NCBI GenBank assembly: GCA_003021175.1
Contig: PXQV01000012.1
Span: 1 to 55,627 of the forward strand
Reading direction: 5' to 3'
DNA length: 55,627 bases
Origin: Halobacteriales archaeon QH_7_66_36
Lineage (GTDB): Archaea > Halobacteriota > Halobacteria > Halobacteriales > Haloarculaceae
The notes beneath the pieces are model-generated. The model worked only from the letters and a program-made list of their open reading frames with translations. It was not told where the DNA came from and searched no databases. Positions 1 to 55,627 of the stretch are shown piece after piece. Positions within the stretch are counted from its first letter, which is position 1, and the number at the start of each line of letters is the position of its first letter. Both the position numbers and the translations under genes were made by a program.

Positions 1-1146
1 GAAGTCGGACATCCGGACCTCGGTGCGGTCGGCGCGGATGGCGAACATACCGGCCTCGGTACAGACCGCCTTGATGTCGGCACCGGACGCGCCGTCGGCC
101 ATCTCGGCGAGTGCGCCGAAGTCGACGCTGTCGGCGACGTTCATCTCGCGGGTGTGGATCTCGAAGATCAGCTCGCGCCCCTCGGCGTCGGGTTCAGGCA
201 CCTCGATGAGGCGGTCGAAGCGGCCGGGCCGGAGGATGGCGCGGTCGAGCATGTCGAAGCGGTTGGTGGCGGCGATAATGGAGATGTCGCCCCGCTCCTC
301 GAAGCCGTCCATCTCCGAGAGCAGTTGCATCATCGTCCGCTGAACCTCCGCGTCGCCCGAGGTCTTGGAGTCGGTTCGCTTGGCCGCGATGGCGTCGATC
401 TCGTCGATGAAGATGACCGCCGGCTGGTGTTGGCGCGCGAGTTCGAACAGGTCACGGACGAGCTTCGCGCCCTCGCCGATGAACTTGTGGACGAGTTCGG
501 AGCCGGCCATCTTGATGAAGGTGGCATCGGTCTGATTCGCCACCGCCTTCGCGAGCATCGTCTTGCCCGTCCCCGGGGGGCCGTGCAGGAGCACGCCGCT
601 CGGCGGGTCGATGCCGACATCGTCGAACATGTCGGGGTTCTTCAGCGGCAGTTCGACCGTCTCGCGGACCTCTTCCATCTGGTCGTCGATGCCGCCGATG
701 TCCTCGTAGCCGACCGCCGGTTCGCGCTCCACCTGCATCACGCGAGCGCGGACGTCCGTCTCGTCGTCGAGCGTCTTGACGACCGATAGCGAGTTGTTGA
801 CGGCCACGCGGTCGTCCGGGTCCAGCCTCTCGCGCATCTCGTCGGTGACCTCGGTGAGCGCCTCCTGATTGTTGCCGTGCTGTTTGATGACGACGCCCTC
901 GTCGGTGAGTTCCTGCACCGTGGCGACGAACAGCGGCGACTGCTTCAGCTTCTTGTTCTCGTGGGTGAGCCGCTCCAGCTTCTGCTGGTACTTGTTGTTC
1001 TCCGCGTTGGCGTCGAGGAGTTTGTCCCGCATCTCCTCGTTTTGCGCTTCGAGTATCTCTAACTGCTCACGCAGGGACTCTATCTTGTCCTGCTGTGACG
1101 CCTCGTCGTCGTACGGTAACTCGACGTCGTCAACAGTATCACTCAT
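1..1146 (-). CDS. pan: Proteasome-activating nucleotidase PAN (3' end outside window)
   Basis: AAA ATPase that unfolds substrates and feeds them to the archaeal 20S proteasome in the cytoplasm. The gene starts at an ATG at 1146 and runs off the left edge, so only the last few tens of residues are missing. Visible in order: N-terminal coiled coil (about residues 15-75), OB-fold region, Walker A GPPGTGKT (about 186-193), Walker [10 protein letters not shown] (about 245), and the second region of homology [19 protein letters not shown] (about 285-305). The usual length is about 400 residues, of which 382 are visible. The C-terminal HbYX proteasome-docking tail lies outside the window. It is divergent from the HTH gene at 1319, with which it shares a 172-nt promoter region. 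The family call is very secure. Confidence 0.96.
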
Positions 1147-1282
1147 TACTGCAATCTACCGGGATGTACTCATAAGAGGCTTCGGGTACTGCCCGATTCC
1201 GGCCGAAACCGACGGCTTGAGGTCGCTTCGCCCGGTTTAGCTCTTATCTCTCGATATGTCTAGTAGTTATAGAAGAGAACAG

Positions 1283-1290
1283 AAAATATT
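1283..1290 (+). promoter_or_regulatory. TATA box of the HTH gene
   Basis: AAAATATT ends 28 nt before the ATG at 1319. That is the spacing expected for a leaderless or near-leaderless haloarchaeal transcript, and it supports the chosen start. Confidence 0.5.
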
Positions 1291-1318
1291 ATCCGTCAGC
1301 ATGGAGTAACCGTCGGTA

Positions 1319-1579
1319 ATGAGCACGACCGAAGCGGAGGCGACGCCCGACGCGGACGGCTGGGAGGCGGTCCGCGAACTGCCCCCCAGCGCGAAGCTCG
1401 TCGCGAAGGCGCTGGAGTACAACGAGCGACTCACCCAGTCCCAACTCGCGGAAGAGACGCTGCTGCCCGCCCGAACCGTCCGGTACGCGCTTTCCCGCCT
1501 CGAAGAGTGTGACGCCGTCGACTCCCGGTTCTCCTTCACCGACGCACGCAAGCGAGTGTACACCCTCGCCATCAAGTAG
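1319..1579 (+). CDS. Small winged-helix DNA-binding protein (MarR/TrmB-like)
   Basis: 86-residue protein, almost entirely one winged helix-turn-helix. Residues about 22-75 hold a helix, then QSQLAEETLLPARTVRYALSRL as turn plus recognition helix, then a short wing ending in KRVYTLAIK. No ligand or catalytic domain is present. It is probably a local transcription regulator or chromatin-associated protein; the target cannot be told from sequence. It lies between pan and the mre11-rad50 operon, where I recall haloarchaea often keeping such a gene. The ATG follows a good TATA box at leaderless distance. Function beyond DNA binding is unknown. Confidence 0.85.
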   Translation: MSTTEAEATPDADGWEAVRELPPSAKLVAKALEYNERLTQSQLAEETLLPARTVRYALSRLEECDAVDSRFSFTDARKRVYTLAIK

Positions 1580-1583
1580 GGTG

Positions 1584-1830
1584 GTGTTTAGTGAAGCCGT
1601 GGAGTTGTGGTGAGAAGAGCGGCGACAGGTTTGGAAGCCCCTGTCCGCTCGACTCGATGGGCTCGCTGCGGTCCCCGTCGGTCGCGCCGCTCCCGCCTGC
1701 GGTCTCCTCGCGCGGCGGTGCCGCACGAGCGGCCCGAGGCGACGGCGTCGCCTCGCTGTTGTCGGCGCTCCGCGCCGACTGCCCGAGGTGGCTCCGCCAC
1801 CTCACTGCTTGTGTCGTCCGCAGAAATCTT
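1584..1830 (-). repeat. Truncated copy C of the MITE-like hairpin element
   Basis: Reading from 1584, the left end GTGTTTAGTGAAGCC resembles the terminal repeat of the copies at 18544 and 31889. The internal part at 1700-1803 matches the reverse complement of copy A closely. It includes four three-base-loop hairpins at 1709-1727, 1736-1754, 1762-1778 and 1785-1803. Similarity ends near 1820-1830 and no second terminal repeat follows, so the copy looks truncated. This fills most of the gene-free stretch 1580-1898. Open frames across it on both strands are by-products of its GC-rich palindromes. Confidence 0.65.
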
Positions 1831-1847
1831 CGATTGCTGCTGGGCTG

Positions 1848-1870
1848 CGGAAGACGCTCCGCGTCTTCCG
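1848..1870. repeat. Perfect 10-bp hairpin with TCC loop
   Basis: Stem arm CGGAAGACGC, loop TCC, then the exact complement. It lies 28 nt before the GTG of the gene at 1899, where a promoter would normally be, and has the same three-base-loop design as the hairpins in the neighbouring repeat. Confidence 0.6.
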
Positions 1871-1898
1871 AACGTACCGAGAGGCGGCCACCAGTCCC

Positions 1899-2201
1899 GT
1901 GTCCGACGCGGACTCCGCTCTCGACCCTGCGGCCGTCAAGCGCGCGCTTTCTCGTCTCGTGGACGACGACCCGCTGGCTCGTGGGGAGCGCGCGCTGGAA
2001 TCGCTCCCGACCGCCGCTGGATTCGTCGAACGCGGCGGCCTCGCTGATCTCCGGACAGTCGCCGCGACAGCGGAAGGTGAACGCGCCGTGCGGGCACGAC
2101 GGGTGCTCGACGCCTTCTGCGCCTTTCGGATGGCCGCACGGAGCGACTGCCCGGACCAGTTTCACCGTGGTCGCGATACCCCTTTAGGCCGGGACGGGTA
2201 A
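1899..2201 (+). CDS. Conserved-looking haloarchaeal protein of unknown function, upstream of mre11
   Basis: 100-residue acidic protein starting at GTG (MSDADSALDPAAVK...). I do not recognise a family. It is predicted mostly helical, with an Ala/Arg/Asp-rich composition typical of haloarchaeal coding sequence, unlike the repeat DNA just upstream. The same frame stays open leftward to 1788 through the repeat, so the GTG at 1899 was chosen because the preceding residues come from repeat sequence. It ends 11 nt before mre11 starts, in the same direction. Co-transcription with mre11-rad50 is plausible, although a TATA-like CTTTAG lies inside its 3' end. It could also be a degraded gene whose 5' end was replaced by the repeat. 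Confidence 0.55.
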   Translation: MSDADSALDPAAVKRALSRLVDDDPLARGERALESLPTAAGFVERGGLADLRTVAATAEGERAVRARRVLDAFCAFRMAARSDCPDQFHRGRDTPLGRDG

Positions 2202-2212
2202 CCCTCTGGCAA

Positions 2213-3541
2213 ATGACTCGGGTGATCCACACCGGCGACACCCACATCGGGTATCAGCAGTACCATCTCCCGGAGCGCCGACAGGATTTCTTGGACGCGT
2301 TCCAGCGCGTCGCCGACGACGCCGTCGACGATGGCGTAGACGCTGTCGTCCACGCGGGCGACCTGTTCCACGACCGCCGGCCCCAACTCGGTGACCTGCT
2401 CGGCACGCTCTCCGTGCTCCGGACGCTCGACGACGCCGACATCCCGTTTCTCGCCGTCGTCGGCAACCACGAGACGACGCGCGACGGCCAGTGGCTCGAC
2501 CTCTTCGAGTCGATGGGACTCGCCACGCGACTCGACGACGAACCGACCGTCGTCGGCGACACCGCCTTCTACGGACTCGACTTCGTCCCTCGGGCGAAGC
2601 GTGACGACCTCGATTACGAGTTCGCGTCCCACGACGCGGCACACGCAGCGCTCGTCTCCCACGGCCTGTTCGAGCCGCTCGTCCCCGACTACGGCAACGT
2701 CGAATGGGACGCCCGCGAGGTGCTTGAGTCCGCCACCGTCGACTTCGACGCGCTCCTGCTCGGCGACGAACACAGCTCGGAACGGGCCGAAATCGACGGC
2801 ACGTGGGCAACCTACTGCGGGTCGACCGAGCGCGCCTCTGCGGGCGAGCGCGACGACCGCGGCTACAACCTCGTCGAGTTCGCCGACGGCGAGGCGCGAC
2901 TCAGCCGCCGCGGCATCCCGACCCGGGATTTCGTCTTCGTCTCCGTCGAACTCGGGAGCGGCGAGGGAATCGAGCGCGTCCGCGAGCAGGTCGGCCAGTA
3001 CGACCTCGAAGACGCGGTCGTCGTCGTCGAAATCGAGGGGGACGGCGAGACGGTGACGCCAGCCCGCGCCGAGGAGTTCATCGACGACCGCGGCGCGCTC
3101 GTCGGTCGCGTGACTGACCGCCGTGAACACGCGACCGAGACCGAGGATGTCGACATCTCCTTCGCCGACCCGGACGAGGCTGTGCGCGACCGACTGCGCG
3201 GGATGGGACTCTCGGAGGCCGCGCGCGACATCGACGAAACCGTCCGCGCCTCGAAGACCGCGAACGCGAACGTCGCCGACACGGTCGAGGATCGAGTCCG
3301 TGACCTCGTCGACGACCCCGCGGCCTTCGAACCGGCCGAGGACGACGACCCGGATGAGGCGGTCGCCGAGATTTCTACTTCCGAAGCAACTGCCGAACCG
3401 GACGGGAGTAGCGGTGTAGACGACGAGCGGGACGACGCGGAGCCAGCGTCGCCTGACGCCGACGCGTCGACGCCCGAAGCGATGGCCGAGGCGACGGACG
3501 GTGACGGCGACGGCCAGCCGTCGCTGGGTGATTTCTCGTGA
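2213..3541 (+). CDS. mre11: DNA double-strand break repair nuclease Mre11
   Basis: Mn-dependent nuclease subunit of the Mre11-Rad50 complex, which processes double-strand breaks. Phosphoesterase motifs in order: GDTH (D9, H11), HAGDLFHD (D50, H53), GNHE (N85, H86), H150 in SHGLF, and GDEH (about 184-187) followed by the conserved YCGSTERAS loop. Residues about 330-442 form an acidic tail rich in Asp, Ser and Ala that ends in QPSLGDFS, resembling a PCNA-interacting peptide. Length is 442 residues, normal for haloarchaea. The stop overlaps the GTG start of rad50 by 4 nt (GTGA), the usual sign of translational coupling. A TATA-like CTTTAGG sits about 25 nt before the ATG. Confidence 0.96.
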   Translation: MTRVIHTGDTHIGYQQYHLPERRQDFLDAFQRVADDAVDDGVDAVVHAGDLFHDRRPQLGDLLGTLSVLRTLDDADIPFLAVVGNHETTRDGQWLDLFESMGLATRLDDEPTVVGDTAFYGLDFVPRAKRDDLDYEFASHDAAHAALVSHGLFEPLVPDYGNVEWDAREVLESATVDFDALLLGDEHSSERAEIDGTWATYCGSTERASAGERDDRGYNLVEFADGEARLSRRGIPTRDFVFVSVELGSGEGIERVREQVGQYDLEDAVVVVEIEGDGETVTPARAEEFIDDRGALVGRVTDRREHATETEDVDISFADPDEAVRDRLRGMGLSEAARDIDETVRASKTANANVADTVEDRVRDLVDDPAAFEPAEDDDPDEAVAEISTSEATAEPDGSSGVDDERDDAEPASPDADASTPEAMAEATDGDGDGQPSLGDFS

Positions 3542-6231
3542 GGTTCCAGCGGATTCGGCTCTCGAACTTCAAGTGTTTCGCCGACGCGGAGCTGCGCCTC
3601 GATCGCGGCGTGACCGTCATCCACGGGCTGAACGGCTCCGGCAAGTCGTCGCTCTTGGAGGCGTGTTTCTTCGCGCTGTACGGCGCTCGCGCGCTCGACC
3701 GGACGCTCGACGAGGTGTTGACCATCGGTGCCGAGGAAGCCCGCGTCGAGTTGTGGTTCAGCCACGGCGGCGAGGAGTACCGCATCGAGCGAGAGCTGAA
3801 ACTCCGCGGCGGAAGCGCCACGACGACGACCTGCGTGCTCGACGGTCCCGACGAGACCATCGAGGGGGCACGGGACGTGCGGAGCGCGGTCGCCGACCGC
3901 CTCCGGATGGACGCCTCGGCGTTCGTCAACTGCGCGTACGTCCGGCAGGGCGAGGTGAACAAACTCATCAACGCCTCGCCCGGCGAGCGACAGGACATGA
4001 TCGACGACCTCCTGCAGTTGGGGAAACTGGAGGAGTACCGCGAGCGCGCCTCCGATGCTCGCGTCGGCGTCGGCCGTGTCCTTGAGGGAAAGAGGGAGCT
4101 GCTTGAGGACAAGAAGAAAGAGATAGCGAAGAGAGAAGCCGAGGATCTCCACGAACAGGCGAACGCGCTCCGCTCGACGCTCGCCGACGTCGAGGACGAC
4201 ATCGAGCGGTTCGAGGAGAACCAAGAGAAGGCGGAGACACAGCGCGAGGAGGCCGCCACCGCGCTGGAGGAACACGAGGAGCGGCAGGCCGAGCTGGCGG
4301 AACTGGACGCCGACATCGAGGAGCTAACCGACGAGATAGCCGACGCGGAACAGGAACGGTCGGAGTTGGGCGACCGCGTAACGGAACTGCGCGCGGAGGT
4401 CGACGACCTGCGCGCGGAGGCCGACGAGCTACTGGCCGAGACCGACATCGACGCCGACACAGCCACCGAACTGGACGGCGACGCTGTCGACGAGCGAGTC
4501 GCTGACCTACGCGAGCAGAAAGAGACAGTCACCGAACAGATCCGCGAGCAGAGCGTCGAGGTGCAGAAACACGCCGACGAGGCGGAGACGGCCCGCGAGC
4601 GCGCCGACGAACTCGAGGCCGAGGCCGAGTCGAAACGCGAGGAGGCGACCGAGACGGCGGAGTCGCTCGCGGAGGCACGCACGCAGGTCGAAGAGACGCG
4701 CGACCAGATCGAGACGCTCACCGAGCGAATCGAGACGAAACAGGAGCAGTTCGCCGACGCTCCGGTCGACCCCGAAGAAGCCACAGACCACCGCGAGTCG
4801 GTCGCCGAGGAACTGAACGACATCCGCGCCGAAGTAGAGCGCACGGAAGCCGACTTGGAGAACGCGGAGGAGACGGTCGCGGAGGCGGAGCGACTGCTCG
4901 ACGAAGGGAAATGCCCCGAGTGCGGCCAGTCGGTCGAGGGGTCGCCACACGTCGAATCTATCGACGAGGACCGCGAGCGGGTCGCGACGCTGGAGAGCGA
5001 ACTCGCCGACCTCCGCGAGGAGCGTGAGACGCTCGAAGCGCGGCTGGAACGCGCCGAAGAGCTGGCAGAGGCGGCAGACGAGTTGGCGACCGCACGCGAC
5101 GAGCGCGAGTCGCTCCGGGAACTGGTCGCGGAGCGTGAGTCGGGGCTCGACGAGCGGGAAGAGCGAGTCGAGTCGCTCCGGGAACGCACCGACGAACTCG
5201 AATCGGAGGCGGAGGCGAAACGGGAGACGGCAGCCGACGCCGAGCAGGCGGCCGAGACGGCCCGCAAGCGGATGGGCGAACTGAACGCCGAGTCCTCGTC
5301 GCTGAAGACGGCCATCGAGCGCGTCGAGTCGCTGGCGGAACTCCTCGACGAGATAGCCGATGTCGAGGCCGACATCGAGTCGGTTCGCGAGCAGCGAACG
5401 AACATCGTGGAGACGAACGACCTCCGACGCGAGCAACTCGCCGAGAAGCGGGAGCGGCGCGACGAACTCGCCGACGACATCGACGAGAGCGCGCTCGATG
5501 CGGCCCGCGAACGGAAGGAGGAGGCCGAGGAGTATCTCGAACAGGTAGAGGAGAAGCTGGCAACGCTCCGCGAACGGCGCGACGACCTGCAGGGCGACAT
5601 CGGCGCGGTGGAACGGGAGATCGCGGAACTGGAAGAGCTTCGCGAGCGCCGGGAGGGACTCGCCGATACCGTCGCTCGACTCGATTCGCTGTACGAGGAG
5701 GCCGAACGGCTCCAAGACACGTACGGCGACCTGCGCGCGGAACTCCGCCAGCAGAACGTCCGCAAACTGGAGCGGATGTTGAACGAGACGTTCGAACTCG
5801 TCTACGGCAACGACGCCTACTCGCACATCGAGTTGGACGGCGGCTACGAGTTGACCGTCTACCAGAAGGACGGCGAGCCGCTCGACCCCGAACAGCTGTC
5901 GGGCGGTGAGCGCGCCGTGTTCAATCTCTCCCTGCGGTGTGCCATCTACCGACTGCTCGCGGAGGGGATCGACGGCTCCGCGCCCATGCCGCCGCTCATC
6001 CTCGACGAGCCGACCGTCTTCCTCGACTCGGGGCACGTCTCGAAGCTCGTCGAACTGATCGAGTCGATGACGGAACTCGGCGTCAGCCAGATCCTCGTCG
6101 TCAGCCACGACGACGAACTGGTGAGCGCGGCCGACGAACTGGTCACGGTCTCGAAGGATCCGACGACGAACCGGTCGTCCGTCGAGCGGATGGACGCCGC
6201 CGACGCGGCCGCGCTCGCGGCGTTCAGCTGA
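3538..6231 (+). CDS. rad50: DNA double-strand break repair ATPase Rad50
   Basis: SMC-like ATPase that partners Mre11. 897 residues starting at GTG inside the mre11 stop (GTGA overlap). N-terminal ABC half with Walker A GLNGSGKSS (30-38) and Q-loop at VRQGEVN. A long Glu/Arg-rich antiparallel coiled coil follows (about 170-740). The zinc-hook CPEC (C459, C462) sits at its apex and dimerises two molecules around one zinc ion. C-terminal half with signature LSGGERAVF (787 onward), Walker B LILDEP (about 820-825) and D-loop FLDSGH. All catalytic elements are present. The coiled coil produces very long open frames on the opposite strand, which are not genes. Confidence 0.97.
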   Translation: MRFQRIRLSNFKCFADAELRLDRGVTVIHGLNGSGKSSLLEACFFALYGARALDRTLDEVLTIGAEEARVELWFSHGGEEYRIERELKLRGGSATTTTCVLDGPDETIEGARDVRSAVADRLRMDASAFVNCAYVRQGEVNKLINASPGERQDMIDDLLQLGKLEEYRERASDARVGVGRVLEGKRELLEDKKKEIAKREAEDLHEQANALRSTLADVEDDIERFEENQEKAETQREEAATALEEHEERQAELAELDADIEELTDEIADAEQERSELGDRVTELRAEVDDLRAEADELLAETDIDADTATELDGDAVDERVADLREQKETVTEQIREQSVEVQKHADEAETARERADELEAEAESKREEATETAESLAEARTQVEETRDQIETLTERIETKQEQFADAPVDPEEATDHRESVAEELNDIRAEVERTEADLENAEETVAEAERLLDEGKCPECGQSVEGSPHVESIDEDRERVATLESELADLREERETLEARLERAEELAEAADELATARDERESLRELVAERESGLDEREERVESLRERTDELESEAEAKRETAADAEQAAETARKRMGELNAESSSLKTAIERVESLAELLDEIADVEADIESVREQRTNIVETNDLRREQLAEKRERRDELADDIDESALDAARERKEEAEEYLEQVEEKLATLRERRDDLQGDIGAVEREIAELEELRERREGLADTVARLDSLYEEAERLQDTYGDLRAELRQQNVRKLERMLNETFELVYGNDAYSHIELDGGYELTVYQKDGEPLDPEQLSGGERAVFNLSLRCAIYRLLAEGIDGSAPMPPLILDEPTVFLDSGHVSKLVELIESMTELGVSQILVVSHDDELVSAADELVTVSKDPTTNRSSVERMDAADAAALAAFS

Positions 6232-6640
6232 GCAGCGCGTCGACTGCTGTCCTGCCTCGGTCGGTCAGCGCGTAGCCGCGCTCGCCGGCCACCGTCGTCT
6301 CGCTCACGAGGCCAGCGACCCGAAACTCCGTCACGAGACCGAGCGCGTCGGACTCACAGAGGTCGTATCTCGCCAGCAGATCACGCACGGCGAGCGGCCC
6401 GTCGGTGTGTAACTCGACGAGCAGGCCGAGTCCGCGGTCGTCGTTCGTCGCTCGGAGCAGCGCGCGGAGCGGTCCCTCCACGGCGGCTGCCGCCGTCTCC
6501 AGCGGCCCGTCGTCGAGCACGGTCAACTCCTCGTTCGGAAGATACTGCTCCTCGCCCGTCGCAGGATCGCGGACGCGAGAGGACTCGGACGACTGTTTCA
6601 CCAGCAGATAGCGCTCGTCGCCGTGTTCGACCGCCTTCAC
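6224..6640 (-). CDS. Haloarchaeal protein with C-terminal winged helix
   Basis: 138 residues, GTG start overlapping the stop of the upstream gene by 4 nt (GTGA). The N-terminal half (about 1-50) is a small beta-rich region (GDERYLLVKQ...RDPATGEEQYLPNEEL). The C-terminal half (about 70-138) looks like a winged helix: LLVELHTDGPLAVRDLLARYDLCESDALGLVTEF followed by a wing ending TDRGRTAVDALLS, typical of PadR/TrmB-like folds. Its 3' end overlaps the 3' end of rad50 by 8 nt in convergent orientation. It probably acts with the membrane protein at 6637 because the two are coupled. Function unknown; it resembles haloarchaea-only DUF families, whose number I will not guess. Confidence 0.8.
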   Translation of the reverse strand: MKAVEHGDERYLLVKQSSESSRVRDPATGEEQYLPNEELTVLDDGPLETAAAAVEGPLRALLRATNDDRGLGLLVELHTDGPLAVRDLLARYDLCESDALGLVTEFRVAGLVSETTVAGERGYALTDRGRTAVDALLS

Positions 6641-6993
6641 GTCGACGCACCCCCGGTGTAGTCGCGGTAGATACGGTAGGTGTGGCCGAGCGCGCCCGCG
6701 CCGGTGACGACCAGTGCGCCCCCGACCAACACTTGGGCGCGGAAGTACGCGAGCATGACTCCGAGCGCGACGGCGAACAAGCCGAGGTTCGCGAGGACGA
6801 CGGCGCTCCAGAACGCGCGGAACGTCTCGCCGTCGACTTCGATGTCTGTGTCCGTCGCGGTGGGATCGGTCGACTCCGGGCCGAGGCTGTGGGGGTCGAA
6901 CTCGTCCGGCTCCTCCGGGTGGGGATCCTCGTCGAGTTCGCCGGCCCGCCGGAGCGCCCGGTCGACGGCGCTCGACTCGTCGCTGTCGCTCAC
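6637..6993 (-). CDS. Small membrane protein with acidic N-terminus
   Basis: 118 residues. The first ~65 are hydrophilic and acidic (DEDPHPEEPDEFDPHSLGPE). Two transmembrane helices follow, about 62-82 (FWSAVVLANLGLFAVALGVM) and 88-108 (VLVGGALVVTGAGALGHTY), then a short basic tail. No catalytic motif is visible. It is translationally coupled to the winged-helix gene that follows on the same strand, so a membrane protein/regulator pair is possible. I do not recognise a named family beyond haloarchaeal DUF-type proteins. Confidence 0.8.
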   Translation of the reverse strand: MSDSDESSAVDRALRRAGELDEDPHPEEPDEFDPHSLGPESTDPTATDTDIEVDGETFRAFWSAVVLANLGLFAVALGVMLAYFRAQVLVGGALVVTGAGALGHTYRIYRDYTGGAST

Positions 6994-7039
6994 TGTCGGT
7001 TCGTGGCCGCCGCCGTTGAAAAATCCCTCGTGGCCGCGG

Positions 7040-7222
7040 TCAGGCCATCTCTTCGAGGTCGAGCGTCTCGTCGGCTTGGAGCCACGCGGCCGGTGCCGCG
7101 GCGTCGTAGAACACGACGCCCTCGTCCGTCTCGTACGCCTCGACGGTCAGTTCCGCCGTTTCGGGAGCCACACCCGTGCTATCCCTCTCAGGTGCTGGGG
7201 ACCCGGGCATATCGTGTGTCAC
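7040..7222 (-). CDS. Small conserved haloarchaeal protein (DUF7331-like)
   Basis: 60 residues. The core TVEAYETDEGVVFYDAAAPAAWLQADETLDL is a pattern I associate with a haloarchaea-only small family, possibly DUF7331. The GTG at 7222 is chosen because CTTTAG on the minus strand (7249-7254) sits at leaderless distance; an ATG at 7210 would shorten the protein by four residues. It is divergent from polB with a 102-nt shared promoter region. No function is known; the aromatic/acidic repeat suggests a small beta fold. Confidence 0.7.
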   Translation of the reverse strand: MTHDMPGSPAPERDSTGVAPETAELTVEAYETDEGVVFYDAAAPAAWLQADETLDLEEMA

Positions 7223-7324
7223 CGCTCCGTGCTATACTGTACCACACTAAAGCCCTTGTGGCAGCGCCAACCACTGCCGCGGCCCACCGAACGGTTTACC
7301 GGGTAGGCGGGGATACACTCACCA

Positions 7325-10300
7325 ATGACAGAGGAAGCGGACACGACGCTCGCCGCGTTCGGTGGCGGCAACCCGGACGCGGCCGCCGACGGCGAGGTCG
7401 AGGAGGCCCGCCACGTCACGGAAGGCGACGAGGTGGCGGAACTCGTAGACCTCTCCGACCACCGGTTCCCGGAGGCCGACGGTACGGTCGAGATAGCCGT
7501 CACGCAGGTCGACTACACCGTCGAGGGGTACGGCGACGAGGAGTACCCCGTGCTCCACGTCTTCGGCCGGACCGCGGACCGCGAGCAGAAACACGTCCGC
7601 GTCTTCGACTTCAAGCCGTACTTCTACACCCCCGTCGACGAGCTCGACCACGAGGAGCCGGACGACCGACCGCTCCGCGAGGACGACTTCGAGGACGACC
7701 GACTGATGGAAGAGCGGATCACCGGCGTCGAGACGCGTGGCGAGCGAGAGCCGTCGCTCGACGCGCCCGAGGCGGACGAGGTAGTTACCTACGAGTCGAT
7801 CCGCGGCGAGACGCTCACGAAGGTGTTCGGCCAGACCCCCCGCGACGTGGGACAACTGCGCGACCGGTTCGAACACTACGAGGCGGACATCCTCTTTCCC
7901 AACCGACTGCTCATCGACAAGGACATCACCGCCGGCGTCCGGGTGCCGAACCAGCAGACCGACGACGGCATCAAGGTCCACCACGAGCAGATCGAAGCCG
8001 TCGACCTGAGCGTCGAGCCGCGGGTCCACACGTTCGACATCGAGGTCGACGACCGTTCCGGCTTCCCCGAGGACGGCGAGGAGACGGTCATCTGCATGAC
8101 GAGCCACGACTCCTACCGCGACGAGTACGTCGCGTGGCTCTACGACGCCCCCGACGCTGTCGTCGACGCCCCCGAGACGCTGGAGAGCTTCGAGTTCTGG
8201 AACGACGATACCGACGCGGCCGTCGACGTGCGCGTCTTCGACACCGAGGCGGCGATGCACGAGGACTACCTCGCGTATCTCGACGAGACGGACCCGGACG
8301 TTCTCACGGGCTGGAACTTCGATGATTTCGACGCGCCCTACTACGTCGCCCGACTCGACGAGGTGGGACTCGACTCCAACCGCCTCTCCCGCGTCGACGA
8401 GGTGTGGGACTCCGGCTGGGGCGGCCCGAACATCAAGGGCCGCGTCGTCTTCGACCTGCTGTACGCCTACGAGCGCCGGCAGTACACCGAACTCGACTCC
8501 TACCGGCTCGACGCCGTCGCCGAACAGGAACTCGGCGCGGGCAAGGAGCGGTACGCGGGCGATATCGGCGACCTCTGGGAGCAGAACCCCGAGCGGCTAC
8601 TGGAGTACAATCTCCGCGACGTGGAACTGTGCGTCGAGATCGACCGCAAGGTGGACCTCATCTCCTTCTGGGGTGAGGTGGCCTCGTTCGTCGGCTGCAA
8701 GCTGGAGGACGCTACCACGCCCGGCGACGCCGTCGACCTCTACACCCTCCACAAGGTCCACGGCGACTTCGCGCTCCCGACGAAGGGCTCCGTCGAGTCC
8801 GAGGAGTACGAGGGCGGCGCGGTGTTCGACCCCGTCTCCGGCGTGCGCGAGAACGTCACCGTGCTGGACCTGAAGTGTTTCAGCGGGGATACCGACCTGC
8901 TAACGCCTGATGGCGTTCGAAACATCACGCAACTCGACGAAGGGGATTCGGTCTACACGCTGAATCCCGAGACGTTCGAGTGTGAGGTGAAACCGGTTGC
9001 GGAGACGCACACGTACGACAATCGGTTCGGTGAGCTACATCACCTCAGCGGAACTACCCACGATCTGAAGATCACGGAGAACCACCGGCTCCTCCACTCG
9101 AAGGAACGCGGCTGGGATGAGCAGACGCCGGACGACTTCGAGGTTTCGGAGTACCGGGACATCCCCGAAAACGAGCGGTTCGCGTTCCCGCAACACGAGC
9201 CGATGGAGGGCGCAACTCCGGAGACGTTTGATCTCGCCGAGGAGATCGAGGCCGGGTACGCCGTCGTGCATTCCGAAGAGGACCTCCGGATCTTCCGCAG
9301 TCGCGTCCCCGACGCGGTGACCGAAGAGCTGAATCTCGTACACGGGAGTTCACAGATGCTCGGCGTTCAGCGGAAAGCGGGGAAGTATCTCGTTCCGATT
9401 TCGACGTACCGCGCGAACCGGGAGATCATCCACGAACACGCCAACGACGTGCTCCTCAAGTACGACAAACGACACCGGGAGACGCCGCTTACCTTCGAGA
9501 TGAACGACTGGCTCCGCTTCATGGGGTGGTACGTTACCGAGGGGAGCATCGACCCCCCAAACGGCCGATTCACGCTTCACCAGAAGGACAGTGCCGGACG
9601 GACGCGCATCCGCGAGTTGCTCGACCGAATGGGAATCGGTTACAGCATCGATGACCACGGTATCAACGTCTCGAACCAGCTACTCGTGGAGTGGCTTTGC
9701 GAGCACTGTGGGAACGGGTACGCGGAAAAACGACTTCCGGAGTGGGTGTTCGACCTCGACGCTTCGCTCCTCGAACCGCTTCTCGACACGATGGTTCGAG
9801 GTGACGGCTCTACCACCGAATCGGGGCTCCAGAAGTTCTGGACGAAGAGCGAACACCTTCGGGACGCGGTCGCGGATATCGCCGTTCGGTGTGGACACAA
9901 ACCGACCGTTTCCGAGCAACCCGACGGGACGTTCTATCTATCAGTGGGGAAGCGTGGGTCGTTCAAAAAGGCGACTAATGCGACGGTCGAGGAACACGAC
10001 GGACAGGTCCACTGCATCACCGCCGAAGACAATCACATCGTTCTCGCTGGCCGTAACGGGAACTTCCAGTGGATCGGACAGTCGCTGTACCCGATGTGCA
10101 TGGTGACGACCAACGCCAGTCCGGAGACGAAGGTCGACCCCGACGCGTACGACGGTGAAACCTACCGCGCGCCCAACGGGACGCACTTCCGGAAGGAGCC
10201 GGACGGCATCATCCGCGAGATGGTCGACGAACTGCTCACCGAACGCGAGGAAAAGAAAGCCGCCCGCGACGAGCACGACCCGGACTCTATCGAGTACACG

Positions 10301-13300
10301 CGGTACGACAGCCAGCAGGCCGCCGTGAAGGTCATCATGAACTGCTTCACGTCGGACACCGACGTGCTGACGCCCGAGGGGGTTCGGAACATCCGTGATC
10401 TTGAACTCGGTGACGAGGTGTACTCGCTGGACCCGGACACGATGGAGATGGAGGTGAAGCCGGTCGTCGAGACGCACGAGTATCCCGACTATCGCGGCGA
10501 ACTGGTGGACATCGAGACGAGCAAGATAGACTTCAGCGTGACGCCGAACCATCGGATGCTCGTCCGGAAGGATGACACGAACGGCGCGTCGTGGGACGAC
10601 TTCCGGTTCGTTGAGGCCGGCGACCTGAACGAGTCGTCACACTACGAACTCCCGCACGACTGGGAGGGCCCAGCAGGAACCCGAGTCGAGAAGGTAGACC
10701 TCACAGAACTGGTCGATGGCGAATACGAGGTGTGGGTTCGCCCGGACGTACACGGTCGTACCTTCACGACCGAATTGGGATGGACACCACGCCGCGTCCC
10801 GAAGGCCGATGTAGGGAAAACTGGATACGTGTTCACGGCGGCGGAGTTCGAACGACACCGCGCGTACATCGAGGAGGTTTGCGATGTGAGCTACATCCAC
10901 CGCGAATCGGGTCGAAAGTGGATTCCGCGAACGTTCGACGGTGACGACTTCCTCGAACTGCTGGCGTGGTACATCACCGAGGGTTCCGTCTACACGTCCG
11001 AAGCCAAGCAGTTCGGCGAGAACTTCCGCGGGTCCGCGACCACGGTACAAATCGCGCAGAACGCCATCGCAGATGGTGGCGGTGAGAACGATCACGCGGC
11101 CATCGGTTCGCTCCTCGACCGGCTGGGCTTCGATTACTACGTCGACGACCGGAGCTATCAGTTCACGTCGAAGCTGTTGGGTAATGTCCTCGAACGACTC
11201 TGTGGGTCGAACAGCTTCGAGAAGGGGATTCCCGACCCCGTTTTCGATGCGAGCCGTGAGCAGAAACAGCGATTCCTCGACACGCTCATTGCGGGCGATG
11301 GCGACCGACAGGTGAACAGTTGGCGGTACACCACCGCGAGCGACGAACTCCGTGACGATTTGCTCCGACTCTGTACACATCTCGGCCTGACGGCGAGTTA
11401 CAACCGGGATAATGAATCGTGGCGTGTGTACTGCACCGAGGATGGAAAGAACAGCGTCCGGATGCACCGATCCGGAAGTCGGAGCACGGCCGAGAACGGT
11501 GCATACTGCGTGACCGTTGCGGATAACAACACGCTACTAGCCGGGCGAAACGGCAAATTCCAGTTCGTCGGTCAGTCGCTCTACGGCGTTTTGGGGTGGG
11601 ACCGGTTCCGCCTGTACGACAAGGAAATGGGATCCGCCGTAACCGCGACAGGGCGGCGAGTAATCGAGTTCACCGAGCAGTCAGCAAGCGAGATCGACCA
11701 CGAAGTCGCCTACGGGGACAGCGTCACTGGTGATCGCCCTGTCGTCGTCAGGGATCCACAGGGAACGGTACGTATCCACCCTATCGAGACACTGTTCGAA
11801 CGTTCGGAAGCGAGCGCGGAGTCGGGGCTCGCACTCACGGCCGACGGAGGAGTGGAACAGACAGCCGATTCCGGAAAGGAATATGGGACGCTCGATGGAT
11901 GGGAAGCACTCTCGGTGAACGCAGACGGCGAGCCGGAGTGGAAACGTATCGAGAGAGTCATCCGCCACGAAACCGATAAGGATGTCGTCACGCTCCAGCA
12001 CAAATTCGGGGAGTCGACGACGACTCGCGACCACTCGTACGTCGTTGACGACGGAGGGGGCCTCAGCGAGGTGGCCCCTGAAGATGTTTCCGAGCCTCTC
12101 CGGGTTCCCGGGCTTCCCGAGGTGGACACCGTCGAGCGAATCGACGTGTTCGACGTGCTGGACGGCTACACCCGTACGTACGAGGATGGCCGAATGGTCG
12201 GCGAGGAGCACGCGACGGAGAAAACGAAGCGCGTCTATGCGAACGACGAGTACGTCTGGTTCGGACACGAACACCACGGACGGCTCGACTCGACTATTAA
12301 GGTACAGCGTTACATCGACATCGAAAGCGAGGACGGAGCCGCCCTGATTCGGTTGCTCGCGGCGTACGTCACTGAGGGAAGCGCGTCCACCGTCGAGACG
12401 ACGGAATCGAGGTTCGGAGCCAGCATTGCGGAGTCGCGTCGGGAGTGGCTTGAGGGACTGCAGGCTGATTACCATCGATTGTTCGAGCACACTACAGCCA
12501 GTATCGTGGCGAGCGATACAGGTGGCGAGCGGGTCGTCGAATACGAAACCGCCGACGGAACGCGGGAAGCCAGTTACGACGATACGACCGGGAAGCTGCA
12601 GATGATGAGCGAACTCGCTGCCGTGTTCTTCCGTGAGTTCGCCGGTCAAACTTCTCGGGGAAAGCGGATACCCTCATTCGTGTTCCACCTGTCAGCGGAA
12701 CACCAGTCGGCGTTTCTCGATGTACTCGTGGAGGGCGACGGATCTAGGGAGTTCCCACGATATTCAGAGGCGTACGCCGAGCGGAACTTCGACTTCGAGA
12801 CGACTAGCCGTCGACTCGCTGCCGGGCTATCGATGCTGCTCACCCAACGTGGCACGAAACACTCGTTAAAATACCGCGATAGGAAGGATTCGTACACCGT
12901 TCGGACGTGTGATTACTACCGCTCGGGGCGTGACCCAGTTCTGACCGAGACCGATCATGACGGGTACGTGTACGACCTGAGCGTCGCGGACAACGAGAAC
13001 TTCGTGGACGGGGTCGGGGGAATCGTTCTCCACAACACCGACTCAGTCATGTTGGAACTCGGACAGGACTACTCGAAACAGGATGCCATCGAGGCGTCCT
13101 TCGAGATCGAGGAGTACATCAACGCCTCGTACGACGAGTTCGCCCGCGAGGAGCTGAACGCCGAGCACCACCGCTTCGAGATCGAGTTCGAGAAGCTCTA
13201 CCGGCGGTTCTTCCAGGCCGGCAAGAAGAAACGCTACGCCGGTCACATCGTCTGGAAGGAGGGGAAGGACGTCGACGACGTGGACATCACCGGCTTCGAG

Positions 13301-13861
13301 TACAAGCGGTCGGACATCGCGCCGGTCACGAAGGAGGTACAGAAGACCGTCCTCGACATGGTCGTCACGGAGGGTGACATCGAGGGGGTGAAGGAGTACG
13401 TCCACGATGTCATCACCGACTTCCGCGAGGGGGAGCGGCCGCTGGACGAGATAGCCATCCCGGGCGGCATCGGCAAGAAACTCGACTCCTACGACACGGA
13501 CACCGCACAGGTCCGCGGGGCGAAGTACGCCAACCTACTCCTCGGGACGAACGTCCAGCGCGGCTCGAAACCCAAGCGGCTCTACTTGGAGAAGGTTCAC
13601 CCGACGTTCTGGGAGCGGATGGAAGACGAGCGCGGACTCGATGCCCGCGAGGACCCGCTGTACGGCGAGTTCAAGCGCGACCCGGACGTGATCTGCTTCG
13701 AGTACGCCGACCAGATACCCGAGGAGTTCGAGGTGGACTGGGACAAGATGCTGGAGAAGACGCTCCGAGGGCCCATCGAGCGAATCCTCGAAGCGCTGGA
13801 CATCTCGTGGGAGGAGGTGCGAGACGGACAGGAACAGACTGGATTGGAACAGTACTTCTGA
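7325..13861 (+). CDS. polB: DNA polymerase B with three inteins
   Basis: Family B replicative/repair DNA polymerase precursor of 2178 residues. Removing the three inteins leaves 926 residues, a normal haloarchaeal PolB. The 3'-5' exonuclease motifs are FDIEVDD (Exo I), NFDDFDAPYY (Exo II) and YNLRDVELC (Exo III). Each polymerase motif is split by an intein: motif A VLDLK/SLYPMC, motif B KVIMN/SLYGVLG, motif C VAYGD/TDSVML. No functional enzyme can form until all three are spliced out. The last eight residues QTGLEQYF match a canonical PCNA-binding PIP box. The ATG start is followed by a normal hydrophilic N-terminus. The intein regions contain more A/T-rich codons than the host parts, consistent with separate acquisition. 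Confidence 0.97.
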   Translation: MTEEADTTLAAFGGGNPDAAADGEVEEARHVTEGDEVAELVDLSDHRFPEADGTVEIAVTQVDYTVEGYGDEEYPVLHVFGRTADREQKHVRVFDFKPYFYTPVDELDHEEPDDRPLREDDFEDDRLMEERITGVETRGEREPSLDAPEADEVVTYESIRGETLTKVFGQTPRDVGQLRDRFEHYEADILFPNRLLIDKDITAGVRVPNQQTDDGIKVHHEQIEAVDLSVEPRVHTFDIEVDDRSGFPEDGEETVICMTSHDSYRDEYVAWLYDAPDAVVDAPETLESFEFWNDDTDAAVDVRVFDTEAAMHEDYLAYLDETDPDVLTGWNFDDFDAPYYVARLDEVGLDSNRLSRVDEVWDSGWGGPNIKGRVVFDLLYAYERRQYTELDSYRLDAVAEQELGAGKERYAGDIGDLWEQNPERLLEYNLRDVELCVEIDRKVDLISFWGEVASFVGCKLEDATTPGDAVDLYTLHKVHGDFALPTKGSVESEEYEGGAVFDPVSGVRENVTVLDLKCFSGDTDLLTPDGVRNITQLDEGDSVYTLNPETFECEVKPVAETHTYDNRFGELHHLSGTTHDLKITENHRLLHSKERGWDEQTPDDFEVSEYRDIPENERFAFPQHEPMEGATPETFDLAEEIEAGYAVVHSEEDLRIFRSRVPDAVTEELNLVHGSSQMLGVQRKAGKYLVPISTYRANREIIHEHANDVLLKYDKRHRETPLTFEMNDWLRFMGWYVTEGSIDPPNGRFTLHQKDSAGRTRIRELLDRMGIGYSIDDHGINVSNQLLVEWLCEHCGNGYAEKRLPEWVFDLDASLLEPLLDTMVRGDGSTTESGLQKFWTKSEHLRDAVADIAVRCGHKPTVSEQPDGTFYLSVGKRGSFKKATNATVEEHDGQVHCITAEDNHIVLAGRNGNFQWIGQSLYPMCMVTTNASPETKVDPDAYDGETYRAPNGTHFRKEPDGIIREMVDELLTEREEKKAARDEHDPDSIEYTRYDSQQAAVKVIMNCFTSDTDVLTPEGVRNIRDLELGDEVYSLDPDTMEMEVKPVVETHEYPDYRGELVDIETSKIDFSVTPNHRMLVRKDDTNGASWDDFRFVEAGDLNESSHYELPHDWEGPAGTRVEKVDLTELVDGEYEVWVRPDVHGRTFTTELGWTPRRVPKADVGKTGYVFTAAEFERHRAYIEEVCDVSYIHRESGRKWIPRTFDGDDFLELLAWYITEGSVYTSEAKQFGENFRGSATTVQIAQNAIADGGGENDHAAIGSLLDRLGFDYYVDDRSYQFTSKLLGNVLERLCGSNSFEKGIPDPVFDASREQKQRFLDTLIAGDGDRQVNSWRYTTASDELRDDLLRLCTHLGLTASYNRDNESWRVYCTEDGKNSVRMHRSGSRSTAENGAYCVTVADNNTLLAGRNGKFQFVGQSLYGVLGWDRFRLYDKEMGSAVTATGRRVIEFTEQSASEIDHEVAYGDSVTGDRPVVVRDPQGTVRIHPIETLFERSEASAESGLALTADGGVEQTADSGKEYGTLDGWEALSVNADGEPEWKRIERVIRHETDKDVVTLQHKFGESTTTRDHSYVVDDGGGLSEVAPEDVSEPLRVPGLPEVDTVERIDVFDVLDGYTRTYEDGRMVGEEHATEKTKRVYANDEYVWFGHEHHGRLDSTIKVQRYIDIESEDGAALIRLLAAYVTEGSASTVETTESRFGASIAESRREWLEGLQADYHRLFEHTTASIVASDTGGERVVEYETADGTREASYDDTTGKLQMMSELAAVFFREFAGQTSRGKRIPSFVFHLSAEHQSAFLDVLVEGDGSREFPRYSEAYAERNFDFETTSRRLAAGLSMLLTQRGTKHSLKYRDRKDSYTVRTCDYYRSGRDPVLTETDHDGYVYDLSVADNENFVDGVGGIVLHNTDSVMLELGQDYSKQDAIEASFEIEEYINASYDEFAREELNAEHHRFEIEFEKLYRRFFQAGKKKRYAGHIVWKEGKDVDDVDITGFEYKRSDIAPVTKEVQKTVLDMVVTEGDIEGVKEYVHDVITDFREGERPLDEIAIPGGIGKKLDSYDTDTAQVRGAKYANLLLGTNVQRGSKPKRLYLEKVHPTFWERMEDERGLDAREDPLYGEFKRDPDVICFEYADQIPEEFEVDWDKMLEKTLRGPIERILEALDISWEEVRDGQEQTGLEQYF
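8876..10081 (+). mobile_element. Intein 1 in PolB motif A (residues 518-919)
   Basis: 402 residues starting at C518 (CFSGDTDLLTPDGV...) and ending just before the Ser of SLYPMC. Splicing blocks: A CFSGDTDLLTP, B ITENHRLL, and a C-terminal block HIVLAGRNGNFQWIGQ. A LAGLIDADG-type homing endonuclease lies between them: LRFMGWYVTEGS (first motif) and LLDTMVRGDGS (second). The intein ends Gly-Gln instead of the usual His-Asn, with Ser at +1. Sequence blocks resemble intein 2, so the two are probably related by duplication or by recurrent invasion of similar SLY sites. Confidence 0.93.
10343..11575 (+). mobile_element. Intein 2 in PolB motif B (residues 1007-1417)
   Basis: 411 residues starting at C1007 (CFTSDTDVLTPEGV...) within KVIMN/SLYG. 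Block B is VTPNHRML. The C-terminal block is NTLLAGRNGKFQFVGQ, again ending Gly-Gln before a Ser. LAGLIDADG endonuclease motifs: LLAWYITEGS and LDTLIAGDGD. Blocks A and G are nearly the same as in intein 1, though the endonuclease parts differ clearly. Confidence 0.93.
11720..13036 (+). mobile_element. Intein 3 in PolB motif C (residues 1466-1904)
   Basis: 439 residues starting with Ser (SVTGDRPVVVRD) after VAYGD and ending canonically in VLHN before TDSVML. This is the well-known YGD/TD insertion site of archaeal PolB. Block B is TTRDHSYVVD. The LAGLIDADG motifs are LLAAYVTEGS and LDVLVEGDGS. It is clearly of a different lineage from inteins 1 and 2 because of its Ser nucleophile and HN end. 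Confidence 0.93.
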
Positions 13862-13907
13862 ACGACAGGACGCTCGATTTTATAGGTCTTGACGAATCAC
13901 TCACCCT

Positions 13908-14722
13908 GTGTCTTCAAAAGTCGAAATATCGCCATTCTTTCTTCGTGAGAAGTATCATAAGCAGGGCTGGACACTGTCGGAGATTGCTGACGAGGTCGGC
14001 TGTTCAATCGGAACCGTACACAACCGAATGGAAGAACACGATATCGCCCGGCAAAACCCCAAAGCGTGGAAGGAACGGATCTGCGTAGAGTGTGCCCACC
14101 GTGGGAAAGAGAAACGGATAGAACAGTGGCAGTGCGAGGCACACGAGCGGTTCTTTTGCGATAACGAGTGTCAAGGAGCGTTCCTCGCGGAGACAGGTCT
14201 CTTTCGTGGTGAAAACAACGGTCGGTGGAAAGAGAAGATCATCGTTGAGTGTGCGAACTGTCGGTGTATCCGCGTCGACTGGAGGAAAAGGAGAACCACC
14301 TCTGTGACCAGTCGTGCCGGGCGGAGTGGTACTCGGCGAACCTTTCTGGAAGCGACCACCCGCTTTGGGAGCCGGGAAATAATCGGTATAGCGGTCGATG
14401 GCTGTCAGCACGTCGATACGTCCGTGCCCGTGACGGGAACCGCTGTCAACTGTGTGAACGCTCTGCGTCCGCACTAGGGCAGGCTCCCGACGTTCATCAC
14501 ATCAAGCCCGTTCGGAGCTACGACGACCCCGAGGACGCACATGTGCCAGAGAACTTGGTGCAGTTGTGTCGAAGCTGTCATGCTCGTGTTGAGCAGCTCC
14601 GTCCCCGTGAACAACGCGACCTGCTCGCCAAACGAGGCGTTGAGCCATTCACCGACAGTGAGCAACGACCTACTCTGTACGCGAATAGTTTCCCTATATA
14701 CGAAATATTTTTTCTAGAGTAA
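13908..14722 (+). pseudogene. HNH endonuclease gene broken by a frameshift
   Basis: Two overlapping frames together make one HNH protein. The first (GTG at 13908) has an N-terminal helix-turn-helix (WTLSEIADEVGCSIGTVHNRM), a Cys-rich pair CVECAHRG...FCDNEC, and the start of a second zinc ribbon (VECANC). Around 14259-14285 the reading must move to the frame open to 14722: RRLEEKENHLCDQSC, then DGNRCQLC, HHIKPVR, NLVQLCRSCH, the HNH core. A one-base deletion would explain the shift. The layout resembles free-standing homing or phage-type HNH endonucleases. It begins 46 nt after polB. A programmed frameshift or sequencing error is possible but less likely. Confidence 0.8.
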
Positions 14723-14786
14723 GAATTCCTCGCGGCAAACCCGTAACCATTAACCCCGTCAGCCCCTAGCTACACATGTACTAAAT

Positions 14787-15713
14787 ATGGCAACGCTGGA
14801 AATCGATAATCTACACGCGAAAGTCGCCGAGGAGGGTGGCGAGAGCATCCTTCGCGGCGTCGATCTGGAGGTATCGTCGGGCGAGATTCACGCGCTGATG
14901 GGACCGAACGGCTCGGGCAAGTCGACGATGGCGAAGGTCATCGCCGGCCACCCGGCCTACGAGGTCACCGACGGGCAGGTACTGCTCCACCTCGACGACG
15001 AGGAGTTCGAGGATATCGAGATCGACGAGGAGACCCAGACGTGGGATCTGCTCGACCTCGAACCGAACGAGCGGGCCGCGCTCGGCATCTTCCTCGCCTT
15101 CCAGTATCCGGCCGAGATCGAGGGGGTCACGATGGTGAACTTCCTCCGGACGGCGCTGAACGCCAAGCTCGAAGAGCGCGAGGAGCTGTTCGAGGAAGAG
15201 GAGGAAGAGGCCGAAGCCGACGGCGAGGACACCAACGAGGACGCCGCCGGTTACGAGTCGTCGCCGATGGAGGGCCCTGCAGACGAGGGCGAGATCGGCG
15301 TCGCCGAGTTCCAGAGCCTGCTCCAGGAGAAGATGGAGCTGCTGGACATGGACGAGGCGTTCGCGCAGCGATACCTCAACGCCGGCTTCTCCGGCGGCGA
15401 GAAGAAGCAGAACGAGGTGCTGCAGGCCGCGATTCTCGAGCCGTCGGTTGCCGTGCTCGACGAGATCGACTCCGGGCTGGACATCGACCGCCTGCAGGAC
15501 GTCTCGAAGGGTATCAACGCGCTCCGTGACGAGGTCGGTACTGGCATCCTCCAGATCACCCACTACCAGCGTATCCTCGATTACGTCGAGCCCGATTACG
15601 TCCACATCATGCTGGACGGCGAAGTCGTCAAGCAGGGGGACGCGTCGCTGGCCGTCGAACTCGAGGAGAAGGGGTACGACTGGATCCGCGAGGACGTGTA
15701 CGGCACCGCGTGA
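14787..15713 (+). CDS. sufC: Fe-S cluster assembly ATPase SufC
   Basis: ABC-type ATPase of the SufBCD scaffold that builds Fe-S clusters in the cytoplasm. Walker A GPNGSGKS (39-46), the SufC-type signature [10 protein letters not shown] (201 onward), Walker [13 protein letters not shown] (about 221-232), and switch H in ITHYQRIL. 308 residues is longer than bacterial SufC (about 250). The difference is mainly an acidic insertion near residues 130-165 ([20 protein letters not shown]), a common haloarchaeal trait. First gene of sufC-sufB-sufD, all on the same strand. The ATG follows CTAAAT. Confidence 0.96.
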
Positions 15714-15730
15714 CGTGAATCGGTAACAGA

Positions 15731-15740
15731 CTAATACGTA
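15731..15740 (+). promoter_or_regulatory. TATA-like element before sufB
   Basis: CTAATACGTA lies about 21-30 nt before the sufB ATG at 15761, a leaderless promoter position. sufB-sufD may therefore be transcribed separately as well as by readthrough from sufC. TAATACGTATT is also nearly palindromic. Confidence 0.4.
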
Positions 15741-15760
15741 TTCAGACCCAACACGAAACT

Positions 15761-17191
15761 ATGAGTTCAGATCAAGACCATCTCAAGGAGACCGACACCG
15801 AGGCCCGCTTCGAGTTCAAGAAGGAGGAGAGCTCCGCCTTCCAAGCCGACAAGGGCCTCACCGAGGAGACCATCCGGGTCATCTCGGAGGACAAGGACGA
15901 ACCGGAGTGGATGCTGGAGCGGCGACTCCGCGCGCTGAAGCAGTTCCAGCAGATGCCCATGCCGGACGACTGGCCGGGCGCGCCCGACCTCTCGGAGGTC
16001 GACGTGGACGAAATCGTCCCGTACATCCGACCGGACATCGAGACCCGCGGCGGCGCGGAGAACTGGGAAGACCTCCCCGACGAGATTCAGGATACCTTCG
16101 ACAAGCTCGGCATCCCGGAGGCGGAGAAGAACGCCCTCTCCGGCGTCGGCGCGCAGTACGAGTCGGAGATCGTCTACCAGAACATGCAGGAGCAGTGGGA
16201 GGAGAAGGGAGTCATCTTCTGTGACATGGACCAGGCGGTCCAGGAGCACGAAGAGATCCTCAAGGAGTACTTCATGACGAAGGCGGTGCCGCCGAGCGAC
16301 AACAAGTTCGCCGCGCTCCACGGCGCAATCTGGTCGGGCGGCTCGTTCGTCTACGTCCCGGAAGACACGCAGGTCAACATGCCAGTGCAGGCGTACTTCC
16401 GGATGAACAGCGACGGGATGGGCCAGTTCGAGCACACGCTCATCGTCGCCGAGGAGAACTCCGAGGTCCACTACATCGAGGGCTGTTCGGCCCCGAAGTA
16501 CTCCGAGTTCAACCTCCACTCGGGCGGCGTCGAGGTGTTCGTCGGCGAGGGGGCACACGTCCAGTACTCGACCGTCCAGAACTGGTCGAAGAACACGTAC
16601 AACCTGAACACGAAGCGGGCCATCGCCGAGAAGGACGCCACGATGGAGTGGGTCTCCGGCTCCATGGGGTCGAAGGCGACGATGCTGTACCCGTCGACGG
16701 TCCTGAAGGGACCGGGCGCGACGGACAACCACATCACCATCGCCTTCGCCGGCGACGGACAGAACATCGACACCGGCGCGAAGGTGTACCACAACGCGCC
16801 GGACACCAAATCCACCATCGAGTCCAAGTCCATCTCGAAGGACGGCGGCCGCACGAACTACCGCGGGCTCGTCCACATCGCGGACGGCGCGGAGGACGCC
16901 TCGACCAGCGTGGAGTGTGACGCGCTCATGTTCGACAACGAGTCCACTTCGGACACGATGCCGTACATGGAGATCCAGGAGTCGAAGGTCGACGTCGCCC
17001 ACGAGGCGACCGTCGGCAAGATCGGCGACGAGGACGTCTTCTATCTCCAGTCGCGCGGGCTGGACGACGACGACGCCAAGCAGATGATCGTCGCCGGCTT
17101 TATCGAGCCGATCACGGAGGAACTGCCCATCGAGTACGCAGTTGAACTCAACCGCCTCATCGAGCTAGAGATGGAAGGGAGCCTCGGCTAA
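15761..17191 (+). CDS. sufB: Fe-S cluster assembly scaffold protein SufB
   Basis: 476-residue SufB, the core subunit on which the nascent cluster is thought to form. It matches SufB over its whole length: the N-terminal helical part (WMLERRLRALKQF), then the right-handed beta-helix with GCSAPKY, GGVEVFVGEGAHVQYSTVQNWS and RTNYRGLVHI. The C-terminal conserved Cys is in STSVECDALMFDN, equivalent to the catalytic Cys of bacterial SufB. Ends IEYAVELNRLIELEMEGSLG. It is one base from the sufD start, so the two are co-translated. No unusual insertions. Confidence 0.97.
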   Translation: MSSDQDHLKETDTEARFEFKKEESSAFQADKGLTEETIRVISEDKDEPEWMLERRLRALKQFQQMPMPDDWPGAPDLSEVDVDEIVPYIRPDIETRGGAENWEDLPDEIQDTFDKLGIPEAEKNALSGVGAQYESEIVYQNMQEQWEEKGVIFCDMDQAVQEHEEILKEYFMTKAVPPSDNKFAALHGAIWSGGSFVYVPEDTQVNMPVQAYFRMNSDGMGQFEHTLIVAEENSEVHYIEGCSAPKYSEFNLHSGGVEVFVGEGAHVQYSTVQNWSKNTYNLNTKRAIAEKDATMEWVSGSMGSKATMLYPSTVLKGPGATDNHITIAFAGDGQNIDTGAKVYHNAPDTKSTIESKSISKDGGRTNYRGLVHIADGAEDASTSVECDALMFDNESTSDTMPYMEIQESKVDVAHEATVGKIGDEDVFYLQSRGLDDDDAKQMIVAGFIEPITEELPIEYAVELNRLIELEMEGSLG

Positions 17192-17192
17192 T

Positions 17193-18464
17193 ATGAGTAC
17201 GCAGGTACACGCGACCATCGACGAGGCGACGGTCCGACAGATCAGCGACGGACTCGACGAGCCCGACTGGCTGCTGGAGACGCGGCTGGACGCGCTCGAC
17301 GCGCTCGACAGTCTCGACTTCCCGGACGTGATTCGGACGCCCGGTCGGCTGTGGACGGACCTCGAGGAGCTCGACTACGAGAGCCTCGTGGACCCGCTGA
17401 ACGCCGCCGAGGAGAAGGATCAGGTCGGCCCCGACGAGGCCGAGGTGCTCTCCTTCGCGGAGGCGGTCGACGAGCACGAAGACCTCCTGCGCGAGCACTT
17501 CGGCTCCGTCGTCGACCCGGAGACGAACTATCTGACGGCGCTTTCGACGGCGCTGTTCTCGACCGGGACGGTCGTCCACGTGCCGGAAGGCGTCAACGCC
17601 GAGGACGTGACGGTGCGGACGAGCATGAACAGCCGGTCGCTGTTCAACTACACGCTCGTCGTCGCCGAGGAGTCGTCGTCGGTGACGCTGCTTGAACGAC
17701 AGACCAGCGCGGAGCGAAGCTCCGCGGGCCGTTCGAGCGGGCAGAGCCCGCGAGAAGAGACCGGTGAGTCGGTCGAAGGGGACCGCTACTACAGCGGCGT
17801 CGTCGAGGTTGCGGCCGGTGAGAACGCGTACGTCCAGTACGGCTCGCTGCAGAACCTCGATCAGGAGACGTACAACTTCCAGATCAAGGAGGGCGTCATC
17901 GACACTTACGGACAGATCGACTTCATCGACTGCAACGCCGGCTCGCGGCTCTCGAAGTCCACCGTCGAGACGCACCTCGACGGCGACAGCTCGGAGGCGC
18001 GAATCGTCGGGGCCTTCTACGGCCACGACGACCAGCACTTCGACATCGACGCCCGGGTCTGGCACAACGACGAGAACACGACCGCAGACCTCGTGACGCG
18101 GGGCGTCATCGACGACGAGGCCCGTTCCGTCTACGAGGGCGTGCAGGACGTCGGCCGCGAGGCGTGGAACACGAGTTCCTACCAGCGGGAGAACACCCTC
18201 ATGCTCTCGGAGGAGAGCGAGGCCGACGCCTCCCCGAAGCTAATCATCAACAACCACGACACCGAGGCGTCCCACTCCGCGACGGTCGGACAGGTCGACG
18301 AGGAGGACATGTTCTACATGACCTCTCGGTCGGTGCCGGAGCGGGCCGCGAAGAACATGCTCGTCGAGGGATTCTACGTCCCCGTCCTCGAAGAGATCGA
18401 GGTCGACGAACTCCGCGACGACTTCTCGGCGCTCGTCCGCGAGCGGCTCGCGGACCGCGACTGA
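17193..18464 (+). CDS. sufD: Fe-S cluster assembly protein SufD, with an in-frame repeat insert
   Basis: 423-residue paralogue of SufB that completes the SufBC2D complex. N-terminal LDEPDWLLETRLDALDALDSL, beta-helix core YYSGVVEVAAGENAYVQYGSLQNL, conserved His in HDDQHFDID, and C-terminal SHSATVGQVDEEDMFYMTSRS. Residues about 170-189 (TSAERSSAGRSSGQSPRE) are encoded by a 57-nt palindromic element shared with the moeA-like gene at 34971-35027. They sit in a loop between LLERQ and GDRYYSG. The insert preserves frame and the rest of the protein is intact, so SufD is probably functional with a longer loop. Confidence 0.96.
   Translation: MSTQVHATIDEATVRQISDGLDEPDWLLETRLDALDALDSLDFPDVIRTPGRLWTDLEELDYESLVDPLNAAEEKDQVGPDEAEVLSFAEAVDEHEDLLREHFGSVVDPETNYLTALSTALFSTGTVVHVPEGVNAEDVTVRTSMNSRSLFNYTLVVAEESSSVTLLERQTSAERSSAGRSSGQSPREETGESVEGDRYYSGVVEVAAGENAYVQYGSLQNLDQETYNFQIKEGVIDTYGQIDFIDCNAGSRLSKSTVETHLDGDSSEARIVGAFYGHDDQHFDIDARVWHNDENTTADLVTRGVIDDEARSVYEGVQDVGREAWNTSSYQRENTLMLSEESEADASPKLIINNHDTEASHSATVGQVDEEDMFYMTSRSVPERAAKNMLVEGFYVPVLEEIEVDELRDDFSALVRERLADRD
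17702..17758 (+). repeat. 57-nt palindromic element inside sufD
   Basis: 19 codons. Two hairpins with three-base loops: GCGGAGC-GAA-GCTCCGC and GCGGGC-AGA-GCCCGC. By eye 53 of 57 bases match the element in the moeA-like gene, read in the same frame, although the host proteins are unrelated. Confidence 0.9.
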
Positions 18465-18543
18465 TCGCCGGCTCTCCGGCGTCGGTTCGTCGCTCTGCTT
18501 TCGTTTCGACCCGACCTGCGTCAATCGCACGGCTCTGAGGGCG

Positions 18544-18844
18544 GTGTTCAGATGGGCGATGGCCGACCGAGCGAGGGCGGTCGGGTGGGACTGGAAGGGG
18601 CCGGCGGCTCGGCGAACCCGGCCGACGCAAGCGGCGAGGTGGCGGAGCCACCTCGGGCAGTCGGCGCGGAGCGCCGACGACAGCGAGGGAGCTCCGCTCC
18701 CTCGGGCCGCTCGCGCGGCGATGCCGCGCGAGGAGACCGCAGGCCAACGGCCGAGGACCGCAGCGAGGCCTGGGAGTCAAGCCGCCGGGGGCTTCCAAGG
18801 TGGTCACGCTGACTGAGTCGGCTCATCCGTGCCTGTCTGAACAC
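18544..18844 (+). mobile_element. MITE-like element, copy A (301 nt)
   Basis: Terminal inverted repeats GTGTTCAGATGGGC (18544-18557) and GCCTGTCTGAACAC (18831-18844) match at 12 of 14 positions. Inside are four three-base-loop hairpins: 18636-18654, 18661-18677, 18685-18703 and 18712-18730. There is no transposase. I see no clear target-site duplication. Open frames within it on both strands look like palindrome by-products. It fills most of the 431-nt gap between sufD and the gene at 18896; the rest is a short spacer and the downstream promoter. Confidence 0.8.
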
Positions 18845-18895
18845 GCCCGAGTGACTCGACCGTAGAACTATACTCGTGCGCTCGCAGGTGGGCGT

Positions 18896-19129
18896 ATGGA
18901 CGACGAGAAGTACGACCGGCTCATCTCGTCGGTGACACCGATGGAGTCGGCCGACGGCGTGGAGAGCTACCGAAACACCGTCGCGATGGCGTGTCCCGCC
19001 TGCGACGAACCGTTCGACGACGCCGTCGTGTGCACCGAGGAGTACAACAGCCTCGAACTGTCGTTAGAACTCGACCTGTGTGTGACGACCCACGACGACG
19101 ACGTAGTGTTGTTCACGCACAAGCCCTGA
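18896..19129 (+). CDS. Small CPxC protein of the haloarchaeal 'flagella cluster protein' type (DUF7385-like)
   Basis: 77 residues. The core NTVAMACPACDEPFDDAVVC carries a Cys pair that may bind zinc with later residues, followed by SLELSLELDLCVTTHDDDVVLFTHK. Haloarchaeal relatives are annotated 'flagella cluster protein', which I recall is a historical label rather than a shown role. ACTATA ending about 25 nt before the ATG suggests its own promoter just right of the MITE copy. It is convergent with the HTH gene at 19131, with one base between the stop codons. No enzymatic motif is visible. Confidence 0.75.
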   Translation: MDDEKYDRLISSVTPMESADGVESYRNTVAMACPACDEPFDDAVVCTEEYNSLELSLELDLCVTTHDDDVVLFTHKP

Positions 19130-19130
19130 G

Positions 19131-19862
19131 CTACGGCAGGTCGCGAAGCGCGGCCAGCATCTCCTTTAGCGGCTGCTCGGTGACCGCGAGCGAGTAGCCG
19201 TCCGTCCGTGCGAGCTGCGGGGCGTACTCCCACAGCTCGTCCGGCGAGAGGCCGTGGAGAACGACGGCCGTCGGCGTCGGGGTGGCGACCCGGAGCGCGA
19301 CGAGCGGGCCCTCGCCGCTGGTCACGCCGGTGAACACGAGCGCGCGGTTCGTCGACTGGCCGTACAGCCGGTAGAACTCCTCGGAGGAGAGCCGAGAGAT
19401 GGCCTGAATGGAGTTGATGACGGTGTGGCCCGCGACAGTTCGCGAGTCGTCGCCCGACCCCTCGTCGTCACCGCCCGTGATGACCGCCACCGGCTCGACG
19501 GCGTCGTAGAACCGTCGGAGCGGGATCGTCGCCGAGTACTCCCTGAGGTCGTGGACGATCTCGGAGTCGAACCCCGCAGAGAGGACGCGCGCGAACTGGC
19601 GGATGCGGTCGCCGCCGCGCGACTCGTCGATGTCGAGCAGGCTCTCTACGAACCGCCGGACGACGCCGATACCCGGGGAGTCGCGGCGGCCGGATTCGTA
19701 GTCGGAGACGACCGACGGGGACACGTCGAGCGCGTCCGCGAGCTGGGCACCCGTCACGTCGAACTCCGTGCGCCACTTCCGGAGCGTCGCGCCGGGGTCG
19801 TCGCTCATCGTGACCTCGCCGGCGATGTGTTCGGCGAGCTCCCGGCGGGGGATCCGGTCCAT
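19131..19862 (-). CDS. HTH (XRE-type) transcriptional regulator with C-terminal sensor-like domain
   Basis: 243 residues starting at ATG 19862 (MDRIPRRELAEHIAGEV). Residues about 28-78 form an XRE/Cro helix-turn-helix: LRKWRTEFDVTGAQLADALDVSPSVVSDYESGRRDSPG. The rest (about 80-243) is an alpha/beta domain typical of archaeal HTH proteins of the COG1709 kind, ending EQPLKEMLAALRDLP. No metal- or flavin-binding motif is obvious. The open frame extends upstream to 19988, but that part overlaps the divergent gene at 19915, so the ATG near the conserved N-terminus is preferred. Target unknown. Confidence 0.87.
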   Translation of the reverse strand: MDRIPRRELAEHIAGEVTMSDDPGATLRKWRTEFDVTGAQLADALDVSPSVVSDYESGRRDSPGIGVVRRFVESLLDIDESRGGDRIRQFARVLSAGFDSEIVHDLREYSATIPLRRFYDAVEPVAVITGGDDEGSGDDSRTVAGHTVINSIQAISRLSSEEFYRLYGQSTNRALVFTGVTSGEGPLVALRVATPTPTAVVLHGLSPDELWEYAPQLARTDGYSLAVTEQPLKEMLAALRDLP

Positions 19863-19914
19863 ACCGGCCCCCTGCGGCGCGGTGCTTAAGCCGGTTCCGA
19901 CCGGAACAGACCCA

Positions 19915-20589
19915 ATGCCGACCACGCTCGTCGCCGTCGGCGTCGCCGCGCTGCTCGCGGCTGCCCTCCTCGACGAGCGCGCATTCACGCTGCGGACGCT
20001 GGCCGTCGTCGTCGCGGCCGGCGCGGTCCCCGACCTCGACGCGTTGCTCTGGGTCGTCGACTCGGGGCTTCACAACGCCGCGCTCCACAACGTCTGGATA
20101 CCGCTCGCTACCGCCCTCGTCGTCCGGTGGGAGCGCGGACGGGCGTGGCTCCGCGACCGCTACGGTCCCGAGGCTGTCCACGTCGCGTGGGTCGCGATCG
20201 CGGCGTACGCGGTCGCCGTCGCGTTCGACGTGTTCAACGTCGAGAGCGCGGCGGTGCTGTGGCCGGTCCACGACCGGTTCTTCGCCGTCGTCGGGAAATT
20301 CGCCTACAGCACGACGCGGGGCGTGGAGTTCACGCTGCTGCAACCCCGTCTCGGCGGCCCGTTGTTCCCCGGAGCGAGCTACGGGACTGTCGCCGGGGAG
20401 TACCACGTGCCGTCCATTTTCGACCCACTTGGCTCGGACGGCGGCGCGACGCGGACCGCCGTCGTTATCAACGCCGGCTGGGAACTGCTCATCGTGCTCG
20501 CGGGGGCGGTCGTCGCGGGCGGCCGCCTGCGCGGGAGTGAGACGACCGCGCCCGAGCGGTCGCTCCGGCCGGCGGGGGAGGACGACTGA
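19915..20589 (+). CDS. Membrane-bound metal-dependent hydrolase family protein (DUF457/YdjM-like), first of two
   Basis: 224 residues with 4-5 hydrophobic segments. Motifs of the YdjM/DUF457 family: VAAGAVPDLDALLW near residue 35-48 and HNAALHNVWIPL (two His) soon after; these Asp/His residues are thought to bind metal in a membrane enzyme. The substrate is unknown for the family. It overlaps the next gene by one base (TGATG) and shares the block AWLRDRYGP(E/D)AV with it, so the two arose by tandem duplication. The C-terminal half (YSTTRGVEFTLLQPRLGG) is unlike the second copy. Confidence 0.8.
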   Translation: MPTTLVAVGVAALLAAALLDERAFTLRTLAVVVAAGAVPDLDALLWVVDSGLHNAALHNVWIPLATALVVRWERGRAWLRDRYGPEAVHVAWVAIAAYAVAVAFDVFNVESAAVLWPVHDRFFAVVGKFAYSTTRGVEFTLLQPRLGGPLFPGASYGTVAGEYHVPSIFDPLGSDGGATRTAVVINAGWELLIVLAGAVVAGGRLRGSETTAPERSLRPAGEDD

Positions 20590-21275
20590 TGCCGTCGACG
20601 CTCGTCCACGTCGCGCTCGCGCTGCTGTGTGCGGCGGGGATACTCGGCGACCGGTTCGACCGGCGGGCTGTCCTCGTCGTCGCCGCGGCGACCGCGCTCC
20701 CCGATCTCGACGTGTTCGCGTCGCTGGTCGTCGAGTCGACCCACCGGGCCGCGTTCCACTCCCTGCTGGTGCCCGGCGCGGCCGCACTCGCCCTGTGGTG
20801 GGACCGGGGGCAGGCGTGGCTCCGCGACCGCTACGGTCCCGACGCTGTCGCAATCGCGTGGACCGGGCTGTTCGGTTACGTCGTCGCCGGCGTCGGACTT
20901 GACGCGTTCACGCCGCTCGGAATCAATCCGCTCTACCCGCTCATCGACCAGTTCGTCGCCGTCGACGGACGGGTCGGTTACTCGACCGCGGACGGGCTCT
21001 ACCAATCGTTCTTCGACATCGGTGACGAACCAGCGGCGAGCGCCGGCGAGAGCGGTGGCACGAGCGTCGACGTCGGACAGCGTGGCTCGACCGAGGAGGT
21101 GCACGTCGCCAGCGGCGTCGACCCGGAGCCGGGAGCGGAGTCGGCCGCGACGGAACGCGTCTTCCCCGTCGTCTTCCGCGGGTGGCACGTCACGCTGCTG
21201 TTGGCCGGCGCGCTCGCGACGTGGGGACGACTCCGCGGGGCTGATGTATCGCGCGACCACAGCGGCGAGCGATGA
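20589..21275 (+). CDS. Membrane-bound metal-dependent hydrolase family protein (DUF457/YdjM-like), second of two
   Basis: 228 residues, start codon overlapping the previous stop. The same family core is present: AAATALPDLDVFASL and STHRAAFHSLLVPG for metal binding, AWLRDRYGPDAV, then a transmembrane segment. An acidic loop of about 60 residues (GDEPAASAGESGGTSVD...) precedes the last helix and is not in the first copy. It overlaps the acetyltransferase at 21272 by 4 nt, giving a three-gene coupled operon. The role of the operon is not evident. Confidence 0.8.
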   Translation: MPSTLVHVALALLCAAGILGDRFDRRAVLVVAAATALPDLDVFASLVVESTHRAAFHSLLVPGAAALALWWDRGQAWLRDRYGPDAVAIAWTGLFGYVVAGVGLDAFTPLGINPLYPLIDQFVAVDGRVGYSTADGLYQSFFDIGDEPAASAGESGGTSVDVGQRGSTEEVHVASGVDPEPGAESAATERVFPVVFRGWHVTLLLAGALATWGRLRGADVSRDHSGER

Positions 21276-21748
21276 TACGTCCCTACGATTCCGCGACCGA
21301 CGCGCTGTGGCCGCTGAAGCGCGCGTTCGAGACCGGTCTCGGCGAGAGCGGCGGCGAGGCGAAGGCCGAGGCGTACGACGTCAAGCTCACCGACGACTAC
21401 CGCGAGCGGTGGCTCGCGTGGGTCGACCGCTGTGTCGAGAGCGAGGCGTGTCTGTTCGTCGCCGAGCGCGAGGACAGCGGGCTCGCCGGCTACTGTTTCC
21501 TGCTGCCCGAACGGCTCGCGTTCGTCTGGGACGCCGCCGTCATCAACGAGATCTACGTCGAACCGGAGGCCCGCGGAACGGGCCTCGCCGACGACCTCAT
21601 GGCGCGGGCCGTGGCCCACGCCCGAGAACAGGATCTCCCGCTCGATCGGCTCGTGCTCGACGTGGACCGCGACAACGAGCGTGCCCGCGCCTTCTACGAC
21701 CGACACGGCTTCACCCACTGGGGGGAGATGGTCGCCCGGGAGCTGTGA
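21272..21748 (+). CDS. GNAT family N-acetyltransferase
   Basis: 158 residues. Acetyl-CoA-dependent acyltransferase fold: N-terminal MIRPYDSATDALWPLKRAF, strand 4 AAVINEIYVEPEARGTGLADDLMARA (the acetyl-CoA pyrophosphate loop, here ARGTGL), then LVLDVDRDNERARAFYDRHGFTHWGEM, typical of RimI-like enzymes. Substrate unknown. Translationally coupled to the preceding DUF457 gene. Convergent with the membrane protein at 21758, 9 nt apart. Confidence 0.88.
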   Translation: MIRPYDSATDALWPLKRAFETGLGESGGEAKAEAYDVKLTDDYRERWLAWVDRCVESEACLFVAEREDSGLAGYCFLLPERLAFVWDAAVINEIYVEPEARGTGLADDLMARAVAHAREQDLPLDRLVLDVDRDNERARAFYDRHGFTHWGEMVAREL

Positions 21749-21757
21749 GGTGTGCCG

Positions 21758-22294
21758 CTACGAGGCCGCGCGTGCCGCGACGCCGCCGACCGCGCCCAAG
21801 ACGACCGGGTAGAGGACGCCCGCCAGCAGGACACTCGTGACGGGGTCCGGCGAGACGTTCGACGTCGCGAAGAGGAACGCCCCGAGCAGCGACAGGACGC
21901 CGTAGCCGACGGCGACGGCCGCACCGGCGACGGCCGCGTCCACGGCGGCGAGCGCGTCCCCCCCGGCCGCCCGCCCGACGGCGACCCCGGCGATCAACAG
22001 GAGCACGACGGGGAGCGCGTACAGGGCAGGCGTGAAGGCGCTCTCTGTCCCGATGAAGTTCGTCGCGCCCCCGACGAGCGGTACGTCGACGACCGTATTC
22101 GCGAAGTGAGCGTTGAAGAACACCCAGCCGACCGCCTTCCACGTGGGGATGTCGGCGAACTGCCGGACGACGGAGTTCTGGAAGTCGTTGCTCGTGAGGA
22201 GGTAGGTGAACAGGTAGCCGAGGAGCCACGCCGCGCCGCCCGCGGCCGCTGCGACACCGAAGGGGACCCGTTCAGTGAGGCTGTCCGTTGCCAT
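21758..22294 (-). CDS. Haloarchaeal polytopic membrane protein of unknown function
   Basis: 178 residues starting at ATG 22294 (MATDSLTERVPFG). Four clear hydrophobic segments: VAAAAGGAAWLLGYLFTYLL, ALPVVLLLIAGVAVG, GAAVAVGYGVLSLLGAFLF and LLAGVLYPVVLGAVGGVAA. Between the first two is a hydrophilic loop (SNDFQNSVVRQFADIPTWKAVGW). It is sometimes annotated 'transporter' in relatives, but no transport motif is visible. The frame is open far upstream, overlapping the divergent promoter area; the ATG at 22294 directly precedes the first helix and is preferred. Confidence 0.78.
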   Translation of the reverse strand: MATDSLTERVPFGVAAAAGGAAWLLGYLFTYLLTSNDFQNSVVRQFADIPTWKAVGWVFFNAHFANTVVDVPLVGGATNFIGTESAFTPALYALPVVLLLIAGVAVGRAAGGDALAAVDAAVAGAAVAVGYGVLSLLGAFLFATSNVSPDPVTSVLLAGVLYPVVLGAVGGVAARAAS

Positions 22295-22377
22295 GGCGAG
22301 GCGACGGTTCGGATCATCAAGTAGGTTGTGGCACGGTAACCGCTTGACGGCGTAGCTGTCGGACGCGCGGCTGACGA

Positions 22378-22977
22378 TCACTCCGTGGCCGCGGCCCACT
22401 CCTCGCGGGTGACGGTGTACCGGACGGTGTCGTACACCTCGCCGGACTGCGTGACTGCGGCGTTGCGCAGTCGTCCCTCGCGGCGACCCCCGAACCGCTC
22501 GACGTACCGCGCGACGGCACGCTCGGAATTCTCGTTGCGCACGTCGTGTTCGACGGCGACGGCGTCGAGGTCCAGCCGGTCGAAGGCGAGTTCGAACAGC
22601 CGCGCGGCCCGCTCGCCGGAGTAGCCGTTCCCCCACACGGCGGGGCGCAGCCAGAGGCCGAGGGTGGCGAGTCGCCGCTCCCACTCTGGGTGGAGGCCGG
22701 TCGTCCCGACGAACTCGCCCTCGTGCGCGCCGGTCGTCGGATAGATGGCGTAGTGGACCCCCTCACCGCTGTCGAACTGCTCGCCGGCGTTCGCGACGAA
22801 CTCCGCCGTCTCCTTCGGCGTGGCGTGTGGCTCCCACGTCAGGTACTGCGTGACCTCCTCGATGCGGGGCGCGTCCGGCTTGACTTGCTCGTACATCTCG
22901 AATGGATCGAACGCCCCGGGCCGGATGGCCTCGTATCTGAGCCGCTCGGATTCGATGGTCTCGGGGAAGAGGGCCAT
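22378..22977 (-). CDS. GNAT family N-acetyltransferase (RimJ/RimL-like)
   Basis: 199 residues. MALFPETIESERLRYEAIRPG is the typical start of RimJ/RimL-type acetyltransferases. Then FVGTTGLHPEWERRLATLGLWLRPAVWGNGYSGERAARLFELAF contains the acetyl-CoA loop (WGNGYSGE), followed by VEHDVRNENSERAVARYVERFGGRREGRLRN. It could acetylate a protein N-terminus or a small amine; the substrate is not visible. Monocistronic, divergent from rfcL. Confidence 0.88.
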   Translation of the reverse strand: MALFPETIESERLRYEAIRPGAFDPFEMYEQVKPDAPRIEEVTQYLTWEPHATPKETAEFVANAGEQFDSGEGVHYAIYPTTGAHEGEFVGTTGLHPEWERRLATLGLWLRPAVWGNGYSGERAARLFELAFDRLDLDAVAVEHDVRNENSERAVARYVERFGGRREGRLRNAAVTQSGEVYDTVRYTVTREEWAAATE

Positions 22978-23132
22978 GGAAGGGTGTCGCCTGCGGCGTG
23001 GTAAAGCCTTGCTCGGCCGTGTGGGAGAATGACGAACCCGCTCGTCGTTGATCTATCCTCGCATCTGCTCGCCGGCTGCGAGCGGCTGTCCCTCCGCAAC
23101 CACTAAGCGGCGGACGCGCCGACCGTTCGGTA

Positions 23133-24602
23133 ATGGATTGGACGGAGAAGTACCGCCCGTCGACGCTCTCGGAGGTGCGGGGCAACGACAAGGCCCGCGA
23201 CCAACTGAGCGAGTGGGCGGAGACGTGGGACGACCACCAGGAGGCGGTGATCCTCTACGGCTCGCCGGGAATCGGCAAGACGAGCGCGGCCCACGCGCTC
23301 GCCAGCGACAGGGACTGGCCCCTCATCGAGTTGAACGCCTCCGACCAGCGGACGGGCGACATCATCGACCGGGTGGCCGGCGAGGCCGCGAAGTCGAGCA
23401 CGCTCACGCAGTCGGCGGAGGGCGAGCCGGGCCGTCGGCTCGTCATCATGGACGAGGCGGACAACATCCACGGCAACTACGACCGGGGCGGCGCGCGCGC
23501 CGTCACCCGCATCGTGAAGGAGGCGAGCCAGCCGATGGTGCTCATCGCGAACGAGTTTTACGACACGTCGCGGGGGCTCCGCAACGCCTGTCAGACCATC
23601 GAGTTCCGCGACGTGTCCGCTCGCTCTATCGTGCCCGTGCTGCGTGACCTCTGCCGGAAGGAGTCCATCGCCTTCGACGAGGACGCGCTGAAGCGGCTCG
23701 CGGACCGGAACGACGGCGACCTCCGGGGCGCGGTGAAGGACCTGCAGGCCATCGCCGACGGGAAGGAGGAGGTCGGGCTGGAGGACGTGACCGGCGGCGA
23801 GCGCGACCGAACGAAGGGCATCTTCGAGTTCCTCGACGCCGTCCTCAAGGAGGAGCAGCCGCAGGACGCGCTGTATCTCACCTACGACGTGGACGAGACG
23901 CCCGACGACCTGCTCCTCTGGCTGGAGGACAAGGCACCGAAGGTGTTCGAGGCCGACGAGTTGGCGCGGGCGTACGACTACCTCGCGCGGGCCGACCGCT
24001 GGCTCGGGCGCGTGCGCGCCACGCAGAACTACTCCTACTGGCGCTACGCGACGGACAACATCGCGGCCGGCGTGGCGGCCGCCCGCGAGGAGACGCGCGA
24101 CGGCTGGACCCGGTACGGCGGCGCGCCCTACCGGTCGAGCAAGGACGCGACGCGCGACGAGGTGGCGACGAGGATCGCCGAGGTGGCGGGCGTCTCGACG
24201 GCGACCGCGCGCCGCGACGTCGTCCCGTTCCTCGCGGTCATGACCCACCACTGCAAGAACCGCGACCTGACCGTGCGGATGGCCGCCCGCTACGAGTTCG
24301 GCACCGAGGAGGTGTCGTTCGTCACCGGCTCCGGCGAGTCCACGAACAAGGTCGCGGACGTCGTCGCCGACGCGGAGGAACGCCGCGCCGAGCGGGCCGA
24401 AGAGCACGGCGGCGACGTGTTCGACCGCGTCGAGGAGGAGGCGGCGGAAAGCGAGACGGCACAGGCCGAGGCCGGCGACGTGGAACCGGTCGACGGCGAG
24501 GCGGACGAGGAGAGCGCGACTGCGGACGCCTCGGGCGACGAATCCGCGAAGGAAGCGGCCGCGGACGACGAGGCGCAGTCGGGCCTCGGCGACTTCATGT
24601 GA
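23133..24602 (+). CDS. rfcL: Replication factor C large subunit
   Basis: Clamp-loader large subunit, which with the small subunit loads PCNA onto primer ends. 489 residues: MDWTEKYRPSTLSEVRGN, Walker A GSPGIGKT (43-50), Walker B VIMDEADNIHG, sensor ACQTIEFRDVSARSI, then the RFC collar (about 240-400). A haloarchaeal acidic tail (about 400-489) ends QSGLGDFM, a PIP-box-like peptide expected to bind PCNA. Its stop codon directly abuts the stop of the convergent ABC ATPase gene. CACTAAG about 26 nt before the ATG fits a promoter. Confidence 0.96.
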   Translation: MDWTEKYRPSTLSEVRGNDKARDQLSEWAETWDDHQEAVILYGSPGIGKTSAAHALASDRDWPLIELNASDQRTGDIIDRVAGEAAKSSTLTQSAEGEPGRRLVIMDEADNIHGNYDRGGARAVTRIVKEASQPMVLIANEFYDTSRGLRNACQTIEFRDVSARSIVPVLRDLCRKESIAFDEDALKRLADRNDGDLRGAVKDLQAIADGKEEVGLEDVTGGERDRTKGIFEFLDAVLKEEQPQDALYLTYDVDETPDDLLLWLEDKAPKVFEADELARAYDYLARADRWLGRVRATQNYSYWRYATDNIAAGVAAAREETRDGWTRYGGAPYRSSKDATRDEVATRIAEVAGVSTATARRDVVPFLAVMTHHCKNRDLTVRMAARYEFGTEEVSFVTGSGESTNKVADVVADAEERRAERAEEHGGDVFDRVEEEAAESETAQAEAGDVEPVDGEADEESATADASGDESAKEAAADDEAQSGLGDFM

Positions 24603-25340
24603 TCAGAGCAGGCGTTCGAGGAACCGCTCGCCGCGCTCCGTCTCCGGCGATTCGAAGAACGACTCCGGCGCGCCCTGTTCGACCACCTCGCCGTCCGACA
24701 TCAACACGATGCGGTCGCCCACCTCGCGGGCGAACCCCATCTCGTGGGTGACGGTAAGCATCGTCATGCCCTCCGTCGCGAGGTCTTTCATGACGCCGAG
24801 CACCTCACCGACGAGCTCCGGGTCGAGCGCGCTCGTCACCTCGTCGAACAACATCACCTTCGGGTCCATCGCGAGGGCGCGAGCGATGGCGACCCGCTGC
24901 TGCTGGCCGCCGGAGAGTTCGGCCGGATACGACGCCGTCTGGTCGCCCAGTCCGACCCGACCGAGCAGGTCGTCGGCGCGTTTCGTCGCCTCGCTCTCGG
25001 GAACGCCCTTCACCTTTCGCGGCCCGACGGCGACGTTCTCGGTCGCCGTCATGTGGGGAAACAGGTTGAACGACTGAAACACCATGCCGACCTGCTGGCG
25101 GAGGCGGTTGACGTTCGCGTCCGGCCCGGAGATCAGGTCGCCGGCGATGCGTATCTCGCCGCCCTGAATCTCCTCCAGTCGGTTGGCACAGCGGAGCAGG
25201 GTCGATTTGCCCGACCCCGAGGGACCGACCACGACGACGACCTCCTGTTCCTCGACCGCGAGGTCGACCTCTTTCAGCACGTGTGTCTCGCCGAAGTACT
25301 TGTCCACGCTCTCGTACTCGACGAGCGGTCGGGTGCTCAT
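24603..25340 (-). CDS. Polar amino-acid ABC transporter, ATP-binding protein
   Basis: 245 residues starting at ATG 25340 ([17 protein letters not shown]). Walker [11 protein letters not shown]-loop [18 protein letters not shown], signature [15 protein letters not shown], Walker [16 protein letters not shown]-loop TVTHEMGFA. The FQSFNLFPH and HEMGFARE blocks are characteristic of GlnQ/HisP-like importers of polar amino acids. Overlaps the permease by 4 nt. The complete set of substrate-binding protein, permease and ATPase is present, so uptake of one polar amino acid (possibly Gln, Glu or Arg) is likely. Confidence 0.94.
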
Positions 25341-26164
25341 CGCGGCCCCCCCGTCGGGTCGGCCCGCGCCTCCAGGTATCGGACGAATTTCCCGAGCGGG
25401 ATCGTTATCGCGAGATACAGTATCGCCGCCCAGAGGATCGGCGTCCAGATGTCGAAGGTGGCGCTGTTGATGTTCTGGACCGTGCTGATTATCTCCGGTA
25501 CGGCGAGCACGGAGAGCAGGGAGGTGTCCTTGACGAGGATCACCTGATCGTTGCCGATGGCCGCGAGCGCGTTGCGCCACGCCTGCGGCAACACGACCTC
25601 TCGCATCGCCTGTGCGTACGACATGCCGAGCGAGCGGGCCGCCTCCATCTGGCCGTCGGGGACTGCCTCGACGCCGCCGCGAATCGCCTCGCCGATGTAC
25701 GCCGAGTGGTTCAGCGTGAGCCCGATTATCGCCGCCGGAACGCTGAAGTTCGCGATGGGGAACTGGCCGGGCGGCCAGAAGGCCGGGATGCCGGAGTAGA
25801 TGACGATGAGTTGGAACAGGAGCGGCGTCCCGCGGAAGAACTCGATGTATCCCTTGGCGATGCCGCGGGTCGGGAGCGTCTCAGAGATGCGGCCAAGGCC
25901 AACCAGCATGCCGCCGGTCACCGACAGTACGCTGCTGATGGCGACGATTCGCAACACGACGAAGAACGCGTCGATGAACTGCGGATGGATGATGTTCACG
26001 AACCGGTCGGGGTTGACCTGCGTGTAGAGGATGACACCGAGGAATCCCACCACGGCCAGCGTGAACAGCCCGGAGGCCGCAATTCCGATGATCTTCAGTC
26101 GTTGGTCGTTCAGGAAGGGGCTGGAAGGCGACTCGTCTCCTCGCCCGTACTGCGTCTCAGACAT
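25337..26164 (-). CDS. Polar amino-acid ABC transporter, permease
   Basis: 275 residues with about five membrane helices. The family EAA loop is [43 protein letters not shown], diagnostic for HisM/GlnP permeases. [20 protein letters not shown] is the other conserved block. An extra hydrophilic N-terminus ([17 protein letters not shown]) precedes helix 1. A single permease gene implies a homodimeric channel. The 4-nt overlap couples it to the ATPase gene. Confidence 0.94.
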
Positions 26165-26220
26165 CCTTGGAGACGAGACGGACCCGCGGACTTAAATCCA
26201 CGCCGATACGCACGGTGTAG

Positions 26221-27081
26221 CTACCCCGCGAAGTACTCGTCGTATATGTCGTCGTAGGTGCCGTCCTCCTTGATGCTCGCGAGCGCGCCGTTGACCTCCT
26301 CGCGGAACTCGCCGTCGTCCTCGCGGAACGCGATGCCGTACTCCTCGACGGTGAGGGTGAGATACGGCGGCGCGTTCTCGTCGTCTTCGGCCGCAGCACC
26401 CTCGCCTTCGACGAACCGGACGTTGTCCCGCTGATTGACGAACTCCGCGTTGACCGTGTTGTCGTTGACCACCGCGACCACCTGATTGTTGATGAGCGCG
26501 TCGAACGCCGCGGGAATCTGGTCGTACCGCTTGATGCTGAGGTCGCCGTCGAACTCTTCTTTCAGTTCGTCGGCCGCCCCGGCACCGGTCGTCCCCTTCT
26601 GGACGCCGACGGTTTGCCCTTTCAGGTCCGACTTCGCGGTGATGTCGCTGTCCTCTAACGCGACGATGGTCTGGTAGGCGGTGAAGTACGGGTCCGAGAA
26701 GTCGACCTCCTCGTCGCGCGCGTCGTTGATCGTCATCGCGCTCATGATGACCCGGAAGTTGCCGTTGTTGAGCGAGGAGATGATCGTGTCGAAGCTCGTG
26801 TCGGCGAACTCCGGCGTGAGACCGAGCTGTTCGCCGAACACCGCCTCCGCAATGTCGACATCGAAGCCGAGGAGCTCGCCGTCCTCGTTCTCGTACTCGA
26901 ACGGCCGGTACGGGATGTCAGAGCCGATGCTGATCGTGTCGTTGCCATCGTCGGTGGCGTCGCCAGTGTCGGTGTCGGTGCCACCGCCGCTGATACCACT
27001 ACACCCGGCCAGCGCCGCGACCCCGCCGGCACCGAGCGCCGAGAGATACGAACGCCGGTTCACTCCGTGTTCGCGTGACAT
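26221..27081 (-). CDS. Polar amino-acid ABC transporter, substrate-binding lipoprotein
   Basis: 286 residues from ATG 27081 (MSREHGVNRRSYLSALG). Twin-arginine signal NRRSYLSALGAGGVAALAG with lipobox LAGC, so it should be exported folded by Tat and lipid-anchored outside the cell. Mature SBP_bac_3 domain: SIGSDIPYRPFEYENEDGELLGFDVDIAEAV, VIMSAMTINDARDEEVDFSDPYFTAYQTIV, GQTVGVQKGTTG, all typical of amino-acid binders. An ATG six codons upstream (27099) is possible but adds nothing to the signal. 57 nt separate it from the permease gene. Confidence 0.94.
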   Translation of the reverse strand: MSREHGVNRRSYLSALGAGGVAALAGCSGISGGGTDTDTGDATDDGNDTISIGSDIPYRPFEYENEDGELLGFDVDIAEAVFGEQLGLTPEFADTSFDTIISSLNNGNFRVIMSAMTINDARDEEVDFSDPYFTAYQTIVALEDSDITAKSDLKGQTVGVQKGTTGAGAADELKEEFDGDLSIKRYDQIPAAFDALINNQVVAVVNDNTVNAEFVNQRDNVRFVEGEGAAAEDDENAPPYLTLTVEEYGIAFREDDGEFREEVNGALASIKEDGTYDDIYDEYFAG

Positions 27082-27185
27082 ATTCGACCGGGAATACAAC
27101 GGAGTCGCGTTTGAACGTTTCGTCGTGTGACGGAAAAACGGACGCTCGCTCTTTCGAGGCGGCCGTTCGGCAGTCGCCTCGGTTC

Positions 27186-27372
27186 GCGGCCTGAGGCCGC
27201 TCGCCCGTCCGGCGGTCTCCCTGCGTTCTGCTCACGGGCGCGACGCGCCCGTCTGTTCGCGGCTACGCCGCTCACACGGCCCGTGGACCAACGGTCCACG
27301 CTGTTCGCCCGGCTCGTGGCGGCGAAGCCGCCACGCTGTCGTCGGCGCGTCGCGCCCGTGAGCAGAACGCAG
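27186..27372. repeat. Array of six three-base-loop hairpins with a 26-bp outer inverted repeat
   Basis: Arms at 27221-27246 and 27347-27372 are perfect inverted repeats of 26 nt around a 100-nt centre. Six hairpins with three-base loops follow each other: 27186-27200 (loop TGA), 27234-27252 (GAC), 27259-27271 (TAC), 27282-27300 (AAC), 27315-27335 (GAA) and 27344-27356 (GTC). The right arm ends 7 nt before the malic-enzyme stop codon. This fills the 298-nt gap between the binding-protein start and the malic-enzyme end; the left part (27082-27185) carries the binding-protein promoter. Confidence 0.85.
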
Positions 27373-27379
27373 GCCTCGA

Positions 27380-29632
27380 TCAGTCGTTCTGCGCGTCGAC
27401 GACGGCGACGCCCGCCAGATTCACGATGTCTTTCACCTCGTCACCGCGCTGGAGCACGTGCACCGGCTTGTCCATCCCCACCAGCATCGGGCCGATGGCT
27501 TCCGCCCCGCCCAGCCGCTGGAGCAGTTTGTACGCGATGTTGCCCGCTTCCAGATTCGGGAACACCAGCACGTTCGCCGGCGCGTTTAGGTCTGAGAACT
27601 CGTAGTCCTCGCGCAACAGATCCTCCACGACCGCCGTGTCCGCCTGCATCTCACCGTCGACAGGGAAGTCGACTGCCGAGTCCGAGCGGAGCGAGTCGGC
27701 CGCCTCCTGAACCTTCACGATGCCCTCGTTCTGCACGGAGCCGAAGTCGGAGTAGGAGAGCAGGGCCGCCCGCGGCTCGACGTTGAATCGCCGGGCCAAC
27801 GCCGCCGTCTGCTTCGCCACTTCCTCCAACACCTCGGCATCGGGGTCCTGATTCACCGTCGTGTCGGCGCAGAACACGACCCGATCTTTGAACGTCAGCA
27901 TGTACACCCCCGCCGCGTACTCCGTCTGCTCGTCCGTGCCGATGACGCCGAGCGGCGCGCGGAGCGCCTGCGGATAGTGGTGGGTCAGGCCGGTGAGCAT
28001 CGCGTCGGCATCGCCCACCTCGACCATGACGCTGCCGAGGTGGTTGCCGTTGGTCACCAGCTCTTCCGCCTCGCGGCGGGTGACGCCCTTCCGTTTGCGC
28101 AGTTCGTGGAGCCGCTCGGCGTACGGGGCGAGGGTCTCCGCTTCCGGGTCGACGATCTCGGGATCGAAGTCCAGTCCGAGTTCGTCGGCCGTCCGCAGGA
28201 TGCCGTCGCGGTCACCGATGAGCACGGGCTCGGCGATGCCCTGATCCGTCAGCTGGTAGGCGGCGCGGATCATCTTCTCGTCGTCGCCCTCGGAGAGGAC
28301 GACCCGCTTGGGGTCGGATTTCGCCTTGTTGAGCACGACCCGCATCATCTCGCGGCCCTTCCCGAGGCGCGCTTCGAGCTGCTCCTCGTAGCTCGACAGG
28401 TCGAGTTCGGTCCGGGCACAGCCGGAGTCGATTGCCGCCTGTGCGACTGTAGGCGCCAACTCGAACAGCACGCGGGGGTCGAGCGGCTTCGGGATAACGT
28501 AGTCGGGGCCGTACTGGAGCGGCTCGTCGCCGTACGCCTTCACAACCGCGTCGGGCACGTCCTGCCGGGCGAGTTCCGCCAGCGCCTCCGCAGCGGCGAC
28601 CTTCATCTCCTCGTTGATCTCGGTGGCGCGCACGTCCAGCGCGCCCCGGAACAGGAACGGGAACCCGAGCACGTTGTTCACCTGATTCGGGTAATCGGAG
28701 CGGCCGGTTCCCATGATGACGGTGTCGTCGCGCGCCGCCCTCGCCTCCTCGTAGCCGATCTCCGGCGTCGGGTTCGCCATCGCGAAGATGATGGGGTCGT
28801 CGGCCATCGACTGCACCATCGCCTGTGAGACGATGCCGGGGGCAGACAGGCCGACGAACACGTCGGAACCGGCCATCGCGTCCGCGAGGCCACCCTCGGG
28901 TACGTCGCGGGCGAACTCCCGTTTGAATTCATTCACGTCGCCCGCCTCGGCCCGCCCTTGGGTGATGATCCCAGAGGAGTCACACATCGTGATGTTCTCC
29001 TTGCGAACGCCGAGCGAGACGTAGAAGCGAGCCGTCGCGATGGCCGACGCGCCCGCACCGGAGAAGGTCACCTCCAGATCGGCGAGATCCTTCCCGATGA
29101 TGTCGCAGGCGTTGAGCAGGCCCGCCCCTGAGATGATCGCCGTCCCGTGCTGGTCGTCGTGGAACACCGGGATGTCCATCCGCTCGCGCAGTCGCTCCTC
29201 GATCTCGAAACACGCAGGGGCCGCGATATCTTCGAGGTTGATGCCGCCGAAGGTCGGCTCCATCGCGGCGACGCTCTCGACGAACGCGTCCGGATCGGTG
29301 TGTTCCAACTCGATGTCGAACACGTCGATGTCGGCGAAGCGCTTGAACAGCACCCCTTTCCCTTCCATCACCGGTTTCGACGCCTGTGCGCCGATGTCGC
29401 CGAGACCGAGCACGGCCGACCCGTTCGACACCACGCCGACCATGTTCCCTTTCGCCGTGTACTGATACGCGGCGTCCGGGTCGTCGGCAATCGCCTCACA
29501 CGGCGCTGCCACCCCGGGAGAGTACGCCAAGGAGAGATCCCGCTGGGTGTTGGTGGACTTCGTCGTCGAGATCTCGAGCTTTCCCGGCGGTGCCGACTCG
29601 TGGTACGCCAACGCGTCTTCGTCAAGTCCCAT
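27380..29632 (-). CDS. maeB: Malic enzyme fused to phosphate-acetyltransferase-like domain (MaeB type)
   Basis: 750 residues from ATG 29632 ([21 protein letters not shown]). Residues about 1-420 form an NADP-type malic enzyme converting malate to pyruvate and CO2: [33 protein letters not shown], the metal site [13 protein letters not shown](P) loop FSGAGASA, and [10 protein letters not shown]. Residues about 425-750 form a phosphate acetyltransferase-like domain ([64 protein letters not shown]), usually regulatory and catalytically inactive in MaeB. A TTG at 29644 is a weaker alternative start. Divergent from the heme A synthase gene. Confidence 0.95.
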
Positions 29633-29740
29633 GGAGGAGGCCAACGCGGGAGCGTGAAAAACCTACCCGAAGCGGCGTTCGTCGTCCGTCGAACCGCCGT
29701 GGAGCGGACCGATTAAGTCCGGCCAGCCCCGAACGCGTGT

Positions 29741-30550
29741 ATGGATTTCCGGAAAGTCGCGGCGGGGACCGCGGCGCTGGCGGCGGTGACGATGCTGTTG
29801 GGCGTGTTCACCGCCGCAGAGGGCGCGGGTCTCACCTGTGCACAGCGGTGGCCGCTCTGTGACGGGCCGCTCGGCGGCCTCCTGCCGGCGAACTATCTGA
29901 GCTTCGTCGAGTGGTTCCACCGGCTCGTGGCCGGCACCACGGGTCTCGTCGTGTTGGGGACGGTGGTGCAGGCGTGGCGGACGGGCCAGTCGAAGCGCAT
30001 CCGCTACGCGGTGACGGCCGCACTCGCCATCCTCCCGGTGCAGGTGACGCTCGGCATGCTGACGGTGACGACCTACGAGTGGCTCGTGCTCGTCGCGCAC
30101 TTCACGACCGCGACGGCTATCTTCGGGCTTCTCACGCTCGCGGCGGCGTGGGCTTACCGGACGACGGACGCCGCTCCGTCCGGTCGGTACGCCGCGCTCG
30201 CCGGGAGCGCGCTGGCGGTGCCGGCGGCCGTCGTCTCCCCGCGCCTCTTGTTCGCGTTCGGCTCCGCGGTGCAGGTGACGTACTACGCGCTCCTGCTCGG
30301 AGCGTTCGCGGCGCTGCTCGCGGCGACCGTCTGGCTCCGCGGCCAGCGAGCGGCGGCGCTGACCGGGGTCGCCGCGGCGCTCGTCGCGGGCCTCCTCGTG
30401 CTCGGCCGACAGAACTACAGTCAGACGGTGGCGGTCGGCACCGTAGTCGCGCTCGCCGTCGTCGTCGGCTGTGGGTTCCTCGCGGCACGAACCGCAGGCT
30501 CGAAGCGCGACGACACGCCGCCGCGAGACATCCAGCTCGACAGTCGGTGA
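29741..30550 (+). CDS. ctaA: Heme A synthase family protein (CtaA/COX15)
   Basis: 269 residues with about eight membrane helices. Conserved family features: AEGAGLTCAQRWPLCDG (Cys-containing loop after helix 1), SFVEWFHRLVAGTTGLVVLG with the heme-ligand His, and VTLGMLTVTTYEWLVLVAHFTTATAIFGLL with the second His. It oxidises the methyl group of heme O to give heme A for terminal oxidases. The C-terminal half carries FGSAVQVTYYALLL and VLGRQNYSQTVAVGT, more divergent from bacterial CtaA, as is usual in haloarchaea. The final 20 residues are hydrophilic. Monocistronic. Confidence 0.85.
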   Translation: MDFRKVAAGTAALAAVTMLLGVFTAAEGAGLTCAQRWPLCDGPLGGLLPANYLSFVEWFHRLVAGTTGLVVLGTVVQAWRTGQSKRIRYAVTAALAILPVQVTLGMLTVTTYEWLVLVAHFTTATAIFGLLTLAAAWAYRTTDAAPSGRYAALAGSALAVPAAVVSPRLLFAFGSAVQVTYYALLLGAFAALLAATVWLRGQRAAALTGVAAALVAGLLVLGRQNYSQTVAVGTVVALAVVVGCGFLAARTAGSKRDDTPPRDIQLDSR

Positions 30551-30813
30551 GAGACGAGAAGCCACGGCGAAGGGGCCGAAATGGTGGCACCGCTTCGAGC
30601 CGTGTCAACTTCCCGCCCGGAGAAAACCGCCGGACAGGAAGCGTGGGTGCGTCCCCAGACCACCACGACACCCATCACCCCCCAGCAACGGGTGCACAAC
30701 GGCGAAACGCCGTGTGGTGGCAACTGCACGTACAGCCCCATCGGTATTGAACTGACTCCCTTCGTACCTAGAGTGACGGTGCGCTTATACCTCTCCCTGC
30801 CGACTGTTCGCCC
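30551..30813. other. 263-nt intergenic region, no gene recognised
   Basis: GC-rich and without a convincing coding frame on either strand. It ends with the promoter of the pterin dehydratase gene (CGCTTATACC about 25-35 nt before the ATG at 30814). A Cys-containing reading on the plus strand (HNGETPCGGNCTYSP) has no family resemblance I can name. Confidence 0.5.
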
Positions 30814-31092
30814 ATGAGTGAGACGCTCACGGACGAGGAAATCGCGGATCGACTGCCCGGCGGCTGGAGCCGCGACGGCGACGAAATCGTCCGGACGTTC
30901 GAGTTCGACTCGTATCTGGAAGGGGTGGGCTTCGCGGCCGGGGCCGGCGGTCTCGCCGAGGAGGCGTTTCACCACCCCAGCATGACCGTCGAGTGGCGAG
31001 AGGTCGAGGTCCGACTGACCACACACGACGCCGGCGGTATCACAGACAAGGACATCGATCTGGCGGAGCGGTTCAACGAACTCGCCGGGTAG
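30814..31092 (+). CDS. 4a-hydroxytetrahydrobiopterin dehydratase (pterin-4a-carbinolamine dehydratase)
   Basis: 92 residues matching the whole PCD fold. ADRLPGGWSRDGDEIVRTFEFDSYLEGVGF, then the active-site block EEAFHHPSMTVEWREVEVRLTTHDAGGITDKDIDLA, with the HH and late His/Asp residues that dehydrate the 4a-carbinolamine pterin. It recycles or salvages pterin cofactors; in archaea the protein partner is often unknown. It stands alone, convergent with the redoxin gene. Confidence 0.95.
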   Translation: MSETLTDEEIADRLPGGWSRDGDEIVRTFEFDSYLEGVGFAAGAGGLAEEAFHHPSMTVEWREVEVRLTTHDAGGITDKDIDLAERFNELAG

Positions 31093-31144
31093 AGACGACG
31101 GCTTCCAGATTGATCCTCGCGTCGGTTCCGTCGGCGCGACCGTT

Positions 31145-31624
31145 CTACGCGAAGATGTCCTCGTAGCCGTTACGGATGAAGTAGCGGACCCAGTTCCCGT
31201 ACGTGCGGTCGGCGGGGTGGTCGGCGACCTGTTCGTACCGAACCGTTCCCTCCTCGTCGATGACGCAGGTGGCGGCGATACCGGTGACGCCGTGGCTCGT
31301 CTCTTCGGTGCCGCTGTACCGGTCGGCGACCGCGCCGTCCGGGTCCGCGAGCAGCTGGAAATCGAGGTCGAAGCGGTCGCGCATCTCCGTCAGCGCGCCC
31401 AGCTCGTCCGTCACGACCGGGAGGATGTCGACGCCGTCGTTGAACCACAGGTCGTAGCTCACTTCGCTGAACGTCTGGAGGTGTTCGGCACAGAAGCTAC
31501 ACCACGCGCCGCGGTTGACGAGGACGACCGTCGGCCCGTTCGAGAGCGTCTCGGAGAGCGTCGTCTCGCCGCCGCCAGTGCTTTCGAGCGTGAAGTCGGG
31601 CGCGGATTCGCCTTCGAGCGTCAT
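31145..31624 (-). CDS. Peroxiredoxin/redoxin-domain protein
   Basis: 159 residues with a thioredoxin-like AhpC/TSA fold. It begins MTLEGESAPDFTLESTGGGETTLSETL. The active-site region is VVLVNRGAWCSFCAEHLQTFSEV, a CxxC in place of the classical peroxiredoxin VCP. The C-terminal part has VIDEEGTVRYEQVADHPADRT. CxxC suggests a thiol-disulfide or BCP-like role against peroxides. The palindrome ATCATTAATGAT lies 66-77 nt before its start. Confidence 0.88.
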   Translation of the reverse strand: MTLEGESAPDFTLESTGGGETTLSETLSNGPTVVLVNRGAWCSFCAEHLQTFSEVSYDLWFNDGVDILPVVTDELGALTEMRDRFDLDFQLLADPDGAVADRYSGTEETSHGVTGIAATCVIDEEGTVRYEQVADHPADRTYGNWVRYFIRNGYEDIFA

Positions 31625-31689
31625 ACTCCGGCCGAGGCGAGGGTGACATTACACCCTTTCGCGGCTGGACGCAGTAGGTCGCATTACCG

Positions 31690-31701
31690 ATCATTAATGA
31701 T
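31690..31701. promoter_or_regulatory. Palindrome upstream of the redoxin gene
   Basis: ATCATTAATGAT is a perfect 12-bp palindrome, AT-rich in GC-rich DNA, 66 nt upstream of the redoxin start on its promoter side. It may be an operator or contain the TATA box. Confidence 0.35.
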
Positions 31702-31888
31702 GTTCGCCACCTCGAAACGGCCTTGTGCACGCGTGGAGTAGCCGACTGCGTGCGGCGATGACGAGGGCCGATACCCCCGCTCCGAGCCCCGTGTGACGAC
31801 GACCACGGCCGAGCCGCACATCCGTTCTCACGAATCGCCCGAGTTTCCGGTTTGTTGTCCTGATTTCGTGATTTGCTCGCACAGGACG

Positions 31889-32094
31889 GTGTTCAGATAG
31901 GCGATAGCCGACCGAGCAAGTGCGGTCGGGTGGGACTGGAAGGGGCCGGGCGGTCGCCGAAGCACGCCGACGCAAGGACCGCACCGCGAGCGAAGCGAGC
32001 GGGAGGACCGCAGCGAGGCGCGCGAGGCGAGGGCCCGGGGGCTTCCAAGCTGGCTACGTTGTCTATGACAGCTCATCCGGGCTTGTCTGAACAC
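31889..32094 (+). mobile_element. MITE-like element, copy B (206 nt)
   Basis: Ends GTGTTCAGATAGGC (31889-31902) and GCTTGTCTGAACAC (32081-32094), inverted with two mismatches and nearly identical to copy A. Blocks near both ends (GGTCGGGTGGGACTGGAAGG and GGGGGCTTCCAAG) are shared with copy A, but the four-hairpin middle of A is replaced by a shorter GC-rich stretch. It occupies much of the 521-nt gap 31625-32145. The remaining left part (31625-31888) holds the redoxin promoter and no gene I can see. Confidence 0.8.
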
Positions 32095-32114
32095 TACTCG
32101 TCCAATCGCCCCAG

Positions 32115-32120
32115 TATTTA
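32115..32120 (+). promoter_or_regulatory. TATA box of the HAD-like gene
   Basis: TATTTA ends 25 nt before the ATG at 32146, at leaderless spacing and outside the MITE copy. It supports the short N-terminus of the HAD-like protein. Confidence 0.5.
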
Positions 32121-32145
32121 TTCCGACCCCCGGCAATATTTGCGT

Positions 32146-32736
32146 ATGGACTTCACCCTCCCCGACGAACACCGGATGATCCGGGAGACGGTCCGCGAGT
32201 ACGGCTTCTCGCAGGAGCAGGCCGAGATACTCTGGCACGGACTCGGCGGCTTTCGGAACAGCCAACTCGAACGCTGGAACGTCGACCCGACGGCGTTCTG
32301 GGCGGCGTTTCACGAGGTGGAAGACGGCGAGACGCGCGCCGACCACGCGTTCGTGTATCCGGACGCGGAGCGGTTCGCCACCCACGAGGGCCCGCTAGGC
32401 GTCGTCACGCACTCACAGCCGTATCTCGTCGAGCCGGTGTTGGACGAACTCGACATCCGCGACTGGTTCGACACGGTGCTCTGCTGCTCGGACGAGACGG
32501 GGTGGAAACCCGACCCGGCTCCCGTCCGGACGGTGGTGAACGAACTCGGCGTGATCGACGGGCAGGGCGTGCTCGCCGGCGACGGGCCACAGGACATCGG
32601 CGCGGCGTGGAACGCGGGACTCGACGGCGTTCACGTCGAGCGACACGGGCCGGAGCGACGCGGGATGTGCGTGCTCGGCGACCACCGCGTCGAGAGCTTC
32701 GACGACCTGTTCGCGGAAGGCCCGGCGGCGGACTGA
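32146..32736 (+). CDS. HAD-superfamily-like protein lacking motif I
   Basis: 196 residues. HAD motifs II (GVVTHSQPYL), III (DETGWKPDPAPV) and IV (GVLAGDGPQDIGAAWNAG) are clear, with the usual spacing for phosphoglycolate-phosphatase-like enzymes. The N-terminal DxDxT nucleophile motif is missing: the protein begins MDFTLPDEHRMIRETVREYG, directly in the cap region. The frame is open further upstream but runs into the MITE copy and contains no DxD either. It may be a non-catalytic HAD, a truncated gene, or depend on a diverged nucleophile. TATA box position supports the start. Confidence 0.78.
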   Translation: MDFTLPDEHRMIRETVREYGFSQEQAEILWHGLGGFRNSQLERWNVDPTAFWAAFHEVEDGETRADHAFVYPDAERFATHEGPLGVVTHSQPYLVEPVLDELDIRDWFDTVLCCSDETGWKPDPAPVRTVVNELGVIDGQGVLAGDGPQDIGAAWNAGLDGVHVERHGPERRGMCVLGDHRVESFDDLFAEGPAAD

Positions 32737-32967
32737 CGACCTGCGCGACGAACCGCGTCCGCTCGCTGGTCAGGTGGATGCCGCCAACCGGCAGGAGTTC
32801 GATACGGCACAGCGTGACAATGATTCGTTAGTTCTTCCCTCCCACCGTATCCGTCGTGGGTGGACGAGAACTCCGGAAAGCCGGGCTAATCGTGTCCCGT
32901 ATCGGTATTGTGAGCGGTTTCAGGGGTCGAAGCGTATCATCGTGAACACACTGGCAGTAACAGACGT

Positions 32968-33198
32968 TCATTCGGTTCCGCTTTCGGCGGACTGTGCACG
33001 TAGTCCGGCGTACCCGTATCCGAGAAATGCGCCGATTGCGCCACCGACGGCAGCACCGACGGGACCGCCGACGGCGGTCGCGGTGCCAGCTAGTGACCCC
33101 ACACCAGCGAAGAGACCGGCACCGACCGGCGCGGCACGCCGTGCGCGCTTGCTGACGGCGGCCCGGTCGACGGAACGCAGTCGTTCGATGAACGACAT
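32968..33198 (-). CDS. Small glycine-zipper membrane protein
   Basis: 76 residues from ATG 33198 (MSFIERLRSVDRAAVSKRARR). A basic amphipathic N-terminus is followed by a long Gly/Ala-rich hydrophobic stretch (APVGAGLFAGVGSLAGTATAVGGPVGAAVGGAIGAFLGYGYAG), which could form a helical hairpin in the membrane. No family is recognised. The 231-nt gap on its downstream side (32737-32967) has no visible gene. Confidence 0.6.
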   Translation of the reverse strand: MSFIERLRSVDRAAVSKRARRAAPVGAGLFAGVGSLAGTATAVGGPVGAAVGGAIGAFLGYGYAGLRAQSAESGTE

Positions 33199-33318
33199 CA
33201 ACGGACAGTCGTATCGATAGGATAAAAATCTCCGGAGGGGGACGGAAATGCTGGTTCCGGTTGAATCCCGAAGCCGTGTGTACTGCGCCGGGTCCAGTGG
33301 CCGACCGACGACCAGCAG

Positions 33319-33531
33319 TCAGTCGTACGGGTCCTCGGCGTCTTCGAGCGGCAGTTCGAGGTCGGACTCCTTCTTGCCCCGCACGTCGGCCTCCAGTTCG
33401 AGCGCCTGCCCGCAGTCGGGACACGGCACTGCGAACCGGACCGCGGGGCCGTTCGGCCCGCTCACGAGGTCTAGCACGTCGACGTCGACCGGAAACAGGT
33501 ACTCGGGATCGAGGTCGTGGTCACACGCCAT
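33319..33531 (-). CDS. Small CPxCG protein
   Basis: 70 residues, acidic: MACDHDLDPEYLFPVDVDVLDLV, then VRFAVPCPDCGQALELEADVRGKKESDLELP. One CPDCG knuckle and an upstream Cys (residue 3) are present. It may bind zinc as a dimer or with a partner. Belongs to the many small zinc-finger microproteins of haloarchaea. It lies 24 nt beyond the moeA-like pseudogene on the same strand. Confidence 0.72.
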   Translation of the reverse strand: MACDHDLDPEYLFPVDVDVLDLVSGPNGPAVRFAVPCPDCGQALELEADVRGKKESDLELPLEDAEDPYD

Positions 33532-33555
33532 ACGCGGGCTACCGTGTGGGGGGAC

Positions 33556-35431
33556 TTACGCTTTGTCGCTTCGCGCGTATCCGGGGAGGGCGTCGAACAC
33601 ATCCCTGCCCTCGGCGACCGCCTCGCGGAGTCGCTGCACGCCGGGCTTGTCGATCCGTTCGGGGGCCGCGAGGACGCGAACCGTCTCCGTCCCGACGGGA
33701 ACGAGGCCGAGGCCGAGTTTCTCGGCCGTCGCGCGCAGTCCGAGGCCGGCGTCGGCCTTCCCCGCGAGGACGCGTCGGGCGGGCGACTCGTGGGCGCGCA
33801 CCGCGCGGTCGAAGCCGTCGACGGCCTCCACGAGGTCGTGGCGGTCGACGCCGCGCTCGTCCGCGAGCGTCGCCAGCGCGTTCGACAGCGACGTGCGAAG
33901 CCCGGAGTCGGTCGTCCGGTTGACGAAGGCGAGGTCGTCGTCCACCAGCGAGTCGAGACCTGTCACGCCTGCGGGGTTCCCCTCGGGGACGACGAGGCCC
34001 CACTCGCGACGCCACGCGCCCAACTCCTCGGTGTCGACACGGCCCGTCTCCGGCGCGCTCGTCACGGCTACATCGGCCACGCCGTTGCGCACCCGCCGCA
34101 GGCCGGGGCGTGATCCCTGTCCGAGATACCGCGGGCGGTCCACGCGGTCGAGCAGGCGCGCGAGCGCCGGGTCGTCCTCGCCAACGCCGAACAGCGACGG
34201 CGGGCGCACCTCCGGCGAGAACAGCCGCACCTCGACCGTCTCGCCCTCGCTCAGATACTCCGTGTCCGGGTCGACGGCGACGACGCCGTCCGCCTCAACG
34301 AGCGACGTGGTCGCGCCCGACCCCTTGTCGACCGGGTAGACGAGCGTGTCGCCGTCGCCGTCGGTGACGAGCCCCGCCGGCATGTAGCGGAGTCGCCCCT
34401 CGGCGTACCGCTCCTCGACGGCCATCTCGCCGGCCACGGTCGCGCCCGCCGGCTCCGGTTCGCCCGCCGCGCGGCGGATGGCGGGCGCGACGAACGTGCG
34501 GAAGATGGTGAGCGCGCTCACCGGATACCCCGGCAGGCCGACGTAGGCGCTGTCGTCGAGCGTGCCGATCAGCATCGGCTTGCCCGGCTTGACCGCGACG
34601 CCGTGCAGGAGGAGTTCCCCCCGCTCCTCGATGACCCGGTAGATCACGTCGACGGCGCTGGCGGAGGTCGACCCCGACGAGAGGACGAGATCGCACTCGT
34701 CGGCGGCCTCGCGGAGCACGCGCTCCATCTCCTCGCGGTCGTCGCCGGCGTGCGGATACAACTCGGGTCGGCCGGCCGCGCACGGGCACCTCGTCGACCC
34801 CGAGTGCAGACAGCAGGCCGATCTCGCGGGCGGTGATCTGTGTCCCCGGGCCGAGCGCGCGTTCACCGGCGGCCACGTCCGCGCCCGCGAACATGATTCG
34901 GTCGCCCGGCGCGAGTGCGGTACGGGCCAGAACCTCTTCGCTCGCGGCTCCCGGGTCGTTCCGCTCCCCGTCTTCTCGCGGGCCTTGCTCGCTCGAACGG
35001 CCCGCGGAGCTTTGCTCCGCGCTGGTCGCTCTGTCGGCGTCGGTTTCAGACGCCCGGTCCGTCCGCTCGACCATCACCACGGCGTCGACACCGTCCGGCA
35101 CCACCGCGCCGGTGGAGATTTCGGCACACTCGCCGGGACCGACGGTCACCTCCGGCACCTCGCCGGCGTGGACCTCGCCGATCAGTTCGAGACGGGCCGG
35201 GTCGGCCTCGTCCGCGCCGAAGGTGTCGGCGGCCTGCACCGCGTAGCCGTCGACGCTCGCGCGGTCGAAGCCCGGCACGTCGAGGTCGGCATCGAGTCGG
35301 TCTGCGAGCACGCGGCCGCGCGCTTCCGCGAGCGGTACCGTCTCCGCTTCGGGCGTCAGGTCGAGCGACGCGATGGCGTCGTGGGCCTCCTCGGGCGGCG
35401 CGAGGTCGCGGAACTCCTTGCGGTCGGTCAC
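33556..35431 (-). pseudogene. moeA: Broken MoeA-like gene with C-terminal substrate-binding domain
   Basis: The intact gene would encode a molybdopterin molybdenumtransferase fused to a LysR/PBP-like substrate-binding domain. The N-terminal frame (GTG at 35431) has MoeA domains: DVPGFDRASVDGYAV, GECAEISTGAVVPDGVDAVVMVER, REIGLLSALGVDEVPVRGRPTRVVS. At about 34755-34775 it must switch to the frame that reads ELYPHAGDDREEMERVLREA, LVLSSGSTSASAVD, GKPMLIGTLDDSAYVGLPGYPVSALT and the C-terminal domain to 33556. Roughly 35-40 residues including the STGDE motif are missing. A repeat is also inserted in frame at 34971-35027. Two breaks make it almost certainly inactive. Confidence 0.85.
34971..35027 (-). 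repeat. 57-nt palindromic element inside the moeA-like gene
   Basis: Minus-strand copy of the sufD element, differing at four positions by eye. It encodes TSAEQSSAGRSSEQGPRE in the same frame as in SufD. First hairpin GCGGAGC-AAA-GCTCCGC; the second hairpin has one mismatched pair. It lies in a loop after MVERTDRASETDADRA. Confidence 0.9.
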
Positions 35432-35449
35432 GCGAGTTCACCTCGCGTG
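35429..35449. repeat. Hairpin over the GTG start of the moeA-like gene
   Basis: CACGCGAG, five-base loop, CTCGCGTG. It covers the start codon of the minus-strand gene, so it could hide the start in mRNA or be part of the neighbouring repeat. Confidence 0.5.
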
Positions 35450-35460
35450 ACCGATGAGGG

Positions 35461-35508
35461 GAGTCGCAGCCCCGCGCAGCTCGCAAAGCGAGCGAGCAGG
35501 ATCGTCTC
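35461..35508 (+). repeat. Hairpin repeat X, copy 1 (between the two moeA genes)
   Basis: GAGTCGCAGCCCCGCGCA, hairpin GCTCGC-AAA-GCGAGC, then GAGCAGGATCGTCTC. Same flanks as the copy at 48744-48788 but a different hairpin stem. It lies in the 84-nt gap between the intact moeA stop and the pseudogene start. Confidence 0.8.
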
Positions 35509-35515
35509 CACGTGG

Positions 35516-36775
35516 TCAGGCATGGTACTCCCAGTTCTGGACGGCGACCGTTTCCTCCTCGGCGAGGCCCTCGCTGTCTTCCCTGACGACGACCCAGCCG
35601 TCGGCGAGCGCCACGGACGACAGGACGCCCGACCCGGACGCGCGGGTCGGCGTGGCAACCGTCTCGTCGCCCTCTGCGTCGAGTTTCACCCGAGCGAACG
35701 TCCGCTCGCCGGGCGCGGAGGCAATTTTCCGTGTCAGTCGCGCCTCGGTCGTCGGGAGCGATTCGTTCGGCATGCGGCCGGCGGCCTTCAGCGCGGGCCG
35801 GAGGAACTGGACGGCGTTGACAATACACGCGACCGGATACCCCGGCAGCATCAGGACGGGCGTCTCCTCGACGACGCCGAGCGCACAGGGGTGGCCCGGT
35901 TTCAACGCGACACCGTGGACGAGCAGCTCGCCGAGGTCGTCGACCACCTCCGGGATGAGGTCACGCTCGCCGACCGAGGACCCGCCCGTCGTCACGACGA
36001 TGTCCTTCGTCAGGTCGCGCTGGACGGCCGCCCGCAGCGCCGCCGCGTCGTCGGTCACCACGTCGCGGTACTCGGCGCGGCCGCCCCACCGCTCGACGAG
36101 CGCGGAGACCGTGAGACCGTTCGTCTCGATAGTCTCGCCCGGCGCTGGGTTCGACTGGACGAGTTCCTCGCCCGTCGGGATGACGCCCACCGTCGGGCGC
36201 TCGTAGCAGTCGACCCGTGCGACGCCGGTCGACTTCAGCAGGCCGAGATCCGACGGGCGGAGCCGGTGGCCCGCCTCGTAGAGCAACTGGTCGGCCTCCA
36301 CATCCTCGCCCGGCGGCGCGACGTTCTCCCCCTCGGCGACGGCGTCGAACACCTCGACCTCGCCGGCGAAGCGGCTCCCGGCGTCGCCGGTCGCTCGTTC
36401 GGTGCCGGTCCCCGGCACCCGCTCCGTCTCCTCGATCATCACGACGGCGTCCGCTCCGTCGGGGAGTTCGCTCCCGGTGTGGACCGGGACGGCCGCCTCT
36501 GGGCCGCCCGGTTCGTCTCGCTCGCGCTCGCGGAGGACGGCCGGCGAGCGACCGGACGCGCCGAAGGTGTCTTCGGCGCGCACGGCGTAGCCGTCCATCG
36601 CGGCACGGGGGTAGTGTGGCACGTCACGCGCGGCGCGCGCGTCCTCGGCGAGGACGCGCCCGTCGGCCTCCGGCAGTCTGAGCGACACCGTCTCCGTGAC
36701 GGGGGTGACGGCGTCGAGCAGTCGCTCGCGCGCCGCCGACACGCGGGTAACGTCCTTGAATCCCGATTCTTTCAT
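35516..36775 (-). CDS. moeA: Molybdopterin molybdenumtransferase MoeA
   Basis: 419 residues, complete. Inserts molybdenum (or tungsten) into adenylated molybdopterin. MoeA features: DVPHYPRAAMDGYAVRAEDTFG (domain I), VHTGSELPDGADAVVMIEETE, RPSDLGLLKSTGVARVDCYERPTVGVIPTGEEL, VTTGGSSVGERDLIPEVV (MPT-binding loop), HGVALKPGHPCALGVVEETPVLMLPGYPVACIV, and the C-terminal beta-barrel domain IV. It keeps the PTGEE and GGSSVG motifs the neighbour has lost. Same strand as the broken paralogue, 84 nt away. Confidence 0.95.
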   Translation of the reverse strand: MKESGFKDVTRVSAARERLLDAVTPVTETVSLRLPEADGRVLAEDARAARDVPHYPRAAMDGYAVRAEDTFGASGRSPAVLRERERDEPGGPEAAVPVHTGSELPDGADAVVMIEETERVPGTGTERATGDAGSRFAGEVEVFDAVAEGENVAPPGEDVEADQLLYEAGHRLRPSDLGLLKSTGVARVDCYERPTVGVIPTGEELVQSNPAPGETIETNGLTVSALVERWGGRAEYRDVVTDDAAALRAAVQRDLTKDIVVTTGGSSVGERDLIPEVVDDLGELLVHGVALKPGHPCALGVVEETPVLMLPGYPVACIVNAVQFLRPALKAAGRMPNESLPTTEARLTRKIASAPGERTFARVKLDAEGDETVATPTRASGSGVLSSVALADGWVVVREDSEGLAEEETVAVQNWEYHA

Positions 36776-36805
36776 ACCCGGACATGAGGTCGGGGGCGTG
36801 AAAAA

Positions 36806-37120
36806 TCAGTCGCGAACGACGAGCGTCGTGCCGTCGCGGTAGGCGAACAGCGGCGGCCGACGGCCGGGCCGAAACGCCGTCGTCGCCGTCGTCTCCGGGC
36901 CGTGTACCTCGACGGTGACCGCGCCCGTCCCGCGGGGTACCGGGAGCGTCGTCGTCTCGTCGGGGGCCAACTCGATCCGGTCACACTGGCCGGCGTCGTC
37001 GCGGCGGCGGACGACGCGGAAGGCGACGGCCGTCGACCCGTCGTTGCGGAACGACACCCGTTCGCCGGGCACCGTCACGGCGTCGGAGCGGGTGAGGTCG
37101 TCGGCACTAGCGGGTTGCAT
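36806..37120 (-). CDS. Hypothetical beta-rich protein
   Basis: 104 residues, no Cys clusters, signal or membrane segment. Alternating hydrophobic pattern (VSFRNDGSTAVAFRVVRRRDD, IELAPDETTTLPVPRGTGAVTVEVHGPETTATTAF) suggests an immunoglobulin-like beta sandwich. It ends PLFAYRDGTTLVVRD. I do not recognise the family. It sits between TatD-like and moeA genes on the same strand, with about 30 nt to moeA, so they may share transcripts. Confidence 0.7.
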   Translation of the reverse strand: MQPASADDLTRSDAVTVPGERVSFRNDGSTAVAFRVVRRRDDAGQCDRIELAPDETTTLPVPRGTGAVTVEVHGPETTATTAFRPGRRPPLFAYRDGTTLVVRD

Positions 37121-37177
37121 GTGACCCTGTAGCGATGTCGCGGGAATATGCCTTCTGGCCGTCTCCGGGCGAGCGCG

Positions 37178-38014
37178 TCAGGCGTCCGCCAGCGTTCCCT
37201 CGGTGTCGATGCCGTAGACGGCCGCCGGCGTCTCGACGTGTGCGCGCCGCACCGCGGCGTCGTACCCCTCCTCGCGGAGCCAGTTCACTCGGCGGGGGAC
37301 GGTCTTTGGCCCGAGCACCGCGCCCGGTCGGTCCGGGTCGTCGATGAAGTCGGTCTCCATCAGGAACGGGTCGTTCGATTCGGCGGCCGCTCGCAGCCCC
37401 TCTTTCCGGCCGATGACGCTCGCCACCGGGCCGGTGATCGGCCTCTCGGCGTAGTGTTTGACGACCTGTCCGGCGGGCAACCCCGCCGCCTCGGCCCACT
37501 CGGCGACCGTCCCGAAGTCGTCGCCCGCCTCCGTGTGGAGCTGGACGGGACAGCCGACCTCCGCGCCGACGGCGAAGGCGTGGCGCATCACGGCGTTCGA
37601 GGCCTCCCACACCCCTTCGTCCACGTCGTAGTGGGGCCGACCGGACTTGATAGCGAGCGCGGGACCGTCGGCGACGTACTCGCCGGCCACGTCGAGTCCC
37701 GCCTGCATCAGGTCGCGGGCACCCTCGGGCGTGTAGCCGCGGTCGACCAGCCGGGAGACGAGGGCGGGGTGGACGCCGAGCACGGGCCACGCGCGGCCCG
37801 GCAGCGTCTCGCTCGCCGCCCGCGTGACCTCGACCGTGAGGTCGAACGTCTCGCGGAAGCCGGCCTCGTCGTCCACCTCGCCGACGAGCGACCACGAGGG
37901 TTTGTTCACCACGAGCAGGTGGGTGCCGCCGGCGCGGGCGAACTCCTCGGCGGCCGCCGCGCCGCGGCCGTTCACCGGGTTGAGATGGAGATGGTTGTCC
38001 AGAATCGGAGACAT
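37178..38014 (-). CDS. TatD family metal-dependent hydrolase
   Basis: 278 residues from ATG 38014 (MSPILDNHLHLNPVNG). Amidohydrolase-fold metal site HLH at the N-terminus, LGVHPALVSRL, AIKSGRPHYDV, QLHTEAGDDF, VVKHYAERPI and MLETDF-like FLMETDFIDDP with the last metal Asp. TatD-type proteins are nucleases or hydrolases of unknown substrate in archaea. The ATG directly before the HxH motif is preferred over the open frame to 38041. 37 nt separate it from the exchanger gene on the same strand. Confidence 0.9.
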   Translation of the reverse strand: MSPILDNHLHLNPVNGRGAAAAEEFARAGGTHLLVVNKPSWSLVGEVDDEAGFRETFDLTVEVTRAASETLPGRAWPVLGVHPALVSRLVDRGYTPEGARDLMQAGLDVAGEYVADGPALAIKSGRPHYDVDEGVWEASNAVMRHAFAVGAEVGCPVQLHTEAGDDFGTVAEWAEAAGLPAGQVVKHYAERPITGPVASVIGRKEGLRAAAESNDPFLMETDFIDDPDRPGAVLGPKTVPRRVNWLREEGYDAAVRRAHVETPAAVYGIDTEGTLADA

Positions 38015-38051
38015 GATGCTGGATACCGCCCGAGACAGCAAAACGCTGGCC

Positions 38052-39053
38052 TTACAGGAGCGTCACGAGTCCGGCGGCCTCGGCGACCATCCACGCGACG
38101 AAGAGCACGTACAGACCGAGCAGACCGGCCGCCTCTACCCGCCCCAGTCGCAGGTCCGTCCGCGTCGCGGCGAAGAAGGCGACCGTCGCGACGACGAGAA
38201 ACGCCATCATCGGGGTGATGCGCGCGAAGTTCACCGTCGCGGCACCGGCCAACAGCACGCCGGTCGGGACGGCGACGAGCAGGTCGAAGACGTTCGACCC
38301 GAGCACGTTCGCCAGCGAGACGGCGCTCTCGCCAGCGCGGGCCGCCGCCAGCGAGACGAACGCGTCCGGCAGACTCGTCCCCGCGGCGACGACGGTGACG
38401 CCCCAGAGGAACGACGAGGTGCCGAAAGTCGCCCCGAACCCGACCGCGGCCCGCACGAGCAGTTCCACGCCGATTACGATAGCGACGAGCGACCCGGCGA
38501 GTCGCGCCCACTCGCGGAGAACGGCGTCCGCGCGGCGGCGCGCGCCGTCGTGCGCCACCGTGTCGGCGTACTGGATAAACACGTACAGACCGTAGAGTGC
38601 GACCGGGGCGAGCGCGAGCGGTCGGGTGACGCGGCCCCGCAGTTCCCCGGCCGCGGGGTTGTAGATGACCGCGAGCGCGAAGGTGAGCGTCAGCGCCGCG
38701 ACCGCGAGCATGTAGAACTGCGCCTCCTTGTAGACGAGCGTCCGGTTCGTTTCGAGCGGTCCCCCGGTCGACAGCGCCGCGAGCGCGGGAATCACGAGGA
38801 GATTGAACACCGCGCTGCCGACGATGGAGCCGACACCCAGATCGAAGGAGCCGTGCAGCAGCGTCGAGAGGACGACCGCCGCGATCTCGGGCATCGACGA
38901 CCCGACGGCCGCGATGACGGCCCCCTGGACGACTGCCGGCACGCCGTAGTGGCTCGCCAGCCGGTCGGCCGCCGTTTCGAGTCGGCCGCTGGCGAGATAC
39001 GTGACGCCGGTCCCAGCGACGGCACCGGCGACGAGCACGAGCAGGGACGCCAC
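38052..39053 (-). CDS. Calcium/sodium antiporter (CaCA family)
   Basis: 333 residues, about ten membrane helices in two inverted halves. The alpha repeats are AVIAAVGSSMPEIAAVVLSTLLHGSFDLGVGSIVGSAVFNLL and TVVAAGTSLPDAFVSLAAARAGESAVSLANVLGSNVFDLL, each with the GSS/GTS(M/L)PE/D and GSxxFN/D signature of cation/Ca exchangers such as YrbG. It exports Ca2+ in exchange for Na+ or H+. A GTG start is used. A hydrophilic loop (HDGARRRADAVLREWARL) separates the halves. Confidence 0.93.
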   Translation of the reverse strand: MASLLVLVAGAVAGTGVTYLASGRLETAADRLASHYGVPAVVQGAVIAAVGSSMPEIAAVVLSTLLHGSFDLGVGSIVGSAVFNLLVIPALAALSTGGPLETNRTLVYKEAQFYMLAVAALTLTFALAVIYNPAAGELRGRVTRPLALAPVALYGLYVFIQYADTVAHDGARRRADAVLREWARLAGSLVAIVIGVELLVRAAVGFGATFGTSSFLWGVTVVAAGTSLPDAFVSLAAARAGESAVSLANVLGSNVFDLLVAVPTGVLLAGAATVNFARITPMMAFLVVATVAFFAATRTDLRLGRVEAAGLLGLYVLFVAWMVAEAAGLVTLL

Positions 39054-39152
39054 GCATCCGCCAACACGGGGCGGCGTGAAAGGCTACCCGGTCACCCTCG
39101 TCGTGACCGCGCGAAGACAGGAGGAACTTTCGTTAAGAACCCGCCCTGTGAC

Positions 39153-39308
39153 ATGTTCGCAAGCACGGCAGCGCGCGACAGAGGTGGACCTACCGGTGAC
39201 CGATTGGACGAACCGACTTCGATGTGCCGGCTCTGTGGAGCGAAGCCCGACGAGCGAGTTGACGCGTGTCCGGTGTGTGGCGGCGAAGTCAGCACGTGCG
39301 ACCTCTGA
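39153..39308 (+). CDS. Zinc-ribbon microprotein, first of two
   Basis: 51 residues: MFASTAARDRGGPTGDRLDEPTS, then MCRLCGAKPDERVDACPVCGGEV. Two CxxC knuckles spaced 10 residues apart make a complete treble-clef or rubredoxin-like zinc site. Such microproteins are numerous in haloarchaea; a few affect swarming or biofilm, but this one has no assigned role. The ATG at 39222 (MCRLCG) is an alternative start. TTTCGTTAAG at 39128-39137 could be the promoter. 10 nt before the second copy. Confidence 0.65.
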   Translation: MFASTAARDRGGPTGDRLDEPTSMCRLCGAKPDERVDACPVCGGEVSTCDL

Positions 39309-39318
39309 TCCGGTGGCG

Positions 39319-39465
39319 ATGCCGAGCGAAGAGCGACCGCGACTCGTTGCCGACGGCGGCACCGACGAGACGCACCGCGAGTGTCGACGGTGCGGCAGGA
39401 ATCTCGCCGGTGAGACCGAGACGTGTCCTAACTGCGGTGGCGAGGCCGTCTCCTACGACTTTTGA
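39319..39465 (+). CDS. Zinc-ribbon microprotein, second of two
   Basis: 48 residues: MPSEERPRLVADGGTDETHRECRRCGRNLAGETETCPNCGGEAVSYDF. Two CxxC knuckles 10 residues apart, as in the preceding gene (C..C-x10-CPxCGGE), so the pair looks like a tandem duplication. 9 nt before the stop of the convergent NYN gene. Too short for other domains. DNA or RNA binding or a protein contact is possible. Confidence 0.68.
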   Translation: MPSEERPRLVADGGTDETHRECRRCGRNLAGETETCPNCGGEAVSYDF

Positions 39466-39474
39466 ACCCGAGAT

Positions 39475-39906
39475 TTACTCGGTATCGAGGGTGAGCGCCG
39501 CGTGGGCGGCGTTCGCGAGCGCGTCGGAACTGCCGTGTGTGCCCGGAGCCAGCGCCACCGTCCGGAGTCCGTAGCGGTTCGCCACCTCGATGGTCGGCTT
39601 GAAGTCCGTGTCGCGGGAGACGACCACCAGCGCGTCCAGCGCGCCGTCGACGACGAACTCCGTCGCGTCGACGGCCAGCTTCACGTCTACGTCACCGCTC
39701 GTCACGGTCACCTCGAAGCCGCGCGCCTCCGCGGCGCGGATCAGCTCCGGCGGCGCGCCCTCGTCGAGATACAGGCGACTGAGCGTGGGCCGACCCTCCG
39801 CGCGTGCCGCCTCCCGGATGTCGTCGAGGTCCACGTCGAACTCCTCGCGGAACACGTTCGGCCCGTCCACGAACACCCCCACGCGGGCCGGGTCGGCCTC
39901 GTCCAT
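39475..39906 (-). CDS. NYN-domain (LabA/DUF88-like) putative ribonuclease
   Basis: 143 residues, one domain. [20 protein letters not shown] carries the first acidic site (D in FVDGPN). [15 protein letters not shown] and [23 protein letters not shown] carry the further Asp residues of the PIN/NYN fold, which binds Mg2+ and cleaves RNA in studied members. The SRDTDF block matches the LabA subgroup. Monocistronic, divergent from gcvT. Confidence 0.93.
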
Positions 39907-40034
39907 ACCCGAGACAGCGCCGGTGGACGGATACGGCTACCGATACGTCGCGCGAGCGACGACCGGGACGGTGGAACCGACGGCAGGCCGCTCCCCGACG
40001 AGGGCCGAGCCGCCGGCGACGGGAGAACCGAACG

Positions 40035-40040
40035 TATTAA
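40035..40040 (+). promoter_or_regulatory. TATA box of the glycine cleavage operon
   Basis: TATTAA ends 24 nt before the gcvT ATG at 40065, at leaderless spacing. Confidence 0.5.
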
Positions 40041-40064
40041 CCCCGGGGGCGTCAGGGTCGGAAC

Positions 40065-41165
40065 ATGGCCCTTCGGAAGCCGCCGTTGCGCGAGGTACAC
40101 GCCGAGCGCGGGGCGAAGTTCACCGAATTCGGCGGGTGGGACATGCCCGTCGAGTTCGACGGTATCCGGGCCGAACACGAGGCTGTCAGGTCGTCGGCCG
40201 GACTCTTCGACGTCTCTCACATGGGAGAGATCAAGGTGTCCGGACCCGACGCGACCGAACTGACGAATCGGCTGACGAGCAACGACGTCGCGGCGCTCGA
40301 TCCCGGCGACGCGCAGTACGCCGTCATCACGAGCGACGACGGACAGATCATCGACGACACCGTCGTCTATCTGCTCCCCGACGGCGAGACGTATCTGTTC
40401 GTCCCCAACGCCGGCAACGACGACCGGATGCACGAGCGGTGGACCGACCACCGCGACGAGTGGGGGCTGGACGCCGTCGTCGAGAACGCGACCGACGAGT
40501 ACGCGATGTTCGCGCTGCAAGGCCCGGACGCGCTCGCCGTCGCGGCGGAGACGACCGCGGCGTCGGTGGCGGACCTCGCACGGTTCACCGCCGCGTCGAC
40601 CGAGGTGGCCGGTGTCGACTGTCTCGTCGCCCGCAGCGGCTACACGGGCGAGGACGGCGTCGAACTCCTGCTGTCGGAGTCGGACGCCCGGAGGGTGTGG
40701 ACGGCGCTTGCCGACGTGACGGACGACGGCGCGACGGTCCAGCCCTGCGGGCTGGGGGCGCGCGACACCCTCCGCATCGAGGCCGGCTTCCTGCTGTCGG
40801 GACAGGATTTCGACATCGAGTCGGATCCCCGAACCCCGTTCGAGGCCGGCATCGACTTCGCGGTCGACCTCGACACGTCGTTCGTCGGGCGGGACGCGCT
40901 CGCAGCGGACGACCCCGAAGAGCGACTCGTCGGCATCCAGCTCACCGAGCGGGGCGTGCCGCGGCACAGCTACGACATCGTGAGCACGGAGAACCACGTC
41001 ATCGGCGAGGTCACGTCGGGGACGATGAGTCCGACGCTGGATGCACCCATCGGCATGGGGTATCTCCCGACGGAGTACGCCGACCCCGGGACGAACGTGC
41101 GGGTGGTCGTCCGGGGTGGACAGAAGAGCGCCCGCGTCCAACAGCTACCCTTCTACGAACGATGA
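40065..41165 (+). CDS. gcvT: Glycine cleavage system T protein (aminomethyltransferase)
   Basis: 366 residues. Transfers the methylene group from the lipoyl aminomethyl arm of GcvH to tetrahydrofolate, releasing ammonia. [42 protein letters not shown] contains the conserved DVSHMGE motif with the catalytic Asp environment. [12 protein letters not shown] and [22 protein letters not shown] are further T-protein blocks; it ends with a barrel domain ([20 protein letters not shown]). Overlaps gcvH by 4 nt (ATGA). Complete length. Confidence 0.97.
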
Positions 41166-41539
41166 GCTTCGAGATCCGCGACGACTGTCGGTACAGAGAA
41201 TCACACGAGTGGGCGCACCCGAACGGCGTCGTCCGCGTCGGGCTCACCGATTTCGCACAGGACGAACTCGGCGACGTGGTGTTCGTCGAGCTGCCCCAAG
41301 AGGGCGACGCGCTCTCGCGGGGCGAGGAGTTCGGCGTCATCGAGTCGATCAAGGCGGTGTCGGACCTGTACGCGCCCGTCTCCGGCGAGGTCGTGGCCGT
41401 GAACGAGCGGCTGTTCGACGAGCCGGAACTCGTCAACGAGTCGCCCTTCGAGGACGGCTGGATGCTCGAAATCGAGCCGACCGACGCCGACTTGGACGCC
41501 CTGCTCTCGCCGGGCGAGTACCGCGACCAGACGGAGTGA
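41162..41539 (+). CDS. gcvH: Glycine cleavage system H protein
   Basis: 125-residue lipoyl carrier. [39 protein letters not shown], then the lipoylation site [20 protein letters not shown] (Lys in ESIKAV), and [17 protein letters not shown]. It shuttles the aminomethyl group between the P, T and L proteins. The ATG lies in the gcvT stop overlap, and upstream residues in the same frame are not homologous. The L protein (dihydrolipoamide dehydrogenase) is not in this window. Confidence 0.97.
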
Positions 41540-41712
41540 GCCGTCGCGCGAGGCGCGCGAGCGGGCCGACGAGCAGCGGTGATCAGATCCGCGCAAAGTG
41601 CCGGCCTTGCCACCCGGGAACGAACTACTCTTAATCGAGCGCCCGTACCATTACACATGATTAAATTCCAGCGGGAGGCGCGACGTGGTGACGGACGACG
41701 GGTGACCGGGGT

Positions 41713-43062
41713 ATGAGCGGGCGAAGCGCCGGTGGAGACGGCTCGCCGTACGCACCACACACCGACGCGGAGACGGCCGCGATGCTGGACGCGATCGGTG
41801 CCAGCGACGAGGAGGCACTGTTTGATATCCCCGACGCCGTGCGGTTCGACGGGTCGTTCGACATCCCGGCGCGCAGCGAGCAGGCCGCACGCGCCGAGGT
41901 GGCGGCGACGCTCGGCCGCAACGACGACCTCGTGGAGTTTCTCGGCCGCGGCCACTATGACCACTACGTCCCGTCCGTCGTCGACCATCTCTCGGACCGC
42001 TCGGAGTTCATCACCTCCTACACGCAGTACCAGCCAGAGGTGGCACAGGGGTTCCTACAGGCGCTGTTCGAGTTTCAGTCGATGCTCGTCGAGCTGACGG
42101 GGCTCGGCCTCGCCAACTGCTCGATGTACGACGCCGCGACGGCGCTCGGCGAGGCCGCCACGCTCGCGGCGCGGCTCCGCTCCGTCTCGGGCACGCGCGT
42201 GCTCGTCCCCGACCTGCTCCACGAGGGACGGCGCAGCGTCTTGGAGAACTACGTCACCGGGACGGACCTCGCGGTCGAGACGTATCCGATGGACGACGCG
42301 AACGTCGATAGCGGGACGCTCCGCGAGTCGATGGACGAGAGCGTGGCGATGGTGTACGTCGAGAATCCGACCGTCCGCGGAACCGTCGAGGAGAACCTCG
42401 GCGCGGTCGGTGACCTCGCGGACGACCACGACGCGCTGTTCACGCTCGGGACGGACATCGTCGCGCTCGGCGTGCTCGAAGAGCCAGCGAGTGTCGGCGC
42501 GGACGTGGTGGTCGGCGACGGGAGCGCGCTCGGTCTCCCGTCGGCGTACGGCTTCGGTCTCGGCCTGTTCGCCTGCCGCGACGACCGCGAGTTCCTCCGG
42601 CAGGTGCCGGGGCGACTCGTCGGCGCGAGCGAGGACGACACCGGTCGACGGGCGTACACGCTCACGCTCCAGACCCGCGAACAGCATATCCGTCGGGAGC
42701 GGGCCACCTCGAACATCTGCTCGAATCAGGCGTGGGTCGCGCTCCGCACCGCCATGCACGCCGCCTATCTCGGCCCGGACGGGCTGGTCGAGTTGGCGAA
42801 CGACTGCGTGCGCCGCGCACGGGAGACGGCGGCGCGACTGGACGCGCTGTCGGGCGTACGGGCCCCGGTCCACGACCGCCACCACTTCCGCGAGTTCGTC
42901 GCGCGGGTCGACCAGCCCGCGGAGGCGGTCGCCTCCGACCTCGAATCCGAGGGATACGCGGTCCACGCGGTCGACGGTCACGAGATACAGGTGTGCGTGA
43001 CGGAGACGAACGAACCGGCGTTGGACGGCTTTATCGAGGCGTTCGCGGAGGTGGCGCGATGA
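41713..43062 (+). CDS. gcvPA: Glycine dehydrogenase (decarboxylating) subunit 1
   Basis: 449 residues, the PLP-free-Lys half of the split P protein. Family blocks: [73 protein letters not shown] and [44 protein letters not shown] near the C-terminus is diagnostic. The ATG follows a 173-nt spacer after gcvH with an AT-rich element near 41628 (CTTAATC), so an internal promoter is likely. Overlaps gcvPB by 4 nt. Confidence 0.96.
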
Positions 43063-44519
43063 GCCAGCAGGACCCGGTGGAGCGGGCGAACGAGGGCGAG
43101 GAGCCGCTCCGGTTCGAGCAGGCGAGCTGGCAGGCTTCCGAGGAGACGTACGAGCCGCTGCTCTCGGAGAAGGGGACCCGCGAGGTGACGGTGGAGTCGC
43201 CGCTACCAGACGACCTGACGCGCGACAGCGTGGAACTGCCGGAGGTCGAGGAGCCGGAGCTGGCGCGTCACTACACGCGCCTCTCGGAGATGAACTACGG
43301 CGTCGAGTCGGGACCGTTCCCGCTCGGGTCGTGTACGATGAAGTACAACCCGAAGTTCACCGAGGATCTCGCGGCGCGGCCGGACGCCTCGGTCCACCCG
43401 GACCGCTCGGAGCAGGCGAGTCAGGGCACCCTACAGGTGCTCCACGAACTGCAGGGGTATCTCGCTGACATCGGCGGGATGGACGCGGTGACGCTCCAGC
43501 CGCCCGCGGGCGCGGCCGGGGAGTTCACGGGCATCCTGATCGCGAAGGCGTACCACGAGGCGAACGGCGAGGAGCGGAGCGAGGTCATCGTCCCCGAGTC
43601 GGCCCACGGGACGAACTTCGCCTCGGCGGCGATGGCCGGCTACGACGTGGTGTCGCTCCCCTCGAACGAGGACGGCCGGGTCGACACCGAGGCGCTCGAC
43701 GCCGCGCTCTCGGAGGAGACCGCTGCGCTGATGCTCACGAACCCGAACACGCTCGGCCTGTTCGAGCGCGACATCGAGGAGATCGCCGACATGGTCCACG
43801 ACGCCGGCGGGCTGCTCTACTACGACGGCGCGAACCTGAACGCGCTGTTGGGCCGTGCCCGCCCCGGCGACATGGGCTTCGACGTGATGCACTACAACGT
43901 CCACAAGACGTTCGCCACGCCACACGGCGGCGGCGGGCCGGGAGCCGGCCCCGTCGGCGTCGTCGAGGAACTGCGCGAGTTCCTGCCGGACCCGCACGTC
44001 CGCGAGGCGGGCGACACCTACGAGTGGTACACGCCCGCGCAGTCGATCGGGAAGGTCCACGGCTACGACGGCAACTGGCTCGTCCTGCTGAAGGCCCACG
44101 CCTACATCACGCGACTCGGCGACGCGGGGCTCACTGACGCGAGCGCGAAGGCAGTGCTCAACGCGAACTATCTCGCCGAACAGATCGACTACGAGATCCC
44201 GTTCGGGCCGTTCCACCACGAGTTCGTCGCGTCGGCCGGCGAGCAGGACGCCGCCGACGCCGCCAAACGGATGTTGGACTTCGGCGTCCACCCGCCGACG
44301 ACGAAGTGGCCGGAGATCGTGCCGGAGGCGCTGATGACGGAGCCGACGGAGATAGAGTCGAAGCGCACGCTCGACCAGTTGGCCGCGGCGTTCGACGCGG
44401 CGAAGGAGAGTTCGGACGAGACGCTGGCCGACGCGCCCGACCGCACCGCGGCTGACCGAATCGACCAGACGGAGGCCGCGCGGAACCCGCGCCTCTCGTG
44501 GCAGGCGCTCGACGAGTAG
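43059..44519 (+). CDS. gcvPB: Glycine dehydrogenase (decarboxylating) subunit 2
   Basis: 486 residues, the PLP-binding half of P protein, which decarboxylates glycine. [103 protein letters not shown], and the PLP lysine K283 in [18 protein letters not shown]. The start ATG lies in the gcvPA stop. The last 60 residues are acidic. Forms a heterotetramer with GcvPA. Confidence 0.97.
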
Positions 44520-44521
44520 GT

Positions 44522-44698
44522 TCAGGCGCTCGCGTCGACGTCAGTGTCGACGGCGTCGTCGATGCGGACGAAGCCGTACTCGCAATCTGGACAGTGCCAC
44601 TTTACCTTCGTGCCGAGATGCATCTCCATCGCGGCCGCACGGTAGAACGTCTTCGTCTCGCCGCAGACGGGGCACTCCCGGTCGAGTTCAAGGCTCAT
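44522..44698 (-). CDS. Small zinc-ribbon protein
   Basis: 58 residues on the minus strand: MSLELDRECPVCGETKTFYR, then AAAMEMHLGTKVKWHCPDCEYGFVRIDDAVDTDVDASA. CPVCG and CPDC knuckles 24 residues apart make a complete zinc ribbon, with a conserved aromatic/basic middle (FYRAAAMEMHLGTKVKW). The stop lies 2 nt from the gcvPB stop (convergent). It resembles a widespread haloarchaeal small zinc-ribbon family. It is divergent from the adenosyltransferase gene. Confidence 0.82.
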   Translation of the reverse strand: MSLELDRECPVCGETKTFYRAAAMEMHLGTKVKWHCPDCEYGFVRIDDAVDTDVDASA

Positions 44699-44838
44699 GC
44701 CAGACCGTTTCGGCGGGGTTCACCTGAACGTACCGGATCAGGCGTCGGTCGCGTCGGAAGCACCCCGGGGCGACCGAGCGCGGCGCGTGGCCCGCGCGTG
44801 TGAACGGGTATAAGGACCGGCCGCGCGTGACTCTGGAC

Positions 44839-45375
44839 ATGAAGATCTATACCGGACGCGGCGACGAGGGGATGACCGACCTGCGAGACATGTCGCGGGT
44901 CTCCAAGACGAGCAAGCGAATCGAGGCGTACGGCACCGTCGACGAGGTGAACTCCGCCATCGGCGTGCTCCGTCCCTCGGGGTACGACGACGTGGACGAA
45001 CAGCTCCGCGAGATACAGAACCACCTCCACGTGATTCAGGCCGACCTCGCGAACCCCGACACGGACGACGAGGACGCGCCACACATGACCGCAGACGCGA
45101 CCGACTGGCTGGAGGCGGTCATCGACGGCCACGACGACGAGCTTGAGCCGCTGGAGTCGTTCATCCTCCCGAGCGGGGGTGAGGTCGGCGCGCGGCTACA
45201 CCAAGCGCGGTCGGTCTGCCGGCGCGCCGAGCGCCGCTGTGTCGAGTTGGCGAGCGACGAACCGATCAACGCCGAGGTGGTCACCTACCTCAACCGGCTC
45301 TCGGACGCGCTGTTCACGCTGGCACGGCTCGTGAACGCCCGCGAGGGCGTCACCGAGGAGTCGCCGGAGTACTGA
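44839..45375 (+). CDS. pduO: Cob(I)alamin adenosyltransferase, PduO type
   Basis: 178 residues from ATG 44839 (MKIYTGRGDEGMTDLRDM). Transfers adenosyl from ATP to cob(I)alamin to make coenzyme B12. ATP-binding N-terminus YTGRGDEGMT, then RIEAYGTVDEVNSAIGVL (family signature), ESFILPSGGEVGARLHQARSVCRRAERRCVEL with the catalytic Arg/Glu region, and TYLNRLSDALFTLARLVNAREG. Complete. A frame-open extension to 44800 exists but the MKIYTG start is conserved. Confidence 0.94.
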   Translation: MKIYTGRGDEGMTDLRDMSRVSKTSKRIEAYGTVDEVNSAIGVLRPSGYDDVDEQLREIQNHLHVIQADLANPDTDDEDAPHMTADATDWLEAVIDGHDDELEPLESFILPSGGEVGARLHQARSVCRRAERRCVELASDEPINAEVVTYLNRLSDALFTLARLVNAREGVTEESPEY

Positions 45376-45700
45376 ACCGGATACAGACGAATTCTCGACG
45401 CGGCCGTTGTGGAGCGGCGACGCGTCAAAGGGACAGGGAGGACAGGTCCGGCCGAGCAGGCCGGGATGCCGCGGTTTTCAGGTCGGCGTGCGCGCGTTCT
45501 CGGCGCGTGGCCCGTCAAGGCACATGCGCCGCGCCCGCAACGCGACCGCATTTTTAGGTCTGCCTAAGAGTTATAAAATGTTACGGTTCCGGATCGGGTT
45601 GCACGAAAATTCGGAGCGGTGTATCCCCCGACTGCGCCCGGACGAGACCGACAGATCGGTGCCCACAAGCGTTTTACTCTCGTGTGGCGTCAGTTTAGAC
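45376..45700. other. 325-nt intergenic region with structured GC-rich part
   Basis: No gene is recognised. The left part contains complementary arms (GACGCG...CGCGTC near 45398-45427; CCGGCC-GAGCA-GGCCGG near 45450-45466) and could form an RNA structure or a terminator. The right part carries the operator/TATA pair at 45554-45578. An open frame continues from here into the gene at 45701 (ATG at 45578), but its first 41 residues are not family-like. Confidence 0.4.
45554..45578 (+). promoter_or_regulatory. DtxR/SirR-like operator next to a TATA box
   Basis: TTAGGTCTGCCTAA (45554-45567) has 5-bp inverted arms TTAGG/CCTAA around four bases and is followed immediately by TTATAAAA (about 45571-45578). 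The arms match the half-sites of iron- or manganese-sensing DtxR-family repressors. A transcript starting near 45600 would carry about 100 nt of leader before the gene at 45701. Confidence 0.45.
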
Positions 45701-45961
45701 ATGGTGAACAAACACTTCGAGGACGCGCGGTACTACCTGAAACGAGCCGGCGAGACGGCGAAGGCCGGGGTCGCCGAGGAGGTGTCCGCCGTCGAGGAGC
45801 GGTTCCGCGAACTGACCGGGCGCGAGGAGGAACCCGAGGACAGCCGCCTCGAAGATATCAAGTCCGAGTTGGCCGAACTGCAGGAGCGCGCGGAGGGTGA
45901 GGCCAACGAGGCCATCGAGGACGCCCGCGAGCGGATCGAGGAGTACCGGGCGGAAGCGTAG
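45701..45961 (+). CDS. Small helical acidic protein (DUF7553-like)
   Basis: 86 residues, almost all helix: MVNKHFEDARYYLKRAGETAKAGVAEEVSAVEERFRELTGREEEP, then SRLEDIKSELAELQERAEGEANEAIEDARERIEEYRAEA. Heptad-like spacing suggests a two-helix coiled coil. I associate it with a haloarchaea-only family, possibly DUF7553, with no known function. GTTTTACT about 25 nt before the ATG gives a leaderless promoter; the DtxR-like operator upstream offers a second one. Just before tRNA-Val. Confidence 0.78.
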   Translation: MVNKHFEDARYYLKRAGETAKAGVAEEVSAVEERFRELTGREEEPEDSRLEDIKSELAELQERAEGEANEAIEDARERIEEYRAEA

Positions 45962-45996
45962 TCCTTAAGAGCGGCCCGGCGATACATTCTGTCGCC

Positions 45997-46071
45997 GGGT
46001 TGGTGGTCTAGTCCGGTTATGACACCTCCTTCACACGGAGGAAGCCGGCGGTTCAAATCCGCCCCGACCCA
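45997..46071 (+). tRNA. tRNA-Val (CAC anticodon)
   Basis: Full cloverleaf: acceptor GGGTTGG/CCGACCC with one G-U pair, anticodon stem CCTCC/GGAGG with loop TTCACAC (anticodon CAC), T-stem GGCGG/CCGCC with loop TTCAAAT, discriminator A. No intron and no encoded CCA. Its 3' end is the left attachment site of the adjacent integrated element; the element restores the tRNA sequence, so the gene stays functional. Confidence 0.95.
46049..46071 (+). repeat. attL (tRNA-Val 3' end)
   Basis: 23-nt direct repeat beginning CGGTTCAAATCC and ending at the discriminator base. An identical copy is at 48793-48815. Confidence 0.88.
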
Positions 46072-46571
46072 CTACTCACCTTCCTACGCTCGAAGTAAAC
46101 GGTGAGCGCGCCGTATGGCGATTTGTGGGTGAGCCGAATTTGCTTAATCGGCAGTCCTTACTGCACCCCGGTCACGTCTCCCGGTTACGATGAAGTAGAC
46201 GCGCCTGACTAGTAAAACTATCCCAGTTTCTGAGCCGAGCCCAGTTCTCACACCGATTTCCCCTCTGCAACACGCTGTTTCTGAGAAATTCAGCAACCTG
46301 AGACACCGATGAGGCGAGGAGAGAGACTGAAATGACGGCGGTGAGCGGAAACAGCGATGGTTACTGAGAACCGCCAAATCAGAACTATCAGAGCTATCGG
46401 AAACTGACCGCATGGAAAGCTCTCTGAGAGTTAGGTGGATGGTGCATAAGACACTCTAAGGTTGTTACATCAGGGGGATAGGGACGCCCGCTAAATTGGC
46501 AACTCGACGTGGAAAATAGGGGGGTTTGGTCGAAATTTTAGTCCAACAGTTGGGGTAGGCATTTTCGAGTA

Positions 46572-46739
46572 ATGGAGGGTGTCAGTTGTTGTGTAACCAG
46601 ACCGACAATGGTCATCGTAGCGACCACACCGATGAGGCGGGGTAGGGAAGACATTCTTCTGCCGGCTGCCGTGTCAAATGGAAAAGTACCACATTTAGTT
46701 AATAGATGGAATAATTATGATTGGTGGGATGTCCGTTAA
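46572..46739 (+). CDS. Weak candidate small gene (55 codons)
   Basis: ATG at 46572 (MEGVSCCVTRPTMVIVATTP...VNRWNNYDWWDVR). No family resemblance. Codon usage is not the GC-rich pattern of the host, but neither is the rest of the element. It contains one CACCGAT repeat. It could be chance. Confidence 0.22.
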   Translation: MEGVSCCVTRPTMVIVATTPMRRGREDILLPAAVSNGKVPHLVNRWNNYDWWDVR

Positions 46740-46789
46740 CCAGTCAGCACCCATCGAACTATGCAGAAGTTAGCGGTGTTTCACCCGTT

Positions 46790-46850
46790 CTCCCCCTTAG
46801 GGGGTAACCTAGGGGGATGGCCCACAGGGGATGCACCAAGGGGGTAATAC
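46790..46850 (+). repeat. G-rich direct repeats before the gene at 46853
   Basis: CCCCCTTAGGGGGTAA (a palindrome plus tail), then AGGGGGATGG, AGGGGATGC and AGGGGGTAAT within 60 nt. A similar CCCCTTAGAGGGTAATCCCC occurs inside the gene near 46992-47011. Probably an operator or protein-binding cluster at the promoter of this gene. Confidence 0.5.
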
Positions 46851-46852
46851 TA

Positions 46853-47227
46853 ATGGTGAAAGCCACGTACCTCTCCGGTTCTACCTTTGGAGTTTTACTC
46901 CGTGGTTCTCACACCGATGAGATTGGTACTTCTACCGTGTTGTACTTCCCCGGCGTCATCGGTGTGAGAACCTTCGTGAGAACAAGGGTGGTCCCCTTAG
47001 AGGGTAATCCCCTACGAGCCATCCACACACTGGATTTATCCACGGTAGACGACACTGTCCTGCGGGCGCTCTCAGAGTATTTTCTGACCGAGATGATGAA
47101 ACCCATTGCCCGTGTCAAATATATCGTCTATGGAGCTACAGAGGCGCGCCAAGCGGCTGCTGTGGCGAGCGAACTACTGCCAACAGCAACACCAGCCAAA
47201 CCGGACCTCATCCTAGGTAGTGAGTAG
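46853..47227 (+). CDS. Orphan protein of the integrated element
   Basis: 124 residues from ATG 46853 (MVKATYLSGSTFGVLLRGSH). No family is recognised. Mixed alpha/beta composition: VLYFPGVIGVRTFVRTRVVPLEG, then helices DTVLRALSEYFLTEMMKPIARVKYIVYGATEARQAAAVASELL. No Cys cluster, signal or membrane segment. An earlier ATG at 46817 lies within the G-rich repeats and is less likely. It encloses a 17-nt inverted repeat (46904/46956), so the DNA has a second constraint besides coding. Confidence 0.5.
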   Translation: MVKATYLSGSTFGVLLRGSHTDEIGTSTVLYFPGVIGVRTFVRTRVVPLEGNPLRAIHTLDLSTVDDTVLRALSEYFLTEMMKPIARVKYIVYGATEARQAAAVASELLPTATPAKPDLILGSE

Positions 47228-47259
47228 ATGTAAGTATATCGTTAGTATGTGGTATATGC

Positions 47260-47556
47260 ATGGAGCTTCGAGATGTCATCTCAATTGTGGGAATCACGGT
47301 CGGGGTGGTTGCTATTATTTTCGGGGCGGGTACAGCGTTCTCGGGCATCAACGAAAATGCGAACTCCGATGCAAGAACTGAAAGAATCTGTGTGAACCAT
47401 AGCGAACTCCCAGACCCTGGGGAATCTGGCCAAGTCACCTGCAATGAGTACGAAACTGTCCAATACGGGGAAGAGTCCCCCGGAAATGAAAAGATTGGTT
47501 TCGGAGTTGTTGTTAGCTTGATTGGCGGAGCGATTGTCTATCGCCTTACCAGTTGA
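47260..47556 (+). CDS. Small membrane protein of the integrated element
   Basis: 98 residues with two hydrophobic helices: N-terminal VISIVGITVGVVAIIFGAGTAF and C-terminal IGFGVVVSLIGGAIVY. Between them is a hydrophilic, probably extracellular segment with two Cys (RICVNHSELPDPGESGQVTCNEYE) that could pair as a disulfide. This layout is seen in small viral or plasmid membrane proteins, but I can name no family. Its TATA-like AAGTATATCG lies about 20-30 nt before the ATG. Confidence 0.6.
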   Translation: MELRDVISIVGITVGVVAIIFGAGTAFSGINENANSDARTERICVNHSELPDPGESGQVTCNEYETVQYGEESPGNEKIGFGVVVSLIGGAIVYRLTS

Positions 47557-47597
47557 AGGAAGTATAAGAATCTATAAATGTTAAACTCGGAGAATTT

Positions 47598-48605
47598 CTA
47601 CCCGGAATCCATCTCGAACATTTCCCGCCGTAGTTTTCGCTTCTGGTCTTCGCTCCGGGCGTCGTAGTGCTTATCCAGCACCTTCTTCGACACATCCATT
47701 CGGTCGCTAATGAGTTCCTTTGACTGCCCATCATCGAGCCACGCGGTAATCGCAGACCGCCGGACTGAGTGGGGCTTAATCGACTCGGGACACTTCGAGG
47801 CCTGGTTGTATTTCGTCGCCCGGCAGTCATCGGTGTCACGGCCTACGGGACACCCATCTGCGTACTCACACGGCCGGGTTAAGGCTCGAATGCGCTTTCG
47901 GAACGTCGTTCTGACCGGTCGTCCATACTCTGTCGTCAGTAGTGGCTCGCGTCCGTGGTCGTCCGTCACGTCCGACCGATGGCCGCTGATGTAGTCGTCC
48001 AGCACCGTACATACCCACTCGTGCAGATTTACCTGCCGCTCGCCTTTCTCCTCGTTCTTGAGCGGCGTGCCCTCATCGGGGCGATGACGTGTCTCGACGT
48101 ACATCTCATCGAGGTGGTAGTCATCTAAGTCGAGTGCTCGGACGGTTCCGAGCCGAAAGCCGGTATCCCACAGAAGCGCAAACAGCGCGTGCTGCATCGT
48201 AGCGTAGTGATACTTGTCGAGATACCGGAGAATCGCCTGTGCCCGTTCGGGTTCAATCTTCTCGTCTCGGGCAGTCCGCCCCCTGTCGGGGAGCATGATG
48301 TTCTCTGCGATGCCTTCGAGGAGACCGCGGCTCTCGCACCACTTGATGAACACGCGAAAGGTCATCATCACGTTGTAAAGTGTGACGTTGTTGACCCCGT
48401 CCTCATCGCGGCGTTTCAGCTTGAAGTCCGATACGTGGAATTGGTCAAGGTCGTTGACGTGGTCGATGTCTTCCTGTCCGTCACACCACTCGATGAACTG
48501 CCGGAGGTTCGAGCGGTAGTTGTAGATGGTCGAATCCGAGAGGTCGCTACGGCGTTCTTCGATGAAGCGATTCACTGCGTCCGTTGGCGTCATCTTCCGT
48601 GTCAT
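47598..48605 (-). CDS. Tyrosine recombinase/integrase
   Basis: 335 residues from ATG 48605 (MTRKMTPTDAVNRFIEERRSD). N-terminal SAM-like core-binding domain (about 1-115: STIYNYRSNLRQFIEWC). Catalytic domain with Arg in LLWDTGFRLGTVRALDLDD, HxxR in SIKPHSVRRSAITAW, and nucleophile Tyr in KVLDKHYDAR. A four-Cys stretch (RPCEYADGCPVGRDTDDCRA...SKCPESI) precedes HxxR, as in other haloarchaeal integrases I know, and may bind zinc. Unlike SSV-type integrases it is not split by integration. It should catalyse integration and excision at tRNA-Val. Confidence 0.93.
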   Translation of the reverse strand: MTRKMTPTDAVNRFIEERRSDLSDSTIYNYRSNLRQFIEWCDGQEDIDHVNDLDQFHVSDFKLKRRDEDGVNNVTLYNVMMTFRVFIKWCESRGLLEGIAENIMLPDRGRTARDEKIEPERAQAILRYLDKYHYATMQHALFALLWDTGFRLGTVRALDLDDYHLDEMYVETRHRPDEGTPLKNEEKGERQVNLHEWVCTVLDDYISGHRSDVTDDHGREPLLTTEYGRPVRTTFRKRIRALTRPCEYADGCPVGRDTDDCRATKYNQASKCPESIKPHSVRRSAITAWLDDGQSKELISDRMDVSKKVLDKHYDARSEDQKRKLRREMFEMDSG

Positions 48606-48673
48606 AGTTTGCTGACCGGAAGACGGTGACCGGAGCGCAGTGGTCGGGTGCCGAATCGCGGTGGCCGCAGGGG

Positions 48674-48815
48674 CTGTTATGCCGCCTCCTTCCCCCAAGG
48701 AAGTCGGCGGTGAGCCGTGAGCGAAGCGAACGGCGAGCCAGACGAGTCGCAGCCCGCGCAGCGCCGCAGGCGCGAGCAGGAACGTCTCGGCGCGGTTCAA
48801 ATCCGCCCCGACCCA
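48674..48815 (+). repeat. attR region: degenerate tRNA arm interrupted by a repeat
   Basis: 48793-48815 is the 23-nt att copy. Upstream, GTTATGCCGCCTCCTT... (from about 48677) to AGTCGGCGG resembles the D/anticodon part of tRNA-Val with several changes. About 80 nt of palindromic sequence separates the two parts exactly where tRNA-Val reads straight from CGGCGG into TTCAAAT. It is therefore probably an old, longer att/tRNA fragment split by a repeat insertion. Confidence 0.7.
48744..48788 (+). repeat. Hairpin repeat X, copy 2 (beside attR)
   Basis: GAGTCGCAGCCCGCGCA, hairpin GCGCC-GCA-GGCGC, then GAGCAGGAACGTCTC. Flanks match copy 1 at 35461-35508, but the stem sequence is different and still fully paired. 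Confidence 0.8.
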
Positions 48816-48823
48816 TCCTACAA

Positions 48824-48831
48824 CATATATT
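48824..48831 (+). promoter_or_regulatory. TATA box of the restriction gene, directly after attR
   Basis: ATATATTA begins 9 nt after the att repeat and ends 31 nt before the GTG at 48863. Confidence 0.5.
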
Positions 48832-48862
48832 AGAATTTTAATCTCGTGTCGACAGACATACA

Positions 48863-49639
48863 GTGTCTGCATCGACAGCGACAACCATGCTTGAGGATTT
48901 AGAGTCTGAAGTTCAGGACGCGGTGCAGTGGTACTGGGAAACGCTTTCCGGGCAGGCCAAAGAGCAGCAGGAATCTGAGGATTCAACACGGGGGAGACGT
49001 GCAGAGGTGCTAGGCGGGAAGCAGATGGATGGATTCGCCGGTCTCATCGAGGACCTCTTGGTCGATGTAGGCGTGCCGAGAGAGTCAGTGCATCACGATT
49101 ACTACGCCACGCTTCCCGGATACTATCGGCACGAAAAAGAGTGGGACACCGCAGTCGTACACGACGGTGAGTTGTTGGCAGTCATCGAATACAAGAGTCA
49201 GGCAAGCAGTTTCGGAAACAATCTCAACAACCGTGCCGAAGAGGCAATCGGCAGTTTCACCGATCTAATCGAGGCGTACGAGGACGGCGTGTTCGAACCG
49301 AGCCCGCAACCATTCATCGGCTACTTGATGCTCATGGCGGACAACGAAGAGAGCCGAAACGCCCCGAAGGTTCGAGAGGTAAACTTCCCCGTAGACGAGG
49401 AATTCGGAGGCGCGACGTACGTAGAACGGATGGAGCTTCTGTGTCTTCGCATGGTCCGAAAGCGAGTGGTGAACGAAGCCACATTCGTGCTCAGCGACGA
49501 GGAGCGGGGCCTACAGGGAGAGTACTGGGAGCCGAATGCAGAACTCCGATTCAACCGGTTCGCGCGGTCGCTCGCGTCACACGTACAGGGATACATCGAT
49601 ACTCGGCAGGACGGGTTCGATGTTGGAAGCGGTGGATGA
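48863..49639 (+). CDS. XhoI/PaeR7I-family type II restriction endonuclease
   Basis: 258 residues. Hallmarks of the XhoI family: EVLGGKQMDGFAGLIEDLL near residue 50, then the PD-(D/E)xK core WDTAVVHDGELLAVIEYKSQ with the following SFGNNLNNRAEEAIGSFTD, a very characteristic block of PaeR7I/XhoI. Family members cut CTCGAG, so this is the predicted site. GTG start at 48863; the ATG at 48887 (MLEDLESEVQDAV) is an equally good start. Followed after 46 nt by its likely methyltransferase. Lies just outside the att repeat of the integrated element. Confidence 0.9.
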   Translation: MSASTATTMLEDLESEVQDAVQWYWETLSGQAKEQQESEDSTRGRRAEVLGGKQMDGFAGLIEDLLVDVGVPRESVHHDYYATLPGYYRHEKEWDTAVVHDGELLAVIEYKSQASSFGNNLNNRAEEAIGSFTDLIEAYEDGVFEPSPQPFIGYLMLMADNEESRNAPKVREVNFPVDEEFGGATYVERMELLCLRMVRKRVVNEATFVLSDEERGLQGEYWEPNAELRFNRFARSLASHVQGYIDTRQDGFDVGSGG

Positions 49640-49685
49640 GTTTACGTATGTACAAGTAGCATGAAGCGATAACTCGGATTATCAA

Positions 49686-51056
49686 ATGAAAGGACACGTC
49701 CCCACGCCGGATGATTTAGCAGAACGAATGGTGAGGCGGTTGTTTCGTGAGAACCAACCGGCGAGCAGCGACCGGATTCTGTATCCGGGTGCAGGGACGG
49801 GACCGTTTGCCGCCGCAGTCGAGCGGGTGTGCGATGCAGAGGGCTGGGAATATCCGGACGGATACGCGGTCGAGACGGACCCGGAGCACGTGGAGGAAGC
49901 GCGTGTCCGTGATCTCAGTCACGTCGACTTCTACCGGCAGAACTACCTGGACGATGATATGCTGGATGCTGGGTGGTTCGAGTATATCATCGGAAATCCG
50001 CCGTACGTCCCGATTGAGGGCCTAAGCGAGGAAGAGAAGAAGCGGTACAAAAGCGCTTTTCGGACGGCAGTTGGGCGGTTCGACCTGTATTTGTTGTTTT
50101 TCGAAAGGTCGCTAGAACTGCTCTCTCCAGGCGGTGTGTTGTCGTTCGTCACACCAGAGAAGTTCGAGTACGTCGATACAGCGGAGCCGCTTCGCCGCCT
50201 GTTAACGGCCGAGGACACACACGTGAAAGAAATCGAGCACATCGACGAAGACGCGTTCACGGGGTTGGTGACGTTCCCGTGCATCACGACGGTCCAGCGC
50301 ACCGACACCGTGGAGGCGCGTGAGACACGCGTGACGCTTCGAGACGGCACGACACACGTTGCGATCCTCCCCGATGACGGGAGTAGTTGGGCATCGAACA
50401 TCAGAGACGCCAATATCGAGGAGATGCAGACCGGCGCGACGCTTGAAGACGTTACCGAGCGAATCAGCCCCGGGGTAGCGACCGGGGCAGACGACGTGTT
50501 CACGATGAACCGCGAGGACGTTCCGGACGGTATTGAGGATACGTGGATTCGACCCACAGCGAGCGGGAGCCAGTTACGTGAATTCGACGGGCCGTACACC
50601 GACAGTGTGTTCGTGTGTCCGTACAGGGACGACGGCACGCTGGCAGACGTGGATGCACTTGGCAGGTTTGCCGAGTGGCTAGAGGAGCACCGCAACCGAT
50701 TGGAAGGCCGGTCGTGCGTCGACAAGGGGAAGACGTGGTACGCGTGGCACGAGAACCCCCCGATGCAGGATCTGTTACAGCCGAAGATCGTGTTCCGCGA
50801 TATCGCAAAGGAGCCAAAATTTTGGCCGGAAAACAGCGGTGACGTTGTTCCGAAACACTCGGTGTACTACACAGTGCCGAAAGACAGCGTGCCGATGGAT
50901 GCGCTCCTCAATTATCTCAATTCTCCAGAGGCCAAGATGTGGATGGAGGCGCACTGTCAGAAGGCGCACAACGGGTACTACAGGCTGCAGTCGCAGGTTC
51001 TGCGTGAGTTACCGGTGCCGAAGGAGTGGGCGGATTCGTTTCAGGCAACGTTGTAA
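49686..51056 (+). CDS. N6-adenine DNA methyltransferase partner of the XhoI-like enzyme
   Basis: 456 residues. SAM-binding motif I YPGAGTGPFAAAVE and acidic motif AVETDPEHVEEAR near the N-terminus, catalytic motif IV FEYIIGNPPYVPIEG (NPPY), then VLSFVTPEKFEYVDTAEPLRRLL. The C-terminal half (about 220-456) is a target-recognition region with VATGADDVFTMNRED and the ending YYRLQSQVLRELPVPKEW, typical of gamma-class adenine methylases. It would protect CTCGAG by methylating the adenine. It ends 1 nt before the convergent purC stop. Confidence 0.92.
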   Translation: MKGHVPTPDDLAERMVRRLFRENQPASSDRILYPGAGTGPFAAAVERVCDAEGWEYPDGYAVETDPEHVEEARVRDLSHVDFYRQNYLDDDMLDAGWFEYIIGNPPYVPIEGLSEEEKKRYKSAFRTAVGRFDLYLLFFERSLELLSPGGVLSFVTPEKFEYVDTAEPLRRLLTAEDTHVKEIEHIDEDAFTGLVTFPCITTVQRTDTVEARETRVTLRDGTTHVAILPDDGSSWASNIRDANIEEMQTGATLEDVTERISPGVATGADDVFTMNREDVPDGIEDTWIRPTASGSQLREFDGPYTDSVFVCPYRDDGTLADVDALGRFAEWLEEHRNRLEGRSCVDKGKTWYAWHENPPMQDLLQPKIVFRDIAKEPKFWPENSGDVVPKHSVYYTVPKDSVPMDALLNYLNSPEAKMWMEAHCQKAHNGYYRLQSQVLRELPVPKEWADSFQATL

Positions 51057-51057
51057 A

Positions 51058-52077
51058 TCAGAGGTCCCGAACGGCCGCGACGGCCTCGTGGAGCGGTGGG
51101 GCGTCGAAGAGGTCACGGTCGAGATACGCGTTCGCGCCGGCGGTGTACATGTCGCGTGTCGCGTCGATGACGCGGTCGGGGAGCGGGTCGGGGTGTCGGT
51201 CGCACAGTTCGCGCCAGTCGGCGACGTTCTCGCGTTCGGCGCGGTCCTTCGCCTCGCTGACGGCCGCGACCCACGCCGGCTGTTCGCGCTTGTGGTACTG
51301 GCGGACGACTTCCTTCGAGAGCTGTTGGCCGTCGTAGGAGAACCGGTTCTCGTCGAACGTGCCGACCACGTCCGCGACGAGGAGGTCACCGTCGTAGTAG
51401 CAACACTCGATCTTGCCGTCCTCGTGGACGAGACCGGCGGCCGCGGCGCGCTCGGTGACGAGGTCGTTCACCTCGCGTGCGAGCGTCTCAAGTTCGTCGA
51501 CCTCGGCCGCGCCGGCGATGCGGTCGGCCTCGGCGCGGGAGAGATAGCGGTCGGACGCCTCGAACTTCGTGGAGAACTCGACGACCGGTTCCGGCAGGCC
51601 GACGGGACCGTCGGGCCACTCGTCGCGGTCGAGACCGTACTCGGCGGGCGTACCGCGCGACCGGAGCGAGGAGCCGACGGGCACCGTGTTCCGGAAGACG
51701 ACCTCCAGCGGCACGAGATAGTTGCCGTCACCCGCCGCGTGGAAGGCGTCGTAGTCGTAGTCGCGGCCTTCGTGTGGCAGGTCGGGCACGCGCGTCAGGT
51801 CGATAGCCATCTCGCGGGGCGGGGTCGTGGTGTCGGCGAGCGGCTTCGGCTCGTCGTCGGTCACGACGCCGCGGTAGTGGGTGTCGATGCCCGCGGCTTC
51901 GAGCAGTTCGAAGTTGGCCGCGCCCATCGCACACAGCGCCGCACCCTTGTCCGGGATCGCGTCGGGCATCTTCCCCCAGTCGAAGACGGAGTAGTCGTCG
52001 GTGAAGATGAACGCCCCCCGACCCAGTCGCTCCGACGTGGCGGGGTCGGCCACCCGGAACTCCTTGACGCTCGTCAT
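51058..52077 (-). CDS. purC: Phosphoribosylaminoimidazole-succinocarboxamide synthase
   Basis: 339 residues from ATG 52077 ([19 protein letters not shown]). Purine biosynthesis step joining aspartate to CAIR. SAICAR synthase blocks: [51 protein letters not shown] (the VRN/FRN region), [19 protein letters not shown], and [27 protein letters not shown]-terminal extension of about 60 residues ([25 protein letters not shown]), longer than bacterial PurC. The frame is open upstream to 52284 but that part overlaps the divergent promoter. Confidence 0.96.
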
Positions 52078-52210
52078 ACGCTCGGCTCTCGGGCAGCGCG
52101 CATAGGCGTTTTCCATTCGGAATAGGACATCCCCCCGCACGGCCGACAGTGTCGCGTCGCCCGACCGCTGGCCGGCTCTCCTGAGGTGGGGCTTCGTCGG
52201 TTGAAAAAGA

Positions 52211-52217
52211 GTTTTAG
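52211..52217 (+). promoter_or_regulatory. TATA-like element before the geranylgeranyl reductase gene
   Basis: GTTTTAG ends 23 nt before the ATG at 52241, supporting that start over the in-frame ATG at 52232. Confidence 0.4.
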
Positions 52218-52240
52218 CCGTCGGGAGGCCAGTGCGGGTA

Positions 52241-53611
52241 ATGAGTACGCACTCCGTCGACGTTGCGGTCGTCGGTGCCGGCACCGCCGGGTGTTATGCC
52301 GCCGCGACGCTCGGCCAAGCGGGCTTCGACGTCGCCGTCGTCGAACGGAAATCCGAGGAGGAAGCGGGCCACATCGCCTGTGGCGACGCGCTGAAGGGGG
52401 CGAACAAGTTCCCGTCGGCGATCCCGAAGTCGACGCTCGAACCGGCGTTCACGAACACGGAGGTAGACCACGGCCGCTTCGAGGTGCCGCGACAGGGCGT
52501 CGAACTCGACATTCCCGTCCCGGGCGAACTCGCCGTCATCGACCGCATGGAGTACGGCCGGCTCCTCATCAACGCGGCCGACGCGGCCGGCGCGGCGTTC
52601 CACTACGACACGGTCGTACAGGACGTACGACAGGACGACGACGGCCGCGTGGTCGGCCTCACGGCGAGTCACGGCGGCGACCCCGTCGAGTACGACGCGG
52701 AGATGGTGCTCGACTGTGCCGGCGCGCTCTCCATCCTGCAGGAGAAGACGGACTTCTCCGGGACGACGTTCGACACGAACGTGCGTTACTCGCAGTTCTC
52801 CTCCGCGTACCGCGAGATAATCGAGGTGGAGGAGCCGGTCGACTGGTCGGACGCGCTCGTACTCAAGCCGACGAAGCGCTCGGCGGGGTATCTCTGGTAC
52901 TTCCCGCGCACGCCGACGGAGATCAACGTCGGGCTCGGCTTCCAGATGAACGCGGAGCCGATGAAGCTCGTCGACGACCTCCGTGAGGACATCGCGGACC
53001 GCCCGGAGTTCCAGAACGGAACGGTCGTCGACAAGCTCGGCGCGGCACTGCCCACCCGACGGACGTACGATTCGGCGGTCGCGCCCGGCTTCATCGCCGC
53101 TGGCGACTCGGCGGCCCACGTGAACCCCATCTCCGGCGGCGGGATCGCCGGCGCGGCCTACGCCGGCAAGTACGCCGCCGAGCAGGCCATCGAGGCCATC
53201 GAGACGGGCGACGCGAGCGAGGAATCGCTGTGGGCGTACAACAGCCGCGTCATCGACCACTTCGGCGCGCGCTACGCCGCGCTCGACGTGTACAACATCT
53301 TCTCGACGGCCTACGAGATCAGCGACCTGACGGCGCTGGCCGGCGCGCTCCCGGGCAAGCAGATCGCCGACGCGCTCTACTCCGGGTCGTCGGGCGTCTC
53401 GCCGTGGCTCGCGCTCAAGACGCTCTGGAAGGCGCGCGGCCACCTCGACACCCTGCGTGACCTGTACGCGACGAAGGACATCGCCGACGACCTGCTCGCC
53501 CACTACGAGTCGTACCCCGACGCCCCCGGCGACTTCGCCGCGTGGCAGTCGGAGCGCGACCGCATCATGGAGGACGTGTACGCGAAGACCGGCGCGGAGC
53601 CGAAGTACTGA
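52241..53611 (+). CDS. Geranylgeranyl reductase family protein (digeranylgeranylglycerophospholipid reductase)
   Basis: 456 residues. FAD-dependent reductase that saturates isoprenoid chains of archaeal membrane lipids. Rossmann motif [29 protein letters not shown] at the N-terminus, the family motif [13 protein letters not shown]-contact [27 protein letters not shown], and [19 protein letters not shown], typical of geranylgeranyl reductases. The C-terminal 130 residues are helical and membrane-near. No signal peptide. It is a little longer than some archaeal homologues, as usual in haloarchaea. Confidence 0.92.
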
Positions 53612-53626
53612 CTGCCGGATATTCTT

Positions 53627-53636
53627 AAAAAGCGAC
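53627..53636 (-). terminator. Possible T-rich terminator of the gene at 53657
   Basis: On the minus strand GCTTTTTAAG follows the stop codon by about 20 nt. T-runs of this kind end archaeal transcripts. Confidence 0.4.
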
Positions 53637-53656
53637 GCGGCTGGGTCGAAGCGTCG

Positions 53657-54082
53657 TTAGGCTGGCGTCTCGCTCGCCGACTCCGTGCTGGACGCGTCGC
53701 CGTCGTTCGCGTCATCGCTCTCGTCGTCCGGCGTCACGTCGCCAATCGCGCTCCCGAGGTCGGAGATGCTCCCGTCGATGAACTGGTTGATCAGGCCGTG
53801 GATCTCACCGACGTGGTCGGGGACCTGCTCGGGCATGTCGGTCGGCGGGCCTCGCCGTTCGTCGGCCGCGCTCGCGTCGGCCGCGTCGGACGCGTTGCCC
53901 GCACTGGACGCGTCACCGTCGCTGTCGTCTGCGGCGTCCGTGGCCGCGTCGTCCGCATTCTCGTTCGGGCCCGCGTCGTCGGGCGCGTTACCACTGCCGG
54001 GCGCGGCGGCGACTGCACCGGCCGCGCCGGCCGTGACGACCAGTGCCGCGAGCAGCATCGCGGCGTATCGTTTCAGGCTCAT
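53657..54082 (-). CDS. Secreted acidic protein of unknown function
   Basis: 141 residues. Sec-type signal peptide MSLKRYAAMLLAALVVTAGAAGAVAAAPG with likely cleavage after AVAAA (no lipobox, no twin Arg). The mature part is a very Asp/Ala/Ser-rich low-complexity linker (PDDAGPNENADDAATDAADDSDGD...), then a short ordered part PTDMPEQVPDHVGEIHGLINQFIDGSISDLGSAIGD, then another acidic tail. The ordered helix-like segment may be the functional part. I cannot assign a family. It is divergent from no gene and flanked by the M20 hydrolase on the same strand. Confidence 0.78.
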   Translation of the reverse strand: MSLKRYAAMLLAALVVTAGAAGAVAAAPGSGNAPDDAGPNENADDAATDAADDSDGDASSAGNASDAADASAADERRGPPTDMPEQVPDHVGEIHGLINQFIDGSISDLGSAIGDVTPDDESDDANDGDASSTESASETPA

Positions 54083-54175
54083 TGCACTCGACCGTATCCG
54101 CCGGGGATGGATAAGGGGGCCACGCCGTTCGGTCGGGTTCAGGCCGCTGAACGGTGATAAACGGAGTGAACGGAG

Positions 54176-55453
54176 TCAGTCGTCCGCGCCGAGTCGCTCG
54201 ATAGTGCCGACGAGCGTGTCGATGCCGACCGGGATGGACGCCTCTTCCACGTCGAAGGTGGCGGTGTGGTGGCCGCCCGGATGCGAGGTGCCGACGCCGA
54301 CGTAGCAGGCGCGGCCGCCCTGATCCTGCACGTGCTGCATCAGATACGTCGCGTCCTCGCTGCCGCCCAGCGTGTCGCGCCGGAGTCGGGAGTCGACGCC
54401 CGTGACGCCGCCCGCGACCTCGTGCACGAGGTCGACCAGCCCCTCGTCGCTGGTCGCGCTCGGTGCGTCGCCGATGAGTTCGGTGTCGACCGTACAGCCG
54501 TACTGCGTCGCGGCACCCTCCAGCGCGTCGCGCGCGCGGTCGAGCATCGACTCCTTCAGCTCCGTCGTCTCGCCGCGCACCTCCGCCTCGATGCGTGCGG
54601 ACTCGGGGATGATGTTGGTGGCCGTACCGCCCTCGACGCGGCCGGCGTTCACGCGGGTCGCGCCGTCGGAGTGGCGTGGGATGCCGTACAGCCCTTGGAC
54701 GGCCGATGCCATCGCCTGCACCGCGTTGTCCCCCTCCTCCGGGCGCGCGCCGGCGTGGCCGGGGTGGCCGGTGAACTCGGCGTGGATGTGGGAGACGGCG
54801 AGGAAGCCGTCGATGCCCGCGACCACCTCACCCGTCGGGTGGTCGAGACCGACGTGGCAGGCCAGCAGTTCGTCCACGTCGTCCAGATGGCCGGACTCGG
54901 CCATCGCCTTTCCGCCGCCGACGACCTCCTCGGCCGGCTGGAAGAACATCTTGAGCGTCCCCGAGAAGTCGGCCGCTTTCATCCGTCGCAGGACGCCCAG
55001 TCCGATGGTCGCGTGGGCGTCGTGTCCGCAGGCGTGCATGTGGCCGTCGACCTCCGAGCGGAACCCCTCGGCCGCGGGGGTGTGGTCCGCGTCGTCGACC
55101 TCTCGCTGCGGGAGCGCGTCGATGTCGACGCGAAGCCCGATCGTCGGTCCCTTCCCCCGTTCGAGGACGGCGACAGCACCGGTGTAGCCGCCCTCGGTCT
55201 TGTCGAGGACATCTTCGCGTGCACCCGCTTCGCGGGCGCGCTCGTGCCACGCGGCGAGTTCCTCGCCGTCGGGGACGCCCATCCGCTCGCCGTCGGCGAG
55301 CACCTCGCGACCGACGTAGAGGTCGTCGACGCCGATCTGCTCTATCTCGTCGACGATGCGGGAAGTGGTGTGGAACTCGCGCCACGCGGGTTCGGGGTAG
55401 CGGTGGAGGTCGCGGCGCAGTTCGGCCAGCGCAGTCTCGCTCGTCAGGCTCAT
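54176..55453 (-). CDS. M20D family amidohydrolase/peptidase
   Basis: 425 residues from ATG 55453 (MSLTSETALAELRRDLHRYPEPAWREF). Zinc-dependent deacylase of the hippurate hydrolase/IAA-amino-acid hydrolase type. LRVDIDALP (metal-site Asp), HMHACGHDAHATIGLGVL (HACGHD), FFQPAEEVVGGGKAM (catalytic/metal Glu pair), then the dimerisation insert and the final metal His in VGVGTSHPGGHHTATFDVEE. The physiological substrate is not visible from sequence. The open frame continues upstream to 55609 into the repeat at the window edge, so the ATG next to the conserved LRRDLHRYPE is chosen. Confidence 0.93.
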   Translation of the reverse strand: MSLTSETALAELRRDLHRYPEPAWREFHTTSRIVDEIEQIGVDDLYVGREVLADGERMGVPDGEELAAWHERAREAGAREDVLDKTEGGYTGAVAVLERGKGPTIGLRVDIDALPQREVDDADHTPAAEGFRSEVDGHMHACGHDAHATIGLGVLRRMKAADFSGTLKMFFQPAEEVVGGGKAMAESGHLDDVDELLACHVGLDHPTGEVVAGIDGFLAVSHIHAEFTGHPGHAGARPEEGDNAVQAMASAVQGLYGIPRHSDGATRVNAGRVEGGTATNIIPESARIEAEVRGETTELKESMLDRARDALEGAATQYGCTVDTELIGDAPSATSDEGLVDLVHEVAGGVTGVDSRLRRDTLGGSEDATYLMQHVQDQGGRACYVGVGTSHPGGHHTATFDVEEASIPVGIDTLVGTIERLGADD

Positions 55454-55544
55454 GCATGTCTGTGGGCGTCGGGGAATAAAATACCCCTCGCAGTTCGAGG
55501 CAAGGTCCAGATACGAGTGACTCTGGAGATGAGGACGACGAAGT

Positions 55545-55627
55545 GTAGAAAGCCCCCGGTCGCTCGACTCGCGCGCCTCGCTGCGGTCCTCGTCGTTCGC
55601 TTCGCTCACTCCTGCGGTCCTTGCGTC
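55545..55627 (-). repeat. Partial copy D of the MITE-like element (cut by window end)
   Basis: From about 55551 (AGCCCCCGGTCGCTCGAC...) to 55627 the sequence follows the reverse complement of copy B closely, including CGCGCGCCTCGCTGCGGTCC and GCGGTCCTTGCGTC. The terminal repeat is not obvious at the left. The preceding 90 nt hold the promoter of the amidohydrolase. Confidence 0.65.

Follow-up and report, generated by a model that had tools for sequence, protein, structure and literature searches.

Nested double-hairpin units, probably mobile, behind the malic enzyme gene of a haloarchaeon, with related in-frame copies in genes of Halobacteriales

The malic enzyme locus

The window analysed here is a stretch of 55,627 nt at the start of contig PXQV01000012.1 of Halobacteriales archaeon QH_7_66_36. 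It includes the malic enzyme coding sequence (complement of 27380-29644), which encodes a malic enzyme-phosphotransacetylase fusion, and, behind it, an array of hairpins. Six triloop hairpins described in an earlier note on this DNA are indeed present within 171 nt (27186-27356), at 27186-27200, 27234-27252, 27259-27271, 27282-27300, 27315-27335 and 27344-27356. The inverted repeat that had been reported as perfect and 26 bp long is perfect, but its length is 30 bp (27220-27249 and 27344-27373, plus strand). Its arms are separated by 94 nt, which gives a total length of 154 nt, and only 6 nt lie between the end of the right arm and the malic enzyme stop codon. The linker CTGTTCGC occurs twice (27253-27260 and 27302-27309), as had been noticed.

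The array folds far better than shuffled sequence (z = -8.6 as RNA and -10.1 as DNA), and none of 200 shuffles folded as well. The outer and the local structures do exclude each other, as had been proposed: for RNA of the minus strand the predicted energy is -140 kcal/mol for the free fold and -98.2 kcal/mol when only local hairpins form. Rfam models gave no match at E<=1 in 24000-31000. The earlier note had raised misassembly as a possible source of the array. This explanation is not needed, because the repeat spans only 154 nt and its left half is found at the orthologous place in the independent sister genome G005. Elsewhere in the window (35424-35454) there is a lone hairpin with a perfect 13-bp stem, TCGGTCACGCGAG-TTCAC-CTCGCGTGACCGA, unlike the two-hairpin unit described below.

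The two-hairpin unit and its distribution

The array is built from units of 50-58 nt, each with two hairpins. The first hairpin has the form TGY-TC-GCGG..-nnn-..CCGC-TC-RCA, with a conserved TC/TC internal mismatch. The linker CGGCCCG connects it to a second hairpin, which ends in CGCTG/A. The stems covary: across 37 aligned copies, 97.3% of cells are paired (80.9% in shuffles), and 80 cells are changed on both sides (23 in shuffles). Such compensatory changes can reflect selection or the template-switch repair of palindromes, and hence are no proof of function.

A covariance model of the unit (R1) was built from the alignment. Its background in the window is at most 17 bits, whereas true copies score 27-67 bits. 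Five strong copies were identified in the window (1705-1758, 17705-17756, 18681-18734, 27254-27303 and 34973-35024). The copy at 34973-35024 (plus strand, 62.4 bits) is a solitary intergenic unit. Those at 18681-18734 and 1705-1758 belong to a second array of related units on the minus strand (18632-18734; 58.9 and 33 bits) and a third on the plus strand (1705-1807; 57 and 28.8 bits). A search of the genome for copies of the array, which the earlier note had called for, returned at least 48 BLAST matches. Copy numbers for this genome are lower bounds. Contigs C1, C8, C9, C13 and C17 of the assembly (G000) start or stop in these repeats, thus the copies are probably underestimated.

The unit is widespread in the order. 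With only 20 candidates per genome scored and a single copy at E<=1e-4 taken as sufficient, R1 was positive in 212 of 293 sampled genomes and in 64 of 87 genera. In a draw of 197 genomes at the level of the phylum there were 22 positives, all 22 from the unit's own order, and none was among the outgroup genomes listed. BLAST with the core of the window array gave no match to plasmids and phages, and an exact pattern scan of viral contigs identified no unit. A unit of the type found in coding sequences matched nine haloarchaeal plasmids. No match was obtained with a 24-residue peptide by tblastn, possibly due to the low-complexity filter.

Parts and history of the malic enzyme array

Comparison with G005 suggests how the array was assembled. 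An ancestral unit is represented in the window by two halves. The first (27229-27251, plus strand) is the hairpin TGCTCACGGGCGC-GAC-GCGCCCG, which is at the same place in G005 and there runs straight into TTCGCACGGCTCGTGGCG. The second (27304-27338, plus strand) consists of the linker TTCGCCCGGCT, the hairpin CGTGGCGGC-GAA-GCCGCCACG and CTG, and is recovered as a partial R1 match (27307-27338, 27 bits). Between them is a second canonical unit of 50 nt plus 2 nt (27252-27303, plus strand), of which 27254-27303 scores 65.5 bits with R1 (E 9e-12). This second unit is missing between the same flanking bases in G005, where R1 matches 114 nt (L233 1019-1132, 39.8 bits) as a full unit carrying an insertion and where the loop of the ancestral second hairpin contains another inserted pair of hairpins. 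These alignments show that one unit stood downstream of the malic enzyme gene in the common ancestor with G005, and that the linker of this unit contains a second one in the window. This arrangement accounts for the repetition of CTGTTCGC.

On the side of the malic enzyme gene, the array continues with the start of a further module, TCGTCGGCGCGTCGCGCC (27339-27356, plus strand), and 27332-27356 is identical to the starts of canonical arrays at two other loci (L090 and L100). Those arrays go on with ..GACTGCC, whereas the window turns at GGCGCGTCGCGCC into an exact inverted left arm. Of the left arm (27220-27249), 29 of 30 bases are present in G005. The right arm (27344-27373), its perfect complement, is absent from G005 and would have been entered at the shared palindrome GGCGCGTCGCGCC. 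The 30-bp repeat probably arose recently, when template switching copied the left arm in inverted orientation. Alternatively, the right arm could have been lost in G005 and not simply never present there. At the other end, a degenerate unit (27181-27223, plus strand; 27.6 bits, E 5e-4) includes the hairpin at 27186-27200, the stem of which is broken in G005.

Four genus-mates (G001-G004) have no array at the malic enzyme locus. R1 gave only three weak matches across 80 named malic enzyme loci (788 kb), and the array is thus not conserved behind malic enzyme.

Copies within genes

One of the copies in the window is inside a gene. The unit at 17705-17756 (minus strand, 66.6 bits) is in frame within sufD (17193-18464, plus strand; SUFBD_core, E 1e-62) and encodes TSAERSSAGRSSGQSPRE. 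At this site a 54-nt in-frame insertion is present in the genome studied and in G001, and the site is cleanly empty in G002, G003, G004 and G005. By sequence, the genome studied is nearer to G005 (empty) than to G001 (filled). The pattern of filled and empty sites therefore departs from relatedness and implies loss, transfer or two gains. A comparable case, from named records annotated independently of this analysis, is plasmid-borne merA, in which an 18-codon unit is present in Halorussus aquaticus, Salinirubellus sp. SYNS196, Natrinema zhouii and Salinigranum rubrum, and the site is empty in Halorarius litoreus, Haloarcula marismortui pNG600, Natronomonas gomsonensis and Halorussus limi. No convincing target duplication for the unit was identified at the sufD and merA insertions.

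The copies in genes are uniform in orientation. Of 40 further loci from across the order, 20 are intergenic and 20 in genes, and all 20 of the latter are antisense and in one phase. The same was true of all 15 in a first batch, giving 35 of 35; some of these are orthologues and hence not independent, and the gene caller sees only genes that are still open. Other annotated examples in the same strand and phase occur in cobN of Natronococcus occultus and in an annotated mismatch-repair gene record, the same locus as L306. Length is fixed at exactly 52 nt in all 30 distinct in-gene copies that were tabulated, compared with 50-58 nt for intergenic copies, and copies in genes add 17-18 amino acids to the protein. 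The 35 copies encode S(E/A)xRSxSxRxSGxxPR(E/A), and the peptide consensus is S-E/A-A/E/G-R-S-x-S-D/G-R-S/A-S-G-x-x-P-R-E/A. The frame used is free of stops and has the lowest hydropathy of the six. Stops alone do not dictate this choice, as four of the remaining five frames also have hardly any stops. Each of three stem sequences goes with its own coordinated peptide form (SEG..SPS, SAE..SSA and SEA..SAS), which suggests that pairing is preserved more than the peptide.

Host genes identified by Pfam include those for GatE, an amino-acid kinase, an M20 peptidase, a nitrite/sulfite reductase, a protein of the ribosomal L15/L27A family, oligopeptidase F, an aldo/keto reductase, a short-chain dehydrogenase, a magnesium-chelatase-like protein and a cupin. 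TrpA and TrpB were identified by PDB match, and alignment of TrpB with 5ey5_B leaves an 18-residue gap at the unit insert. GatE appears to be hit at two different sites, the second of which (L305) comes from a reading of the sequence. At four pairs of loci (L251/L257, L255/L263, L303/L306 and L307/L309) the unit occupies the same gene position in different genomes and differs slightly in some pairs. These slight differences imply old insertions that are still changing. Also present in the genome studied is a trpA (L112 1193-2182) with a 58-residue Ser/Gly-rich insert built of several hairpin modules. The earlier note had listed conservation of the array as coding sequence in relatives as a finding that would refute its reading. 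The outcome was unexpected: the unit does code for protein elsewhere, but not at the malic enzyme locus.

IS6-type MITEs and remodelling of hairpins

The genome contains 46 full-length elements of 164-503 bp with ends GGYRGTGTTCAGATA and hairpin modules inside (loci L089-L210). Many of the copies in the genome lie within elements of this kind. Several elements are flanked by target duplications of 8 bp, among them GCGTCACG and TCGACTGG. An element of the genus-mate G003 that has a match to an IS6-type transposase bears the same ends, and on this basis the 46 are IS6-type MITEs. No IS6-type transposase was found in the genome itself. An IS1595 transposase was also considered as the origin of the ends, and none occurs in the genus. 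The right end of one GGYRGTGTTCAGATA-ended MITE is at the edge of the window (55499-55627). At the malic enzyme array (27.2 kb) there are no such ends, and no combination of ends and 8-bp target duplication encloses it.

At MITE sites that are orthologous in G005 the flanks are about 91-95% alike and the hairpin interiors are largely replaced. Direct comparison of orthologous MITEs (L217 with L196, and L219 with L101) shows flanks and ends retained and the hypervariable interiors, which turn over quickly, remodelled. Hairpins in the same slot carry either a loop or its reverse complement (TTC/GAA, TCC/GGA, GCA/TGC and CACAG/CTGTG), and a loop flip between direct orthologues was seen once (L217/L196). 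At one orthologous MITE site the left-border end differs, as if the element had been inverted.

Interpretation and alternative explanations

Dispersed copies of the unit are found within MITEs, as free arrays and as in-frame insertions in genes, and orthologous sites are filled in some genomes and cleanly empty in others. We conclude that the malic enzyme array is very probably a nest of non-autonomous mobile palindromic units. Insertion without clear target duplication would fit the recognition of hairpins in single-stranded DNA by an enzyme acting in trans. The mobilising enzyme was not found, and no unit adjoins the only Y1 transposase gene of the genome; an HUH-like enzyme is our leading guess, and a tentative one. 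Hairpins clustered in this way may provoke template switching during replication, as well as gene conversion, and so flip loops, swap modules and duplicate arms. The 30-bp repeat would most likely have formed when replication of the last module switched to the left arm as template. In genes, the insertions that survive would be those whose length is divisible by three and that are read via the hydrophilic, stop-free antisense frame. Intergenic units are probably near-neutral, and a host function for the malic enzyme array is not required.

Further, we lean towards the view that this is a mobile double-hairpin of the whole order Halobacteriales with two interchangeable states. One consists of loose intergenic arrays. 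The other is a 52-nt coding state that adds 17-18 residues to housekeeping proteins on a single strand and in a single phase, is kept harmless by the hairpin sequence, and has stems that covary faster than the peptide is conserved. If so, the unit would constitute the largest protein-invading palindrome family so far known.

The earlier note had offered three interpretations of the array (a terminator, a BIME-like repeat or a recombination substrate), and together they find partial support. The array's position just behind a stop codon and its very stable fold would suit a transcription terminator or a 3'-end stabiliser of the malic enzyme mRNA. However, no T tract adjoins it on either strand, the interior differs in G005, and copies are found equally inside genes. 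A conserved terminator is unlikely given the four genus-mates that lack the array, and we consider either role highly improbable, although a secondary effect on the mRNA may occur. The order-wide distribution, conserved linkers and covarying stems might instead indicate a structured RNA gene or cis-regulatory RNA that is under selection and not mobile. Presence and absence at orthologous sites, the unrelated host genes and the lack of an Rfam match at the malic enzyme locus make this reading highly improbable.

The sharing of hairpin modules with the 46 MITEs, several of which have target duplications, and of MITE ends with the IS6-type element of G003 raises the possibility that the array is the hairpin interior left behind by such an element. 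We regard this as very unlikely, as MITE ends are absent from both the window locus and its G005 orthologue and from the sufD and merA insertions, and units stand alone in other genomes. A REP/BIME system moved by a REP-associated tyrosine transposase (TnpA-REP) would explain why the hairpins are short and imperfect and share an internal mismatch, why they form mosaic clusters, and why clear target duplication is lacking. It is nonetheless unlikely: there is one Y1_Tnp gene in this genome and none in G001, G002 and G005 (67%-complete), though all hold units, and the four Y1_Tnp matches of the genus are flanked by no units. The label BIME-like is apt insofar as the array is a cluster of dispersed palindromic units, but no REP tags (GTAG/CGTC at the hairpin foot) were noticed, the conserved linkers reading CGGCCCG and CGCTG/A, and no neighbouring REP-type transposase was found. 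Recombination is supported indirectly, by the completely different interiors in the sister species, the flipped loops, and the 30-bp repeat, which resembles a recent inverted copy. Overall, a nest of mobile units remains the preferred explanation.

Comparison with known systems

To our knowledge, most known cases of short palindromes inserted into working genes come from Rickettsiales. A literature search, in which subscription papers were sparsely covered, returned no description of this haloarchaeal unit family and none of its peptide strings. The REP/BIME and REPIN sequences of bacteria resemble the unit in being short imperfect palindromes that form mosaic intergenic clusters, are non-autonomous and lack a clear target duplication. 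The unit differs from them in its frequent coding insertions and in that no adjacent REP-type transposase was found. The hairpin modules are shared with the IS6-family MITE, which carries them as cargo in the same genome, whereas the window array is without MITE ends.

Transposase-free mobile repeats of haloarchaea include the MITEs, PATEs and SMRs of Haloquadratum walsbyi (PMC3119063). The PATEs are linked to IS605, and the SMRs are about 110 bp long with terminal repeats, SMR-A also inserting in palindromes of other repeats (PMC3119063). With neither the terminal repeats of SMRs nor a link to IS605, the unit is set apart from all three by their descriptions (PMC3119063).

The closest likeness is to the Rickettsia palindromic elements (RPE; Ogata et al. 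2000, 2002), described as about 150 bp long (PMC10969869), and to the protein-coding palindromes cited for Wolbachia and Methanocaldococcus jannaschii (PMC2996958). The palindromes of all three, like the haloarchaeal unit, are in frame in unrelated housekeeping genes, encode a recurrent peptide, occur also between genes and have no enzyme of their own. Relative to the RPE as described (PMC10969869), the unit consists of two separate hairpins, is about 52 nt and not about 150 bp long, and keeps to one strict strand and phase. It also differs in that its stems covary, that it is distributed across an entire order, and that it nests into arrays and MITEs.

The unit is a genome-repeated palindrome with in-frame insertions, empty orthologues and a recurrent peptide, the features that define elements of the RPE type. 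We would class it with these elements by how it works and not by descent, with no sequence relationship expected. The unit may explain odd Ser/Arg/Gly-rich inserts of 17-18 residues in haloarchaeal proteins, a warning for those who annotate or align them. The family is present in most sampled haloarchaeal genera, and named strains that can be cultured have sites that are cleanly filled or empty. The mobiliser, the tolerance of proteins for the insert and the question of whether such insertions feed protein evolution are therefore open to testing. With caution as to novelty, we view the unit as a haloarchaeal variant that works like the Rickettsia palindromic elements.
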